Positions 1 to 64,000 of a stretch of 64,000 nucleotides of DNA are shown piece after piece. Source of the stretch: Sphingobacterium thalpophilum (lineage in GTDB: Bacteria; Bacteroidota; Bacteroidia; Sphingobacteriales; Sphingobacteriaceae). The stretch is from assembly GCA_945868825.1 (NCBI GenBank), contig CAMBMM010000001.1, positions 124,001-188,000 on the forward strand, in the 5' to 3' direction. The position numbers and the translations under genes were made by a program. The notes under the pieces are model-generated. The model did not search any database. It saw nothing but the letters and a program-made list of their open reading frames with translations, and was not told the DNA's origin. Within the stretch, counting starts at the first letter, position 1; each line of letters begins with the position of its first letter.

Positions 1-226
1 ACACAAAGGTGCCCGCTACCAAGGTAATGCAAGCAGCTGCTGCATAGCGCATCCAAAGCTGAATAACTTTAGGTTTAGCTATTGGTGCTTGTGTAGTACG
101 AGCTAAAATAGCAGATTGCAAGTCTTTAAAGTAGCCATTTGGAACCGTGTATGGATTTGTTTTTTCCATGCCAGCCAAATGAGGTGCTTCGCTTCCCAAA
201 TCTTCTATGTCTTTTTTGCGTGTCAT
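1..226 (-). CDS. Partial protein upstream of ECF sigma factor; likely small membrane/anti-sigma-like protein (MTRKKDIEDLGSEAPHLAGMEKTNPYTVPNGYFKDL...WMRYAAAACITLVAGTFV)
   Basis: Open frame from ATG at 226 (minus) running off the window edge; N-terminal cytoplasmic part followed by a TM segment; directly follows the sigma factor gene. Confidence 0.6.
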   Translation of the reverse strand, partial: MTRKKDIEDLGSEAPHLAGMEKTNPYTVPNGYFKDLQSAILARTTQAPIAKPKVIQLWMRYAAAACITLVAGTFV

Positions 227-257
227 TGTGTTTTAGATGTGATTGCCTACTAAAGGT

Positions 258-806
258 TTAATCGTGTTGTACTAATTGTTGTTCTATCTTTTTTACGGCA
301 AGGTGAAAGGAGGCCTTTAATGCGCCTACGCTGGTTCCCAATACCGAAGAAATTTCTTCGTATTTCATCTCTTCAAAATATTTCATCTGAAAAATTAGTT
401 TTTGCTTTTCAGGTAAGGTTTCAATAGCCCTATATAATTTCTGTTGAATTTGATCTCCACTAAAACCATCCGACGTGCCAAAACTGTCAGCCGTGTTTTC
501 CGTTAACTCATCAAAAGAGGTGGTGTTTTGTCGTTTCTTTTTTTGAAGAAATTGCAGGCATTCGTTGCTGGCAATGCGGTACATCCAGCTATACAGTTGG
601 GCATCTTGGCGGAACCGGTCGAGGTTGTTCCAAACTTTTATAAAAATTTCTTGCACCAAATCGTCGGCATCGTCGTGGCTTACCACCATGCGTCGTACAT
701 GCCAATAAATTTTTTGCTGATATTTTTCTACCAGGTGTGCAAAGGCAGCATTGCGGGTTTTTTCCCCAGCAAACTGTTCTAATATTTCAGCATCTGATAG
801 TGGCAT
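258..806 (-). CDS. RNA polymerase sigma factor, ECF (sigma-70) family
   Basis: Region 2 (DADDLVQEIFIKVWNNLDRFRQDAQLYSWMYRIASNECLQFLQKKKR) and region 4 (LPEKQKLIFQMKYFEEMKYEEISSVLGTSVGALKASFHLAVKKI). Confidence 0.95.
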   Translation of the reverse strand: MPLSDAEILEQFAGEKTRNAAFAHLVEKYQQKIYWHVRRMVVSHDDADDLVQEIFIKVWNNLDRFRQDAQLYSWMYRIASNECLQFLQKKKRQNTTSFDELTENTADSFGTSDGFSGDQIQQKLYRAIETLPEKQKLIFQMKYFEEMKYEEISSVLGTSVGALKASFHLAVKKIEQQLVQHD

Positions 807-844
807 TCTTGGTATGTTAGCCCAATTCAGTAACTACTGAATTT

Positions 845-1807
845 TTATTTGGCGGTTTTTCTAGCTAGTACTTTTTGCACGGCAGCTACAATGGCTTCGG
901 TACTTAAACCGTATTTCTCCATCAATTGGTCGGGTGTGCCACTTTCGCCAAAACTATCGTTTACTGCAACATACTCTTGAGGGCTAGGTAGGTTTTGTGC
1001 CAATACTTGCGCAATACTATCTCCTAATCCTCCTAAACGATTGTGTTCTTCGGCCGAAACTACACATCCGGTTTTTGCTACCGATTGTAGGATGGCTTGC
1101 GCATCTAAAGGTTTAATGGTATGGATATTAATAATTTCTGCATCAATACCCATTTCGGCTAATTTTTCGCCGGCTTCAATGGCTTTCCAAACCAAGTGTC
1201 CGGTGGCAAATATGCTCACATCTTTTCCTTCGTTCACCATCCAGGCTTTGCCAATTTCAAATTTCTGGTCGGCATCTGTAAAAACAGGTACGCTAGGGCG
1301 ACCGAAACGTAGGTACACAGGGCCTTCGTGTTTTGCAATGGCAATGGTAGCAGCTTTGGTTTGATTATAATCGCAAGGGTTAATAACGGTCATGCCCGGA
1401 AGCATTTTCATTAAGCCAATATCTTCTAAAATTTGGTGCGTGGCGCCATCTTCGCCAAGGGTTAAACCGGCATGAGAGGCACAAATTTTTACGTTCTTAT
1501 CGGAGTAGGCAACCGATTGGCGAATTTGATCGTATACTCGGCCTGTAGAAAAGTTGGCGAAAGTTCCGGTAAAGGGGATTTTGCCTCCAATGGTTAGCCC
1601 AGCTGCAATCCCAATCATGTTGGCTTCGGCAATGCCCACTTGGAAAAAGCGCTCGGGAAATTCTTTTTGAAAGGCATCCATTTTTAAGGAGCCAGTTAAG
1701 TCGGCACAAAGCGCCACTACGTTTTCGTTATGTTTTCCGGCTTCTACTAAACCAGCACCAAACCCAGAACGGGTATCTTTTTTCTCGGTATATGTATATT
1801 TATTCAT
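845..1807 (-). CDS. Transketolase C-terminal (pyrimidine-binding) subunit
   Basis: GAGLVEAG...ADLTGSLK..., GIAEANMIGIAAGL, VYLRFGRPSVPV, HTIKPLD. Confidence 0.93.
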   Translation of the reverse strand: MNKYTYTEKKDTRSGFGAGLVEAGKHNENVVALCADLTGSLKMDAFQKEFPERFFQVGIAEANMIGIAAGLTIGGKIPFTGTFANFSTGRVYDQIRQSVAYSDKNVKICASHAGLTLGEDGATHQILEDIGLMKMLPGMTVINPCDYNQTKAATIAIAKHEGPVYLRFGRPSVPVFTDADQKFEIGKAWMVNEGKDVSIFATGHLVWKAIEAGEKLAEMGIDAEIINIHTIKPLDAQAILQSVAKTGCVVSAEEHNRLGGLGDSIAQVLAQNLPSPQEYVAVNDSFGESGTPDQLMEKYGLSTEAIVAAVQKVLARKTAK

Positions 1808-1822
1808 GAGGTGTGTTGCTGA

Positions 1823-2668
1823 TTAATAGTCGCCTAAAGTTTCTTCTAATTGGCCCAATGCGGCTGCTAATTGCTCGTCGCTTGGTGCAATGCCATGCCA
1901 TTTGTGGGAGTGCATCATAAAATCGACGCCATTGCCCATTTCGGTTTTCATTAAAATAAGTACGGGTTTTCCTTTTCCGGTTTTGCTTTTTGCTTCGGCA
2001 AGGCCTCGTTGTACGTCGGCCATATTGTTGCCATCCATACTTAACACTTCCCAACCAAAAGCCTCCCATTTGGCTCTTAAATTACCTAATGATAAAACCT
2101 GCTCTGTTGAGCCATCTATTTGCTGGCCATTTACATCAACGGTGGCAATCAGATTATCTACTTTATGGTAGGGCGCATACATGGCTGCTTCCCAAATTTG
2201 GCCTTCTTGCAATTCGCCATCGCCGTGTAAACTGTATACCAAAGAAGCATCTTTATTTAGCTTTTTAGTAAGTGCGGCACCAATGGCTACCGAAAGGCCT
2301 TGGCCAAGCGACCCAGATGCTACACGAACACCTGGTAAATGTTCGTGGGTGGTTGGATGCCCTTGAAGGCGTGTATTTAATTTACGGAAAGTGGCTAGTT
2401 CTTTTACATCAAAATAGCCGGAACGGGCTAGCACGCTATAAAATACGGGCGAAATATGTCCGTTTGATAAAAAGAAGATGTCTTCATTCTTGCCATCCAT
2501 ACTAAAATTGGTATGGTGATTTAGGGTATCGAAATATAGAGCTACCAAAAAGTCGGCGCAGCCTAATGAGCCTCCCGGGTGTCCGGATTGGCAGGCGTGT
2601 ACCATGCGTAATATATCTCTACGTACTTGGCTGGCAATTTGGGTTAAGCGATGAGTATCTGTGGCCAT
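1823..2668 (-). CDS. Transketolase N-terminal (TPP-binding) subunit
   Basis: CQSGHPGGSLGCADFLVALYF, GSLGQGLSVAIGAAL, GDGELQEGQIWEA. Start moved to internal Met (MATDTHRL, 2668) because a TAATTTTG -7-like box (2689-2696) abuts the track start at 2689. Confidence 0.9.
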   Translation of the reverse strand: MATDTHRLTQIASQVRRDILRMVHACQSGHPGGSLGCADFLVALYFDTLNHHTNFSMDGKNEDIFFLSNGHISPVFYSVLARSGYFDVKELATFRKLNTRLQGHPTTHEHLPGVRVASGSLGQGLSVAIGAALTKKLNKDASLVYSLHGDGELQEGQIWEAAMYAPYHKVDNLIATVDVNGQQIDGSTEQVLSLGNLRAKWEAFGWEVLSMDGNNMADVQRGLAEAKSKTGKGKPVLILMKTEMGNGVDFMMHSHKWHGIAPSDEQLAAALGQLEETLGDY

Positions 2669-2758
2669 AGGTGGTTTGTTCTTAGGCACAAAATTAACCC
2701 AATGCTTTGGCTATTTGTGGCCTAAGTTTTACACATCGCAGCTTTTTTATTCACAAAT

Positions 2759-3220
2759 TTAGCTGAGCAAATCAAGTACTTGTTGGCTTGCTCGACTTGT
2801 TTCTACCTTTTCGATGATATGGGCAATTTTACCTTCGGCATTAATGATAAAAGTTTTACGTGCAGTGCCCATATATATTTTACCATACATGCTTTTTTCT
2901 ACCCAAACACCATACGCTTCTACTAACTTTTTATCGGTGTCTGCTAATAACGTAAAGGGTAGTTGAAATTTCCCAATAAATTTAGCGTGAGATTTTTCAT
3001 CGTCTGTGCTTACGCCTAGTAGCACCAAGCCTTTGTCTTGTAAGGATTGGTAATTGTCTCTAAAATCGCAGGCCTCTGCCGTACAACCGGGAGTGGCATC
3101 TTTTGGGTAGAAGAAAAGTATTACTGTTTTCCCTAGAAAATCACTCAATGAAACCTGATTTCCGTTTTGATCGTTTACGCTAAAAGCCGGAGCGATATCG
3201 CCTTGTTTTACTGTTGCCAT
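2759..3220 (-). CDS. bcp: Thioredoxin-dependent thiol peroxidase (Bcp-type peroxiredoxin)
   Basis: FFYPKDATPGCTAEACDFRD motif. Confidence 0.95.
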   Translation of the reverse strand: MATVKQGDIAPAFSVNDQNGNQVSLSDFLGKTVILFFYPKDATPGCTAEACDFRDNYQSLQDKGLVLLGVSTDDEKSHAKFIGKFQLPFTLLADTDKKLVEAYGVWVEKSMYGKIYMGTARKTFIINAEGKIAHIIEKVETSRASQQVLDLLS

Positions 3221-3222
3221 AA

Positions 3223-4923
3223 TTATCTAATAAAGGTTGTTTTATAGGTAGATTTATTATCTTTTTTATCTGTTATTTCGAGTTCTAATTGGTGTGTACC
3301 TGCTTCAGTTCTATCATCAAACGTATGCCAAAGGCTGTTTGTTTTTTGGTCGTATTCAAACAATACCCATTGCCCGTTTATAGTACCATTAAACTTTCCA
3401 ATACCTGAAAGTTGATCTGCAATTTTAAAAACTAGTTTAGTTTTTTCTGTCATTATTTTGTTTTTATTGAGCGTAATGGGTGCAATACTTGGTGCTACCG
3501 AATCTAATGTAACGTAAAAAGTACCAAATGATTTTACTTGAGCACTTACCCACCCATTTTGGTAGGTACTTTCATAGCTAGTTCCTTTGGTATCTCTAAT
3601 TAGTGTTTTAGCTTGTAATTTTTCGGGTATTGATCCATCAACTTTAATATTCAAGGTGTATGCTTGATGTATAGGTGTGCTAGCTTTATAGATGCGGTGT
3701 TGTGGCGAATAGCTTCCGGCAATTTTGGCTGTAGTGGCATACTCAAAAGCGATATCGTTGTATAAGGTACCTTTTGGTATGCTTAGTTGAATAGCCGTAT
3801 TGCTGAAGGTATTGTCTTGACTGGCGTGAAATACATTTTCTTTAGCTAGTACTTTCTGTATGCTGCTTGTTGGGTTTCTTTGTACATCAAAATTAAGGGT
3901 GCTGCTGTTGCCTGCTACATCGGTAATGGTGTAACGTATTTGGTGTATGCGGTCATCTTTTAGCTGTATACGCCCATTTTTTTCTCCATAAATTTGCAAT
4001 GGGTTCCCAGGGTCTACAAAGCTTTTATGTATAGAAATTCCCGTATTTTTTAGTGCAAAATAATCGAGGTGACTATTGATGGCTTTGGTATGATCGAAGC
4101 TAAATCGTTCCCAACTAGCCCGATAAATTACCTGTTCATCGAGATTTAATTCTATGGAATGAAGTCCATGAGAGGCACCCTGGGGGCTAGTTCTGTCTAG
4201 TGCTATTATTCCTAATCCAGCATCGGCTGGGAGTAGTATAGGCTGAGGGGTATTCATCAGATATTCGCCTTTACTAGCCAATATAGGTAGAGCTTTTTTG
4301 CTAGTTTTTTCGGAGAAAGGGACATCATTTAAGGTATATATATAAAGCGTTTTAAATTCCGGATTCACTTTATCTGGAATAGTTAAACCAAAAAGTTGTG
4401 GGTTGATGATTTCTTCTGTTTGTGTATCACGCAGTTCGAAATGTAAATGTGGCCCACCAGAGCTCCCAGTATTACCCGACCAGCCAATGAGTTGCCCTTT
4501 TTTTACTAAAATTTGGCTCGATTCTAGTGGAAAATCTACTTCAAATTGTTTTAAATCGTATTGAGCGCTTTTTACTTTTTGAGCCAAGCTGGGGGCATAG
4601 GCGCTAAGGTGTGCGTACACACTGGTGTAACCATTGGGGTGGTTTATGTAAATAGCTTGACCAAAACCACCAATTTGTACCCGTAAACGAGTTATATAGC
4701 CATCGGAAACGGCATATATTGGGTAACCTTCTCGTTGGTTGGTTCTAAAATCTAAACCCGAATGAAAATGGTTGGGGCGCAAGTCGCCAAAGCTACCAGC
4801 TATGGATGGGACTAAATCAAGTGGGTATCTAAAATCTTCTTTTGGGTATGTACCAGCTTTGTAGGGTTGTGCCTGAGTGTATGCGAACGAAAAGCAAAGG
4901 AGAAAAAGAAATATAAGCCGCAT
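3223..4923 (-). CDS. M23 family metallopeptidase (LytM domain), secreted
   Basis: Signal peptide; HFHSGLDFRT...GHTGSSGGPHLHFELRD-type LytM motifs. Confidence 0.92.
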   Translation of the reverse strand: MRLIFLFLLCFSFAYTQAQPYKAGTYPKEDFRYPLDLVPSIAGSFGDLRPNHFHSGLDFRTNQREGYPIYAVSDGYITRLRVQIGGFGQAIYINHPNGYTSVYAHLSAYAPSLAQKVKSAQYDLKQFEVDFPLESSQILVKKGQLIGWSGNTGSSGGPHLHFELRDTQTEEIINPQLFGLTIPDKVNPEFKTLYIYTLNDVPFSEKTSKKALPILASKGEYLMNTPQPILLPADAGLGIIALDRTSPQGASHGLHSIELNLDEQVIYRASWERFSFDHTKAINSHLDYFALKNTGISIHKSFVDPGNPLQIYGEKNGRIQLKDDRIHQIRYTITDVAGNSSTLNFDVQRNPTSSIQKVLAKENVFHASQDNTFSNTAIQLSIPKGTLYNDIAFEYATTAKIAGSYSPQHRIYKASTPIHQAYTLNIKVDGSIPEKLQAKTLIRDTKGTSYESTYQNGWVSAQVKSFGTFYVTLDSVAPSIAPITLNKNKIMTEKTKLVFKIADQLSGIGKFNGTINGQWVLFEYDQKTNSLWHTFDDRTEAGTHQLELEITDKKDNKSTYKTTFIR

Positions 4924-5534
4924 TATTTAATGTAAAAATCTAGTAGTTTTTCTTCTCCTAGGTATCCTTCTAGGTGATCGTCTATATTCACTTTACCTAC
5001 ACCTTCGGGTGTTCCAGTAAATAGTAAATCGCCTTTTCTTAGGGTGATGTATTGAGATACAAAGGCAATAATTCGGTCGAAGCTGAATAGTAGATCTCGG
5101 GTATTTCCTATTTGTACTTTTTGTCCATTTAGGTCTAAATGAAAAGATAAATTTTCTAAATCACCCAAACTTGCTTTGGGTATAAATTTACTAACCGGAG
5201 CAGAATGATCGAAAGATTTGGCCAACTCCCAAGGTAAGCCTTTTTCTTTGTGCTGTTGCTGAATGTCTCGGGCAGTAAAATCAATACCTAAGCCAATTTC
5301 ATCAAAATAGGAATGAGCAAATTTTTCGGCAATGTGCTTTCCTTCTTTGCATATTTTTAGAACTACCTCAATTTCGTGGTGTATATCCGTGGTAAAAGTT
5401 GGATGGTAAAAAGGGGCATTGTGTAGTAAAATTGCCGTATCTGGTTTCATGAAAATTACCGGCTGACTGGGTAACGGATTGTTCAGTTCTTTTGCATGTT
5501 CGGCATAGTTACGGCCAACGGCTATAATTTTCAT
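4923..5534 (-). CDS. Fumarylacetoacetate hydrolase family protein
   Basis: GRNYAEHAKEL, KPDTA, HHEIEVVL, GIDFTARDIQ, GDLLFTGTPEGVG. Confidence 0.93.
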   Translation of the reverse strand: MKIIAVGRNYAEHAKELNNPLPSQPVIFMKPDTAILLHNAPFYHPTFTTDIHHEIEVVLKICKEGKHIAEKFAHSYFDEIGLGIDFTARDIQQQHKEKGLPWELAKSFDHSAPVSKFIPKASLGDLENLSFHLDLNGQKVQIGNTRDLLFSFDRIIAFVSQYITLRKGDLLFTGTPEGVGKVNIDDHLEGYLGEEKLLDFYIK

Positions 5535-5549
5535 TTGCTACTTGTTGGG

Positions 5550-6092
5550 CTATTGTATGGAAATACGTTTAATAACGGTTTCGTTGCCAGCTATAAATCG
5601 AATAAAATATAAACCACTATTTAGGCTATCACCAATATTAAAAGTCGCATTTTGCTCTCCTGCAGGTACTTTTCTTGATAGTAGCGTGCTCACTTCATTG
5701 CCCAAAAAGTCCATAATTTTAATGGTCATGGTTACTTCTTTGCTTAAAGTATAGTTTACGTTTAACTGATCGGATATCGGATTGGGATATACTTTTACAT
5801 TGCTAAGTACCTTGCCATCGGGTAAGTTTATTTTGTTAGTACTGGTGGTGCTTGGTTTTATTACCGATGGTTTAAAAGGCACCATGCTTACTTTTAACTT
5901 AGTTTTTAAGAAAGCTGGTTTTTCTTTGCGGGTATCGGTAATTTTTCCGCCAATTCTAGAGGCACTTGCACGAATGCTATCTGTTCTTAAAATAGGCTTT
6001 AACGTCTCTGCATAGGCATTCACATGCAATCCCCCTAAAATAAGAGTAGCAAATAAAAGGGTATGTACGGTTTTTTTGTAGAGTTTCCCCAT
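5550..6092 (-). CDS. T9SS type A sorting domain-containing protein
   Basis: Signal peptide; C-terminal VYPNPISDQLNVNYTL...SGLYFIRFIAGNETVIKRISIQ. Confidence 0.88.
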   Translation of the reverse strand: MGKLYKKTVHTLLFATLILGGLHVNAYAETLKPILRTDSIRASASRIGGKITDTRKEKPAFLKTKLKVSMVPFKPSVIKPSTTSTNKINLPDGKVLSNVKVYPNPISDQLNVNYTLSKEVTMTIKIMDFLGNEVSTLLSRKVPAGEQNATFNIGDSLNSGLYFIRFIAGNETVIKRISIQ

Positions 6093-6225
6093 ATAGTTAA
6101 GCCTTGTGTAAAAATATATATAATTTCTAGGCTCTGTATATATGAAACTCTAGTTTTTATTTTTTTAACATAATTTAACGAAAATGATACAAAATGAGGT
6201 CATTTTAACTATCCAATCTTTTAGT

Positions 6226-6255
6226 TTGTAAATCGGAAATGTTGGTTTACTTTTG
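6226..6255 (+). promoter_or_regulatory. Bacteroidota-type promoter (TTG-N19-TACTTTTG) for KUP transporter
   Basis: TTG at 6226-6228, TACTTTTG at 6248-6255, 19-nt spacer; matches TTTG / TAnnTTTG consensus. Confidence 0.6.
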
Positions 6256-6273
6256 TTCGTTAATTTAAAACAA

Positions 6274-8211
6274 GTGAGCAATCATAAAAATCAACAAAAG
6301 CTTTCTGCAGCTGGCTTATTAATTAGTTTAGGTATTATTTATGGCGATATTGGTACATCGCCACTTTATGTATTTAAAGCTATTGTAGGTGATAGTATCA
6401 TCACTACTGATTTAATCCTGGGCGGTTTATCGTGTATTTTTTGGACACTAACCTTACAAACTACTATTAAGTATGTACTTATTACGCTTCGGGCAGATAA
6501 TAAGGGAGAGGGTGGAATTTTCTCTTTATATTCTTTAGTAAAAAGAAAAGCTAAATGGCTAACTATTCCGGCTATGATTGGTGGCTGTGCCCTTTTAGCC
6601 GACGGCATTATTACCCCACCATTTACGGTTTCTTCAGCCATTGAAGGGTTAATTATCGTAAATCCAGGTTTGCCCACTGTGCCTATAGTGATCGCCATAC
6701 TTACGGTTTTGTTTATTATTCAGCAATTCGGAACCTCATTAGTGGGTAAAGCATTCGGGCCTATTATGTTTATTTGGTTTGGTATGATGGCGGTATTGGG
6801 TATCGTATTTGTGTTACAATATCCTGCAATTCTACACTCCATTAATCCATATTATGCCTACAAAATATTGGCTTCATCGCCCAGCTCTTTTCTAATTTTA
6901 GGTGCTGTTTTTCTGTGTACAACAGGTGCAGAAGCTTTGTATTCAGATTTGGGACATTGCGGCAGATCTAATATTCAGATCAGTTGGATTTATGTAAAAA
7001 TTTGTTTGCTTTTAAACTATATGGGCCAGGGGGTATGGCTTTTACAGCACCAAGGTACTACCTTAAATGGCGCTAATCCGTTCTTCCAAATTATGCCTTC
7101 TTGGTTTTTAATCCCAGGCATTGCTATCGCCACGCTTGCAGCAATTATTGCTAGTCAGGCATTAATTTCAGGCTCTTTTACCCTTATTGCAGAGGCTGTT
7201 CGCTTAAACTTATGGCCAAAAGTTAGAATCAACTATCCTAGCAATCAGAAAGGCCAATTATATGTACCTTCTATTAATTGGTTATTATGGGTGGGCTGTT
7301 TAGTTGTGGTATTTATTTTTCGGGAGTCTACCAAAATGGAAGCAGCGTATGGCCTCTCTATCACTTTAGCCATGCTCATGACTACTATTCTCTTGAGTGT
7401 TTACTTGCTGCGCAAAAAAGTACCGTCCTATTTGGTAATCATTTTTTTAACCGTATATCTAATTATAGAATTAACATTTTTAACAGGCAACTTGGCAAAA
7501 ATAATGCATGGTGGTTGGTTTACCATCGTGTTGGGGTCTATATTGTTTTCGGTGATGTGGGCCTGGTCTTCTGCCCGAAAAATTAAAAACAGATTTGTAA
7601 AATTTGTTGATATTGAAGAGTATTATCCAATTATTAAGGATTTAAGCGAAGATGAAACAGTACCCAAATTGGCTTCGCAATTGGTGTATTTAACGAGTGC
7701 AAATTTCCGCTCAGAAATAGAGTTAAAAATTATGTACTCCATTTTACAAAAGCAACCAAAACGTGCCGATGTGTATTGGTTGGTACACGTAGATGTAATG
7801 GATGAACCTTATATCAACGATTATAAGGTTGATTTCTTAATTCCGGGTAAATTAATTCGTATCGATTTTAAGCTTGGCTTTAGGGTAGAGCAGCGTATTA
7901 ATGTACTGTTCCGTAAAGTGGTAGAAGATTTAGTTAAGAATAAAGAAGTAGATATTACCAGTAAACATCCTTCTTTAAATAAAAATCATATTGTGGGCGA
8001 TTTTCGCTTTGTGTTGTTAGAGAAAGTGCTTTCTCGTTCAAATAAATTGCCTTTTTTGGAGCGGTTTATTATGAACTATTATTTCATTCTGCATAAACTA
8101 AGTTTATCTGAAGAAAAAGGCTTTGGTCTCGATTCTAGCTTTGTGAAAATAGAACGTGTACCGCTCATGGTCTCGGTACCAGAAAACATTATCTTAAATA
8201 GGATTAAATAA
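6274..8211 (+). CDS. kup: KUP/HAK/KT family potassium transporter
   Basis: LGIIYGDIGTSPLYVFK, ADNKGEGGIFSLYSL, LLADGIITPPFTVSSAIEGL; start moved to GTG 6274 because the -7 box covers the TTG at 6253. Confidence 0.95.
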   Translation: MSNHKNQQKLSAAGLLISLGIIYGDIGTSPLYVFKAIVGDSIITTDLILGGLSCIFWTLTLQTTIKYVLITLRADNKGEGGIFSLYSLVKRKAKWLTIPAMIGGCALLADGIITPPFTVSSAIEGLIIVNPGLPTVPIVIAILTVLFIIQQFGTSLVGKAFGPIMFIWFGMMAVLGIVFVLQYPAILHSINPYYAYKILASSPSSFLILGAVFLCTTGAEALYSDLGHCGRSNIQISWIYVKICLLLNYMGQGVWLLQHQGTTLNGANPFFQIMPSWFLIPGIAIATLAAIIASQALISGSFTLIAEAVRLNLWPKVRINYPSNQKGQLYVPSINWLLWVGCLVVVFIFRESTKMEAAYGLSITLAMLMTTILLSVYLLRKKVPSYLVIIFLTVYLIIELTFLTGNLAKIMHGGWFTIVLGSILFSVMWAWSSARKIKNRFVKFVDIEEYYPIIKDLSEDETVPKLASQLVYLTSANFRSEIELKIMYSILQKQPKRADVYWLVHVDVMDEPYINDYKVDFLIPGKLIRIDFKLGFRVEQRINVLFRKVVEDLVKNKEVDITSKHPSLNKNHIVGDFRFVLLEKVLSRSNKLPFLERFIMNYYFILHKLSLSEEKGFGLDSSFVKIERVPLMVSVPENIILNRIK

Positions 8212-8244
8212 AAAAAAGCCCCGATACATTCGGGGCTTTTTTTT
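8211..8244. terminator. Bidirectional rho-independent terminator between convergent genes
   Basis: AAAAAAAGCCCCGA-TACAT-TCGGGGCTTTTTTTT perfect stem flanked by A/T tracts. Confidence 0.93.
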
Positions 8245-9949
8245 AGTGATTGTTTGGTTGGTTGAGCTTACTTCTGCGGTAGCTGTACCCGAAATAAATG
8301 CTTAGCCCAACAACTAGCCAAATGCTAAATACGAGCCAGTTTTTTACTGGAATTTCGGTCATCAAATAAAAGCAGCTCATTAAGCCCAATACCGGGATAA
8401 TAGAGAAATTGTTTTTAAAACTTAAAATGGCTGATCCCGCACATATAAGGAGAAATAGATAGAACGGAATGTGGTGTTTCCAACTTTCCCATCCTTCGGA
8501 GAAATTTAGCTTGCTACCAATAAAATCGCTAAAGAACCAACCCAGTACCACTACTAAAATGGGGATAATGAACTTACCATTTACATAGGGAATACGGAAA
8601 CGTTTTTGGGTGGGATTCTCATCTTTAGGTAAGTAAAGCACTCCACCACAAACCAACACAAAGGCGAATAAGGTACCAATACTCGTTAAATCAGTTACTA
8701 AGCTGCTATCTACAAATAATGCCGGTATAGCCACTAAAAAGCCAGTAATAATAGTTGCAAAAGCCGGTGTTTGATATTTCTTATGAATTTTACTGAACGA
8801 TTTAGGTAATAAACCATCGCGGCTCATGCTCATCCAAATACGTGGTTGGCCCAATTGGAATATCAATAAAACACTAGTGGTGGCAATAACAGCACTAACC
8901 GAAATGATATAGCTAATCCAAGGTTTATTAATACGTTCAAATACGAAGGCCAATGGATCATCTACTTTTAACTCCGAATAGTTTACCATACCAGTTAATA
9001 CCAATGCAATTAAAATGTATAAAACGGTACAAATAATGAGGGAGTAAATCATTCCCTTAGGTAAATCTCGTTGTGGGTTTTCACATTCTTCGGCTGTAGT
9101 AGAAATGGCGTCGAAGCCTATATATGCATAAAATACGGCCGATACGCCACGTAATACGCCGCTAAATCCGTTGGGTAAAAATGGTGTCCAATTGTGGGTA
9201 TCTACATAAAAAAAGCCAATACCAATAACAAAAAGTATAACGGCAACTTTTAGTGCAACCATAAAGTTGGTACTCTTTTTACTTTCTTTAATACCTATAT
9301 AGGCTAACCAAGTAACCAATATTACAATGAGCATGGCCGGAATATTCAAAAACACTTTAAAGTCGCCAATCATTGGTGCATTAGTCCAGGCTTGGTAAGC
9401 GTCTGATAAGTTGTTGTTTACTAATTTACCTGCAGCCATGGCAGTTTCTGCTTCTTGAAAACGAGCAAAAGCCGTGGTACTATCCATGGTAAGCCAGCCC
9501 GGCAAATGTACGCCAATACCCTGCAGCAGGTTATTGAAATAGCCACTCCAAGAAATAGCTACCACAATGTTGCCGATGGCGTATTCTAGAATTAAAGCCC
9601 AACCAATAATCCAAGCTACCAATTCGCCAAAAGCTACGTAGGCATAGGTGTACGCACTGCCCGATACGGGTACACGTGAAGCAAATTCGGCATAACACAA
9701 AGCCGAAAAGCCGCAGGTTATGGCCGTAATAACAAATAAAATAGAAACACCGGGCCCACCATTATAGGCTGCGGTGCCAATGGTAGAAAAAATACCCGCA
9801 CCTATTACGGCAGCAATGCCCATGGCCGTTAAATCACGTACTTTCAAAACTTTGTTTAAGTTTTTTTGTTCGTGATCAGCATCAGAAAAACCTTCTTTTT
9901 GATCTTTTAATATGCCACTGATGGTTTTTTTTCTGAGGAAGTTGGCCAT
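8243..9949 (-). CDS. APC family amino acid permease
   Basis: MGIAAVIGAGIFSTIGTAAYNGGPGVSILFVI, FDAISTTAEECENPQRDLP; multiple TM segments. Confidence 0.93.
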   Translation of the reverse strand: MANFLRKKTISGILKDQKEGFSDADHEQKNLNKVLKVRDLTAMGIAAVIGAGIFSTIGTAAYNGGPGVSILFVITAITCGFSALCYAEFASRVPVSGSAYTYAYVAFGELVAWIIGWALILEYAIGNIVVAISWSGYFNNLLQGIGVHLPGWLTMDSTTAFARFQEAETAMAAGKLVNNNLSDAYQAWTNAPMIGDFKVFLNIPAMLIVILVTWLAYIGIKESKKSTNFMVALKVAVILFVIGIGFFYVDTHNWTPFLPNGFSGVLRGVSAVFYAYIGFDAISTTAEECENPQRDLPKGMIYSLIICTVLYILIALVLTGMVNYSELKVDDPLAFVFERINKPWISYIISVSAVIATTSVLLIFQLGQPRIWMSMSRDGLLPKSFSKIHKKYQTPAFATIITGFLVAIPALFVDSSLVTDLTSIGTLFAFVLVCGGVLYLPKDENPTQKRFRIPYVNGKFIIPILVVVLGWFFSDFIGSKLNFSEGWESWKHHIPFYLFLLICAGSAILSFKNNFSIIPVLGLMSCFYLMTEIPVKNWLVFSIWLVVGLSIYFGYSYRRSKLNQPNNH

Positions 9950-9955
9950 GCGTTT

Positions 9956-11878
9956 TTAGTTTTTAAAATATAGGTGATTTTGATAAAGATAAGAGGCTTG
10001 TTGGTAATATGAAATAGCTTCTTTACGTAGTTCGGGGTTAATGGCAATTGCTTTGATATCGCTGGTTTCGAAATTTGGCGCAAAAGCATTCAGCTTTTTG
10101 TTGGGCTGTAAAATATACAATTGCTTGTTTTTGATGAAACCTAAACTCTGATAGGTACTAATAAAGACACGTTCTCTGCCTTCTTCTAAACGAAAAATAT
10201 CGTAGCCAAAAAATTTGCTTCGGTACTTGAAATTAAGCATGCCTAAAATAGTAGGGGCAATATCAATTTGAGCGGTAAGCCTATCAAAACGTTTTGGTTT
10301 TACGATGCCTGGTGCATAAATAATCATCGGAATGTGGTATTTATCTACTGGCAATTCTACTTTTCCGGCGCTCGAAGCACAATGGTCGGCCACAATCACA
10401 AAAATGGTTTTCTTAAACCAAGGTTTTTGTTGGGCTTCTTTAATAAATCGGCCAATCGCATAATCGGTATATTTTACAGCACCCTCACGTCCGCTATGCG
10501 AAGGTATATCGATACGGCCTTCGGGATAGGTATAGGGGCGGTGATTCGAAACCGTCATAATATGGCTAAAAAATGGTTTTTTATCTTGATAGTTTTTGTC
10601 TAACTCTTTTAAAGAAAGCGTAAACAAATCTTCATCGGCTACGCCCCAAATATTTTCGTAATGAATATCTTTCGGGTTAATGGCATCGCGATCGATGGCT
10701 TGATAGCCATTGTTGGCAAAGAAATAACCCATGTTATCGAAATAACTATAGCCGCCATAAATAAATTGTGTGCGGTAGCCTTTACTTTCAAATACACTTC
10801 CTAAAGAAAATAATCCTTCGTTATTAGGTCGCTTTACTATAGATTGTCCGGGCGTTGGTGGAATAGCTAGAGAAAGCGATTCTAAACCCCGTACCGTTCT
10901 GGTACCCGAAGCATAAAGCTGTGTAAATAAAATACCCTGGTCGGCTAAACCATCTAATTGCGGAGTAATGCCTTGAGTATTGCCAAAATGTGCCAAGAAA
11001 CTAGCGCTTAAACTTTCTACACTAATGAGTACCACGTTGAGTTTCTTCTCTGGTTCTTGGTGGCTAATTTCTCGTTCTATGCCTACGCTGTTGTTTATAA
11101 ATTTGCTATTTTTTTCTTGCAAAGACTTGCGTAAAATGCTTACCACTTCGTTTTGAGGCAAGGTTTGGTAAAAACTGGCATAATCTAATTCGTTGTTCCA
11201 AAAGGCCGAACCAAAATCGAACAATCCGTTGCCGGCTAACTCGTTGGCATATTCGTTTTCGCTAAATTTTTTACCCTTATTGCTCACCAAAAAGTAAGTA
11301 AGTAGCGGTAATACTAGCAGCGGAATAGCGATGGTCGTTCTTTTACCAAAACGGATACTTGCTTGCATAGATTGCTTAACGGAAGGCCGTATTTTCCACA
11401 AAACCCCTACAGAAATAAGGAGAATAGCTATTAGTAATTTACCTATTGGGTACGATTGCCAAATGTTTCCTACCACCTCGGTGGTGTATACTAAATAATC
11501 AACAGCAATGAAGTTGTATCGGGTAGAAAACTCATCCCAAAAAAACCATTCGGATACGGCGTTAAAAATGCCAAGAAATACCATGATTAAAAAGTAGCCA
11601 TACAGTACAAAACGATGGCCTGGTTTTCCATACCATTTGCTTGGCAAGAACCAACAGTATAAAACCAATGGAATAATGTAATAACTTAACATGGCTAAAT
11701 CATAAAATAGACCGATGCTAAACACTCCGAGCAGATTTAGGATGTTCCAATCGAAACCGCTGCCCGATTTAAGTAATAGTGCCATTCGGGTAAATGTAGA
11801 TATGGCTACACTGAGCAGTACTACCAGTTTTACCGGATAAAATTGCTCTTTAAAGGCTTTTTTGAGATAGCTAATCAT
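9956..11878 (-). CDS. LTA synthase family / sulfatase-domain membrane protein
   Basis: N-terminal TMs; VVLISVESLSASF, ASGTRTVRGLESL, YTDYAIGRFI, VIVADHCAS. Confidence 0.9.
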   Translation of the reverse strand: MISYLKKAFKEQFYPVKLVVLLSVAISTFTRMALLLKSGSGFDWNILNLLGVFSIGLFYDLAMLSYYIIPLVLYCWFLPSKWYGKPGHRFVLYGYFLIMVFLGIFNAVSEWFFWDEFSTRYNFIAVDYLVYTTEVVGNIWQSYPIGKLLIAILLISVGVLWKIRPSVKQSMQASIRFGKRTTIAIPLLVLPLLTYFLVSNKGKKFSENEYANELAGNGLFDFGSAFWNNELDYASFYQTLPQNEVVSILRKSLQEKNSKFINNSVGIEREISHQEPEKKLNVVLISVESLSASFLAHFGNTQGITPQLDGLADQGILFTQLYASGTRTVRGLESLSLAIPPTPGQSIVKRPNNEGLFSLGSVFESKGYRTQFIYGGYSYFDNMGYFFANNGYQAIDRDAINPKDIHYENIWGVADEDLFTLSLKELDKNYQDKKPFFSHIMTVSNHRPYTYPEGRIDIPSHSGREGAVKYTDYAIGRFIKEAQQKPWFKKTIFVIVADHCASSAGKVELPVDKYHIPMIIYAPGIVKPKRFDRLTAQIDIAPTILGMLNFKYRSKFFGYDIFRLEEGRERVFISTYQSLGFIKNKQLYILQPNKKLNAFAPNFETSDIKAIAINPELRKEAISYYQQASYLYQNHLYFKN

Positions 11879-13605
11879 CTTTTAAAATCTTGTTGTAAAA
11901 TTTCTAGTTCGAGTTCTACAAAGCTTACCAATTCTTGAATGTAGGTGGCGCTAAAATCAAATTTAATACCTGCTGTTTCATAAATTTCGCGGATGGTTTT
12001 GGTGTAGCCAAGTTTTAAGGCGTTTAAATACTGCTCTAGGCCTTTTTTAGGATTTTCTTTGTAATTTTTCCAAACAGCAATGGCACCTAATTGGGCCATT
12101 CCGTACTCAATATAATAAAATGGTACTTCGAAAATGTGTAGTTGTTTTTGCCATAAATTAAGTTCGGCCTCTTGGTGCTCTGTCCAATCGATAAAGTTGG
12201 CTCCAAATTTTTCAAATGTATTTTTCCAAGCGGCACTACGTTCTTCGGTGCTATGCTTGGGGTGGGTATATATCCAATGCTGAAATTGATCGACTACAGC
12301 AACCCAAGGCAAGGTTTTTAAAATATCTTTTAGCTGTTCTTGCTTGGCACGGTTTAGTTCTTCGGGATTGGTAAAAAATTCATCCCAATGGTCCATGGAA
12401 ATTAATTCCATGCTCATGGAGGCCAATTCGGCTACTTCCGATGGGCAATGTTTGAAATCGTTTAGCTCTAAATCGGCAGTAACAAAGGTGTGAATGGCGT
12501 GACCTCCTTCGTGTACCATGGTGGTTAAATCTCTAAAAGAACCTGCCGAATTCATAAAAATAAATGGGGCACCGGTTTCGGCTAATGGGTAATTGTAACC
12601 ACCAGGGGCTTTGCCTTTGCGGCTCTCCACATCAAATAAACCATTGGTTTTCATGGCTTGTAAGCGATCGCCCAAAAAGGGGTCTAATTTCCCGAAACAA
12701 GCAATGGATTTTTCTATTAATTCGGTCCCGTCTTTAAATGGTTTTAAGGCAGGCTTACCCGAGATGTCTACTTCCATATCCCATGGTTGTAAACTTGGTA
12801 ACGCTAAGGCTTTTTTGCGGGCATCGGCGTGTTTTGCCAAAACAGGTACCACGGTTTTCTCAATGGCTTCGTGAAACTGAAAACAGTCTTCGGGTGTATA
12901 ATCAAAGCGCCCTAAGGCTGCAAACATGTAATCCCTAAAATTATCGAAATTGGCATTTTGAGCCACTTGGTGACGAAGGCCACGCAAGGTGTTAAACAAG
13001 TCGTTTAGTGTATTTTTTTCGACTAAACGCCTGTTACTAATTGTCTGCCAGGCATTTTTTCTAGTTTCTCGGTTGGTATCTTTTAAAAAAGTGGCTGCTT
13101 GTTCTAGCGTATATTCTTGCCCATTTAATGTTACCGACATGGCACCAGTAATGCCTTGGTATTTTTGCTGCTCTACCTGAATGGTGGTTTGCAGCGGAAT
13201 GTTTTCTTCTCTAAAAAGCTCCAACGCTTTTTTGGTGCCACGAATTAATATGGCATATTTTGTTTGATCTAACTGAGCTAGAAAAGGGCTCTCTATAAAT
13301 TTACGATTCAATTGATCGTTTAGGGAAGCTACATTAGGTTCAATCTCTGTGGCGAAATATTGAAAAGAATTCAATAAAGCTTCGTCGGCAGTATTGCAGG
13401 TCATGCGGATATAACGCCAAGCGAAATCTTCTTCTAGCAAGGCATCTATTTCACTCCGATCGCGAAGCCATTGTTCCAACTCGGCGGCTGAGCCAATGCT
13501 GCGTTTAGCCAATTCGTCAAAAATGGGGTAAAGGTTTTCCCAAGTAATTTCAAAAACACCTTTTATATACGCTCTTTCTTTTTTCTTTATCACCAAATCT
13601 TTCAT
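11875..13605 (-). CDS. M3 family oligoendopeptidase
   Basis: MVHEGGHAIHTF (HExxH) plus M3 family context. Confidence 0.93.
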   Translation of the reverse strand: MKDLVIKKKERAYIKGVFEITWENLYPIFDELAKRSIGSAAELEQWLRDRSEIDALLEEDFAWRYIRMTCNTADEALLNSFQYFATEIEPNVASLNDQLNRKFIESPFLAQLDQTKYAILIRGTKKALELFREENIPLQTTIQVEQQKYQGITGAMSVTLNGQEYTLEQAATFLKDTNRETRKNAWQTISNRRLVEKNTLNDLFNTLRGLRHQVAQNANFDNFRDYMFAALGRFDYTPEDCFQFHEAIEKTVVPVLAKHADARKKALALPSLQPWDMEVDISGKPALKPFKDGTELIEKSIACFGKLDPFLGDRLQAMKTNGLFDVESRKGKAPGGYNYPLAETGAPFIFMNSAGSFRDLTTMVHEGGHAIHTFVTADLELNDFKHCPSEVAELASMSMELISMDHWDEFFTNPEELNRAKQEQLKDILKTLPWVAVVDQFQHWIYTHPKHSTEERSAAWKNTFEKFGANFIDWTEHQEAELNLWQKQLHIFEVPFYYIEYGMAQLGAIAVWKNYKENPKKGLEQYLNALKLGYTKTIREIYETAGIKFDFSATYIQELVSFVELELEILQQDFKR

Positions 13606-13611
13606 AAAATC

Positions 13612-14472
13612 TTATAAAGGGCTTCTAAGCCACACATCTAAAAAATAGCAGAGGGCAAAAATAACCGAAGCAATGCCGTTGGTGGTTTGAAAAGCTCGGT
13701 CTACTTTGCTCAAATCAGTAGGCTTTACTAATCTATGCTGATATAGTAATAAAATGCCGAAGAAGGCTAGTCCAGCTAAGTAAAACCAACTCAAGGTGGT
13801 ATAAAATACCGGCATAATTAAGCAAAAAAGTGCCAATACATGTAAAATTTCGGATACACGTAGGGCTTTTTTAGCACCTAGCCAAGCCGGTATAGAAAAT
13901 AAGTTTTCTTGCTTGTCAAAAGCTTCGTCTTGCAGGGCATAAATAATATCAAATCCGCTTACCCAGCAGAATACGGCTAATGAAAAAAATATCGGTGTCC
14001 AAGCGAATGCCCCTGTAACTACTAAATAAGCACCCATAGGTGCTAAGGCTAAGCCCAAGCCCAACACCAAATGGCATAGGGGTGTAAAGCGTTTGGTAAA
14101 GCTATAGCCCAACACAACCAAGAGTGCAATGGGGCTCAATGCCAAACAAAGTGGGTTAATAAAATAGGTGCTGGTAATAAATAAGGCTGAATTGAGCACC
14201 GTGAATAAAAGTGCTTCTTTTGGTTTTACTCGGCCGGCTGGAATATCTCTAGTGGCCGTTCTTGGATTTTTGGCGTCGATAGAACGATCTAAGTAGCGAT
14301 TAAAAGCCATGGCAGCATTGCGTGCAAAAACCATGCAGGCCAGCATGAGCACAAACGATAGCCAATTGAAATTGTAGGATGTGGTATTTAACGCCAAAAA
14401 AAAACCAATGCAAGCAAAGGGTAAGGCAAAAACAGTGTGTGCAAAAAGTACTAATGAAACGTATTTTCTCAT
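13612..14472 (-). CDS. ubiA: UbiA-like prenyltransferase (4-hydroxybenzoate polyprenyltransferase family)
   Basis: NAAMAFNRYLDRSIDAKNPRTATRDIPAG, DIIYALQDEAFDKQENLFSIP. Confidence 0.88.
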   Translation of the reverse strand: MRKYVSLVLFAHTVFALPFACIGFFLALNTTSYNFNWLSFVLMLACMVFARNAAMAFNRYLDRSIDAKNPRTATRDIPAGRVKPKEALLFTVLNSALFITSTYFINPLCLALSPIALLVVLGYSFTKRFTPLCHLVLGLGLALAPMGAYLVVTGAFAWTPIFFSLAVFCWVSGFDIIYALQDEAFDKQENLFSIPAWLGAKKALRVSEILHVLALFCLIMPVFYTTLSWFYLAGLAFFGILLLYQHRLVKPTDLSKVDRAFQTTNGIASVIFALCYFLDVWLRSPL

Positions 14473-15071
14473 AAAACAAAGGCTTGGTTCAGTTCGCTGA
14501 TGGAGCCTAATACCGCCTCTCTTCCTAAAGCATTTTCGGCAGAAGTAATGAAAATTTTAGGTACATCTTCGAAAGATTTTAGTAATTCCTTACGAAATTT
14601 GGCAACGGTTTGATCCGTTTTTACTGCCGATTGCTTATCTGCCTTGGTAAAAATGAGTAGGAAGGGAATGCCCGTTTCGCCAAGCCAATTGCAAAAATCG
14701 ATATCATTCTTTTGCGGCTCTACTCGGCTATCAATTAATACAAAAACACATTGTAGGCTTTCTCTGTGGCGTAAATAATAGCGTATAAAACGCTCCCATT
14801 CGCCACGGTTTACTTTTGAAGTTCGGGCGTAGCCATAGCCGGGTAAATCTACCAGATACCAATCTTCATTTACTCTAAAGTGGTTTATTAATTGAGTTTT
14901 CCCCGGAGTTTGAGAAGTTTTGGCTAAACCTTTGCGTTGCAAAAGCATGTTAATTAGCGACGATTTCCCCACATTAGATCGACCAATAAAAGCATATTCG
15001 GGGAGCACCGGAGGCGGTAATTTATCCGTTCTGGTATTGCTGCATATAAATTCGGCGCTTTTAATAATCAT
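14469..15071 (-). CDS. engB: Ribosome biogenesis GTP-binding protein YihA/YsxC
   Basis: FIGRSNVGKSSLINML, TSQTPGKTQLINHF, LVDLPGYGYA, FTKADK. Confidence 0.96.
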   Translation of the reverse strand: MIIKSAEFICSNTRTDKLPPPVLPEYAFIGRSNVGKSSLINMLLQRKGLAKTSQTPGKTQLINHFRVNEDWYLVDLPGYGYARTSKVNRGEWERFIRYYLRHRESLQCVFVLIDSRVEPQKNDIDFCNWLGETGIPFLLIFTKADKQSAVKTDQTVAKFRKELLKSFEDVPKIFITSAENALGREAVLGSISELNQAFVL

Positions 15072-15075
15072 CGGT

Positions 15076-15083
15076 CAAAGTTA
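15076..15083 (-). promoter_or_regulatory. Candidate -7 box TAACTTTG for engB
   Basis: CAAAGTTA on + strand, 4 nt from the engB ATG. Confidence 0.4.
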
Positions 15084-15159
15084 AGGCTTTAAGCCTGTAA
15101 TTTTTCGCTTTTAGGATAAAATAATGACATATTTGATGCTTATTCTGCATCTACAAACT

Positions 15160-15167
15160 TATCTTTG
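15160..15167 (+). promoter_or_regulatory. Candidate -7 box TATCTTTG for ubiE
   Basis: Matches TAnnTTTG, 5 nt before the ATG at 15173. Confidence 0.45.
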
Positions 15168-15172
15168 TAACG

Positions 15173-15910
15173 ATGTCTAAAGTGGTTACTCCATATCAAG
15201 ATGCCAAAGCCTCTAAAAAAGAGCAAGTGGCCCAAATGTTTACGAATATTGCTAAGACTTATGATTTTCTAAATCATTTCTTATCGTTAGGAATAGATGT
15301 GATTTGGCGTAAAATTGCTATGAAAGAATTGGCTGCTTTACAGCCTAAACAAATTTTAGATGTGGCTACCGGCACCGGCGATTTTGCTTTCGAAGCCATT
15401 CGTGCTTTACATCCTCAAAAAGTAGTTGGTGTAGATATTTCGGAAGGTATGTTGGCTATGGCTAGAGAGAAAATAGTAAAAAGAGGGTTATCAGCGCAAT
15501 TTGAAGTACACTTAGGTGATTCAGAAAAATTGAATTTTGAAGAAGCCAGTTTCGATGCCGTTACCGTAGCTTACGGGGTGCGTAATTTCGAAAACCTTTC
15601 TGCTGGCTTAAGCGATATGTACCGAGTGTTAAAACCTGGAGGTAAAGCCCTGGTATTGGAGTTTTCAAAACCCAAAGCTTTCCCAATAAAGCAAGTGTAT
15701 CATTTTTATTTTCATTATGTAACACCAAGTATAGGCAAGCTATTTTCTAAAGATACGAGCGCCTATGCCTATTTGCCCGAATCGGTAGCCGCCTTTCCAG
15801 ATGGTGCCGATTTTGTTAAATTGATGTCTCAAGTTGGATTTAAAGAAGCAAAGTGTCGTCCGTTGGCCTTTGGTATTTGTTCTATTTATACCGGTGTAAA
15901 GCATGCGTAA
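15173..15910 (+). CDS. ubiE: Demethylmenaquinone methyltransferase (UbiE/MenG)
   Basis: LDVATGTGDFAFEA, VGVDISEGMLAMAREK, VTVAYGVRNFENL, LPESVAAFPDG. Confidence 0.96.
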   Translation: MSKVVTPYQDAKASKKEQVAQMFTNIAKTYDFLNHFLSLGIDVIWRKIAMKELAALQPKQILDVATGTGDFAFEAIRALHPQKVVGVDISEGMLAMAREKIVKRGLSAQFEVHLGDSEKLNFEEASFDAVTVAYGVRNFENLSAGLSDMYRVLKPGGKALVLEFSKPKAFPIKQVYHFYFHYVTPSIGKLFSKDTSAYAYLPESVAAFPDGADFVKLMSQVGFKEAKCRPLAFGICSIYTGVKHA

Positions 15911-16643
15911 ACGTATCGGTATATATTTCTTGCTGATGTTTTTAGCTTGTACTGGCTATGCTCAAGAAAATTGGGGTGGCGGTGTAGATAATGACAATGT
16001 GCATTTTGGTTTTGGCTTTCAATTCTCAAATACCGAGTTTAAGTTATACAAAGCAGCTAATTGGCAAATTCCTTTTCCCGATCCAGATAATGGCGGAGCA
16101 CCCTTGACAAGCCCATTGGTAAGTATCAGTTCGCCCATGTCGTCGGGTTTTGGTTTAGGTTTTATTACCGATGTGCGTTTGGGTAAACACCTTAATTTTA
16201 GGACAACCCCGGCTTTAGTTTTTGCAGATCGTTATATTGATTATGTCTACCAAAACAGTGCCGATAATACCCGAAAAATTGTGCAAACTGCCACGGTAGA
16301 TTTACCATTGGGTTTCAAATTAAAATCAGACCGAAGACGAAATTTTAGAGCCTACGTTTTAGGCGGAGTAAAATATTCTATCGATATTATCTCTAAAAAT
16401 AAACTAAACGACGACGATCTTGGGCAATTAGATAAGTTGGTGAAAACCAACCGGAATATATTGTGGTATGAAGCCGGAATAGGCTTTGATTTCTATTTCG
16501 AATTTTTCAAATTATCGCCCGAAATTAAATGGTCGCAATCGGTAAACAATGTACTTGCTCCTGCCACTACTTCAAATGCCTACACCACACCTTTAGAGAA
16601 ATTATTTGCACGCAACTTTCAATTTAGTTTATATTTTGAATAA
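15903..16643 (+). CDS. porT: Outer-membrane beta-barrel protein, PorT (SprT)-like T9SS component
   Basis: Signal peptide, aromatic-terminated barrel (FQFSLYFE); overlaps ubiE by 8 nt, matching the known ubiE-porT neighbourhood in Bacteroidota. Confidence 0.75.
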   Translation: MRKRIGIYFLLMFLACTGYAQENWGGGVDNDNVHFGFGFQFSNTEFKLYKAANWQIPFPDPDNGGAPLTSPLVSISSPMSSGFGLGFITDVRLGKHLNFRTTPALVFADRYIDYVYQNSADNTRKIVQTATVDLPLGFKLKSDRRRNFRAYVLGGVKYSIDIISKNKLNDDDLGQLDKLVKTNRNILWYEAGIGFDFYFEFFKLSPEIKWSQSVNNVLAPATTSNAYTTPLEKLFARNFQFSLYFE

Positions 16644-16679
16644 GAATTTAAATATGGTGCATCAACATCTAACAAAATT

Positions 16680-17438
16680 ATGCCTAAAATAGCCTTTATT
16701 ACCGGTGCAAGTGCCGGCATTGGTGCCGCCACGGCCACTATACTAGCTCAAAATGGCTACAATTTGCTGTTGGCTGCTCGTAGACTAGATCGCTTAGAAA
16801 CGCTGGCTGCCGATTTGCAAGCTCAGTACGGAGTTCGTGTTCATGCCTTCGCTTTAGACGTTCGTAATAGAGTAGAAGTGAGTGCGCAATTGAATGCTCT
16901 TCCGCCCGAATGGCGTGCCATTGATGTTCTGGTAAATAATGCTGGATTAAGTCAAGGCATGGATGCCTTTCACGAAGCCAATATGGACGATTGGGATACC
17001 ATGATTGATACCAATATAAAAGGTTTGCTGTATGTGAGTCGCTTGGTTGCGGAGTGGATGGTTGCTCGTAAAGCCGGACATATTATAAATATTGGCTCCA
17101 TTGCTGGTAAAGAAACCTATGCCAATGGTAATGTATATTGTGCTACTAAACATGCGGTTGATTCTTTAAATAAAGCCATGCGTATAGATTTGTTGCCTCA
17201 TACAATTCGGGTAACGGGTATTCACCCAGGAGCGGTGGAAACCGAATTTTCGGCCGTTCGTTTTAAAGGCGATTTAGAGCGGGCTAAAAAAGTATACGAT
17301 GGTTTTGAGCCATTAATTGCGCAAGATATTGCAGAAGCTATTTGGTTTGCCGTGAGCCGACCGGCACATGTAACTATTAACGATTTGGTGATTATGCCAA
17401 CCGCTCAAGCCAATACCAGTCATTTACTAAAAAAATAA
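16680..17438 (+). CDS. SDR family NAD(P)-dependent oxidoreductase (YdfG-like)
   Basis: TGASAGIGAATA, LVNNAGLSQG, IINIGSIAGKETYANGNVYCATK. Confidence 0.93.
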   Translation: MPKIAFITGASAGIGAATATILAQNGYNLLLAARRLDRLETLAADLQAQYGVRVHAFALDVRNRVEVSAQLNALPPEWRAIDVLVNNAGLSQGMDAFHEANMDDWDTMIDTNIKGLLYVSRLVAEWMVARKAGHIINIGSIAGKETYANGNVYCATKHAVDSLNKAMRIDLLPHTIRVTGIHPGAVETEFSAVRFKGDLERAKKVYDGFEPLIAQDIAEAIWFAVSRPAHVTINDLVIMPTAQANTSHLLKK

Positions 17439-17444
17439 AAGCAT

Positions 17445-17897
17445 ATGAGTTTACAAGCTAGTATTGATCAGGATATTAAAACCGCCATGTTGGCTAAAAA
17501 TGAGGCCGGTCTTCGTGGACTCAGAGCTATTAAATCTGCTTTATTAGTAGCTAAAACAGAAAAAGGAGCTTCGCAGAACATAGATGAGGCAGCTGAATTG
17601 AAAGTATTGCAAAAATTGGTAAAGCAGCGCAAAGAATCGGCAGCTATTTACCAAGAACAAAACAGACCGGATTTGTACCAAATAGAGGCCGAAGAAATTG
17701 CCGTTATAGAAGCTTATCTGCCTAAATCGCTAGATAAAGAAGAGGTTGAAGCTGTTATTCGCAGTTTAATTGCCCAAAGTGGAGCAAGCGGTATGCAAGA
17801 TATGGGTAAGATCATGGGACTTGCTACCAAAGAATTAGCTGGTCAAGCCGATGGAAAATTGATTTCTGAATTGGTTAAACAATTATTAAATCAGTAG
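17445..17897 (+). CDS. GatB/YqeY domain-containing protein
   Basis: LRAIKSALLVAKTEKG, KQRKESAAIYQEQNRPDL, IEAYLPKSL, MGLATKELAGQADGKLISELVKQLL. Confidence 0.92.
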   Translation: MSLQASIDQDIKTAMLAKNEAGLRGLRAIKSALLVAKTEKGASQNIDEAAELKVLQKLVKQRKESAAIYQEQNRPDLYQIEAEEIAVIEAYLPKSLDKEEVEAVIRSLIAQSGASGMQDMGKIMGLATKELAGQADGKLISELVKQLLNQ

Positions 17898-17975
17898 TAT
17901 CCCTCATGTTCGAACATTAATTTTTAGTATTATTGGGTAAATTTTGGTTAAGCCAACACATCAACACGAACATAC

Positions 17976-18740
17976 ATGCAATTTACAGTTAAAGAAGAAA
18001 AAGGGTTTAAATACGTAGAAGAAGGCGAAGGAGAAGTGCTTATACTGCTGCATGGCTTAATGGGTGCGCTGAGTAATTGGGAGGCTGTTATCAACGAATT
18101 TAAAGGCAGATATCGGGTTATTATCCCTATGTTGCCTATTTACGATTTGCCTTTGTTAACCACTGGTGTAAAAACCCTATCTAAATTCTTGAACAGATTT
18201 ATGAAGTTTAAGCAGTTAGAGCAGTCTATTTTATTGGGTAATTCCTTAGGCGGTCATGTGGGTTTGATTTTTACGATAAAGCATACTGCAAAGGTGAAAG
18301 CGCTTGTGTTGGCCGGTAGTTCTGGTTTGTACGAAAATGCATTTGGTGGTACGTTCCCGAAACGTGAAAACTACGAGTTTATTAAAGAAAAAGTAGAGTT
18401 AACCTTTTACAACCCGGCTACAGCCACCAAAGAATTGGTGGACGAAGTGTACGCCGCGGTGAATGATCGGCATAAGGTTATTCGTATTTTAGCGATGGCT
18501 AAATCAGCCATTCGTCATAATATTGCCAAAGAATTAAAACACATTACTGTTCCAGTTTGTTTAATTTGGGGTAAAAACGATATTGTAACTCCACCAGAAG
18601 TGGCCGTAGAGTTTAATCAACTTTTGCCCGACTCTGAACTAAATTGGATTGATAAATGTGGACATGCCCCCATGATGGAGCACCCGGCACAGTTTAACAC
18701 GTATTTAAATTCATTTTTAACTCGAATTGCCTCCACCTAA
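17976..18740 (+). CDS. Alpha/beta hydrolase
   Basis: LLHGLMGALSNWE, LLGNSLGGHVGL, WGKNDIVTPPE, CGHAPMMEHP. Confidence 0.9.
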   Translation: MQFTVKEEKGFKYVEEGEGEVLILLHGLMGALSNWEAVINEFKGRYRVIIPMLPIYDLPLLTTGVKTLSKFLNRFMKFKQLEQSILLGNSLGGHVGLIFTIKHTAKVKALVLAGSSGLYENAFGGTFPKRENYEFIKEKVELTFYNPATATKELVDEVYAAVNDRHKVIRILAMAKSAIRHNIAKELKHITVPVCLIWGKNDIVTPPEVAVEFNQLLPDSELNWIDKCGHAPMMEHPAQFNTYLNSFLTRIAST

Positions 18741-18818
18741 TGGTAGTAAACATCATTCAGCATACCACTAGGTTAGTGCTTACGTTAAGAATGAATCAAT
18801 AATTATTTAACCTTAATG

Positions 18819-18847
18819 CCTGATATGTATATCTTACATCAGGTTTT
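18819..18847 (+). terminator. Candidate rho-independent terminator
   Basis: CCTGATATGTA-TATCT-TACATCAGG followed by TTTTT; one bulged base. Confidence 0.6.
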
Positions 18848-18932
18848 TAATCAATTGGATGCTGCTTCAAATTTTGCGCTTCCATATAGTACTAAATTAA
18901 AGAATGGCTGAGGTCAATAAAACAGCATAGGT

Positions 18933-19814
18933 ATGAAAGTTGCAATTTACGGACGTCGATTTAATACACGTGTAGTTCCTTTTCTACAGCATCTATTCGA
19001 TTCTTTGCTTAAAAAAGGAATTGATGTAGTGGTGTATGATAAGTTTCATGAATTTATCCAAGATCAAGTTTCTTTACCAAAAGTTCCCGATACTTTTTCG
19101 GCAGGAGATGATTTAAGTGGTAAGGTAGATATCATGTTTAGCTTAGGCGGTGATGGTACTTTGTTGGATACCGTTACCCTCATCAGAGATTCTAACATTC
19201 CTGTTTTGGGAATTAACTTCGGTCGTTTGGGCTTTTTGGCAAGTATAAATAAAGATGCCATAGACGAGGCCATAGAAAGCCTTTTACATAAGCAATATAC
19301 GTTGGATAAACGTTCCTTATTGTGTATTGAATCAGCATTTAACCCATTTGGCGTCGATAATTTTGCCCTGAACGATATTACGTTTCATAAACGAGATACG
19401 TCTGCCATGATTATCATTCATGCCTATTTAAACAACGAATTTTTAAACTCGTATTGGGCCGATGGACTTATCGTGGCTACCCCAACGGGTTCTACCGCGT
19501 ATTCATTAAGTTGCGGCGGCCCCATTGTAATGCCTAGTTCGGGCAATATAGTAGTAACCCCCATTGCCCCACATAACTTAAATGTGCGGCCCATTGTATT
19601 ATCAGATAGCAACGAATTATCTTTTGAAATAGAAGGAAGAAGTTCAAAATACCGCTTGTCTTGCGATTCAAGAACCGAAGTAGTAGATACCTCGGTAAAA
19701 ATTGTGGTAAAAAAAGCACCTTTTGAAATAAATCTAATTCGTTTACATCAAGAAAACTACCTCGAAACCTTAAGAAATAAATTGCTTTGGGGTATTGATA
19801 CACGGAATTATTAA
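18933..19814 (+). CDS. nadK: NAD kinase
   Basis: SLGGDGTLLDTV, GINFGRLGFLA, ALNDITFHKR, DGLIVATPTGSTAYSLSCGGPI. Confidence 0.96.
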   Translation: MKVAIYGRRFNTRVVPFLQHLFDSLLKKGIDVVVYDKFHEFIQDQVSLPKVPDTFSAGDDLSGKVDIMFSLGGDGTLLDTVTLIRDSNIPVLGINFGRLGFLASINKDAIDEAIESLLHKQYTLDKRSLLCIESAFNPFGVDNFALNDITFHKRDTSAMIIIHAYLNNEFLNSYWADGLIVATPTGSTAYSLSCGGPIVMPSSGNIVVTPIAPHNLNVRPIVLSDSNELSFEIEGRSSKYRLSCDSRTEVVDTSVKIVVKKAPFEINLIRLHQENYLETLRNKLLWGIDTRNY

Positions 19815-20605
19815 TGAGCAAGCGATTCGTAGTTCTTTTTTTAATACATATTAGTGCACTCCAACTACGTGCCCAAACTTGGGAGGTTGGAGGCTTTCTG
19901 GGTGCCTCTGGCTACATGGGCGATTTAAACCAAACAGGTATTAGCCAGTTTAACAACGTGGCTTTTGGAGGCCAAATAAAACGTAATTTCGATCCCAATT
20001 GGTCCGCTAAACTCAATTTTGTACATGGTACTATTTTGGCTAGCGATGCGAAATCAAATTCGGTAAATCAGCAAATGCGTAACCTTAGTTTTTATTCGCC
20101 AATCTCAGAACTTTCCTTACAAGTAGAATTTAACTTTTTGTCTTATTTAGCCGGTATTAGCCGTACCCGTATCACACCTTTTTTGTTTAGTGGACTGGGT
20201 GCCATCAAATTTAACCCCAAAGTAGACATAAGTGGCGGAGGTATTGTAAATACCTTTGCCTTAAACGATTATTTAACCGAGGGACAAACACAACCCTATA
20301 AAACCTTAGCCATGAGTATACCCTATGGTATTGGGGTGAAATATAATATTAATAGTACCTGGAATTTGAATGCTGAAATTGGCTATAGAACTGCTTATAC
20401 CGATTATTTAGACGATGTGAGTCTGAATTATCCTACAGATTTAACTACCCGCCCATATCTAAGTCAATTACTTTCAGACCCATCGGGTATGGCACCAAAC
20501 GGTGGCCAACGTGGCGATTATAGGAAAAGAGACACCTATATGTTTGCGGGCTTAAGCCTAACTTATACCTTTGTAAGCCGAAAATGTCCGGTTGTAGGCA
20601 ATTAA
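19814..20605 (+). CDS. DUF6089-like outer membrane beta-barrel protein
   Basis: Signal peptide, EVGGFLGASGYMGDLNQT, barrel-like alternation; start overlaps nadK stop by 1 nt. Confidence 0.8.
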   Translation: MSKRFVVLFLIHISALQLRAQTWEVGGFLGASGYMGDLNQTGISQFNNVAFGGQIKRNFDPNWSAKLNFVHGTILASDAKSNSVNQQMRNLSFYSPISELSLQVEFNFLSYLAGISRTRITPFLFSGLGAIKFNPKVDISGGGIVNTFALNDYLTEGQTQPYKTLAMSIPYGIGVKYNINSTWNLNAEIGYRTAYTDYLDDVSLNYPTDLTTRPYLSQLLSDPSGMAPNGGQRGDYRKRDTYMFAGLSLTYTFVSRKCPVVGN

Positions 20606-20613
20606 TATAAAAT

Positions 20614-21345
20614 ATGGCTATTCCAGCAGCAATAGATTTACAGCATTTACCACAACATGTAGCCATTATTATGGATGGCAACGGCCGTTGGGCAAAAGAG
20701 CAGGGTAAATTGCGGGTATTCGGTCATCAAAATGGAGTAAAAGCGGTGAAAGATACCGTAGAAGGTGCAGTAGAGCTGGGTATAAAATACCTTACCCTTT
20801 ATGCTTTTTCTACCGAAAACTGGAATAGACCCCAACAAGAGGTAAACGCCTTGATGGAACTTTTGGTAAAAACCATTACTAAAGAAACGGCTACTTTAAT
20901 GAAACATCAAATTCGTTTAAATGCCATTGGCGATTTAACTTCTTTGCCAGCTACGTGTTATCAGGAATTGATGGAAGCCATGGAAAAAACGAGTGCGAAT
21001 ACGATATGTACGCTTACGCTAGCCTTAAGTTACAGCTCACGGTGGGAGCTCACGGAGGCATTAAAAACAGTGGCTACAAAAGTAAAAACAGGTGAATTAA
21101 GGTCTGAAGATATTACCGAACAACTCTTAAGCGAACATTTAACTACGGCTGGCTTACCCGATCCGGAATTGATGATACGTACCAGTGGCGAACTGCGTTT
21201 GAGTAATTTTATGATGTGGCAATTGGCTTATACAGAGCTTTATTTTACCCCCAAATTGTGGCCCGATTTTCGCCGCTCCGATTTGTATGAAGCTATTCTT
21301 GATTTTCAAAAACGAGAACGTAGATTTGGAAAAATTAGTGAATAG
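20614..21345 (+). CDS. uppS: Isoprenyl transferase (undecaprenyl diphosphate synthase)
   Basis: VAIIMDGNGRWAK, LTLYAFSTENWNRP, PDPELMIRTSGELRLSNFMMWQLAYTELYF. Confidence 0.97.
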   Translation: MAIPAAIDLQHLPQHVAIIMDGNGRWAKEQGKLRVFGHQNGVKAVKDTVEGAVELGIKYLTLYAFSTENWNRPQQEVNALMELLVKTITKETATLMKHQIRLNAIGDLTSLPATCYQELMEAMEKTSANTICTLTLALSYSSRWELTEALKTVATKVKTGELRSEDITEQLLSEHLTTAGLPDPELMIRTSGELRLSNFMMWQLAYTELYFTPKLWPDFRRSDLYEAILDFQKRERRFGKISE

Positions 21346-21414
21346 TGCAAAAAAATCAATTTTTAACAATTTTTAACAAAGGTTTAAGCTAATTTAGCGC
21401 CTTAATTCCACGAG

Positions 21415-23952
21415 ATGAATCGCATACTTTTAACACTCTTATTATTGTTTAACGGCTTATGGGCTTTTGGTCAGTTTGGTCGCACCAAGCAACCGACCAT
21501 ATCCCGTACTTCATCAAGCGGTGTTAGCTATTTAGAACCGAAAGAATACATTATTGGAGGAACTACCGTAAAAGGTGCTCAATACCTTGATGCTGGTGTA
21601 CTGGTAACCATTTCTAAATTAACGGTTGGCGAAAAAGTGTTGGTACCTGGCGACGCTACAGCCAATGCAGTAAAAAACTTGTGGGATCAAGGCCTTTTAG
21701 ATGATGTAAAATTGAATATATCGGATATTAGAGGTGATAGTATATTTTTTGAAATTGAAGTTTTAGAACGCCCACGTGTAAGCAAGTTTGAGTTTACAGG
21801 TCTAAAAAAGGGCGAAATAGACGATATTCAGGATAAAATTAAAGATAAGAATGGTCAAATTATAAATGATAATTTATACAATACCGTAAGTTCTATTATT
21901 AAAAAGCATTTTACCGAAAAGGGATATTTGTATACTGAAGTGGCTTATAAACAGCTAAAAGATACGGTAGAAGCCAATTCGTTAATTTTAAAAGTGCTGG
22001 TAAATAAGCAAAATAAGGTAAAGGTTCACAAAATCTCAATAGAAGGCAATACGGTATTTAGTGATTATCAGATTCGCAAAATGCTAAAGAAAACTAAGCA
22101 GCAGGCCTTTTATAAAGTATTGGGTACCGGTAAATTTACTGCCGAAAAATTTGAATCAGACAAAGAAAAATTACTATCTAAATTGCAAGAGAGAGGGTAT
22201 CGCGATGCCAGATTGGTTAAAGATTCTGTTGCCAAGTTTGATGCTAATGCTATTGAAGTTTTCTTAAAAGTGTACGAAGGTCCGAAATACTATTTCGGCA
22301 ACCTCAGTTGGTCTGGTAATGCAAAATACGCTGCCGATATATTGCAAAAAGTGCTTTCTATTAAAAAGGGAGAAATTTTTAGTGAAGAAAAACTAGATAA
22401 AAAACTTACTGGCAGTGCCAATGGCGATGATGTTTCGGCTTTATATTTAAATGATGGATACTTAACGTTTAATGTTGATCCGGTGCAAACAAAAGTGCAT
22501 CAAGATACCATTGATATTGAGTTTAGAGTGTACGAGGGTCCGCAATACACCATTAGTAAAGTAAGCCTAAAAGGTAACGACATTACCAACGATAGAGTGG
22601 TTTTGAGAGAAATTCGTACCAAACCGGGACAAAAGTTCTCCAAAGAAGCGGTAATAAGAACCACTCGTGAAATTGCACAATTGGGTAATTTTGATGAGCA
22701 AAAAACAGATGTGAAGCCAATTCCTAATCCTGCCGATGGAACAGTAGACATTGAATATACCGTGTCGGAAAAACCCTCTGATCAAATAGAATTATCAGGT
22801 GGTTTTGGTGGTGGCCGTATTATCGGTACATTGGGATTAACCTTTAATAACTTCTCGGCTCGTAATATTTTTAATGGCAAAGCTTGGAAACCACTTCCTA
22901 AAGGCGATGGGCAGAAATTAAGCATACGTGGGCAAACCAATGGCAAATTTTACCAGTCCTATAGTTTCTCTTTCTCAGAGCCTTGGTTGGGTGGTAAAAA
23001 ACCAGTAAACTTCGGCATTAGTGCCTTTACTTCTTTGCAATCAAACGGGCTTTCGGGAGCAGATCCTAACTTGCAAAAAATTAGGATGAACGGAATTACC
23101 TTTAGTTTAGGCCAACGTTTAAAATGGCCAGATGATTATTTCCAGTTAGTGCATTCTATTAATTTGCAACAATATGTTTTAAGAAATTATGCCGATCGTT
23201 TCCTTTTCTCTAACGGAAAATCCTATAATTTTAATGTTTCCCAACAGTTTTCACGTAACTCCGTAGATGCACCAATTTATCCAACTTCGGGATCGCAGTT
23301 GCGTTTTACTGTACAATTAACGCCACCATATTCGTTATTTAATAAAATTAACTACGCCACGGCTACCGATCAAGATCGTTACCGCTATGTAGAATACCAC
23401 AAATGGAAATTTGATGCACAATGGTACCAACGTATTTACGGAAAACTAATTTTGAAAGCACAAGCACAGTTTGGTTTCTTGGGTTCTTACAACAAAGCCG
23501 TGGGTCAATCTCCTTTTGAGCGCTTTAAATTAGGTGGCGATGGTATGCAAGGATTTGATTTTCTACAAGGCTCAGAAATTATTGGTATGAGAGGATATCA
23601 AAACAATTCGGTTATCCCAGTTGGTTCAAATCCGCAAATAGCACAAGGTTCCGGTAGCCCTATCTATAATAAGTATGTATTAGAATTGCGTCACCCCATT
23701 ACCCTAAGCCAGCAAGCCACTGTATTTGTTTTGGCTTTTGCCGAAGGAGGAAATACCTGGAACAATTTCAAACAATTCTCTCCATTTAACGTACGCCGTT
23801 CGGCTGGTTTTGGAGCCCGTATATTCTTACCAATATTTGGTTTACTTGGCTTAGATTACGGATATGGTTTTGATACCATACCGGGAATACCGGCAGCCAA
23901 CAAAGGACAATTCCACTTTAGTATTGCCCAACAAATGGGTGGAGGTTTTTAA
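21415..23952 (+). CDS. bamA: Outer membrane protein assembly factor BamA
   Basis: POTRA repeats, C-terminal Omp85 barrel (FKLGGDGMQGFD, FGARIFLPIFGLLGLDYGYGFD, FHFSIAQQMGGGF). Confidence 0.95.
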   Translation: MNRILLTLLLLFNGLWAFGQFGRTKQPTISRTSSSGVSYLEPKEYIIGGTTVKGAQYLDAGVLVTISKLTVGEKVLVPGDATANAVKNLWDQGLLDDVKLNISDIRGDSIFFEIEVLERPRVSKFEFTGLKKGEIDDIQDKIKDKNGQIINDNLYNTVSSIIKKHFTEKGYLYTEVAYKQLKDTVEANSLILKVLVNKQNKVKVHKISIEGNTVFSDYQIRKMLKKTKQQAFYKVLGTGKFTAEKFESDKEKLLSKLQERGYRDARLVKDSVAKFDANAIEVFLKVYEGPKYYFGNLSWSGNAKYAADILQKVLSIKKGEIFSEEKLDKKLTGSANGDDVSALYLNDGYLTFNVDPVQTKVHQDTIDIEFRVYEGPQYTISKVSLKGNDITNDRVVLREIRTKPGQKFSKEAVIRTTREIAQLGNFDEQKTDVKPIPNPADGTVDIEYTVSEKPSDQIELSGGFGGGRIIGTLGLTFNNFSARNIFNGKAWKPLPKGDGQKLSIRGQTNGKFYQSYSFSFSEPWLGGKKPVNFGISAFTSLQSNGLSGADPNLQKIRMNGITFSLGQRLKWPDDYFQLVHSINLQQYVLRNYADRFLFSNGKSYNFNVSQQFSRNSVDAPIYPTSGSQLRFTVQLTPPYSLFNKINYATATDQDRYRYVEYHKWKFDAQWYQRIYGKLILKAQAQFGFLGSYNKAVGQSPFERFKLGGDGMQGFDFLQGSEIIGMRGYQNNSVIPVGSNPQIAQGSGSPIYNKYVLELRHPITLSQQATVFVLAFAEGGNTWNNFKQFSPFNVRRSAGFGARIFLPIFGLLGLDYGYGFDTIPGIPAANKGQFHFSIAQQMGGGF

Positions 23953-23962
23953 TCAAAAAGGC

Positions 23963-24493
23963 ATGAAAAAATTAGCTCTTATCTTATTTCTTGTTTGCGG
24001 TGTCTTTTTAAGCAGCGTGGCGCAACGCTTTGTGTATGTAGATAGCGAATACATCTTAAAGCATATTCCAGAATACAATTCGGCACAAAAGCAATTAGAT
24101 GCCTTATCAGACCAATGGCAAAAAGATGTAGATGCCAAATTTGCGGATATTGAAAAGTTATATAAAGCCTATCAGGCCGATCAAGTATTGCTTACCGATG
24201 ATATGCGTAAACGTCGCGAAGCAGAAATTGTAGAAAAAGAAAAACAAGCAAAAGAATTTCAACGCCAGAAATTTGGCTTTGAAGGCGAATTGTTTCAGCA
24301 AAGAAGCCGCTTAATTAAGCCCATACAAGAACGGGTAGCTAAAGCAGTGCAGGCCTTGGCCGAAGATCAGCAGTTGGATGTAGTATTTGATAAAGGCAGT
24401 GATGTAACTATGCTGTATGCCAATGCCCGCTTAGATAGAAGCAATGAAGTAATTACACGTTTAGGATATAAACCCGGAACATTTGCGAAATAA
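23963..24493 (+). CDS. OmpH/Skp family periplasmic chaperone (paralog 1)
   Basis: MKKLALILFLVCGVFLSSVAQ signal; FVYVDSEYILKHIPEYNSAQKQLD, coiled coil; start set at ATG 23963 after bamA stop. Confidence 0.92.
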   Translation: MKKLALILFLVCGVFLSSVAQRFVYVDSEYILKHIPEYNSAQKQLDALSDQWQKDVDAKFADIEKLYKAYQADQVLLTDDMRKRREAEIVEKEKQAKEFQRQKFGFEGELFQQRSRLIKPIQERVAKAVQALAEDQQLDVVFDKGSDVTMLYANARLDRSNEVITRLGYKPGTFAK

Positions 24494-24525
24494 TAAAAAC
24501 TTTAGTAACATCGTAAACCAAAAAC

Positions 24526-25152
24526 ATGAACAATAATAACATGAAAAAATCAATTAAAATAGCTGCCTTGTCATTCGTATTAGGCTTTTTAGTGTTGAGC
24601 GCACAAGCACAACAAAAGTTTGGTCATATCAATTCTAGCGATTTATTGCAATCAATGCCCGAAATGAAGGTTGCCGATGCCGCTTTTCAAACCTATGCTA
24701 AAGCAAAACAAAGTGCTTTGGAGCAAATGGATGCTGAACGTCAGAAAAAAATTGTTAGCTACCAAGAGAAATACAAATCTCTGAGCGAAGCAAACAAAGA
24801 AACTTTAGGTAAAGAGTTGGAAACCTTGGGTAAAGAAATCCAAGATATGGAAAAGCGTATTACGGATACCGAGCAAAAATCTCAAGAAGAGCTAAATGCC
24901 AAACGCTCTGAAATGTACCAACCCGTATTTGAAAAAGCAGAAAAAGCAGTAAAAGCAGTAGCTAAAGAAAAAGGCTACGCTTATGTATTTGATGTATCTC
25001 AGCCAGGCGTAGTGTATTTCGATGGTGGTGATGATATTATTGAAGTAGTAAAAGCTAAACTAGCGGCTGCAGCTGCAGCGGTTGTTACTCCAGCTCCTAC
25101 TGCTGCTCCAGCACCAGCAAAAGCTCCTGCTGCTCCAGCAAAGAAAAAATAA
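24526..25152 (+). CDS. OmpH/Skp family periplasmic chaperone (paralog 2) with Ala/Pro/Lys-rich C-terminal tail
   Basis: FGHINSSDLLQSMPEMKVADA, coiled coil; tail AAAAAVVTPAPTAAPAPAKAPAAPAKKK. Confidence 0.92.
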   Translation: MNNNNMKKSIKIAALSFVLGFLVLSAQAQQKFGHINSSDLLQSMPEMKVADAAFQTYAKAKQSALEQMDAERQKKIVSYQEKYKSLSEANKETLGKELETLGKEIQDMEKRITDTEQKSQEELNAKRSEMYQPVFEKAEKAVKAVAKEKGYAYVFDVSQPGVVYFDGGDDIIEVVKAKLAAAAAAVVTPAPTAAPAPAKAPAAPAKKK

Positions 25153-25172
25153 AAATCTCAAAAAATTAAATG

Positions 25173-25213
25173 AATGCGAAGTCAATAAATTCAAGTTGAC
25201 TTCGCATTTTTGT
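25173..25213 (+). terminator. Rho-independent terminator after ompH pair
   Basis: AATGCGAAGTCAA-N10-TTGACTTCGCATTTTTG, 13-bp perfect stem with T tract. Confidence 0.85.
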
Positions 25214-25218
25214 TTTAT

Positions 25219-26025
25219 ATGAGCGCAAAACTCCCCATAGGTATTTTCGATTCGGGTATTGGCGGTTTAACCGTTGCCAGCGCCATTCATAAGGTATTGC
25301 CTCATGAAGAGTTGGTTTATTTTGGCGATACTGCCCATTTACCATATGGCGATAAATCGCCTGAAGCTATCAAGTACTTTAGCTTAAAAATTGCTCAATT
25401 TTTGCTCGATAAGCAGTGTAAAATGATTGTTATTGCCTGCAATACCGCTTCATCATTGGCTTACCATGATTTGGTAGAATTTATTGGGGATAAAATACCG
25501 GTGCTCAATGTGATAGATCCTATAGTTGATTTTGTAGCAGCAGAAAAGCAGTTAAAGCATGTTGGTGTAATTGGTACCAAGGCTACCATCAATTCAGATT
25601 TGTATGCCAAAAAACTTCAGTTGGCTCGGCCAGGTATTGAAGTCAAATCTTTAGCCACGCCACTTTTGGCACCCATGATAGAGGAAGGGTTTTTTAGTAA
25701 TACCATTAGTAAAACGGTAATTAATTCCTATTTATCGTCTCAAAAATTAAAAAATATAGATAGTTTGATTTTGGCATGCACCCATTATCCACTCATTCAA
25801 GCAGAAATTGAAGAATTTTATCACGAAAAGGTAACAATTATTAATTCTGCAGCAATCGTAGCCCAATCTGTTCATAAAAAATTAACGGAATTGCACTTAT
25901 TGAACAAATTCGGTGCTAAAAAACATCAATTTTTTGTTTCCGATTATACTTCTTCCTTTGAAAAGAGCACAAAATTATTTTTTGGTGAAAAAATACACCT
26001 AAAATTAAAAAATATTTGGTCTTAA
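25219..26025 (+). CDS. murI: Glutamate racemase
   Basis: IGIFDSGIGGLTVASAI, YFGDTAHLPYGDKS, IACNTASS, ILACTHYPLI; start set to ATG 25219 (track start overlaps the terminator). Confidence 0.96.
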   Translation: MSAKLPIGIFDSGIGGLTVASAIHKVLPHEELVYFGDTAHLPYGDKSPEAIKYFSLKIAQFLLDKQCKMIVIACNTASSLAYHDLVEFIGDKIPVLNVIDPIVDFVAAEKQLKHVGVIGTKATINSDLYAKKLQLARPGIEVKSLATPLLAPMIEEGFFSNTISKTVINSYLSSQKLKNIDSLILACTHYPLIQAEIEEFYHEKVTIINSAAIVAQSVHKKLTELHLLNKFGAKKHQFFVSDYTSSFEKSTKLFFGEKIHLKLKNIWS

Positions 26026-26145
26026 ATCGCTTTTAATCAAAATTCACTTCATTTATTCACATTTATAGCAAATGTTAGTAACCATTTTTAACATTTTGAC
26101 TAAAAAATTAGATATTTATAGCTAGTTCGTTTAAAATATCTAAAA

Positions 26146-27462
26146 ATGGCAAAAACTTTATCCAAATTCCCCTTTATTATTCTATTTCTTATTGTAATAT
26201 TGGCTTTTTGCTTTCCATCTATACCCAAAGCAATACCAATACAGACATCTATCAATACAGCCGATACCGCTTGGATGTTAACCGCTACTGCCTTGGTATT
26301 AATCATGACTCCGGGATTGGCTTTCTTTTACGGCGGAATGGTGAATAAAAAGAATGTCATATCAACCATGCTGCAAAGTTTTATTTGCATGGTACTCATT
26401 ACAGTAATGTGGGTAGTATTTGGTTTTAGCTTAGCTTTTGGTGAAAGCATTGGCGGTTTTATTGGAAACCCTAGCACCTACTTTATGATGAATGGGGTAA
26501 TAGACGGACAGCCTTGGAAATTGGCACCTACCATTCCATTTTTATTGTTTGCCATGTATCAATTAAAATTTGCCATTATTACACCTGCTCTAATTACCGG
26601 AGCTTTTGCAGAGCGTATTCGCTTTATTTCTTATACCTTATTTATTTGTTTGTTTTTCATTTTCATTTATGCCCCTTTGGCCCATGCAACCTGGCATCCC
26701 GATGGCGTGTTATTTAAATTAGGTGTGTTAGATTTTGCTGGTGGAACTGTGGTTCATATGTCGGCAGGTTGGGCAGCATTGGCCTCGGCCCTATATCTTA
26801 AAAAACGCAACGAAGTATCGCATACCCCAGCCCGTATAACGTATGTATTGTTGGGTACCGGCTTGTTGTGGTTTGGTTGGTATGGCTTTAATGCCGGCTC
26901 GGCTTTTGGCGCATCAACATTAGCTGTTACGGCCATGGCTACCACCATGACAGCCTCTTCGGCAGCAGCTTTGAGTTGGATTTTCTATGATGCTTGGAAA
27001 GGCCGCAAACCTTCGGCTATGGGAACCTGCATTGCAGCTGTAGTGGGCTTGGTAGCCATAACTCCCGCAGCTGGTTTTGTAAGCATTCCACACTCCTTAA
27101 TAATTGGTGTTGTTGCCGCTTTGGTGAGCAATATTTTGGTAGATTGGCGTAGCCGAACCGGCCTAGACGATACCTTGGATGTATTTCCCTGCCATGGCGT
27201 AGGAGGGATGGTAGGCATGCTGCTTACTGGCGTATTTGCCCATACTGCGGTAAATGGGGCCAATACAACGGGTAACGGTTTGCTTTTTGGCGAAACGCAT
27301 TTATTTTTGGTACAAAGTTTGGCTTTAGTAGGCGTTTCTATTTTTGCTTTTATAGGCTCTATGGCTTTATTAAAACTAACCGATATCATTAGTCCGCTTA
27401 GAGTAAGTGCAGCCGATGAACAGGAAGGCTTAGATTTGAGTCAACACGGAGAGAAGTTGTAG
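26146..27462 (+). CDS. amt: Ammonium transporter
   Basis: DTAWMLTATALVLIMTPGLAFFYGGMV, GGTVVHMSAGWAALASAL, GFNAGSAF, CHGVGGMVGMLLTGVFA. Confidence 0.96.
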   Translation: MAKTLSKFPFIILFLIVILAFCFPSIPKAIPIQTSINTADTAWMLTATALVLIMTPGLAFFYGGMVNKKNVISTMLQSFICMVLITVMWVVFGFSLAFGESIGGFIGNPSTYFMMNGVIDGQPWKLAPTIPFLLFAMYQLKFAIITPALITGAFAERIRFISYTLFICLFFIFIYAPLAHATWHPDGVLFKLGVLDFAGGTVVHMSAGWAALASALYLKKRNEVSHTPARITYVLLGTGLLWFGWYGFNAGSAFGASTLAVTAMATTMTASSAAALSWIFYDAWKGRKPSAMGTCIAAVVGLVAITPAAGFVSIPHSLIIGVVAALVSNILVDWRSRTGLDDTLDVFPCHGVGGMVGMLLTGVFAHTAVNGANTTGNGLLFGETHLFLVQSLALVGVSIFAFIGSMALLKLTDIISPLRVSAADEQEGLDLSQHGEKL

Positions 27463-27491
27463 AATTAGCATGCTTTATTCAATAAAATCCT

Positions 27492-27499
27492 TATTTTTG
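27492..27499 (+). promoter_or_regulatory. Candidate -7 box TATTTTTG for the PurF-like gene
   Basis: TAnnTTTG match 17 nt before ATG 27517; no clear -33 element. Confidence 0.35.
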
Positions 27500-27516
27500 T
27501 TAGCTCATCCAACACC

Positions 27517-29418
27517 ATGAGCGAACCCATAAAACACGAGTGCGGCATTGCCCTCATCCGATTGTTAAAACCGCTATCTTATTATCAAGAAAAATACGGT
27601 ACGCCTTTTTACGGCCTCAATAAACTCTACTTATTAATGGAAAAACAGCATAACCGCGGCCAAGATGGCGCCGGAATTGCAACCATTAAATTAGACATGA
27701 AGCCCGGTACACGTTACATCAGCAGGCACAGAGCCATGGGCTCAAAAGCGGTATCCGATATTTTTGAGTACGTACAAAATAAATTTGTAGACGTTCAGGA
27801 AAACACCCCCGAGCTTTTAGCCGATGCCAATTGGCTGAAAGAAAATATCAGTTTTACTGGCGAAGTACTTATGGGTCATTTGCGCTACGGTACCCACGGA
27901 AAAAATAGCATCGAAAGTTGCCATCCGTTTTTACGTCAAAACAATTGGATGACCCGTAATTTGGTTATTTGTGGGAACTTTAACATGACCAATGTTGACG
28001 AATTGCTAGAGCAATTATACGAACTTGGTCAGCACCCTAAAGAAAAAGCAGATACCGTAACGGTATTAGAAAAAATAGGCCACTTTTTAGATGTAGAAAA
28101 TCAAGAAATTTTTGATAGTTACAACGCCAAAGGCCTTAGTAATTTAGAAATTACCCATAAAATTGCCGAAGAATTGGATGTAGCCAAAATGCTACGTCGT
28201 TCGGCCAAAACTTGGGACGGAGGGTATACCATTGCCGGTATTATTGGCCATGGAGACACTTTTGTGATGCGTGATCCGGCGGGCATTCGACCGGCTTTTT
28301 ACTATGCCGATGACGAAGTGTTGGTGGTTGCTTCTGAGCGCCCAGCGATTCAAACCGCCTTTAATATACCCATTGATGCTGTTAAAGAAATTAAACCCGG
28401 CCATGCGCTTATTGCCAAAAAAGATGGCCGCATTAGCGAAGAACAGTTTAGCCAACCCGTAGAACAAAAATCATGTTCTTTTGAGCGTATTTATTTCTCT
28501 AGAGGCAGCGATGCCGATATATACCGCGAACGCAAGCAATTGGGTCGCTTACTATGTCCACAAATTTTATCAGCAGTAAACAACGATTTAGAAAATACCG
28601 TATTTTCTTTTATCCCAAATACTGCCGAAGTAGCTTTTTATGGCTTGGTAGAAGGTTTGCATAAGTATATCAAACAGGTACAAAAAAATACCTTGTTAAA
28701 CCGTGCTGATAAAATTACCGATGCCGAGTTAGAAGCGATGCTAAAAATGGCTCCGAGGGTGGAGAAAATTGCCCTTAAAGATGCTAAATTGCGCACTTTT
28801 ATTGCGCAAGATGCCGATAGAGGTGACATGGTAGCCCATGTATACGATACCACCTACGGCCTTATTAAAGCACAACAAGATACCTTGCTAGTTTTAGATG
28901 ATTCTATTGTTCGGGGAACTACCTTAAAACAAAGCATTTTACGAATTTTAGACCGTTTGCACCCCAAAAAAATCATTGTAGTTTCTTCGGCCCCTCAAAT
29001 TCGCTACCCCGATTGTTATGGTATTGATATGTCTAAAATGGGCGAATTTGTAGCTTTTGAGGCTATGATTTCTTTGCTACGCGAACAAGGTAAAGAGCAA
29101 CTTATACAAGACACCTATCAAGCCTGTTTACAAGCTAAGGCTGCTGGGAACATGAAAGAGAAAAACTTAGTGCAGGCTTTATACGCTCATTTCACCGACG
29201 AAGAAATATCTAATCGAATTGCTAAAATTGTTACTCCAGCAGGTATCCACGCTCAAGTAGAAGTTATTTATCAGAAATTAGAAAACTTACATGCAGCTTG
29301 TCCGAAACATTTAGGCGATTGGTATTTTTCAGGTAATTACCCTACTCCTGGTGGAAATAAGGTTGTTAATCAGGCTTTTATGAATTGGGTTGAAGGTAAC
29401 AATCATCGGGCCTACTAA
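27517..29418 (+). CDS. Amidophosphoribosyltransferase-like protein (long 633-aa form, class II glutamine amidotransferase + PRTase)
   Basis: HECGIALIRL, KQHNRGQDGAGIA, GHLRYGTHG, PAGIRPAFY, LLVLDDSIVRGTTLKQSI. Confidence 0.9.
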   Translation: MSEPIKHECGIALIRLLKPLSYYQEKYGTPFYGLNKLYLLMEKQHNRGQDGAGIATIKLDMKPGTRYISRHRAMGSKAVSDIFEYVQNKFVDVQENTPELLADANWLKENISFTGEVLMGHLRYGTHGKNSIESCHPFLRQNNWMTRNLVICGNFNMTNVDELLEQLYELGQHPKEKADTVTVLEKIGHFLDVENQEIFDSYNAKGLSNLEITHKIAEELDVAKMLRRSAKTWDGGYTIAGIIGHGDTFVMRDPAGIRPAFYYADDEVLVVASERPAIQTAFNIPIDAVKEIKPGHALIAKKDGRISEEQFSQPVEQKSCSFERIYFSRGSDADIYRERKQLGRLLCPQILSAVNNDLENTVFSFIPNTAEVAFYGLVEGLHKYIKQVQKNTLLNRADKITDAELEAMLKMAPRVEKIALKDAKLRTFIAQDADRGDMVAHVYDTTYGLIKAQQDTLLVLDDSIVRGTTLKQSILRILDRLHPKKIIVVSSAPQIRYPDCYGIDMSKMGEFVAFEAMISLLREQGKEQLIQDTYQACLQAKAAGNMKEKNLVQALYAHFTDEEISNRIAKIVTPAGIHAQVEVIYQKLENLHAACPKHLGDWYFSGNYPTPGGNKVVNQAFMNWVEGNNHRAY

Positions 29419-30041
29419 AGTAGCGAATGGTTTATAACCAAGTTATAAATCAATTTTGCAGCAAAAATAATCAGTAGGGTACCAGCCACCCGGTTCAACA
29501 CAATTAAATTATGTACCGTAATACGCTTGCGCAGTTTATTGGCAAAGTAGGCTTTTAGTGTATCTAAGCTGAATTGGGTAATTAAAATAGCCGCAAAAAA
29601 GGGTACAATGATATTAGGGTTATAGCCTCCAGCCACAGAAATTACACCACTGGTTACACTAATCCAATACAATAGTAAGGATGGATTAAAAATGCACATG
29701 GCAAAGCCTTTTAGGAAATAGCCTAGTTTTTTTGTCTTAGAAGTATTTTCTTCGAATTCTAGCTTTACCTTTTTAAGAAGGTAAAAAATGCCAATACTCA
29801 ATAAAATAACCGCACCGGCATAGCCAATATACTCGAGATAAGCACTTCCTTTAGTTATATAACTAGAGCCAAACAAACTTAAGGCAACAAAAATTCCATC
29901 GCTTAAAACTACCCCAGCGGCTAAAGCCATGCCTGCATAAAAGCCTTTTTCTATACTGGTTTTAATGAGGGCAAAAAATACTGGTCCGGTTAAAAAAGAC
30001 AGTATTATACCCATGCCTATCCCTGAAATAATAATTTCCAT
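29415..30041 (-). CDS. LysE/RhtB family translocator
   Basis: GIGMGIILSFLTGPVFFALIKTSIEKGFYAGMALAAGV; multiple TMs. Confidence 0.88.
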   Translation of the reverse strand: MEIIISGIGMGIILSFLTGPVFFALIKTSIEKGFYAGMALAAGVVLSDGIFVALSLFGSSYITKGSAYLEYIGYAGAVILLSIGIFYLLKKVKLEFEENTSKTKKLGYFLKGFAMCIFNPSLLLYWISVTSGVISVAGGYNPNIIVPFFAAILITQFSLDTLKAYFANKLRKRITVHNLIVLNRVAGTLLIIFAAKLIYNLVINHSLL

Positions 30042-30188
30042 CGTCTTCCTCCTTATGCTAATATCCGATTTTATGCGCTAAAAACACTACAAAGCTTTCA
30101 CATAGTTTTTAAAAATACGCTGTTTCAAAAAAAATAAGTATGTTAGCTATACTAATCCAATAAACTAAATTAAACATTACACAACATT

Positions 30189-31613
30189 ATGGAATCAAAT
30201 TCACATACCAAATGGGGTCAATTTATACCCTTAGTAACCGTATTTTTCTTCTGGGGATTTGTTGCTGCAAGCAACGATATTTTAATTCCGGTATTCAGAC
30301 AAGCTTTTGATTTAACACAAAGTCAAAGTCAGTTAGTTTCTTTAGCTTTTTATATTGCCTATACCGTAGGTTCATTAATATATATGGGTGTTTCGGTGCT
30401 ACTCAAGAAAGATGTGATTAATACCATAGGCTATAAAAACGGTCTAGCATTGGGCTTAGTTATTTCTGCCTTTGGAACGTTATTGTTTTATCCAGCAGCA
30501 AACCTTGGTTCATTTCCACTTATGCTTTCGGGTTTATTTATAGTTGGATTGGGATTTTCACTTCAACAAACCGTAGCTAATCCATTAGCCATTGCCATGG
30601 GACCCATTACAACAGGCTCTCAGCGTTTAACCTTGGCAGGTGGTATTAATAATTTTGGAACTACCATTGGTCCATTGATTGTGAGTTTTGCCATTTTTGG
30701 AGCCAGTACAAGCACTACAACCAATATCAGTATTGAGAGTGTTAAAATTCCTTATTTAGTATTGGGTGCTGCATTTTTACTGGTGGCTTTATTCCTTAAA
30801 TTTTCATCAATACCAGATAAGCCAGCCTTGGTAGAAAGTACCGAAGATGGGTTAAAAGGTTCTGCCTTAAAATATCCGCAATTGGTACTGGGCATGATTG
30901 CCATTTTTGTATACGTTGGTGTAGAAGTTTCCACCGTAAGTAATTTTCCAGCTTATATGGAAAAGGATTTAGGCTTTGCCATAAAAGATATTGCCCCCTA
31001 TATTTCCTTGTATTGGGCCAGTATGATGATTGGTCGTTGGACTGGTGCTGTGGAAGCATTTACCGAAAGCCTGAGCCTACAAAAAGTGTTGCGTTTTGTT
31101 GCACCTTATTTAGCCTTTGGTGTTTTTCTTTTGGTGAATGCCATCGCAAAACACGATTTAGCTCCCTTTTATGTATATGGCCTTATTATTTTAGTATTAA
31201 TACTTGCCGATATTTTAAGTAAAGCCAATCCGGTTCGTATGTTATTTATTTTTTCTGTAGTAGGAATTTTGGCCTTATGTTTAGGCATGTTAACTACTGG
31301 TATGCTAAGTGTGTATGCATTCACAAGCGTAGGCTTATTTTGTAGTACCTTATGGCCTTGTATTTTTACACTAGCCGTTAGCGGACTTGGTAAAAATACC
31401 AGCCAAGGAAGTAGCTTTTTAATTATGATGATTATGGGCGGTGGTATAGTAAGTTGGTTACAAGGGTACCTATCAGAATTTACGGGTATTCAATACAGCT
31501 ATGTAGTAGGAATTGCTTGCTTTGCCTATTTAGCTTTTTATGCGTGGAAAGTGAGCGGTATTTTAAAGGCTCAGGGCATTAGTTTTGATAAAAATATGGC
31601 CTCTGGTCATTAA
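30189..31613 (+). CDS. Sugar MFS transporter (FucP-like)
   Basis: FFFWGFVAASNDILIPVFRQAF, GLGFSLQQTVANPLAI, multiple TMs. Confidence 0.9.
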   Translation: MESNSHTKWGQFIPLVTVFFFWGFVAASNDILIPVFRQAFDLTQSQSQLVSLAFYIAYTVGSLIYMGVSVLLKKDVINTIGYKNGLALGLVISAFGTLLFYPAANLGSFPLMLSGLFIVGLGFSLQQTVANPLAIAMGPITTGSQRLTLAGGINNFGTTIGPLIVSFAIFGASTSTTTNISIESVKIPYLVLGAAFLLVALFLKFSSIPDKPALVESTEDGLKGSALKYPQLVLGMIAIFVYVGVEVSTVSNFPAYMEKDLGFAIKDIAPYISLYWASMMIGRWTGAVEAFTESLSLQKVLRFVAPYLAFGVFLLVNAIAKHDLAPFYVYGLIILVLILADILSKANPVRMLFIFSVVGILALCLGMLTTGMLSVYAFTSVGLFCSTLWPCIFTLAVSGLGKNTSQGSSFLIMMIMGGGIVSWLQGYLSEFTGIQYSYVVGIACFAYLAFYAWKVSGILKAQGISFDKNMASGH

Positions 31614-31625
31614 TTCACTTATACC

Positions 31626-32078
31626 TTGACTAAACCAAGTTTTGATAGTATATATATGAACTTAGCCACCGACTTGGCAAAGCGCTCTCATTGCGTAAAG
31701 GCCCAGGTTGGTGCAGTTCTTACTAAGGATACCCGAATCATTTCTATAGGCTACAATGGGCCCCCTGCGGGCACCCATAATTGCGATGAAGAATTTCCGG
31801 GAGTTGGTTGCCCCCGAGATAGTAAGAATAGCTGTTCTTTGGCTTTACATGCCGAGGAAAATGCAATTTTGTATGCAGTTAAAAACGGAGCAACTTTAGA
31901 AGGAGCAACCTTATACCTTACTTTATCTCCCTGCCTCTCTTGTGCCCGGCTCATCTTTTCTTCGGCTATTAAGAAAGTGTGGTTTAAAAATTCTTATGCC
32001 GAGTATAAAGGTTTGCCAAGCGATGAAGGAGTAGATTTTCTAAATAAATTTGGAGTGGAGACCCTTAAATTTGTTTAG
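31626..32078 (+). CDS. dCMP deaminase family protein
   Basis: HAEENAILYA and PCLSCARLI zinc motifs; TTG start. Confidence 0.93.
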   Translation: MTKPSFDSIYMNLATDLAKRSHCVKAQVGAVLTKDTRIISIGYNGPPAGTHNCDEEFPGVGCPRDSKNSCSLALHAEENAILYAVKNGATLEGATLYLTLSPCLSCARLIFSSAIKKVWFKNSYAEYKGLPSDEGVDFLNKFGVETLKFV

Positions 32079-32089
32079 CTCTCTTCCAA

Positions 32090-33304
32090 TTATTTAAACG
32101 GATTCCCCCATTTAACATCGGTATACACATTGGTGCCTGACAACGTTTTTAGGAAAGCAACCATGGCATCCACTTCATTCGCATTTAATTGAAGTTTTTG
32201 ACCAATACCATTTGGTCTTAAACGCTGGTCGAGGTTGTTATTACCCGGTGCAATACTGATGTTACCATAATGTCCAATTACATTTTGCAGGGTTTTTAAT
32301 GCCCCGGTATGCATCATTGGGGTATTTACTACCCCAGCATTATTTACCAAATCTCTTAATGTTGGTGCACGTGTGTTTGTAATATCTATACCTGCGCTGT
32401 TTACGATACCAATGATCCCGTTGTTTCTAGAATTGGGGTCAATATCAAATTCAGGCGCATTGTGGCAGCCATTGCAACCTAACCCGCCCGAAATGCGATT
32501 GCCTTGTGCATCAAATGTTGGAGGAGTTATAAACAGTGTTTTTCCGGTATTTTCTAGTGTGCTAAAATTAGGGAAGGGCTGGTTATCGTTATTTACTTGA
32601 TCTCTTCCAGCATCGTATTTAGAATCGAAAGATTGTATGCTTCTGATAAATTGTGCTAAAGATTCTTGCAAACGGGCTTCTGTTACGGTAATATCACCAT
32701 ACACAAACTTAAATAGCTCGTTGTAATAGCCAATGCCCTGTAATTTAGTTAAAAGAGCAGTTAAATTACCTCTACCCGTTTGACCACTAAAGCCCATTTC
32801 GTTGTGGTCTGCTATGGGCTGGGTGGTTTGTTGTTCAAGGCTTGTTGCACGTTCATCCCAAAAAAACCTACTTTCTACAGCAAAACGTGAGTTCACTAAA
32901 CGCATAGAGTGTCTGCCGGTTGCTCCACCCAATACACCACTACTCACTTGTGCGGTATCACTAAAAGCAAATTGTTGATTATGACAGCTCGAGCAAGAAA
33001 TAGAATTGTTAATACTTAAACTTTTATCGTAAAAAAGCACCCTGCCTAATGTTGCTTTGGCATTGGTAATTGGGTTATTGCCTGTATTATCCTTTACAAT
33101 ATAATTTGGTTTTGTTTGATTGGCGTAGTTGGCCAAACTATTCAAATTGATAGTTGTTCCAAAAGCTGTGCTTATGTTAGGATATGTAGCAGTAGTTGTG
33201 CTGCCACTAGCAGTATTGCTAGGTGTATCGGTATTTTTTGAACAGGAAACTGCTCCCATAATAATCAGTCCCATGAGGGCTGCAATTGCGGTTAATTTGT
33301 TCAT
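32090..33304 (-). CDS. Cytochrome-c peroxidase, lipoprotein
   Basis: Lipobox GAVSCSK; two CxxCH haem motifs (CSSCH, CNGCH). Confidence 0.93.
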   Translation of the reverse strand: MNKLTAIAALMGLIIMGAVSCSKNTDTPSNTASGSTTTATYPNISTAFGTTINLNSLANYANQTKPNYIVKDNTGNNPITNAKATLGRVLFYDKSLSINNSISCSSCHNQQFAFSDTAQVSSGVLGGATGRHSMRLVNSRFAVESRFFWDERATSLEQQTTQPIADHNEMGFSGQTGRGNLTALLTKLQGIGYYNELFKFVYGDITVTEARLQESLAQFIRSIQSFDSKYDAGRDQVNNDNQPFPNFSTLENTGKTLFITPPTFDAQGNRISGGLGCNGCHNAPEFDIDPNSRNNGIIGIVNSAGIDITNTRAPTLRDLVNNAGVVNTPMMHTGALKTLQNVIGHYGNISIAPGNNNLDQRLRPNGIGQKLQLNANEVDAMVAFLKTLSGTNVYTDVKWGNPFK

Positions 33305-33307
33305 AAT

Positions 33308-33415
33308 TTAATACTTTAAAAAAATAAGCACTAAAGCTGATACTCCCAATAGAAATACTTCTATTCCTAATATGCCTAGTATAATAAGTTTATAATCCAT
33401 GGGTTGCTTTTTCAT
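33308..33415 (-). CDS. Putative 35-aa single-TM small protein
   Basis: Read directly: MKKQPMDYKLIILGILGIEVFLLGVSALVLIFLKY*; ends immediately before the cytochrome-c peroxidase start; below the ORF-track length cutoff. Confidence 0.45.
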   Translation of the reverse strand: MKKQPMDYKLIILGILGIEVFLLGVSALVLIFLKY

Positions 33416-33472
33416 GATGCCTGATTCATTGTTTAGACATCAATTGGATTTAAAGGTTTAATGCAACTCCGA

Positions 33473-34399
33473 TTATTTTATCAATAAAAATTCGAGGGGG
33501 ATATGCAAGCGTTTACTCCACGATTTTTCACTATGATCGTCGCCGGGATAAAATTGTGTGAGCCAATACGGATCGCTATAACCCTTAGCTTTCATTAAGC
33601 TATCTACTTTTTGTTGTAGGGGTGGATATAAAGCATCGAGTGTTTGATTGCCATAATCAAAGTAGATTTTGTGCGTGTTTGCTTTAGGTAAATGTTTGTT
33701 CATATAGGATAAAAATGCATCCGGAATAGGATTGCCCTCCATGCTAAAAATACCTGGCCAATGGGTGCTCATACAAGCAGCTCCGCCAAATACGTTCGGA
33801 TATTCGCAAAGGGCATACATAGAAATTAGCCCGCCCATGCTACTGCCCGCTATAAAGGTATCTTCGGTTTTGGTAGAAACTGCATAATGGTTATCGATAT
33901 AAGGTTTCAGTTCTTTTACCAAGAATTTTAGGTAGCTATCCGAAGAAATTTGGTAGTTATTAAATATGGAACCACCATTGGCACGTGCTGCGGCATAAAT
34001 GGCTTCTTTTTCTGATTTTTTTAAATTTTCGAAGGGTTTTTGAGGAAAGTAGTCTGCATGACGAGTTTTTTCACCGTTCCAAACGCCTACCACAATGGTT
34101 TCTTTAATTCGGCCTGTTTTTTCTAATGCACTTAACACATCATCTACTTCCCAAGCGGTTTTATTCCACGTTGTACCGGCATCGAAGAGCATTTGGCCAT
34201 CGTGCATGTACAATACCGCATATTTTTTGTTTGTGGTATAGCCATCGGGTAGCCACACGTCTACATTTCGGGCTGTTACGTATTTTGAAGGGAATTGAGT
34301 TATACGTTCAATTTTTCCCGAAACAACTTGGGGCGTAGTTTGACCTTGTGCCCAGATCCCCCATAGGCAAAAGCCTAACATACATGCTAGTAATTTCAT
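33473..34399 (-). CDS. Alpha/beta hydrolase-fold esterase (esterase D/enterochelin esterase-like)
   Basis: Signal peptide; VDVWLPDGY, VLYMHDGQMLFD, GSSMGGLISMYAL, DDHSEKSW. Confidence 0.9.
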   Translation of the reverse strand: MKLLACMLGFCLWGIWAQGQTTPQVVSGKIERITQFPSKYVTARNVDVWLPDGYTTNKKYAVLYMHDGQMLFDAGTTWNKTAWEVDDVLSALEKTGRIKETIVVGVWNGEKTRHADYFPQKPFENLKKSEKEAIYAAARANGGSIFNNYQISSDSYLKFLVKELKPYIDNHYAVSTKTEDTFIAGSSMGGLISMYALCEYPNVFGGAACMSTHWPGIFSMEGNPIPDAFLSYMNKHLPKANTHKIYFDYGNQTLDALYPPLQQKVDSLMKAKGYSDPYWLTQFYPGDDHSEKSWSKRLHIPLEFLLIK

Positions 34400-34490
34400 A
34401 CTCGAATGTATGAAATTTATTTAGTTGTGAAAAAAACTTACATCTAACCAGAATCCTCCATTTAGACGCTCTTGGTTTTATTGGTCGTAA

Positions 34491-34517
34491 AAAAGCCAAG
34501 CGTATAGCTTGGCTTTT
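34491..34517. terminator. Rho-independent terminator
   Basis: AAAAGCCAAGC-GTATA-GCTTGGCTTTT perfect 11-bp stem. Confidence 0.85.
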
Positions 34518-34537
34518 GGTAGAAGTTGAAGACTGTA

Positions 34538-34840
34538 TTATCTCGTTCTTTTGTTGTGCTTGGTTCGACGAATGGTGCGGTCGAGTTGGCGATCTTGACG
34601 AGCAATGGCGCCACGTTCTTGAGGGGTTACAACACCATCTGCTACGGCTATGGCTTTTGTTCGTCTTACATCTTTGGCTTGTTTTCTCAAAACCAAGGCT
34701 TCGGTTTTTGTAATTTGACCACTGCGTATGCCTTGGGCAATACGACGTCGTTCGTCTCTAAGACTACGTTTTTCGGTTTGTGCATTACTGCTAGCTGCTA
34801 TGGCTACCAGCATTACTGCTAAAAGGATATACTTTTTCAT
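34538..34840 (-). CDS. Small secreted, highly basic hypothetical protein
   Basis: Signal peptide MKKYILLAVMLVAIAASSNAQ then Arg/Lys/Gln-rich mature part. Confidence 0.65.
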   Translation of the reverse strand: MKKYILLAVMLVAIAASSNAQTEKRSLRDERRRIAQGIRSGQITKTEALVLRKQAKDVRRTKAIAVADGVVTPQERGAIARQDRQLDRTIRRTKHNKRTR

Positions 34841-34952
34841 AAGCTGTTTTTTTTGTTGGATAATTAAACTTATAAATGGTTTAACGGCTTATATACGGGT
34901 TATATTTTTATCCTCTTTAAGCTAGATGATCAGGCAATTGCATCTTCTTTTG

Positions 34953-36302
34953 TTAGTCGAGCGTGGTTGTAAGGGCCATTCCTCTTGTATTTTCGTTAAA
35001 ACGGCCATTGTTATAAACCAAATTACCGTTTACAAAAGTTTGGGTAATGCTGCTGTGAAAGGTTGTTCCTTCTACGGGCGACCAGCCACATTTGTATAAA
35101 AGATTTTCTTTGCTAACGGTCCAGCTCGTATTTAAGTCAACTAGTGTTAGGTCTGCAAAATAACCTTCTCGTATAAAACCTCTTTTCTCAATATGATATA
35201 AAATGGCTGGGTTATGGCACATTTTTTCTGCAATTTTTTCTAAAGATATGAGCCCCTGTTTGTAAAACTCTAACATAATATTTAGGGAGTGTTGCACCAT
35301 GGGGGCTCCAGACATGGATTGAAAATAGGGTTTTTGCTTTTCTTCTAAGGTATGTGGCGCATGATCGGTGGTTACCAAATCAATTCTATCGTCTAACAAC
35401 GCTTTTAAGAGGCTTTTTTTATCTTTTTCTGTTTTTATGGCCGGGTTCCATTTTATTAAGGTGCCCAATCGTTCGTAATCTGTATCTGAAAACCACAAAT
35501 GATGTATCGAAACCTCGGTGGTGATATTTTTATCTTTTAAGGGTATATCATTCCGGAATAAATGGGTTTCCGCTTCGGTTGTTAGGTGTAAAATATGCAA
35601 ACGGGCCTGGTGTTTATTGGCCAATTCGATGGCTCTTTTGGTAGCTTCATAGCACGCTTTTTCGCTTCGTATGAGTGGGTGAAATTTAACGGGTACATTT
35701 TCGCCGTATTTTTCTCTGTACTGGTTTTCGTTTTCTTCTACAATTTGTTCTTTTTCAGAATGTATGGCAATTACAGCTTTGCAGTTTGCAAATAGTTTTT
35801 CCATGGTTTCTGGGTTGTCTGCCAGTAAGTTTCCTTTTTTTGTAAAGTACAATCCGTCATCAGAAACACCTAAGAGTTTAGAGGTATCTAGTTTAATTAC
35901 TTCATCTAAATTATCGCCATTAACGCCTAAAAAAAAGCCAAAGTTGGCTAAAGATTGTTCTGAGGCAATTCGGTATTTTTCATTCAAAATATCCATGCTT
36001 AATACATTTGGAGATGTATTGGGCATATCAATAAAAGAGGTTACACCACCAGCAAGTGCTGCTTTGCTTTCTGTATACAAATCACCTTTGTGGGTTAGTC
36101 CGGGTTCGCGAAAATGAACTTGACCATCAATAATACCTGGGAATAAAAACTTACCTGTTCCGTCAATTATAGTTGCAGCATCACTAGGGTCGGCTATTTG
36201 TCCAATTTTTTGAATCAATCCATCTTCAATCCATACATCGGCAACGCGAATTTGGCCTTCGTTTACCAGGCTACAATTTTTAATGAGTGTTTTTGTGGAC
36301 AT
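34953..36302 (-). CDS. pyrC: Dihydroorotase
   Basis: GIIDGQVHFREPGLTHKGD, TSFIDMPNT, LHILHLTT, TTDHAPHT. Confidence 0.93.
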   Translation of the reverse strand: MSTKTLIKNCSLVNEGQIRVADVWIEDGLIQKIGQIADPSDAATIIDGTGKFLFPGIIDGQVHFREPGLTHKGDLYTESKAALAGGVTSFIDMPNTSPNVLSMDILNEKYRIASEQSLANFGFFLGVNGDNLDEVIKLDTSKLLGVSDDGLYFTKKGNLLADNPETMEKLFANCKAVIAIHSEKEQIVEENENQYREKYGENVPVKFHPLIRSEKACYEATKRAIELANKHQARLHILHLTTEAETHLFRNDIPLKDKNITTEVSIHHLWFSDTDYERLGTLIKWNPAIKTEKDKKSLLKALLDDRIDLVTTDHAPHTLEEKQKPYFQSMSGAPMVQHSLNIMLEFYKQGLISLEKIAEKMCHNPAILYHIEKRGFIREGYFADLTLVDLNTSWTVSKENLLYKCGWSPVEGTTFHSSITQTFVNGNLVYNNGRFNENTRGMALTTTLD

Positions 36303-36304
36303 GT

Positions 36305-36889
36305 TTATTCTTTTGCTGCTTTACCAAAGCTTAGTATACTTAATGCCAAAACGCAATGGTACAAATCTATATTGTTTACATGAATTAGCGGAGCAATGGC
36401 CTTATTAAAGTTAGCTAGTATGAGTAAAACAACGGCCATTATGAGCCACATACTGTATGCTTTTTTGTCTTTGAAAAGCCCCCAAATACCAAGAGCCAAC
36501 ACTAGGGGTATGGCTACCATTGACGAAAACTGAGCTAAAGCAGGTTTTTGGAACAATTCGATATATAAGAATAGCACTACACCAGCTGCCACAAAACTAT
36601 ACAAATACGTTGTGTTTAGCCTTTTTTTGCTGATTTTTTGATAGCAAACCAACACCAAACAAATGGCACCCAATGTGGAGGCAATGTGCTGAAAAGTTTC
36701 TGAAACAGACCGTGCCGGAGCGTAACCCGAAAACCGAATGACACCAAAAAATGAAGCGGTAGTTACTGATAGAATAAACGCACTCCAGAGTAAACGCTCT
36801 ATTGGAGCTAATGGCTTTAAATACTTAAAAAATACAAATATACCTGCCAGAGTTAAGAGGGCATCAGTTAGGGCATGTGAGAGTTCCAT
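36305..36889 (-). CDS. Multi-pass membrane protein of unknown function
   Basis: About 6-7 hydrophobic segments; adjoins dihydroorotase and sterol desaturase genes on the same strand. Confidence 0.65.
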   Translation of the reverse strand: MELSHALTDALLTLAGIFVFFKYLKPLAPIERLLWSAFILSVTTASFFGVIRFSGYAPARSVSETFQHIASTLGAICLVLVCYQKISKKRLNTTYLYSFVAAGVVLFLYIELFQKPALAQFSSMVAIPLVLALGIWGLFKDKKAYSMWLIMAVVLLILANFNKAIAPLIHVNNIDLYHCVLALSILSFGKAAKE

Positions 36890-36897
36890 GTTAGATT

Positions 36898-38166
36898 TTA
36901 TGAAGCCAAAACGGGGGAGCTATCTTCTTCTAACCTGCTAAAATAATAGGTTACAACGTTTGCAACCACTAAATACACTAGCAACACTTTTGTAAATTGT
37001 TCGCCCATGCCAAACCAGTCGCCGTTTATATATATTAAACTAAGCGCACAAACGGTTTTTAGTAGTTCCCACCAAATGGCATTGGAGTTTCTATCCATGA
37101 GTTCGGTATAGGCATAAACCGCCAGTAAAATAAAGCCGCCATAAAAGAAAATTTGCGGTTTAGGAATGGTGGCTAGGTTGCCGAATAAATAATACATAAA
37201 GGCAAGGGTAACAAAAAACTGAATTCCAATCCACACCTTCAATGCATTGGAAGCCCTTGTATCGTATTTTTGAAAATGATATGGATCTTCGATTTTTTCG
37301 ACAGGATATTTTTCAATCACATCGGCAGGTCGCCAGCCAGTAGGTTTAAACCAAATGGCAAATTTATCTGCCCAATTGTGGGTACGGTAGGCATCGAGTA
37401 TTAATAAGCGTAGATGCAGGAAATTAATTTTTACGGGATTCCAGGTTTTTACGGGCCTTGTACTACCATAAACCGGTGGTACGTTGGGCAGTTCTTCTTG
37501 AAATGTTCCGAAAATTTTATCCCAAATAATAAAAATTTGTCCGTGGTTTTTATCTACATATTCTGGATTAATAGCATGGTGTACTCGATGGTGTGAAGGG
37601 GTAACAAGTATTTTTTCTAGGAAACCCATTTTTCCAATGTAGGTGGTATGGTACCAAAATTGCATAAATAACTGAATGGGTGTAACCAAGGCTACTACTT
37701 TGGCAGGTACGCCCAGCAATGCTGCAGGTAACAATAAAAAGGTAAATAAATTAATAAATACCGAAATAGATTGCCTTAAGGCACAGGCTAAATCGAATTC
37801 TTCGCTGCTGTGATGAATGGCGTGTTTATTCCATAAAAAATTAATGCTGTGCGCCCATCGGTGGCTAAAATAGCCGTAAAAGTCAATCACAATAAAGGTG
37901 ATGATATACATGGCCACACTAGACTCTAACTGAAATAATGCCCAATGGCTAACCATGTATTTATAACTTAGTATAACCACGGTTAAACCTAATGCATCTT
38001 TTATGGTGTTGGTAAAGCCCGAACTTAGGCTAGATATGGTATCTAATAGCCTAAAAGACTTTTTTTTCCAATACCAGCCATACCATTTTTCTGCAACAAC
38101 AAGGGTAAAAAATACGGGTATCACATACATTAATATGCGACCGTAGGTTGCCATTTCTCCACGCAT
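36898..38166 (-). CDS. Sterol desaturase / fatty acid hydroxylase family protein
   Basis: DFYGYFSHRWAH, HAIHHSSEEFD, HRVHHAIN histidine motifs. Confidence 0.93.
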   Translation of the reverse strand: MRGEMATYGRILMYVIPVFFTLVVAEKWYGWYWKKKSFRLLDTISSLSSGFTNTIKDALGLTVVILSYKYMVSHWALFQLESSVAMYIITFIVIDFYGYFSHRWAHSINFLWNKHAIHHSSEEFDLACALRQSISVFINLFTFLLLPAALLGVPAKVVALVTPIQLFMQFWYHTTYIGKMGFLEKILVTPSHHRVHHAINPEYVDKNHGQIFIIWDKIFGTFQEELPNVPPVYGSTRPVKTWNPVKINFLHLRLLILDAYRTHNWADKFAIWFKPTGWRPADVIEKYPVEKIEDPYHFQKYDTRASNALKVWIGIQFFVTLAFMYYLFGNLATIPKPQIFFYGGFILLAVYAYTELMDRNSNAIWWELLKTVCALSLIYINGDWFGMGEQFTKVLLVYLVVANVVTYYFSRLEEDSSPVLAS

Positions 38167-38362
38167 TTGTTTTTATATTTTTATCAAATTAACAATAAGT
38201 TTTTTCTAGTAGGTGAAGTTAAGTAAATAATTTTAGCTGAATCCACAATTTACTTCAATTTTTAAACCATTTAGCTTATTTGGTAAAGCTTCTTGAATAA
38301 CAAAAAGCTAAGCTAGCAACATGAATGAACGGATGCCAAGCTTAAGCTTTGGGTACTTATGT

Positions 38363-38737
38363 TTAACTGTTGGCTAGATTGCTAGTTCTTAGCGTTAGCA
38401 TGGTCCATGTTGCACCAGCGGCATCTATGGCTGCAAATAAGAGAATGGCTACTTCAACTTCTCCCTTTAACCATAAACTAAGCATAAATACAGTGGCCAC
38501 ATACCTAAGTGTTATGGTTAGGTGGTACAGTTTATGAAGAGCATGCTTGCCAATATAAAAATCGAAAAATCCAATAATAAACGCCAGAAGCCCCATCATT
38601 CTGGGTATCCATAATTCTTCGCCATGGCTTAACTTAAATAAGTCAAGCATAAAATCGGGAGCCATCATTAGCCCAATTCCAGGAATGAGGATCATATAGA
38701 TGCCAAATACTTTTAAACTGGTTGTGATGGATTTCAT
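38363..38737 (-). CDS. Small multi-pass membrane protein of unknown function
   Basis: Four hydrophobic segments; no recognised domain. Confidence 0.6.
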   Translation of the reverse strand: MKSITTSLKVFGIYMILIPGIGLMMAPDFMLDLFKLSHGEELWIPRMMGLLAFIIGFFDFYIGKHALHKLYHLTITLRYVATVFMLSLWLKGEVEVAILLFAAIDAAGATWTMLTLRTSNLANS

Positions 38738-38800
38738 GGTTATTTTTTAACGTTTCCGCAGTTTGCTTCAGGTGTACAATTCAAAGGTATAATGTTTAGA

Positions 38801-40975
38801 TTAAGAACCATTGAGCATTTCAAATATTAAACTACCGCCACTTATAACATCTTGAAATGTAATGAATGGCTTATTTATTTCTTTCCCGTTTAAAAAACGA
38901 GTGTTATTGTATATAGTCTGTTCCGAAAAGTTTCTGGCTTCTATTATAAAGCTTTTGTTTTTAGCAAGATGAAGGGTAGCTTTTTTCACTTGTGGACTGC
39001 CCAAAACAAACTCTCCATTGGCAGGATTAACCGGATAAAAACCTAGGGTTGAAAGTATATACCAGGCACTCATTTGCCCGCAGTCGTCGTTGCCAATCAT
39101 GCCATTGGGTATATTGCCATGAAATTCGTTGATTACCCGATGAATGTATTTTTGTCCTGTTTGAGGTGCGGTGCTGTAGGCATACAAATAACTGATGTGA
39201 TGGCTGGGTTCGTTTCCGTGTGCATATTGCCCAATCATGGCTTCTTGTCCCAAAAATTTATTAGGGTTTTCGGCCTCCGTAGTAAAAAACGCATTCAATT
39301 TTTTAGTGAATTTTTCTTTGCCCCCTACCAATTGCGTTAGGCCGTTTACATCGTGTTGGGCCGGCGTCCAAAAATACTGCCAGGCATTGGCTTCCGTATA
39401 ATCGCCGGGGTTGTTCATTGGCGAAGTTGCCATAAGTGGATTGAAAGGTGTGCGCCAATTCCCTTTGGTGTCTTTTCCTCTAAAAAAAGTAGTTTCGGTA
39501 TCGTATATATTTTGGTAATAAAGTGCTCTTTTTGAGAAGGTTTTTGCTAATTCATTTTTGCCTAATTTTTTTGCCATTTCCGCAACGCACCAATCGTCGT
39601 AGCCACTTTCTAAGGTTCTAGAAACCGCTTCATTATCTAATTTATCAAAAGGGTAATAGCCGTATTGGTTGTATAGTTCCCAATCGGAGTTGATGTGTGA
39701 TTTGGTGGAAGTTTGTACCATGGCTTGTAAAGCCTCATTGGCATCAAAACCTGTAAAGCCATTTTGGTAAGCCGATAAAATCATGGGTATGGCGTGATTG
39801 CCAATCATGCAATAATTGTCTTGGCCCCAGGCGGTCCATATAGGCAGAAAACCGGCTACTTTGTGATGTATGAGCATAGAATTTACTATGTCGTTAATTT
39901 TTTCTGGTGCCAGAATTTGTAGCAATGGAAAGGCACCTCGGTAAATATCCCAGTTAGAAAGGGTAGAATAATACGCTTTATTTGGTGCCAGCGCAATTTT
40001 GTCATCTGCACCGCGGTAGGTGCCATCTACATCGGCAATATTGGAGGGCTGTATAAAGAACCGGTACAAGGAGCTGTAGAATATTTCTTTTTGCTTTTGA
40101 GGAGCCTCTATATGTATTCTACTTAAATAGCTGTTCCAAACATTTTTTGCCTGTGCAACAGTGGAGTTAAAATCCCAGCCGGGCAATTCTTTTTGCAAAT
40201 TATTTTTTGCCCCAGCCACACTTACGGTGGATAGTGCAATTTTAGTTTGTAAGATTTTATTCTTCAGATTAAAACTCAGCACATAGCGGGGTGCCTTTTC
40301 TTTGTTTCTTTGGCTTAATTGCTTGTAGGATGTAAATGCTTCATTGAATTGAATGGTAAAAAAATACTTTCGTTCTACCCAATTTTTGGTATGGCAATAC
40401 CCGCTAATGGTTTTATTATTTTCTACTTTAACATCGCTCTCCAACACTAAAGAATCGGTTAAAAAACGAAGCCCGTGTTGTAAATCTACTAACAAGTTTG
40501 CTTTTGAATTTGGATAGGTGTATTGGTGCATGGCCACCCGTTCGGTGCAGGTAAGTTCTACTTTTATTTTATTGTTTAAGGTAACTGTATAATAACCCGG
40601 ACTTGATTTTTCTGATTCTTTACGATACGTTTCACCGAAATTCTCCATTCTTTCGTCGGTAAAGGGCTGTAGCAATACATCTCCAAATTCGTTAATACCT
40701 GTACCATTGGCTCTGGTTTGAGAAAAACCGAGTATTACAGAATCTCGGTATTGGTAGCCGCTAGTATAATTCCAACCTTCATTTACATTATCGGGCCCAG
40801 GTTGTACCATTCCAAAGGGCATACATGGCCCAGGGAAAGTATGGCCCGTTCCCTCTGTTCCTATGAATGTGTTGACGTACTGGGTATAATCGTTTAAACT
40901 AGAATAGTATGCTGGTTTACTTCCAGAAACTAGAATTACGAATAGGAAGGGTACAATAAGCCTAAAAATCTTCAT
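38801..40975 (-). CDS. GH92 family glycosyl hydrolase (alpha-1,2-mannosidase-like)
   Basis: YVNTFIGTEGTGHTFPGPCMPFGMVQPGPD, GFSQTRANGTGINEFGDV, GNDDCGQMSAWYILSTLGFYPV. Confidence 0.95.
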   Translation of the reverse strand: MKIFRLIVPFLFVILVSGSKPAYYSSLNDYTQYVNTFIGTEGTGHTFPGPCMPFGMVQPGPDNVNEGWNYTSGYQYRDSVILGFSQTRANGTGINEFGDVLLQPFTDERMENFGETYRKESEKSSPGYYTVTLNNKIKVELTCTERVAMHQYTYPNSKANLLVDLQHGLRFLTDSLVLESDVKVENNKTISGYCHTKNWVERKYFFTIQFNEAFTSYKQLSQRNKEKAPRYVLSFNLKNKILQTKIALSTVSVAGAKNNLQKELPGWDFNSTVAQAKNVWNSYLSRIHIEAPQKQKEIFYSSLYRFFIQPSNIADVDGTYRGADDKIALAPNKAYYSTLSNWDIYRGAFPLLQILAPEKINDIVNSMLIHHKVAGFLPIWTAWGQDNYCMIGNHAIPMILSAYQNGFTGFDANEALQAMVQTSTKSHINSDWELYNQYGYYPFDKLDNEAVSRTLESGYDDWCVAEMAKKLGKNELAKTFSKRALYYQNIYDTETTFFRGKDTKGNWRTPFNPLMATSPMNNPGDYTEANAWQYFWTPAQHDVNGLTQLVGGKEKFTKKLNAFFTTEAENPNKFLGQEAMIGQYAHGNEPSHHISYLYAYSTAPQTGQKYIHRVINEFHGNIPNGMIGNDDCGQMSAWYILSTLGFYPVNPANGEFVLGSPQVKKATLHLAKNKSFIIEARNFSEQTIYNNTRFLNGKEINKPFITFQDVISGGSLIFEMLNGS

Positions 40976-41028
40976 TATGGAGTTTTACAATTAAAATTGA
41001 ATTTCGAAACCAGAGGATTATCTACCAC

Positions 41029-42579
41029 TTATTTTAATTCTGTAACCACTACTTCATAGGGATTCAGTTGTATAGAACCTTCAGTACTCATGCTTTCTCC
41101 ATACAGTTTTTTACCCATTTTATGTGCTTGCATGAAGCTTGCTGTTTGCAGTTCCTTTGAAAGATTTACCACTACCAGCAATTTTTGCTCGTTATACGTT
41201 CGGTAAAAGCTAAATACGTTGCTGTTGTTATTCTCTGCTAGTGCATAGTTTCCGTTGGACAAGGCAGGGTTACTTTGCTTCAATTTAATTAGTTTTTTAT
41301 AGTGGTTAAAAAGCGATTGCGTATTGTTCTGTTGTTCCTCCAACGAGATGCCATCATTCGCTTTTAGGTTTGTTTTGCTCCACCACTGGCCTGTGTTTTT
41401 GTACCATAGCGTCATGCCTTTTCCTTCAGGTTTGCTATACCATTCAAATGCCTCACGGCGTGGAATATCGTTACCATCGGTATTTCCAAATGACCAGCTT
41501 TTCCCTTGCATGCCAATTTCTTGTCCGTAATAAATAGAGGGCACCCCACCAATTAAAAATAGGATAGCAGCGGCTGTTTTTTGTTTTTCAATAGAAGGTT
41601 CTATGGATGCATATCGATCTAAATCGTGGTTTTCAATAAAAATGATTTGCTCTTTTCCTTTTGGGCATTTTGTTAAAATGGTATCTGCTGCTGCAATCAA
41701 TTTTTGTTTATCAAAGGATGATATGGCATTTTTCAATCCAAAGCCAAACACCCTATCTACACCAGCATTTTCTAAATATGAAAATCCATAATCACTCCAA
41801 TCAGCTTGTTCCGCCACGTTTTTAAGATTGGGGTTTATGTTTTTTAGCGCTGTAAGTAAGGGTTTCCAAAAATCAGCAAATAGGTTGGTGAGTGTTGGTT
41901 TTCCGTCTAAATGATCCATGGCATGGTCCAAGCGGAAGCCGTCTACACCATCATCAAATTTGCCATCTTTGTTGGGGTCAACGAAGTAGGAGAATAACTT
42001 TTTATTGTACTCGTATACTTCTTTATTTTTAAGGTTTACGGTGGTTATTCTAATAAAATTACCCTCATAGCTATTCAATCCACGTAAATCGGCTATAATG
42101 CTTGCAGGGGTTTTGTGCGCTGCATCGTCAAATAAAATATAATCGGAATATGGAGATTGAAGATTGCCCACCGCATCTTTCCACCATTTGTGCTTGTCTG
42201 TTACATATTGGGTTTCCATATCCATATACACTTTCATGCCTCGTTTATGAATTTCTTTAACCAGCGAAATATACTCTTCCATGGTGCCAAATTCCGCATC
42301 AATTTTTTCGAAATCGTTTGCAAAATAGTTGTGGTAACAATCGGCATCGTACAAAGGAAATAACAAAATGGAGGTGATTCCTAAATCTTGTAAGTAGGGC
42401 AATTTTTGTTTTAGCCCGTTTAGGTCACCCTGTAAATCGCCGTTGCTATCGTAAAAACTACGTTGGCAAACGTGGTAAACTATTTCACCTTTTTTTGCAG
42501 CTTGGGTTTTTTGTGCGTAAATAGTGCTTGTACAGGCAAGAAAAAGGACTAAGCTTAGTTTTACAATTTTTAAGTTCAT
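41029..42579 (-). CDS. GH13 alpha-amylase family glycosyl hydrolase
   Basis: DGFRLDHAMDH, IFIENHDLDR, PSIYYGQEIGM; signal peptide. Confidence 0.94.
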   Translation of the reverse strand: MNLKIVKLSLVLFLACTSTIYAQKTQAAKKGEIVYHVCQRSFYDSNGDLQGDLNGLKQKLPYLQDLGITSILLFPLYDADCYHNYFANDFEKIDAEFGTMEEYISLVKEIHKRGMKVYMDMETQYVTDKHKWWKDAVGNLQSPYSDYILFDDAAHKTPASIIADLRGLNSYEGNFIRITTVNLKNKEVYEYNKKLFSYFVDPNKDGKFDDGVDGFRLDHAMDHLDGKPTLTNLFADFWKPLLTALKNINPNLKNVAEQADWSDYGFSYLENAGVDRVFGFGLKNAISSFDKQKLIAAADTILTKCPKGKEQIIFIENHDLDRYASIEPSIEKQKTAAAILFLIGGVPSIYYGQEIGMQGKSWSFGNTDGNDIPRREAFEWYSKPEGKGMTLWYKNTGQWWSKTNLKANDGISLEEQQNNTQSLFNHYKKLIKLKQSNPALSNGNYALAENNNSNVFSFYRTYNEQKLLVVVNLSKELQTASFMQAHKMGKKLYGESMSTEGSIQLNPYEVVVTELK

Positions 42580-42581
42580 AA

Positions 42582-43415
42582 TTAGTTCAGTTGGTTAATT
42601 AGATAATTTTTCATGGAGCAATTCAGTTCCCATTGATTGCTCAAGGGCTCTAGTGTGAACGGCATTGCTGGCATATAGGGAGCAGGGCCAAATTCAGGGG
42701 TGATGGTAAATAACTCCTTACCTGCATGTTTTCTATGGTTTATGATTTCTTTCCACCAGGCTAAATATACCGCCAAATGTTCTTGCCATTCGGGCGCAAA
42801 GGGGTTATTTACTTGTGGGCATTGTTCGTGCCCCACACGGGCATGGAGGTGTGCCATATGCGGAATAATTTCTTGTAGAATATGCTGTTGATCGGCTAAC
42901 AAACTCTCCGATACGGTACAGAAATGTGAAATGTCGCCCACCAGTTCTAATTCTGGAAATTTTTGCAAATAGGGTAGTAGTGTGGCAGCATGAAAAGAGA
43001 ACCTGCCCCGGTGCGTTTCGTGTAAAATGCGTACGCCTGTTTTTTGGCTGATGTTTGATACCGCTTCTAATACCCTACAATTCTCATCGAACGTATAAAA
43101 ATCTTTGCCCGTATGCGAATTGATAAACGTGGGGTTATAGCTGGTCAGTTCGAGCAGATTTTTTTCCATCTTACGGATATACTGCTCCACCGTATCTGTC
43201 CCTGGTGAAGTGAGGTGTTGCGCAATGAAAATAAAATCGGGCTTATCCTTTCTAATGCCTTCCAATTCTTTTAAAAAGTGGGGTGTAAAGGTCTCAGGGC
43301 TTGGTGGTAATGAGATTTCAATACCCCCATATCCTGCCGTCAAAACCTTGTCGACAAATACGTTTGGTGAATCTTGTTCGCAGCCCCAGTAAGTGCAGCA
43401 ATAGTTTATTTTCAA
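42582..43415 (-). CDS. Sugar phosphate isomerase/epimerase-like TIM barrel protein
   Basis: GYGGIEISLPP, NSHTGKDFYTF, LVGDISHFC, HLHARVGHEQ. Confidence 0.8.
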   Translation of the reverse strand: MKINYCCTYWGCEQDSPNVFVDKVLTAGYGGIEISLPPSPETFTPHFLKELEGIRKDKPDFIFIAQHLTSPGTDTVEQYIRKMEKNLLELTSYNPTFINSHTGKDFYTFDENCRVLEAVSNISQKTGVRILHETHRGRFSFHAATLLPYLQKFPELELVGDISHFCTVSESLLADQQHILQEIIPHMAHLHARVGHEQCPQVNNPFAPEWQEHLAVYLAWWKEIINHRKHAGKELFTITPEFGPAPYMPAMPFTLEPLSNQWELNCSMKNYLINQLN

Positions 43416-43425
43416 GGTATTGGGT

Positions 43426-44244
43426 TTAATAAATTACAGGATTCAATGTGGTATCAATCACTTCTCCAACTTTAGCTCCTGGGCACCAGGTGTTCCAATC
43501 GTTTAGTTGATTTGTATTCTCTGGGTTTTTCAAGATCATATTTTTATCCATGTAAATTATGGTCATTACCTTACGCATTTCAGTGGTAGTATTGGCTCCT
43601 GCTCGGTGAAATACCCAGCCCGAATGAAAGCTAATTTCACCAGCATCAAAGGGTTCAATTACATGTTTAAAATCAGTAATTTTTAGTTTTTGTTGGATAA
43701 GCACTTCACTCTCATCCCCAATTTCAAGTTCTCGGCCTTCCACAATTTCATGACTGCCTGCACTAAACTCCAAGGGCCCAAGTTCCAGAGGGGTTTCCTG
43801 TAAAGGTATCCAGGCGGTAATGGTTTTATCTGTTTCTAGTGGCCAATAATATTGGTCGGCATGCCATGGGGTAATGCCACCTCCACCTTCTTTAAATAAG
43901 GCCTGATCGTGGTAAAGCCTCACGCCATCTACTTGCATTAAATCACTGGCAAGTTTGCCTAAGCGTTTACTAAAAATAAGTTCTTTAACCACTTCATCGG
44001 CTGTCCACAAATTAAATAGTTGCAAAAATGCTTTCCCATAGGTACTTCTTTCTTCGAGTGGCGTGGTGTTTTCATTCATCAGATGTACTCTTTCCGTAAT
44101 GGCCTTGTTGAAAAAGTCGAGTGTTTCTGCGTTGAGCACCTCTTTTAATTTGATATACCGGTAGTGCTGATAGTGGGCAACTTGCTCTGGGCTGAGCGTA
44201 TACGGTGTTTGTAAAAAAGATTGAATGGAATTGGGTACTTGCAT
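43426..44244 (-). CDS. Phytanoyl-CoA dioxygenase family protein
   Basis: HADQYYWPLETDKTITAWIPLQET, GPLEFSAGSHE, FHSGWVFHRAGANTT. Confidence 0.92.
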   Translation of the reverse strand: MQVPNSIQSFLQTPYTLSPEQVAHYQHYRYIKLKEVLNAETLDFFNKAITERVHLMNENTTPLEERSTYGKAFLQLFNLWTADEVVKELIFSKRLGKLASDLMQVDGVRLYHDQALFKEGGGGITPWHADQYYWPLETDKTITAWIPLQETPLELGPLEFSAGSHEIVEGRELEIGDESEVLIQQKLKITDFKHVIEPFDAGEISFHSGWVFHRAGANTTTEMRKVMTIIYMDKNMILKNPENTNQLNDWNTWCPGAKVGEVIDTTLNPVIY

Positions 44245-44260
44245 GGTTCTAAATTTTACT

Positions 44261-44268
44261 CAAAGCTA
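44261..44268 (-). promoter_or_regulatory. Candidate -7 box TAGCTTTG for the PhyH-epimerase-GH13-GH92 operon
   Basis: CAAAGCTA on + strand, 16 nt upstream of ATG at 44244. Confidence 0.4.
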
Positions 44269-44312
44269 CGAGGTGTACTCGTTTACTTGTAATACGTAGT
44301 TGTAAATTAATA

Positions 44313-44365
44313 ATACTATATTGACAACATTATTTATTTTTATATAAAATAACGTAATATAGTAT
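44313..44365. promoter_or_regulatory. 10-bp perfect inverted repeat ATACTATATT-N33-AATATAGTAT in the divergent intergenic region, right arm overlapping the araC-family ATG
   Basis: Left arm 44313-44322, right arm 44356-44365. Confidence 0.55.
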
Positions 44366-45203
44366 GAGAGCCAAACTAGAACAATTTCCTCAGGATGCTC
44401 ATGAGCACTCTTTTTTATGTTATGAAGTAAAGGCGCCTTCTTTCGATTTTTATTGGCATTACCATCCGGAGTACGAACTAACTTTTATTCTGAAGGGGGA
44501 AGGAAAAAGATTGGTAGGAGACACCTACGAAGTGTTTAAGGCCGGTGATACGGTGTTGTTACCTCCTTTGCTTCCTCATACCTGGATTTCTGAAAAAGGA
44601 CGAAAGGGTAATTGTTTGGCCATTGTGATTAAGTTTTCGCAAGTAAGTATTGAACAACTTTGCCAATTACCAGAACTGGCAAGTTTTAAAAAACTACTTA
44701 CAACAGCTGCTAGGGGTTTGCAGTTTACGGGTCCAAAATCAAAAGAGGTGGTACCCCTTTTAAAATTGCTACTCCAAGTAGATGCGATGACTAAATTAAC
44801 GAGTTTATTACAGGTGCTGCATACCATTACGCTAGCTACAATTACTCCCATTGCATCTGTGCACTACAAACCATTAAAAGGAAATGAAAATCAGCAACGC
44901 CTAAATGCAATTTTCAGGTATGTAGAGAAGGACTTCCGTTCAACTATTTATTTAAAAAAAGCAGCATCGCTTATTCATTTATCCGAAAGTGCTTTTTGTA
45001 AATATTTTAAACGGGCAAGTGGCAAAACTTTTTCCGACTATACCAACGATATCCGCATAGCGAATGCTTGTGAGTTATTAATTGAAACCGATAAGCCCAT
45101 TAGTGAAATTGCACTCCAATCAGGCTTTGAATCGCTTTCGTACTTTAATAGGGTGTTTTTGGCAAAGAAAAAATGTAGACCTCGGGAGTATAGGAACGTA
45201 TAA
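44364..45203 (+). CDS. AraC family transcriptional regulator with N-terminal cupin domain
   Basis: WHYHPEYELTFILKGEG, VLLPPLLPHTW; C-terminal AraC HTH (SESAFCKYFKRASGKTFSDYTNDIRIANACELL...SEIALQSGFESLSYFNRVF). Confidence 0.94.
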   Translation: MRAKLEQFPQDAHEHSFLCYEVKAPSFDFYWHYHPEYELTFILKGEGKRLVGDTYEVFKAGDTVLLPPLLPHTWISEKGRKGNCLAIVIKFSQVSIEQLCQLPELASFKKLLTTAARGLQFTGPKSKEVVPLLKLLLQVDAMTKLTSLLQVLHTITLATITPIASVHYKPLKGNENQQRLNAIFRYVEKDFRSTIYLKKAASLIHLSESAFCKYFKRASGKTFSDYTNDIRIANACELLIETDKPISEIALQSGFESLSYFNRVFLAKKKCRPREYRNV

Positions 45204-45382
45204 GAGTTTTATAGGTTTGCTGGTGACGCCCGGTTATTGTCGTCAGATGGAGGAATTAAGATTACGTCTGCCCACTGGCGTAGAACAAAGTATTTAGACA
45301 GTTGTTGTTAAACCAAATTACTTAAAAAAGAACGATCAAGCCGCACTTGGTGCAATAGTACCTGATTTATCAACATAAGGTT

Positions 45383-45922
45383 TTAATTTTTAGATTCTAC
45401 TTTTACTGGCTGTGCAGAAGATTCATGTGCATAAATTATTTTCCATTCATTGTCTTTTTTGCTAAAAAGCATACTACCTACATATGGGTCAATTTTCATC
45501 TTCTCACCACTCTTGAGTTCAAACTCATTTTTTCCTGTCCAAGTGCACATAATTAAGTTCTTAGAAAGAAATTTGAAGTCCTCCTTAATAGTTGTAAAGC
45601 TCATACTTTTAACTGAATGGAGGGATTCAGTTTGAACCTTCATCATTTTTTTAAAATCTGTTTCTGATCCGTCAGGGCTAACTATTTTAAAATCAGGGTC
45701 ATTGGAATAAGGTTTTAATGCTGCCTCTGCATTTAGTTCTTTAACGCCCTTAATAATTTCGTTAATCCGTCCTGAAATTTCTTTTTTGGCAACTTCTTTT
45801 TCGGTGGCAGATAATTCTGTCGTTTGGGTATCTACTTCATTTTTGTTGTCATTAGTTTTACAACTAAAAAGCAATACCGAAGAGCAAAGAATTATGCTTG
45901 TCAAAATTGTGTTCTTTTTCAT
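45383..45922 (-). CDS. Lipoprotein with SnoaL/DUF4440-like (NTF2 fold) domain
   Basis: Lipobox VLLFSCKT; FTTIKEDFKFLSKNLIMCTWTGKNEFELKSG...WKIIYAHESS. Confidence 0.65.
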   Translation of the reverse strand: MKKNTILTSIILCSSVLLFSCKTNDNKNEVDTQTTELSATEKEVAKKEISGRINEIIKGVKELNAEAALKPYSNDPDFKIVSPDGSETDFKKMMKVQTESLHSVKSMSFTTIKEDFKFLSKNLIMCTWTGKNEFELKSGEKMKIDPYVGSMLFSKKDNEWKIIYAHESSAQPVKVESKN

Positions 45923-45997
45923 TTATTTTTTAGATTAATAGCAAATTAAGTTCTGAAGGCATTAAAGCTAAATTTTTCATACCCCTTAATTGAAGCG

Positions 45998-46681
45998 TTA
46001 TTTTACCAATATAAGTTTGTACAATACCTCTACATCTTCAACATTGCCCCAACCTAAAAGGTCCATTTTTTCTTTTTTAAAAAAGATATCGAAGGTTTTC
46101 CCTTTGTATTTAGGATTTATGATTTCATCTCCTCCCTTCGTAGTAATGTATAGTTCATAGTCTTTGCTTTGATTATTCATAAAGTCATACTCATTACCCT
46201 TATCATCCTTAAAAGTGAAATGATAAAGGTCGCCAACTCCAAAATCTAGATAGTTAGCACGTATATAATTTTTTTCAGCGGCAGGTTTATCTAATGATTC
46301 AAAATCATACAATTTCTTCGTTAAAAGAATCAAACTATCGTTTTTTAGCGTTACCAATTGCTCAGATTTTTGTAGTTTATTCTTTTGTAAATTCAGCTCA
46401 GTTGTAAGTTGCTTTGCCTGCAATTCACCTTTAGTTAGGTTATCGTTTACAGCCTTAAGTGAAGCGTTTAATCCGCTAATTTTATCTTCTAATCCTGCTA
46501 TAGTGGTAGATAATTCTTTATTTTTTTGAGTGTGGATATTCCTTTCCTGGTCTATTTTACTAGTTAAGCTATCTATCTTGGCGGATAATATTTCAATTAC
46601 CTCTTTTTTAGATTGCCCAAAAGACAGGCTACTTATTAAACTGAATAGAACGATAATGAAGGTTCTAATTTTTATGGTCAT
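45998..46681 (-). CDS. Secreted coiled-coil hypothetical protein
   Basis: Signal peptide; long heptad coiled coil between residues about 25 and 125. Confidence 0.6.
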   Translation of the reverse strand: MTIKIRTFIIVLFSLISSLSFGQSKKEVIEILSAKIDSLTSKIDQERNIHTQKNKELSTTIAGLEDKISGLNASLKAVNDNLTKGELQAKQLTTELNLQKNKLQKSEQLVTLKNDSLILLTKKLYDFESLDKPAAEKNYIRANYLDFGVGDLYHFTFKDDKGNEYDFMNNQSKDYELYITTKGGDEIINPKYKGKTFDIFFKKEKMDLLGWGNVEDVEVLYKLILVK

Positions 46682-46720
46682 GATTTGGAAAATAAGTGGC
46701 GTGTTAATGAATTAAATATA

Positions 46721-47620
46721 TTATTTCGATAGCTGCTTTTCAAATTTATTATGAATGAAAAGTATTAAAAGTCCGAACAAAATAGCAGAAACAATTAATA
46801 GCGTATTCATAATACCGCTTACAGAAAAAGAAATTCGAATTAATATAGTTGAAATGATAAACCCCGAGTTTCGAATGACTTTGTGGAACTCGTCTGTGTG
46901 GAAAAATGAGAATAACAACAGTATTACATCGGCAATAATTAAAATATTGAAGAACTGTTCAAAGAAGATATTATTGATGTTTTGGAAAGAAATAGCGTTG
47001 CTTTCAAGCGGTTGAAAAATACCAATACTCCAATTGAAGAAGGAATACAGTGCAATAACTACAAGTGTAGGAACTAAGGCTGTAGCTATCCATTTTTTTG
47101 CGTTAATAAATTTCGAAATACTTAAAGAATGGGCTTCATTAGTTTCATTCGTTCTATATACTTTGCTTTTTTGAATATGGAACAGATAAATTAAATAGAA
47201 TAATAAAATTGATGCTACTAAATCATAGGTAAACTGCAAATCATTTTTTGTGTTAAACCAATTAGATGTAAGTGATAAATCGGAAAGGTCTTTGAACAAT
47301 CGTCTAATAATAATGAGCGCAATAATTTCATATTGCTTAGAGATATACGTAGAAGTTGATTTGGGGAGGTAATAAATTAAAAGATACACCTCATAAACCA
47401 ATATAAACGAAAAAGGGGTATAAATGGCAGCAATTGGATTTTTTAGCAGGTTTGATGGCTCATCAATAGCAATAATATTAAAATGGATCAATCCAATTAG
47501 TACCAAGTGAAGTATAAAACTCACAAGAGCAATCCATAAGATAACCCGTTCACTCTTTTCTTTAGTTTTTTTTGAAAGAAGCTTTTGATACAGGTTTTCC
47601 AAGAGTTTCGATACGCTCAT
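46721..47620 (-). CDS. Multi-pass membrane protein of unknown function
   Basis: Several hydrophobic helices; no recognised domain. Confidence 0.6.
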   Translation of the reverse strand: MSVSKLLENLYQKLLSKKTKEKSERVILWIALVSFILHLVLIGLIHFNIIAIDEPSNLLKNPIAAIYTPFSFILVYEVYLLIYYLPKSTSTYISKQYEIIALIIIRRLFKDLSDLSLTSNWFNTKNDLQFTYDLVASILLFYLIYLFHIQKSKVYRTNETNEAHSLSISKFINAKKWIATALVPTLVVIALYSFFNWSIGIFQPLESNAISFQNINNIFFEQFFNILIIADVILLLFSFFHTDEFHKVIRNSGFIISTILIRISFSVSGIMNTLLIVSAILFGLLILFIHNKFEKQLSK

Positions 47621-47837
47621 AGTATTATTTTTTGGGTTTACAATTTGGTGTTTAGGCTTTTTTAAAAATTTTTCTACTTAATAAAGATAGTAATTTTCAT
47701 TATTCCAAAAACTTTTGAGATGGATGTGAAAAATAAAGATTTTAAAGAAGTATTTCAGCTGCCATCGTGTTAAACCGAAGTTATTGTCTGGCTGGATCTT
47801 CATGTGGGTTATAAAATCTGTGATTGTTAATTGTAAA

Positions 47838-48173
47838 TTATTTTTGAAGCCAAAATATATAGAAATTTAAGCACATGTAAAAAATAGCTGGCGATGAAAT
47901 CCAGAGACTGTCTTTCATTTTCAATCTCACTATTAAACCACAGAACATAAGAAGCCCTAGACTGAAAGATGCAATTGTTAAAACGGGGCTGAATGTTAGG
48001 CCAACTAGTAAACCTGTAGCTCCCAAAAATTCTAAGACTATGGTTAATAAACCAAGTTTCTCTAAGTTAAACCGTTTGAATTCGTTTTTCATATGGGGTG
48101 ACATGAAATAGGAAGCTACATAAGCATAGAATGACAAACTGGATATTAAGACACAAATTGTTTTTACAGACAT
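47838..48173 (-). CDS. DoxX-like four-TM protein (copy A)
   Basis: KRFNLEKLGLLTIVLEFLGATGLLVGL; start set to internal Met (MSVKTICV, 48173), which removes the overlap with the next gene. Confidence 0.75.
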   Translation of the reverse strand: MSVKTICVLISSLSFYAYVASYFMSPHMKNEFKRFNLEKLGLLTIVLEFLGATGLLVGLTFSPVLTIASFSLGLLMFCGLIVRLKMKDSLWISSPAIFYMCLNFYIFWLQK

Positions 48174-48180
48174 GTATGAA

Positions 48181-48519
48181 TTATTGAATGGATAACAATG
48201 CAATAATGGCACACAGCATCAAAAGAATTAGAGAGGGTAGGTGTTTACTGAATGGATTTTTAATTTTGAAATGGAAATATTGAGCTGCTATCATAAACAA
48301 CCCCATAAGTACTGAAGAGATTTGGACTAAGGATGGATACCAAATACCTGCAACAAGCAATGTTGCCAGCGCAATTTTAGATGCTCCTACAATATTTCGG
48401 GTTAGCTCATTTAATCCAAATTGTTTGAATTCTTTAACAACGTTATCGTACCTAAAAATCCAAACAAAGGCAACAGATAATGCCAAAACTAGTTGTGCTA
48501 GACTTAAGAGATTTTCCAT
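48181..48519 (-). CDS. DoxX-like four-TM protein (copy B)
   Basis: VVKEFKQFGLNELTRNIVGASKIALATLLVAGIWYP; paralogous layout to copy A. Confidence 0.78.
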   Translation of the reverse strand: MENLLSLAQLVLALSVAFVWIFRYDNVVKEFKQFGLNELTRNIVGASKIALATLLVAGIWYPSLVQISSVLMGLFMIAAQYFHFKIKNPFSKHLPSLILLMLCAIIALLSIQ

Positions 48520-48662
48520 AGTATTATTTTAAATAATTTAACATCAGGTTGATTAGCTAATTTAAATATAGCGAAGATATGTAAAACCATCTAGCCAAAC
48601 ATTTATGGTAAAATAAACCATAGATGTAATCTAATTCGTTTACCAATTTTAGCAGATCATCA

Positions 48663-50111
48663 TTACTTCATAAACAGGTCACTAAACTGAAATCCTTCTA
48701 CGAATCTATCCTTGCTTAGTTTTTTATATTCAACCAATGCCCAAAGGACAAACTCTTTTAAAAAGTAGGTATCTTCTTTGCTTGTTTCTGGCTGGTATTT
48801 TTTTATCAGCTCGTTTAATGGTTTTACCGAATCCAGTTCCTTTTTATACTCTTCATCCGTAGCATCATCTAACAATTCCAAGCCGGGTTCATTTTCAAAC
48901 CAGTCTATAATGTCAGCATATGCACTTTTACTTGGGTCCTTTTCTAATTTTCCAATTTTTGGGAAATAGGTAGGGAACAAGGTAGATACCGCATCGGCAA
49001 TTAATTTTTGTGCAACCATTGCGGCTCCTTCTTGTTCACCTTCGTATACCAATTCAACCTTGCCAGTAATAGCTGGAATGATCCCCATAAAATCGGCTAA
49101 ACGAACGGTGGTTCTATTTACACCTAATTTTAAAGCTCTACGTTCGGCAGTACTTATTAAATTTTGGTAAGCCGTAATACTCATACGGGCACTTACGCCA
49201 CTTTTGCTGTCTACAAATTCACTTTCACGAGCTTCAAAGCTTATTTGCTCTAAAATATCTTTTGCTAAAGAGGGTACATAAACCGAATTCGACTGATCTT
49301 CGTTCAGCTTTGCTTCTTGCGCTGTTATTATTTTGGCTATGGCAATGGTTTCCGGATAATGGGTAAGAATCTGCGAACCAATTCTATCTTTTAATGGAGT
49401 TACAATACTTCCTCTATTGGTATAATCTTCGGGGTTGGCTGTAAATACAAATTGCATATCAAGGGGTAAGCGCACTTTATACCCTCGTATTTGCACATCA
49501 CCTTCTTGCAATATATTGAAGAGAGCTACTTGTATCCTTGCTTGCAAATCGGGCAATTCGTTGATCACAAAAATGCAACGATTGGCTCTAGGTATCATTC
49601 CATAGTGAATCACCCGATCATCGGCATACGATAATTTTAAGTTAGCAGCTTTAATAGGATCCACATCACCTATAATATCAGCTACCGTTACATCGGGTGT
49701 AGCCAGTTTTTCAAAAAACCGATCGTTTCTATGTATCCAAGTTATAGGCGTATCCTCTTTTTTTTCGGCTATCAATTCTTTGGCATAACGTGAAATGGGA
49801 TTCAAGGGATCATCGTTTATTTCGGAACCTTCCACTATGGGCATGTATTCATCCAACAATTCCGTCATCTTTCGGGCAAGCCTTGTTTTTGCTTGTCCGC
49901 GTAACCCCAACAGGTTAATATTATGCCGCGATAAAATAGCTCTTTCCAATTCAGGGATCACTGTATTTTCAAAACCATGTACCCCTTCAAAAACAGGTTT
50001 TCCCGATTTTATTTTCTCCCGTAAATTATGTCGCAATTCATCTTTTATGCTTTTAGAAACATAACCTGCTTTTTTCAATTCACCCAGGGTTTTTATATTC
50101 TCCATTTTCAT
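48663..50111 (-). CDS. MoxR / Mg-chelatase-like AAA+ ATPase
   Basis: LLGLRGQAKTRLARKMTEL (Walker A-like), CIFVINELPDLQARIQVALFNILQEGDVQIRGY, FVFTANPEDYTNRGSIVTPLKDRIGSQI. Confidence 0.92.
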   Translation of the reverse strand: MKMENIKTLGELKKAGYVSKSIKDELRHNLREKIKSGKPVFEGVHGFENTVIPELERAILSRHNINLLGLRGQAKTRLARKMTELLDEYMPIVEGSEINDDPLNPISRYAKELIAEKKEDTPITWIHRNDRFFEKLATPDVTVADIIGDVDPIKAANLKLSYADDRVIHYGMIPRANRCIFVINELPDLQARIQVALFNILQEGDVQIRGYKVRLPLDMQFVFTANPEDYTNRGSIVTPLKDRIGSQILTHYPETIAIAKIITAQEAKLNEDQSNSVYVPSLAKDILEQISFEARESEFVDSKSGVSARMSITAYQNLISTAERRALKLGVNRTTVRLADFMGIIPAITGKVELVYEGEQEGAAMVAQKLIADAVSTLFPTYFPKIGKLEKDPSKSAYADIIDWFENEPGLELLDDATDEEYKKELDSVKPLNELIKKYQPETSKEDTYFLKEFVLWALVEYKKLSKDRFVEGFQFSDLFMK

Positions 50112-50116
50112 AGTCG

Positions 50117-51235
50117 TTATTTTAATTTCTTTTTTCGGTTGGTCTCGTAATCTTCAAATATCATTTCGCCCAATCCTTTCAATCCGGTATAAAACGCTTT
50201 GCCCTGATTGGCTGCCGTAAAATTATCTACAAACTCCTGCAAATAGCCATCACGGGCAATCATAAACGTGGTAATGGGTATATGCAGTTTACGGGCCTGT
50301 TGCGCCTGGTTATAACATTGTTCAACAATATAGGGGTCTAGTCCGTTGCTATTCATATAATACCTGCCATCTTTTTCTTTCACGCAACTGGGCTTACCAT
50401 CGGTAATCATAAAAATTTGTTTGTTGGTATTTCTTTTTCGGCGCAACATATCCATGGCCAATTGCAAGCCGGCTACGGTGTTGGTATGGTAAGGCCCCAC
50501 GGTTAAATAGGGGAGATCTTTAATGGCAATAGACCAGGCATCATCCCCGAATACTAAAATATCCAACGTGTCTTTTGGATAACGGGTGGTTATCAATTCG
50601 GCCAAGGCCATGGCCACTTTTTTGGCTGGCGTAATTCTATCTTCACCGTACAAAATCATGCTATGGCTAATGTCTATCATCAGTACCGTACTCATTTGTG
50701 CCTTGTACTGGGCATCCTCCACTACCAGATCATTTTCGGTAAGGGTGAACTCGTCTACGCCATTGTTTATTTGTGCATTGCGCAAACTTTCGGTAAGCGA
50801 AATACTTTCTACGGAGTCGCCAAAGGTATAGGCTCTAAATTCACCAGTTTGCTCGTCGCCGTTACCGGCATATTTGGTCTTGTGATTTCCGGTGCCAGAT
50901 TTTTTTAAATTACCAAAGATTTGGTCGAGGGCTGCTTGGCGTATTTCTCGTTCGGTTTTAGAGGTAATAGACATTCCACCGGTGCCATCGGGATTTACTT
51001 CTTGTTTGATGTAGCCTTTTTGTTTCAGGTCTTCAATAAAATCGTCGATGGTGTAATTTTCATCGGTGAGCTTATATTCCTTATCCAGCGCCCGTAGCCA
51101 ATCAATGGCCTCATCAAAGTCGCCCGAAGTATGTACAATAAGTTCCTTAAATATGTCGAATAGTTTATCGAATGGAGCAATAAAAGGAGCCTCATAAGTT
51201 TTAAATGCAAATCCTTTTTTATGCGTGTATTCCAT
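50117..51235 (-). CDS. VWA domain-containing protein paired with MoxR-type ATPase
   Basis: MIDISHSMILYG MIDAS motif, DTLDILVFGDDAW, MITDGKPSC; start placed at MEYTHKKGF (51235), alternative MPHK start at 51280. Confidence 0.9.
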   Translation of the reverse strand: MEYTHKKGFAFKTYEAPFIAPFDKLFDIFKELIVHTSGDFDEAIDWLRALDKEYKLTDENYTIDDFIEDLKQKGYIKQEVNPDGTGGMSITSKTEREIRQAALDQIFGNLKKSGTGNHKTKYAGNGDEQTGEFRAYTFGDSVESISLTESLRNAQINNGVDEFTLTENDLVVEDAQYKAQMSTVLMIDISHSMILYGEDRITPAKKVAMALAELITTRYPKDTLDILVFGDDAWSIAIKDLPYLTVGPYHTNTVAGLQLAMDMLRRKRNTNKQIFMITDGKPSCVKEKDGRYYMNSNGLDPYIVEQCYNQAQQARKLHIPITTFMIARDGYLQEFVDNFTAANQGKAFYTGLKGLGEMIFEDYETNRKKKLK

Positions 51236-51318
51236 CACCGTAAAATTACGATTTTTAGCCAATACAACTTTGTGTGGCATTGTTTTTTTTATGTAAAATT
51301 GAGCTTTTTTGGTGGGTG

Positions 51319-51600
51319 CTTTTGCATTGCTTCGGGCGACTGCGGCACGCTCTCGTGCGGCTGCGCCTTGTTGAGGTGCTACTGTGTCTTGGTAAAGTCT
51401 TACTGCGCCATGGTGAGGTGCTACTGCGTCTTGATCATATGCTACTGCGCCTTGGTAAAGTCTTACTGCGCCATGGTGAGGTGCTACTGCGGCATGCTAT
51501 CGGGCGGGTGTGACACGCTATCGGGCTACTGTTTCACTACTTCGGATGGATGTTGCATTGCTTCGGATGGATGTTGCATTCTTTGGGGTGGCTGTTACCT
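51319..51600. repeat. Degenerate 21-bp tandem repeat (minisatellite), 13-14 units
   Basis: TGC/TGT anchors at 51341, 51362, 51383, 51404, 51425, 51446, 51467, 51488, 51509, 51530, 51551, 51572, 51593 (exact 21-nt spacing) plus one at 51323 (18 nt); 41-bp identical direct repeat at 51388-51428 and 51451-51491. Confidence 0.93.
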
Positions 51601-51634
51601 ACTTAGCTTTTTTCATACGCTACTAATGTTGCGT

Positions 51635-51928
51635 TTATTTACTAAAAACCATAAACAAAATAGTAGTTATACTAATAAGCATAGCATAGATATAAAGTGA
51701 TCTGACACTAAACTTTTCTTTTACCACTAATATCAGAGAAAGTATTGGCAGGATAAATAACATAGCTAGAGCGGGAAGCCACAGTATCTCAAAGATGGCA
51801 CCACCTAAAGCAGAATTATATACATTTATGAACTGTCCCAACCAGCAATATCCAGCCACAATGATGCTCAGAATAAAGACTATTTTACTTGTTCTTGAAT
51901 TAGAAAACGAAGTTAAATTCTCTTTCAT
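51635..51928 (-). CDS. Small three-TM hypothetical membrane protein
   Basis: Three hydrophobic segments, 97 aa. Confidence 0.55.
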   Translation of the reverse strand: MKENLTSFSNSRTSKIVFILSIIVAGYCWLGQFINVYNSALGGAIFEILWLPALAMLFILPILSLILVVKEKFSVRSLYIYAMLISITTILFMVFSK

Positions 51929-51962
51929 AAATTTTAAATCAATGGGTGAATATAGCTTTGCC

Positions 51963-52106
51963 TATAACGTTTGGCCGCTTGGCGAAGGTGCGGGAAATTG
52001 AAGCACTAAAGCTGAATTTATTACTAATATTCAATTGAAAAACTGCCGTTGAATTTTGCACCTCAGCCCCCATTTTGGCAAACCCATGTTGTGCTCTCGT
52101 TGTTAT
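51963..52106. repeat. attC-like imperfect palindromic repeat, copy 1
   Basis: ATAAC...GTTAT outer arms, AGGTGC (51986-51991)/GCACCT (52058-52063); shares CGGGAAATYRAAGCAC and TTTTGSCAAACCCATGTT blocks with copy 2. Confidence 0.65.
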
Positions 52107-52109
52107 GTA

Positions 52110-52730
52110 CTATTCAGCCTTCAATACTTTAATGTCTTGTATTAAATTTTGGATACTATTTGGGTCAAGTCCGTTGTAAATTCCACGAATATGCCTTTGC
52201 TTGTCAATAAGTATGAAATTTTCGGTATGTAAAAAAACATCGTTACTTTTTCTAATGCCTTCGTCTTCTTCTACAAAATAATATTTTCGTCCCAAATCAT
52301 AGATTTCATTTTTATCACCTGTTAAAAGTTTCCATCTTTTAAAATCAACTTTTTTGTCTTTCGCATATTGTTTTAAAACGGATACACTATCTTTTTCGGG
52401 GGTTACACTATGAGACAATAACAAAACTTCATTGTCATTGATAAATTCTGTTTGTATGTCTGTCATACTGTTTGTCATTTTAAGGCAAATGCCTGGGCAA
52501 GTCGTAAAAAAGAAATCCACCACACATATTTCCCCTTCAATATCTTTTTCAGTGAAGGGTTGATTTTCTTGATTTATGAGTTTGAAGGGTCTGATTTTAT
52601 GAAATGTGTTTTCATTAGTCATTTCCCATTTTGGCGTAAAATCTGGGGTGTCGTAATAAGGAAGTTGTTTTTTATTTTCCTTACACGAAACCATTATTAA
52701 TACATAAAGAATTAAATAAAAGTATTTCAT
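52110..52730 (-). CDS. SCO family protein (Sco1/SenC-like), lipoprotein
   Basis: FFFTTCPGICLKMTNSM (CxxxC), HTENFILIDKQRHIRGIYNG; lipobox IMVSCKE. Confidence 0.92.
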   Translation of the reverse strand: MKYFYLILYVLIMVSCKENKKQLPYYDTPDFTPKWEMTNENTFHKIRPFKLINQENQPFTEKDIEGEICVVDFFFTTCPGICLKMTNSMTDIQTEFINDNEVLLLSHSVTPEKDSVSVLKQYAKDKKVDFKRWKLLTGDKNEIYDLGRKYYFVEEDEGIRKSNDVFLHTENFILIDKQRHIRGIYNGLDPNSIQNLIQDIKVLKAE

Positions 52731-53350
52731 TTTAGTTTTTCATCTTTTAAAGTATAACACAATGCTGACTTTTGAAGCCCATATCTTACGCCATCTTTTA
52801 CCTCGTAATTAATGTAGGGTTTTCCGTTTTCACGCCACGCCTTTTGCATACCATTTTCTCGGTCGTCAGTAAAACTTAATTCATAATATTGGTTTCCGCT
52901 TTCATACCATTGCTTTTGTATCCCTTCTCGTTTGTCGTTAAAATATACAAAATCAAATTTCTTGTTTCCATTTCCCCAATAGCCTACATGTTGTCCATAA
53001 CCTATTCCATTTCTATAATTTCGAAGCGTTTCTAATTTGCCATTTGGGAAAAATGTTTTGGTTGTACCGTGTTGTTTTCCTTTAAAGTAAGAACCAACAC
53101 TTTTTATAGTATCGGTTTCATATACGTCTATTATAAAACCCGAATAGGGTTTACTACCAAAGTAATAAACCCCATTTTGCAATTTTATACTTGTATTGTC
53201 TCCAAAAATAGTATCATTTGGAATTTTCGAAACGTCAATATTTTCAAAAACATGTATTGCTTTATCCTCTTTTGGATGGGAACAGCCAAAAGTAAAAATG
53301 CAAAAAATGTAGAAAGAAAACTTAGTTAGTGAAAGTTCCTTTAGTACCAT
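52727..53350 (-). CDS. YwqK-type (MORN-variant repeat) lipoprotein
   Basis: Repeats such as GKQHGTTKTFFPNGKLETLRNYRNG, GYWGNGNKKFDFVYFNDKREGIQKQWYESGNQYYE. Confidence 0.82.
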   Translation of the reverse strand: MVLKELSLTKFSFYIFCIFTFGCSHPKEDKAIHVFENIDVSKIPNDTIFGDNTSIKLQNGVYYFGSKPYSGFIIDVYETDTIKSVGSYFKGKQHGTTKTFFPNGKLETLRNYRNGIGYGQHVGYWGNGNKKFDFVYFNDKREGIQKQWYESGNQYYELSFTDDRENGMQKAWRENGKPYINYEVKDGVRYGLQKSALCYTLKDEKLK

Positions 53351-54110
53351 AGTAACTACCGGCTTTTAAAATATAATATCCTGTATTTAAATAATTTACA
53401 TTTGATGCATGATAGTGATAAATGCCGTTGGGAAAATTCTGTGTTGGTCCTGAATGTCCACCATATGCATCTAAAGTTGGATAAACGCCTGTGGTATCTT
53501 TTCTACCATAAATAGGAAAGCCATCACGCAAAAATCCAATCAATTTTGCATCGTCTGCCGAAGTGTACTTACCTGTAGTATGATAATGATAGTTTTTTGG
53601 AGGTGCTGGATGTGCACCTGAAGCATCAAAAGTTTTTATTGTCAACGCATCAAGAGGGATATTCCCACCTTCTCTGTCATTAAAAAGAGCTACTCCGTTT
53701 AATGCCATACCGATTTCCCCTAATGATGTTGCTTCTTTAGAAGATGCTTCATTGGGATTTGTAGGAATTGTCATTGAATAGTTTTGAGCAATCATAGTAG
53801 CATTTACATTAGGTGCATGTCCTGAAGGAAACGCTTCATACAAGGCATTACCAATTCCCCAATAAGGCGTTTTATGGTCTGGCAATCCATTGCTTTTAAG
53901 CGTAATGCTAGTTGTATTACCACTACCATTTGTAGTTATGGTTACTGCACTTGTGAATTTTGATTGTACTACACTTGTAACAGAAACAGCACCAGTAGAA
54001 ACAATAGCACCAGTAGAACCAGAGGACATACTACCTTTCTTACAAGAATAGATAATTACACTTAAAGCCAGTAGGCTTAATCCGAAAATTGAAAACTTTA
54101 CCTTGTTCAT
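53322..54110 (-). CDS. YHYH domain lipoprotein
   Basis: Two YHYH motifs (NYHYHTTGKY, GIYHYHASN); lipobox VIIYSCKKG. Confidence 0.9.
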   Translation of the reverse strand: MNKVKFSIFGLSLLALSVIIYSCKKGSMSSGSTGAIVSTGAVSVTSVVQSKFTSAVTITTNGSGNTTSITLKSNGLPDHKTPYWGIGNALYEAFPSGHAPNVNATMIAQNYSMTIPTNPNEASSKEATSLGEIGMALNGVALFNDREGGNIPLDALTIKTFDASGAHPAPPKNYHYHTTGKYTSADDAKLIGFLRDGFPIYGRKDTTGVYPTLDAYGGHSGPTQNFPNGIYHYHASNVNYLNTGYYILKAGSYYGTKGTFTN

Positions 54111-54232
54111 ATTTATTTTTATTAATTATTTAATTTAGACTTTCTGAAATTAGAAAGGTTTAATTAGTTAGACGATTTTTTTTGAAATTTTCTTTGGTCG
54201 GATTTCGTATCTGATGCGTATTGGTAAAATTT

Positions 54233-54328
54233 CCGCTAACGGTACTTGGCTTTGCGTTTGGGCGGGAAATCAAAGCACAAAGCTTCATTTAAACACTGAA
54301 CCCGCTTTTGCCAAACCCATGTTAGCGG
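54233..54328. repeat. attC-like imperfect palindromic repeat, copy 2
   Basis: Nested arms CCGCTAAC (54233-54240)/GTTAGCGG (54321-54328), TTGGC (54246-54250)/GCCAA (54310-54314), GCGGG (54262-54266)/CCCGC (54301-54305). Confidence 0.8.
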
Positions 54329-54399
54329 TAGGTTTTATTTCTGTTTAGTTATTCTAGCTCTAAATTTCATAAATGTTTCTTCAATTTTAAATACATATA

Positions 54400-55797
54400 T
54401 TATCGTTGATAGGTTGACGTAGTAATTACACCTGCTGGGCTAGTATAAACAAATGTGTATTTATTTGTTGTATTCCAATTGTAATCAATGTATCCAAAAT
54501 TGGCACCAACTTTATACGTTAATTTATAGGCGTTTACTCCTGTAGAAGCGTAATCAGTAATGGATGCACCAGCTAATGGGCTTGTGGCAGGGCGTAATGG
54601 CGATGAAAATGCTTGCGGTAAAATTTGATTTTCGGGTGCAGGGGTTAAAGGATCGGTAGTTACTTTGCCTTTCATTGCACCAACAACATAAGGATAATTT
54701 GTAGTGCCATGGTAATGATAAACACCGTTGTTAAAAATATGTCCATGACAAGTATCTAGTGATTGCATGGCAGAGCCATCGGGTTCAGTAGTGCCATAAA
54801 CTGCAAATCCATCCAATGCAAATGCAATTGGTTTTAATGCAGATGTTGCTGATAAATGTAAGGGTGCTGCATGGTAATGATAATCATCTGCCTTGCCACA
54901 ATGCCCTCCCCAATTATCTAATTCGCCAATTAAATACGAATCTTCGCCACGGTTATTTAAGGCATTAAAAATAGGAATACCGTTTACCGCAATGGCAACT
55001 GCCCCTTTCATAAAATTTGTTTTGGTACTTAGGGGTGTGGTGGCGTACACGGGTTGCAAAGGAATGCTCCAACTATTTGTGCCAGTATAAAATTGTGGAA
55101 TGGGTACTTGTTGTTGCCAATTTGTAATGCCCACCATCATATTGTGTGCTGGAATTCCGTTTGATGCTACATAAAAATAGGTATCATCCCATCTTGTAGC
55201 AACTGAAGGTTTGTAGGGTGTAAAGGCAGAATCAATAAACGTTGTAGTAGTTTTTGGAATAGTAGTTGTTGTGGTAATATTATCTGAACTTTTTTTGCAA
55301 GCATAAAGCGAAAAACTCATTAATAATATTGTGCAAGCAATGGTACTAAATTTTGTTTTTATGTAAATAGATTTTTTAAAAAGACTCACTCCTTTATCTA
55401 AAATAAAAATTGTAGAAAACAATAAAATGATCGTTAAAAATAGATAAAAATAATTCCAATCTTTCTTTTGCGATGCACTTCCATTTGTAGAGGAAAGAAA
55501 ACTTTCGTTTAATTGTTTAAACTTCTTTATATTAAAATTGGCTAATAGCTGATCTTGCAAGGTTAAATCTGCCACAGCAACTTTTACCATTTTTCCTTCT
55601 TCTTGTTCTAGCATCATAAAACCATCTTTTCCCATAGAAAAATTACCCCTTATTAATTCCCCAGTTTTTAACTGCCAAGTGTTTAATACAATTCCATCGC
55701 CTTGGTGGTAATGACCGCCTGGATGTGCAAAAGAAAAAATTGAAGAGAGTAATAAAAGACAAAGAAATGACAGTTTAACAAATTTACTTTGTAGCAT
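54400..55797 (-). CDS. YHYH domain protein with N-terminal secreted/TM module
   Basis: DDYHYHAAP and GVYHYHGT; N-terminal signal plus GHYHQGDGIVLNTWQLKTGELIRGNFSMGKDGFMMLEQEEGKMVKVAVADLTLQDQ module; internal lipobox-like FSLYACKKSS. Start at internal Met (55797) removes overlap with the upstream gene. Confidence 0.88.
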   Translation of the reverse strand: MLQSKFVKLSFLCLLLLSSIFSFAHPGGHYHQGDGIVLNTWQLKTGELIRGNFSMGKDGFMMLEQEEGKMVKVAVADLTLQDQLLANFNIKKFKQLNESFLSSTNGSASQKKDWNYFYLFLTIILLFSTIFILDKGVSLFKKSIYIKTKFSTIACTILLMSFSLYACKKSSDNITTTTTIPKTTTTFIDSAFTPYKPSVATRWDDTYFYVASNGIPAHNMMVGITNWQQQVPIPQFYTGTNSWSIPLQPVYATTPLSTKTNFMKGAVAIAVNGIPIFNALNNRGEDSYLIGELDNWGGHCGKADDYHYHAAPLHLSATSALKPIAFALDGFAVYGTTEPDGSAMQSLDTCHGHIFNNGVYHYHGTTNYPYVVGAMKGKVTTDPLTPAPENQILPQAFSSPLRPATSPLAGASITDYASTGVNAYKLTYKVGANFGYIDYNWNTTNKYTFVYTSPAGVITTSTYQR

Positions 55798-55822
55798 AAT
55801 ATTGAATTGTAGGTTAATAGAG

Positions 55823-56383
55823 TTATCGAGTATAGGTAACATTTACTTCGGAAGTTGCTAAAGTTTTATTTGCAATAGCGGCTAAAAAAAGATCTCTGGT
55901 AACTTGTGCTGCGGCTACCGTAAATACAGCTGGCGATGATAATGCATACACTGTAATGGTGTACAATTTTGCACCTGGCCCTTGTGAGCATGGTGGAGCA
56001 TAGCCGGCTATTGGTGTTACTTTATTTTGACCAAATATACCAACGCCGGAAACTGCATCGGGTATGCTAGTAGTGGTAACAGGAATGTTGTACAAAAGCA
56101 TATAAACATGGTTTGGCGGTGTAGGAGGAATGTGGTGCATTACAACTGCAAAACTTGTAGTACCTGCTGGAACATTAGCCCAACTTAGCTTTGGCGAAAT
56201 ACCCGTACTATCGCAAGTGTATAGTTTTGGAAACGTACCATTGTTGATAAACGCTGCACTACTTGCGTAAAATGCAGATGTTGTTGGAGTTATTGTAGTA
56301 TCCGCTGCACTATTTTTTTTACAAGAAAAGCATATGCAAGCTGTTAATATTAAAAGCGAAAAAATAAGATATTTGTTTTTCAT
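55823..56383 (-). CDS. YbhB/YbcL family Raf kinase inhibitor-like (PEBP) lipoprotein
   Basis: SPKLSWANVPAGTTSFAVVMHH, GYAPPCSQGPGAKLYTITVYAL; lipobox ICFSCKK. Confidence 0.92.
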   Translation of the reverse strand: MKNKYLIFSLLILTACICFSCKKNSAADTTITPTTSAFYASSAAFINNGTFPKLYTCDSTGISPKLSWANVPAGTTSFAVVMHHIPPTPPNHVYMLLYNIPVTTTSIPDAVSGVGIFGQNKVTPIAGYAPPCSQGPGAKLYTITVYALSSPAVFTVAAAQVTRDLFLAAIANKTLATSEVNVTYTR

Positions 56384-56591
56384 GTTTTTTTAGTGGATTA
56401 TTCGTTTTATTTTTTTCTTTTGGGCATTCTTTTTTAAACTTACTGCTAACTTGTATACACTCTGAATTCAAATAGTAATTCAAGAGTACACCCTTCTAAT
56501 ATAGGCCTATTTGCCTATGAAATCAAAAAACAGTCATTTTTACTAAGATTCTCCACAAGCCCCAATATTTTTTCTGAAATTTACCCCAGTA

Positions 56592-58430
56592 ATGGGATAT
56601 AAAAGTTTAGCCGAGGCGGTAGCCGATTTAGAAAAACACGGACATTTAGTTCGGGTTACAGAAGAGGTAGATCCGCATCTCGAGATGGCGGCTATACATT
56701 TACGGGTATACGAAAAAGGTGGCCCTGCCTTGCTCTTCGAAAACATTAAAGGCTCTAAATTTCCGGCACTGTCTAATTTGTTCGGTACCCTAGAGCGCTC
56801 TAAATTTTTGTTTAGAGACAGTTTAGAACGCATCAAGCAACTGGTTACGCTAAAAAACAATCCACTCGAAGCACTTAAAGATCCTTTCACGTACCTGCCC
56901 GCAGCCACCACGGCTTTTTCGGCATTGCCACGCAAAGCATGGGGTAAAACACCCGTCGAGTTTGCGCAATGCAGCATCAGCGATATTCCGCAAATAGTAA
57001 ACTGGCCATTAGACGGCGGCCCCTTTGTAACCATGCCGCAGGTATACACCGAAGATCCCGACCAGCCCGGAATTATGCAGGCCAATTTGGGCATGTACCG
57101 CATTCAATTGGCAGGCAACGACTATATTTTGAACGAAGAAATTGGTTTGCATTACCAATTGCACCGCGGTATTGGCGTGCACCAAACCAAAGCAAACGCC
57201 CTGGGCAAGCCTCTAAAAGTGAGCATTTTTGTGGGTGGTCCGCCGGCACACCCTTTGGCGGCAGTAATGCCCCTACCCGAAGGCCTCTCCGAAATGACCT
57301 TCGCCGGAGCGCTCAACAAACGTCGCTTTCGCTATACCTACGATGATGAAGGCTTTTGCCTTTCTGCAGATGCCGACTTTGTAATTACCGGCACCGTGGA
57401 ACCCATGGAAAATAAACCCGAAGGTCCTTTTGGTGATCATTTGGGTTATTACAGTTTGCAACATCCTTTCCCTTTACTCAAAGTGCATCGGGTATATCAC
57501 CGTAAAAATCCCATTTGGTCGTTTACGGTAGTAGGTCGCCCGCCGCAAGAAGATACCAGCTTTGGCGAACTGATTCACGAACTTACCGGTGCCGCCATTC
57601 CGAAAGAAATCCCTGGTTTACATGCAGTAAATGCGGTAGACTTTGCTGGGGTACACCCGCTTTTATTTGCTTTAGGTAGCGAACGATACACACCTTATTT
57701 AAAAGAGCGCAAGCCACAAGAAATTCTCACCATTGCCAATCATGTTTTAGGTAAAAACCAACTCAGTTTAGCCAAATACCTGTTTATTGCCGCCAAAGAA
57801 GATGCACCAGAGTTGGATATCCACGATTTGGAAGCATTTTTACAACACGTGTTAGAGCGTATCGATTTAAGTAGAGATATTCATTTTTATACCAAAACCA
57901 CCATTGATACGCTCGATTATAGCGGTAGCGATTTAAATGCCGGATCTAAAGTAGTTTTTGCCGTAGCCGGCGATAAAAAGAGAACACTTTGCAGCGAATT
58001 GCCAGCCAATTTTAGTCTGCCTAAAGGTTTTGAAAACTATAAAATGGTAATGCCTGGCGTATTGGCAGTGCAAGCCCCAGCTTATACCGAGGCCACCCAA
58101 ACGGCAAAACACGTAGAAGTATTGAATGCGCATCTACAATCACAAGATTTAAGCAACTTGCCACTTATGGTATTGTGCAACGATGCCGATTTTACGGCCC
58201 AAACCGTAGCTAATTTTGTGTGGGTAACCTTTACTCGAAGCAACCCATCGCATGATATTCATGGCATAAATGCCTATTACGAAAACAAACATTGGTGTTG
58301 TGGTGGTCCTTTGATTATAGATGCTCGAATAAAATCGCATCATGCTCCTGTGCTAGAAAAAAATCCGGAGGTAGAAAAAACCATTGAGCGCTTTACCAAG
58401 CCGGGCGCTTCTTTACACGGAATTTTGTAG
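56592..58430 (+). CDS. UbiD family decarboxylase
   Basis: GGPALLFENIKGSKFPALSNLFGTLERS, RIQLAGNDY, EGPFGDHLGYYS, DIHGINAYYENKHWCCGGPLIIDAR. Confidence 0.93.
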   Translation: MGYKSLAEAVADLEKHGHLVRVTEEVDPHLEMAAIHLRVYEKGGPALLFENIKGSKFPALSNLFGTLERSKFLFRDSLERIKQLVTLKNNPLEALKDPFTYLPAATTAFSALPRKAWGKTPVEFAQCSISDIPQIVNWPLDGGPFVTMPQVYTEDPDQPGIMQANLGMYRIQLAGNDYILNEEIGLHYQLHRGIGVHQTKANALGKPLKVSIFVGGPPAHPLAAVMPLPEGLSEMTFAGALNKRRFRYTYDDEGFCLSADADFVITGTVEPMENKPEGPFGDHLGYYSLQHPFPLLKVHRVYHRKNPIWSFTVVGRPPQEDTSFGELIHELTGAAIPKEIPGLHAVNAVDFAGVHPLLFALGSERYTPYLKERKPQEILTIANHVLGKNQLSLAKYLFIAAKEDAPELDIHDLEAFLQHVLERIDLSRDIHFYTKTTIDTLDYSGSDLNAGSKVVFAVAGDKKRTLCSELPANFSLPKGFENYKMVMPGVLAVQAPAYTEATQTAKHVEVLNAHLQSQDLSNLPLMVLCNDADFTAQTVANFVWVTFTRSNPSHDIHGINAYYENKHWCCGGPLIIDARIKSHHAPVLEKNPEVEKTIERFTKPGASLHGIL

Positions 58431-58433
58431 GTA

Positions 58434-59288
58434 TTAAGAAATAGGGAAATCTTGGTGGTATTGCACCAAATCGTCTATAGGCGAACGAATAATTTTGCCC
58501 ACCTTCATGCCGTATTTGCCAGCCACTTCACTCAACACATCTCTAAAATTATAAGCCACCGAACCCACGCAGTTTAAGGGGTAGTTTTTATAATTCGGAT
58601 AATGTGAAACTAGGTTGTTAAAGAAGGCAGTAAAAGCTTCGCCTACCACATCTCTGGTGTACTCTGCAAAATTATTATTATCGTAAATAAACTTGCTAAA
58701 GCTAGCGCAAAAGCGGTTTGGCAAGGGTTTGTTATATAAGTTATCAAAAATATCTGCGTGGCTTAAGCCATAGGTTTTAAAGAAAATTTTGCTCAACTTT
58801 TCGGGCATATAGCCTCTCATATAATCGCGAAGTAGGCGCTTACCAATGAAGGAACCACTGCCTTCATCGCCTAAAAAATAACCAAGCGAATCGATGTTTA
58901 AGGTAATGTTCTTTCCATCGTATAAACAGGTATTTGTACCGGTACCTAAAATAGCGGCAAAGCCTTCTTTATTGCCCAGCAAGGCACGGGCTGAAGCCAA
59001 TAAATCGTGACCAACGTACACTTTGGCGGCAGTAAATACAGTTTGCATGGCTTTTACCACAATGCCCACTTTTTCGTCGGTAGAGCAACCTGCACCATAA
59101 TAGTATACTTCGCTAATTTCAGCTCGTGCTAAATCGGTTGGCAGGTTGTTTTTAAGCGAATCTATGATGTATTCGGTGCTCGAAAAATAGGGGTTATACC
59201 CTTCGGTATTGAAATAAATTTTTTGTTGAGTATCGGTTAATAAGCACCAGCTTGTTTTGGTAGAACCTCCGTCGGCAATAATAATCAT
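58434..59288 (-). CDS. BadF/BadG/BcrA/BcrD-type ATPase / N-acetylglucosamine kinase-like
   Basis: ADGGSTKTSWCL, GTGTNTCLYDG, LGYFLGDEGSGSFIGK, CVGSVAYNF. Confidence 0.9.
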   Translation of the reverse strand: MIIIADGGSTKTSWCLLTDTQQKIYFNTEGYNPYFSSTEYIIDSLKNNLPTDLARAEISEVYYYGAGCSTDEKVGIVVKAMQTVFTAAKVYVGHDLLASARALLGNKEGFAAILGTGTNTCLYDGKNITLNIDSLGYFLGDEGSGSFIGKRLLRDYMRGYMPEKLSKIFFKTYGLSHADIFDNLYNKPLPNRFCASFSKFIYDNNNFAEYTRDVVGEAFTAFFNNLVSHYPNYKNYPLNCVGSVAYNFRDVLSEVAGKYGMKVGKIIRSPIDDLVQYHQDFPIS

Positions 59289-59393
59289 GGTACACTTTAG
59301 AATTGGTTGACGCTAAAATACATTAATTGGCATAATTATGAATTATATTTTTAAAATCTTCGGTATAAAAGGATAAATTAGATGCATTGAACG

Positions 59394-60428
59394 ATGAAAA
59401 TGAAAGTTGATTTAAGAAGCGATACCGTAACAAAACCCACAAAGGGGATGTTAGAAGCCATGTGGAGCGCCCAAGTTGGCGATGATGTATATGGCGAAGA
59501 CGAGACCGTAAACGCCCTTGAGCGCAAATTGGCTCATACTTTTGGCATGGAAGCTGGTTTGTTTTGCCCTTCGGGTACCATGACCAACCAGATTGCCATT
59601 AAGTGTTTTACCCAACCCTTAGATGAAGTAATTGCTGATGAAACTGCACATGTTTATCGCTATGAAGGTGGAGGCATTGCCTTTAACTCTGCAGCTTCGG
59701 TGCGATTATTAGAGGGAGATAGAGGGCGTTTAACGGCCGAGCAAATTGCCGAACAAATTAATCCTGAAAATATTCATTACCCACGTACCAGTTTAGTAGT
59801 GGTGGAAAATACGGTAAATAGAGGTGGAGGTAGCTGTTATACGCTTTCGCAATTAACCCCAATTGCCAACTTGTGTAAAGAGCGTAGCTTAAAATTACAT
59901 TTAGATGGAGCCCGCATTTTTAATGCACTTGTTGCCACTGGCGACGATCCGAAAGGCTATGGCAAACTCTTCGATGGTATATCTGTTTGCTTGTCAAAGG
60001 GACTGGGTGCACCGGTAGGTTCAGTTTTATTAGGCAGTGTAGAAACCATTAAGCAAGCCCGTAGAATTCGTAAAGTATTTGGTGGAGGCATGCGCCAAGC
60101 CGGTTATTTAGCCGCCGCGGGTATTTACGCCCTCGATCATCAGGTAAAGCGTTTATCAGAAGATCATCAGCATGCTCAAGTGTTGGGAGAGGCCTTGCTA
60201 AAACAGCCCTATGTAAAATCGGTGATGCCGGTAGATACCAATATTGTTATTTTTGAATTGCACGATGCTTATCCTGCGGAAGATTTAGTGCATCAATTAG
60301 GTTTAATGGGTATTTTATGTAACACATTTGGCAAACAACAGGTCCGTTTGGTAACCCATTTAGATGTAAACGCCGAACACCTTGCCTACGTGGTGAACAC
60401 TCTTAATGCGCTGAATCTGAGTAGGTAA
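59394..60428 (+). CDS. Threonine aldolase family (beta-eliminating lyase)
   Basis: DLRSDTVTKPT, GDDVYGEDETVNALE, LHLDGARIFNA, SVCLSKGLGAPVGSVLLG. Confidence 0.95.
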   Translation: MKMKVDLRSDTVTKPTKGMLEAMWSAQVGDDVYGEDETVNALERKLAHTFGMEAGLFCPSGTMTNQIAIKCFTQPLDEVIADETAHVYRYEGGGIAFNSAASVRLLEGDRGRLTAEQIAEQINPENIHYPRTSLVVVENTVNRGGGSCYTLSQLTPIANLCKERSLKLHLDGARIFNALVATGDDPKGYGKLFDGISVCLSKGLGAPVGSVLLGSVETIKQARRIRKVFGGGMRQAGYLAAAGIYALDHQVKRLSEDHQHAQVLGEALLKQPYVKSVMPVDTNIVIFELHDAYPAEDLVHQLGLMGILCNTFGKQQVRLVTHLDVNAEHLAYVVNTLNALNLSR

Positions 60429-60485
60429 TTTGGTATTCTTAAAACCTTTTTCGTACATTTATTTGTCTAAACACACATAGCGTAT

Positions 60486-62105
60486 ATGGACCAACCATCT
60501 GCTAAATCTTCTACATCATTCAGAACCGCTTCTGGGCTAAACCCCTATAACGGAGTTTTTGGTAAAGATGCGCTCATCCATTTATTAAAACGCAGTGGTT
60601 TTGGCGCAAAGCCATCGGATATACAGGCCCTTTCTGGTTTAAGTTTAGCGCAGGTTATTGCTAAAATTCTAACCCTGCCTAGTTCGGCCCCAACGCCTCC
60701 TGTAAATGTATATAACGATGCCAATTATACCGACCCGGATGTTCCCTATGGCCAAACCTGGATAAATGCACCATATACCGATGGAACAGCCAATTATTGG
60801 CGTGAAGTTAGCTTTAAAGCCTGGTGGACTGGCCTGATGATACAAGAGGAGCAGAGTTGTATAGAAAAAATGGTCCTATTCTGGCACAATCATTTTTCTA
60901 CCCAATTGGTAGAAATCGGATACGCCAGGTATGCCTACTTAAATAATACATTAATTCGCAACAGAGCTTTAGGTAATTTTAAAACCTTAGTTAAAGAAAT
61001 AACGCTCGATGCGGCCATGCTGAATTATTTAAATGGGCAATACAATACCAAAACAGCACCCGACGAAAATTATGCCAGAGAATTACAAGAGCTTTTCACA
61101 CTTGGTAAAGGCCCAAATTCTCAATATACCGAAGATGATGTAAAAGCGGCAGCTAGGGTGCTAACCGGTTATCGTATTAATGGACAAGCGCAAGGATTTT
61201 TCGACTCCACCCGCCACGATACAGCAAATAAACAATTTTCTTCCTTTTATGGTAATACCGTTATAGGTGGTAAATCTGGTGCTGCCGGTGCTACCGAATT
61301 GGATGAATTACTCAACATGATTTTTGCAAGCGATGAGGTTGCATTGTATATCTGCCGTCGTATTTATCGCTATTTTGTGTATTACGAAATAGATGCGGCC
61401 ACCGAGAATAATGTGATTGCGCCCCTTGCAGCCATTTTTCGTCAGAATAACTATGAAATAAAACCTGTTTTAGCCGCACTTTTTGCTAGCGAACACTTTT
61501 TCGATCCTTTGAATAGGGGATGTGTGATAAAAAGTCCTGTTGAATTAACGGTAGGCTTGTGTCGCGAATTTGAAGTAGGCTTTCCGAATATAAATACTAA
61601 CGCCAAAAATGCATACTACATGTGGGGTTATGTTCAGTCGGTTGCTAGTAATTTACAGCAAAATATTGGCGATCCGCCCAATGTAGCAGGTTGGCCTGCT
61701 TATTATCAGGCGCCACAGTTTTATGAAATTTGGATTAATGCAGATACTCTACCCAAGCGTAATCAATTTACAGATAGGCTTGTAGGCTCTGGTTATACCC
61801 GAAATGGGAGTACCATTTTAATTGATCCTATTGCATTTGCCGATGGTTTATCCAATCCTGCAGACCCCAATGTGTTAATTAACGATTCCTTGGCTATGTT
61901 GTACAGTATTCCTGTTTCACAAGCGTTGAAAGACTTTTTAAAGACCATTCTACTTTCTGGCCAATCAACCGATATTTATTGGACTAGTGCTTGGACAGAT
62001 TATAAAAATAACCCGAGTAATGCATCTTTCTATAAAATAGTGCTCACCAGGTTGCTTGCTTTTTATAAGTATTTAATGAATTTAGCCGAGTATCAGTTAA
62101 CCTAG
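60486..62105 (+). CDS. DUF1800 family protein
   Basis: HLLKRSGFGAKPSDI, MVLFWHNHFSTQ, NYARELQELFTLGKG, GDPPNVAGWPAY. Confidence 0.93.
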   Translation: MDQPSAKSSTSFRTASGLNPYNGVFGKDALIHLLKRSGFGAKPSDIQALSGLSLAQVIAKILTLPSSAPTPPVNVYNDANYTDPDVPYGQTWINAPYTDGTANYWREVSFKAWWTGLMIQEEQSCIEKMVLFWHNHFSTQLVEIGYARYAYLNNTLIRNRALGNFKTLVKEITLDAAMLNYLNGQYNTKTAPDENYARELQELFTLGKGPNSQYTEDDVKAAARVLTGYRINGQAQGFFDSTRHDTANKQFSSFYGNTVIGGKSGAAGATELDELLNMIFASDEVALYICRRIYRYFVYYEIDAATENNVIAPLAAIFRQNNYEIKPVLAALFASEHFFDPLNRGCVIKSPVELTVGLCREFEVGFPNINTNAKNAYYMWGYVQSVASNLQQNIGDPPNVAGWPAYYQAPQFYEIWINADTLPKRNQFTDRLVGSGYTRNGSTILIDPIAFADGLSNPADPNVLINDSLAMLYSIPVSQALKDFLKTILLSGQSTDIYWTSAWTDYKNNPSNASFYKIVLTRLLAFYKYLMNLAEYQLT

Positions 62106-62107
62106 CT

Positions 62108-63697
62108 ATGAAAAGAAGAGCGTTTATAAGAACAGCTGTACCAGCTGCCGTTATTCCTTCATTAATTGGGGGCTTTACTTTCGAGGCAATTGGAGCTACA
62201 TCGTGGCTCTCGGCTCTAACTGCGGCCAATACCGAGACCGATCATGTATTGGTGCTTATTCAGCTAAATGGTGGTAATGATGGTTTAAATACCGTTATCC
62301 CGATTGATCAATATAGCAATTTATCCTCGGCTAGGTCTAATATCATACTCCCAGAAAATAAAATTTTGCCTTTAGCAGGATTTGCTACCACGGGCTTACA
62401 CCCAGCTATGACGGGTCTAAAAACCCTATTCGATGAGGGGAAATTGGCCGTTTTACAATCTGTGGGCTATCCATCGCCCAACTATTCGCATTTTAGAGCA
62501 ACAGATATATGGCTTACCGCATCAGATAGTAACCAAGTATTATCATCTGGCTGGGCAGGCCGTTATTTAAACGAAGAATATCCGAATTTTCCAGTAGGTT
62601 ATCCGAATGCAACCATGCCTGATCCTTTAGCTATTCAAATTGGATCGGTAGTTTCTCCTGGTTTACAAGGTCCGGGTGCCAATATGGGTATGGCCATTTC
62701 AGATCCGAATAATTTTTACAACTTGATTAATGGCGTGCAAGATGCAGCGCCAAATACGCCTGCAGGGAAAGAGCTAACCTACATCAGACAGGTAACACAG
62801 CAAACGCAACAATTTGCTACGGTAATTAAAGCTGCGGCTGCAAAAGTAACTCAGCAAGTGCCCTATCCCACTTCTAATTATTTAGCCGATCAACTTAAAA
62901 TTGTATCACGTTTAATAGCAGGTGGCTTAAAAACCCGTATTTATATGGTAAGTATCGGTGGTTTTGACACCCATGCAGGCCAAGTAGATGCTACGCAAAA
63001 AGAATTGGGCTTTCATGCTAGTTTATTGCAAAAAGTATCCAATGCGATTAAGGCTTTCCAAGATGATTTAACGTATTTAAAAGTTTCAAATCGTGTTGTT
63101 GGTATGACTTTTTCTGAGTTTGGCCGACGTGTTAAATCGAATTCTAGTGGTGGTACCGACCATGGTGCGGCTGCACCTTTATTTGTGTTTGGCGATCCGG
63201 TTAAAGGCGGTGTGCTAGGTACCAATCCGGTAATTGGAACTACGGTAAATGAATACGATAATTTACCTATGCAACACGATTTCCGCTCGGTATATGCAAG
63301 CTTACTCCAAAAGTGGTTTTGTGTGCCAACAAGCACCCTTAACAATGTAATGTTGAAAAATTTTCAATCCTTAGATCTTATCAAGCCAAGCTATACCTGC
63401 TCAACTGGGGGTGTTATAACCAACCCGAACCTAAATGCAGGGAAAAAACTAATTTCAAATTATCCCAACCCATTTACAGGTAGTACTACCATCGAAATTA
63501 TTACCACTGCAGGATTTACTTTGGTGCAAGTGTTTAATGTACAAGGCCAGTTAATAAAAGTGTTGCACGATGGGGTTATGACAGCCGGTACGCACCAATT
63601 AACTTTTGAAGATGAAGGTTGGGGTCCTGGAATTTATTATGCCCGTTTGCAGAATGGAAGTATCCAGCAAATGCGTACCCTTGTTATAGCTCGATAG
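62108..63697 (+). CDS. DUF1501 family protein with T9SS type A sorting domain
   Basis: LIQLNGGNDGLNTVIP, SIGGFDTHAGQ, FSEFGRRVKSNSSGGTDHGAAAPLFVFG; C-terminal SNYPNPFTGSTTIEI...GIYYARLQNGSIQQMRTLVIAR; N-terminal KRRAFIRTA. Confidence 0.94.
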   Translation: MKRRAFIRTAVPAAVIPSLIGGFTFEAIGATSWLSALTAANTETDHVLVLIQLNGGNDGLNTVIPIDQYSNLSSARSNIILPENKILPLAGFATTGLHPAMTGLKTLFDEGKLAVLQSVGYPSPNYSHFRATDIWLTASDSNQVLSSGWAGRYLNEEYPNFPVGYPNATMPDPLAIQIGSVVSPGLQGPGANMGMAISDPNNFYNLINGVQDAAPNTPAGKELTYIRQVTQQTQQFATVIKAAAAKVTQQVPYPTSNYLADQLKIVSRLIAGGLKTRIYMVSIGGFDTHAGQVDATQKELGFHASLLQKVSNAIKAFQDDLTYLKVSNRVVGMTFSEFGRRVKSNSSGGTDHGAAAPLFVFGDPVKGGVLGTNPVIGTTVNEYDNLPMQHDFRSVYASLLQKWFCVPTSTLNNVMLKNFQSLDLIKPSYTCSTGGVITNPNLNAGKKLISNYPNPFTGSTTIEIITTAGFTLVQVFNVQGQLIKVLHDGVMTAGTHQLTFEDEGWGPGIYYARLQNGSIQQMRTLVIAR

Positions 63698-63735
63698 TTT
63701 TTATTTTAGATAAAGCTTTTTTAGCTTCATTCTCC

Positions 63736-63743
63736 TACATTTG
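63736..63743 (+). promoter_or_regulatory. Candidate -7 box TACATTTG for the biotin carboxylase gene
   Basis: TAnnTTTG match 5 nt before ATG 63749. Confidence 0.4.
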
Positions 63744-63748
63744 TTTGA

Positions 63749-64000
63749 ATGAAAAAATTGTTGATAGCCAATAGAGGTGAAATTGCTTTGCGCATTATGC
63801 GTTCGGCAAAAGAAATGGGCATTGCTACGGTAGCAGTCTATTCAGAGGCCGATCGCAATGCACTACACGTACGTTATGCCGACGAGGCGATATGCATTGG
63901 TCCGGCAGCTTCCAATCAATCTTATTTAGTAATTGAGAAAATTATCGATGCCTGTAAACAAACAGGTGCCGAGGCCATTCACCCGGGTTATGGTTTTTTG
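63749..64000 (+). CDS. Acetyl/propionyl-CoA carboxylase biotin carboxylase subunit (partial, runs off window)
   Basis: [51 protein letters not shown]...EAIHPGYGF. Confidence 0.95.

Follow-up and report, generated by a model that had tools for sequence, protein, structure and literature searches.

What is a tandem repeat whose units diverge strongly from one another while their spacing stays exact, and what holds such a repeat in register? The question is raised by an array of 21-bp units in the window, by which we mean the whole stretch of 64,000 nucleotides that was analyzed.

The window array and its neighbors

The array lies next to a gene for a VWA-domain protein and is built from two unit types, termed A and B, within the following surroundings (window coordinates).

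48663 to 50111, minus strand: gene for a MoxR-type AAA ATPase (Pfam AAA_5, E=1.5e-7)
50117 to 51280, minus strand: gene for the VWA-domain protein (Pfam VWA_2, E=1e-8), its start 39 bp from the array
51319 to 51612, plus strand: whole array, 14 units of 21 bp (TRF, autocorrelation scan, register walk)
51319 to 51360, plus strand: pair of B-like units on the edge facing VWA (half-unit comparison with the A and B consensus)
51361 to 51486, plus strand: block of six A-type units, with the A-array consensus CTGCGCCGTGGTAAAGTGCGA (half-unit comparison with consensus)
51388 to 51491, plus strand: exact duplication of 41 bp with a 63-bp offset (copies at 51388 and 51451)
51487 to 51528, plus strand: two transitional A/B units (half-unit comparison with consensus)
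51529 to 51612, plus strand: B-type units (CTGTTGCACGGCTTCGGATGG), the final one decayed (half-unit comparison with consensus)
51635 to 51928, minus strand: 97-aa open reading frame (ORF) of no known family, its 3′ end abutting the array
51960 to 52109, minus strand: weak attC-like candidate, an imperfect inverted repeat that separates the 97-aa ORF from SCO1 (a lead only; sequence reading, fold)

In the register walk, every spacing between the 14 consecutive units is 21 bp, and TRF reports a period of 21 at 51361–51491 and 51530–51596. An earlier note on this DNA had described 13 successive TGC/TGT anchors recurring at 21-nt intervals between 51341 and 51593, a 41-bp exact duplicate at a 63-bp offset, and a degenerate, phase-locked array outside any known family, and all three descriptions hold. 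The note also counted one unit that lies 18 nt away. No slip underlies this step. When aligned to the B-type consensus, the unit at 51319 (CTTTTGCATTGCTTCGGGCGA) keeps register with the others; the 18-nt distance arose because a different TGC was used as its anchor. When lags of 12 to 59 were scanned across the window, a comparable array was found at lag 21 only, apart from its multiple at 42, and no second period-21 array is present in the window. The GC content of the array is 53%, as against 39% for the window as a whole.

The same note had placed the array upstream of a MoxR/VWA operon and had raised a leader structure as one option; a role as leader or regulator of this operon is not supported. 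Arrays were found within 2.5 kb upstream of VWA homologs elsewhere at 0 of 80 loci (some of which hold only part of that stretch), and the nearest relative (genome G001) carries another unit type at this place. Likewise, a different ORF in G001 occupies the place of the 97-aa ORF.

Orthologous arrays change by whole units and by type in exact register

The earlier note would have been contradicted by relatives that lack such repeats, but arrays were found in relatives both at the orthologous position and elsewhere. The source genome (G000; 1.66 Mb in 4 contigs, 99% complete) contains a second related array, own2 (G000:C1:721175–721492). Searches of genus relatives returned ten array matches in G001 (several per array) and two in G005, and profile models add arrays in G002 and G003. 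With an A-type profile, arrays were recovered from 4 of the 251 genomes of the family, all four within the genus, and 248 kb from other genera of the family contained no period-21 array. A class-wide profile search of 395 genomes yielded one convincing distant relative, designated type X, in a genome of another family (G303) that bears two such arrays on separate contigs (L217:about 6070–6319, and L274). The second of these adjoins a REP-like element. Four further class-wide matches (L208, L209, L211 and L212) were set aside as single matches or as having the look of coding repeats. A 21-bp array with a GGGGTT anchor and one 22-bp unit is present in a metagenome-assembled genome (MAG) of the same phylum (L062:1173–1523). 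A plasmid origin was rejected, as the array has no plasmid match; in viral contigs, an IUPAC A-type pattern matched four unrelated sites that bear no arrays. A literature search on repeats and Bacteroidetes returned nothing on 21-bp arrays.

The recurring unit types are A, B and C, the last of these (CTGYGSC...) being A-like with a strong 42-bp alternation. These three types share homology, and their common period is therefore partly a matter of descent. Two further types, D and E, which were met in stretches retrieved for other purposes, have no clear relation to A–C and also keep a strict 21-bp period. The D array (G005:C15, L206:2921–3288) sits immediately upstream of a gene bearing a TATCTTTG box, and the E array (G000:C2, L201:7030–7297) has 11 units. 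Arrays comprise 6 to 15 units, mostly 9 to 15, and are intergenic, tens to hundreds of bases from the start or stop codons of their neighbors. They can lie upstream of genes, between convergent genes or past stop codons, and this variable placement leaves no uniform regulatory site.

Orthologous loci reveal how the arrays turn over. At the VWA locus, the flank shared with G001 is 93% identical up to window position 51324, and the G001 array, which consists entirely of B units, has a REP-like insertion before it. The window array is instead a B-A-B hybrid, wherein B-like ends enclose the six A-type and two transitional units, and over positions 51517–51578 it matches the initial B units of its ortholog (G001:C14) with 81% identity. 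Thus, blocks of A and B units have been exchanged or differently expanded without loss of register. In G001, own2 is matched by an A-type array. At one locus of C arrays, G000 and G001 share a common array end and differ by ~168 bp, which is eight units' worth, and the 11 units of the E array in G000 correspond to about one unit in G001. Arrays thus lengthen or shorten by entire units, in steps of 21 or 42 bp, and can collapse. They can also be present or absent among close species: some sit in insertions that are missing from close relatives, accompanied by REP-like elements and in some cases by a small gene. One array-bearing insertion is at G001:C17, and the corresponding stretch of G000 and G002 is ~41 bp. 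The array in G003 has decayed and contains register breaks. Flanking a B array compared between L151 and L156, identity is 96% on one side and 71% on the other, a drop that places this array at or near a recombination boundary.

Two side observations concern the surroundings of the arrays. One array-bearing insertion (L148:5960–6740, compared with L195) is bounded by a ~45-bp duplicate, which takes in the beginning of the next gene. In addition, a REP-like element (GGCCCGGCAGAACGGCGGGCC...TTCTGCC) and a CTTCGACAAGCTCAGGATGAC repeat adjoin most G001 arrays (L148–L155), and are not found beside the window array.

Such turnover is what would be expected if the arrays were purely neutral or selfish minisatellites that have no function. 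In this alternative, the units would be spread and renewed by slippage, by unequal recombination and by conversion among arrays, and units out of register would be lost because recombination needs in-register pairing. The whole-unit changes in copy number with collapse to about one unit, the replacement of one unit type by another at the VWA locus, the presence or absence of arrays among close species, and the decayed array of G003 all favor this explanation, which we consider a real possibility even though the register data discussed below weigh against it.

At own2, C16 and C18, the flank of the A array closes with a shared "..ACTAG|TT" ahead of different ORFs (these lie at L153:4514–6081, L004:8500–9210 and L152:4512–5600). 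In L153, a clear attC-like hairpin terminates the 283-aa ORF; other attC-like candidates are weak. The hairpin and the varying ORFs suggest integron-type gene cassettes without a recognizable integron integrase, as none scored above the cut-off in the genus. A role as the integron platform (attI) upstream of such cassettes is an attractive lead at own2, C16 and C18, but it was set aside as a general explanation, given the lack of an integrase above the cut-off and the failure of the B and C arrays to fit.

Several described repeat systems share features with these arrays. Iterons of plasmid and phage origins are protein-bound direct repeats of ~20–22 bp in helical phase. The 21-bp arrays are likewise directly repeated and helically phased, protein binding being a feature of the iteron system; unlike iterons, they occur at several chromosomal loci per genome without an adjoining replication gene, and their units are far more diverged. 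Indeed, no replication initiator adjoins the window array, whose neighbors are VWA, MoxR, SCO1 and the 97-aa ORF. Nor does it resemble a CRISPR, as it consists of contiguous degenerate 21-mers without spacers. Cyanobacterial STRR and other heptamer repeats are dispersed, intergenic and tandem. Heptamer repeats are also treated in PMC4692102. The 21-bp arrays share this dispersed, intergenic, tandem arrangement but lack a 7-bp subperiod. REP/REPIN elements (PMC3116915) are dispersed, intergenic and palindromic, whereas the 21-bp arrays are dispersed intergenic repeats of the direct kind; REP-like palindromes often adjoin them in G001. Mycobacterial interspersed repetitive units (MIRU; for example, PMC3294723) and other bacterial VNTRs have tandem units at many intergenic loci per genome and change in copy number by whole units. 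The 21-bp arrays resemble minisatellites and VNTRs in having tandem direct units within ~10–100 bp whose number changes by whole units between close relatives, and resemble a MIRU-like dispersed family in that related arrays occupy several intergenic loci. They differ in that their units, with a divergence of 0.30–0.41, are not near-identical yet keep exact register, and in that several unit types share the period and replace one another at one locus.

Coding, RNA structure and curvature

A 21-bp period is compatible with a heptad-repeat peptide, and the earlier note had read one on each strand. On the plus strand, the array is indeed covered by an open, Cys-rich heptad ORF (51221–51700), for which Pfam has no match. 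On the minus strand, the frame that runs on from VWA is open for ~70 codons in the part of the array that faces VWA and meets stops beyond. Among 127 private, roughly independent mutations, 18 are synonymous in frame +1 as against 25.1 expected, and there is no clear synonymous excess in any frame; comparisons of orthologous arrays likewise revealed no such excess in open frames. One of these mutations creates a stop in frame +1 compared with 5.2 expected, a marginal deficit that is non-significant after six frames. Across 148 A, B and C units, frame +1 contains one stop, whereas two crude nulls predict 9.2 and 16.4. One of them, the column-shuffle null, also flags as equally significant a frame with 19 stops and is thus too lenient. 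The stop deficit of frame +1 leaves a small opening for coding, and ATG-bearing ORFs that cover several arrays also speak for it. However, the ORF starts of the own2 and C16 arrays are unconserved, the types prefer different frames, and the A, B and C peptides have nothing in common. Thus, although the Cys-rich frame is open as described, we regard it as improbable that the arrays generally encode heptad-repeat peptides such as CALLRCY.

The note's suggestion of a leader structure is not supported at the RNA level. The folding energies of the window array relative to shuffles (z = −1.4 and +2.3, one per strand) are unremarkable, and Rfam has no match. More generally, the arrays could act on adjacent genes as structured leader or 3′ RNAs, given that the start or stop codons of neighbors are tens to hundreds of bases away. 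This explanation is very unlikely: folding energies were near those of shuffles in four tests, and the arrays share neither a position nor a strand with respect to genes.

Because 21 bp corresponds to two helical turns, bends could also add in phase, such that the arrays are retained for intrinsic curvature. Predictions made with wedge parameters indicate strong curvature for a few arrays (A_G005, D and C_148), but most are no more curved than their column-permuted versions or the genome, and we give this idea almost no weight.

The 21-bp register and its possible causes

The feature that most needs explanation is the register itself. In a walk through 17 arrays, 178 of 182 unit-to-unit steps are exactly 21 bp, a count that favors intact register in that the walk penalizes other spacings and most arrays were found by lag-21 or model searches. 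Three of the four other steps fall in the decayed array of G003. This regularity coexists with a mean pairwise divergence between units of 0.30–0.41 within arrays. In a neutral birth-and-death simulation brought to similar divergence, which was kept simple (one array, neighbor copying and an assumed indel spectrum), at least 13% of units were off-length at an indel:substitution ratio of 0.01, as against 2% observed, and 40–60% were off-length at ratios of 1/20 to 1/10. When 400 kb of G001 (mainly two contigs known to bear arrays, such that array density is not readable from them) was searched with indel-tolerant TRF settings, all strong non-coding degenerate arrays had a period of 21 or 42 with 1–4% indels. 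No strong non-coding array of another period was recovered, and the 21-bp result is therefore not explained by lag-21 searching alone.

A register this clean at 30–40% divergence is not easily explained by plain neutral repeat evolution. Unit numbers that vary little, mostly 9–15, also speak against the neutral minisatellite explanation, as do the B arrays of G001 and G002, wherein the 12 compared units are collinear with zero indels at ~70% identity. Column variability is similar within a type across species (A, 0.42–0.86; B, 0.74–0.92), a profile compatible with constraint at particular positions or, equally, with old variants held in common.

We tentatively favor a model in which these are dispersed, non-coding, minisatellite-like arrays whose units turn over without losing register and whose two-helical-turn period is maintained at the DNA level. 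The arrays behave like bacterial minisatellites in which units come and go whole, as 21 or 42 bp, and blocks of units pass between types in register. The register would be kept by a double-stranded-DNA constraint on helical phase, which in its simplest form may reflect sites placed every two helical turns, on the same face, for a putative cooperatively binding protein. The common descent of types A, B and C and the variable placement of arrays relative to genes weigh against the model, as does the small opening left for coding. The earlier note had likewise considered a DNA-level role, and its two-helical-turn reading survives as a putative one. The chief difference between the neutral explanation and this model is how register is kept, and the present data do not fully separate the two. 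A more far-reaching version, that chromosomal arrays of Bacteroidota experience selection for exact two-turn spacing with unit sequence nearly free, seems unlikely in that specific form. Such arrays would constitute a nucleoprotein track whose sites drift, hybridize and are replaced while staying on the same face of the helix.

The arrays belong to a genus of small-genome Bacteroidota, and no gene product or function is demonstrable for them. If the period is selected and the sequence is not, this would point to a DNA-structure rule or a binding protein that is undescribed for Bacteroidota, and the arrays would offer a natural test of what holds bacterial satellite repeats in register. If the arrays are neutral, they would be a good model of rapid repeat turnover at fixed places between species that are ~90% identical.
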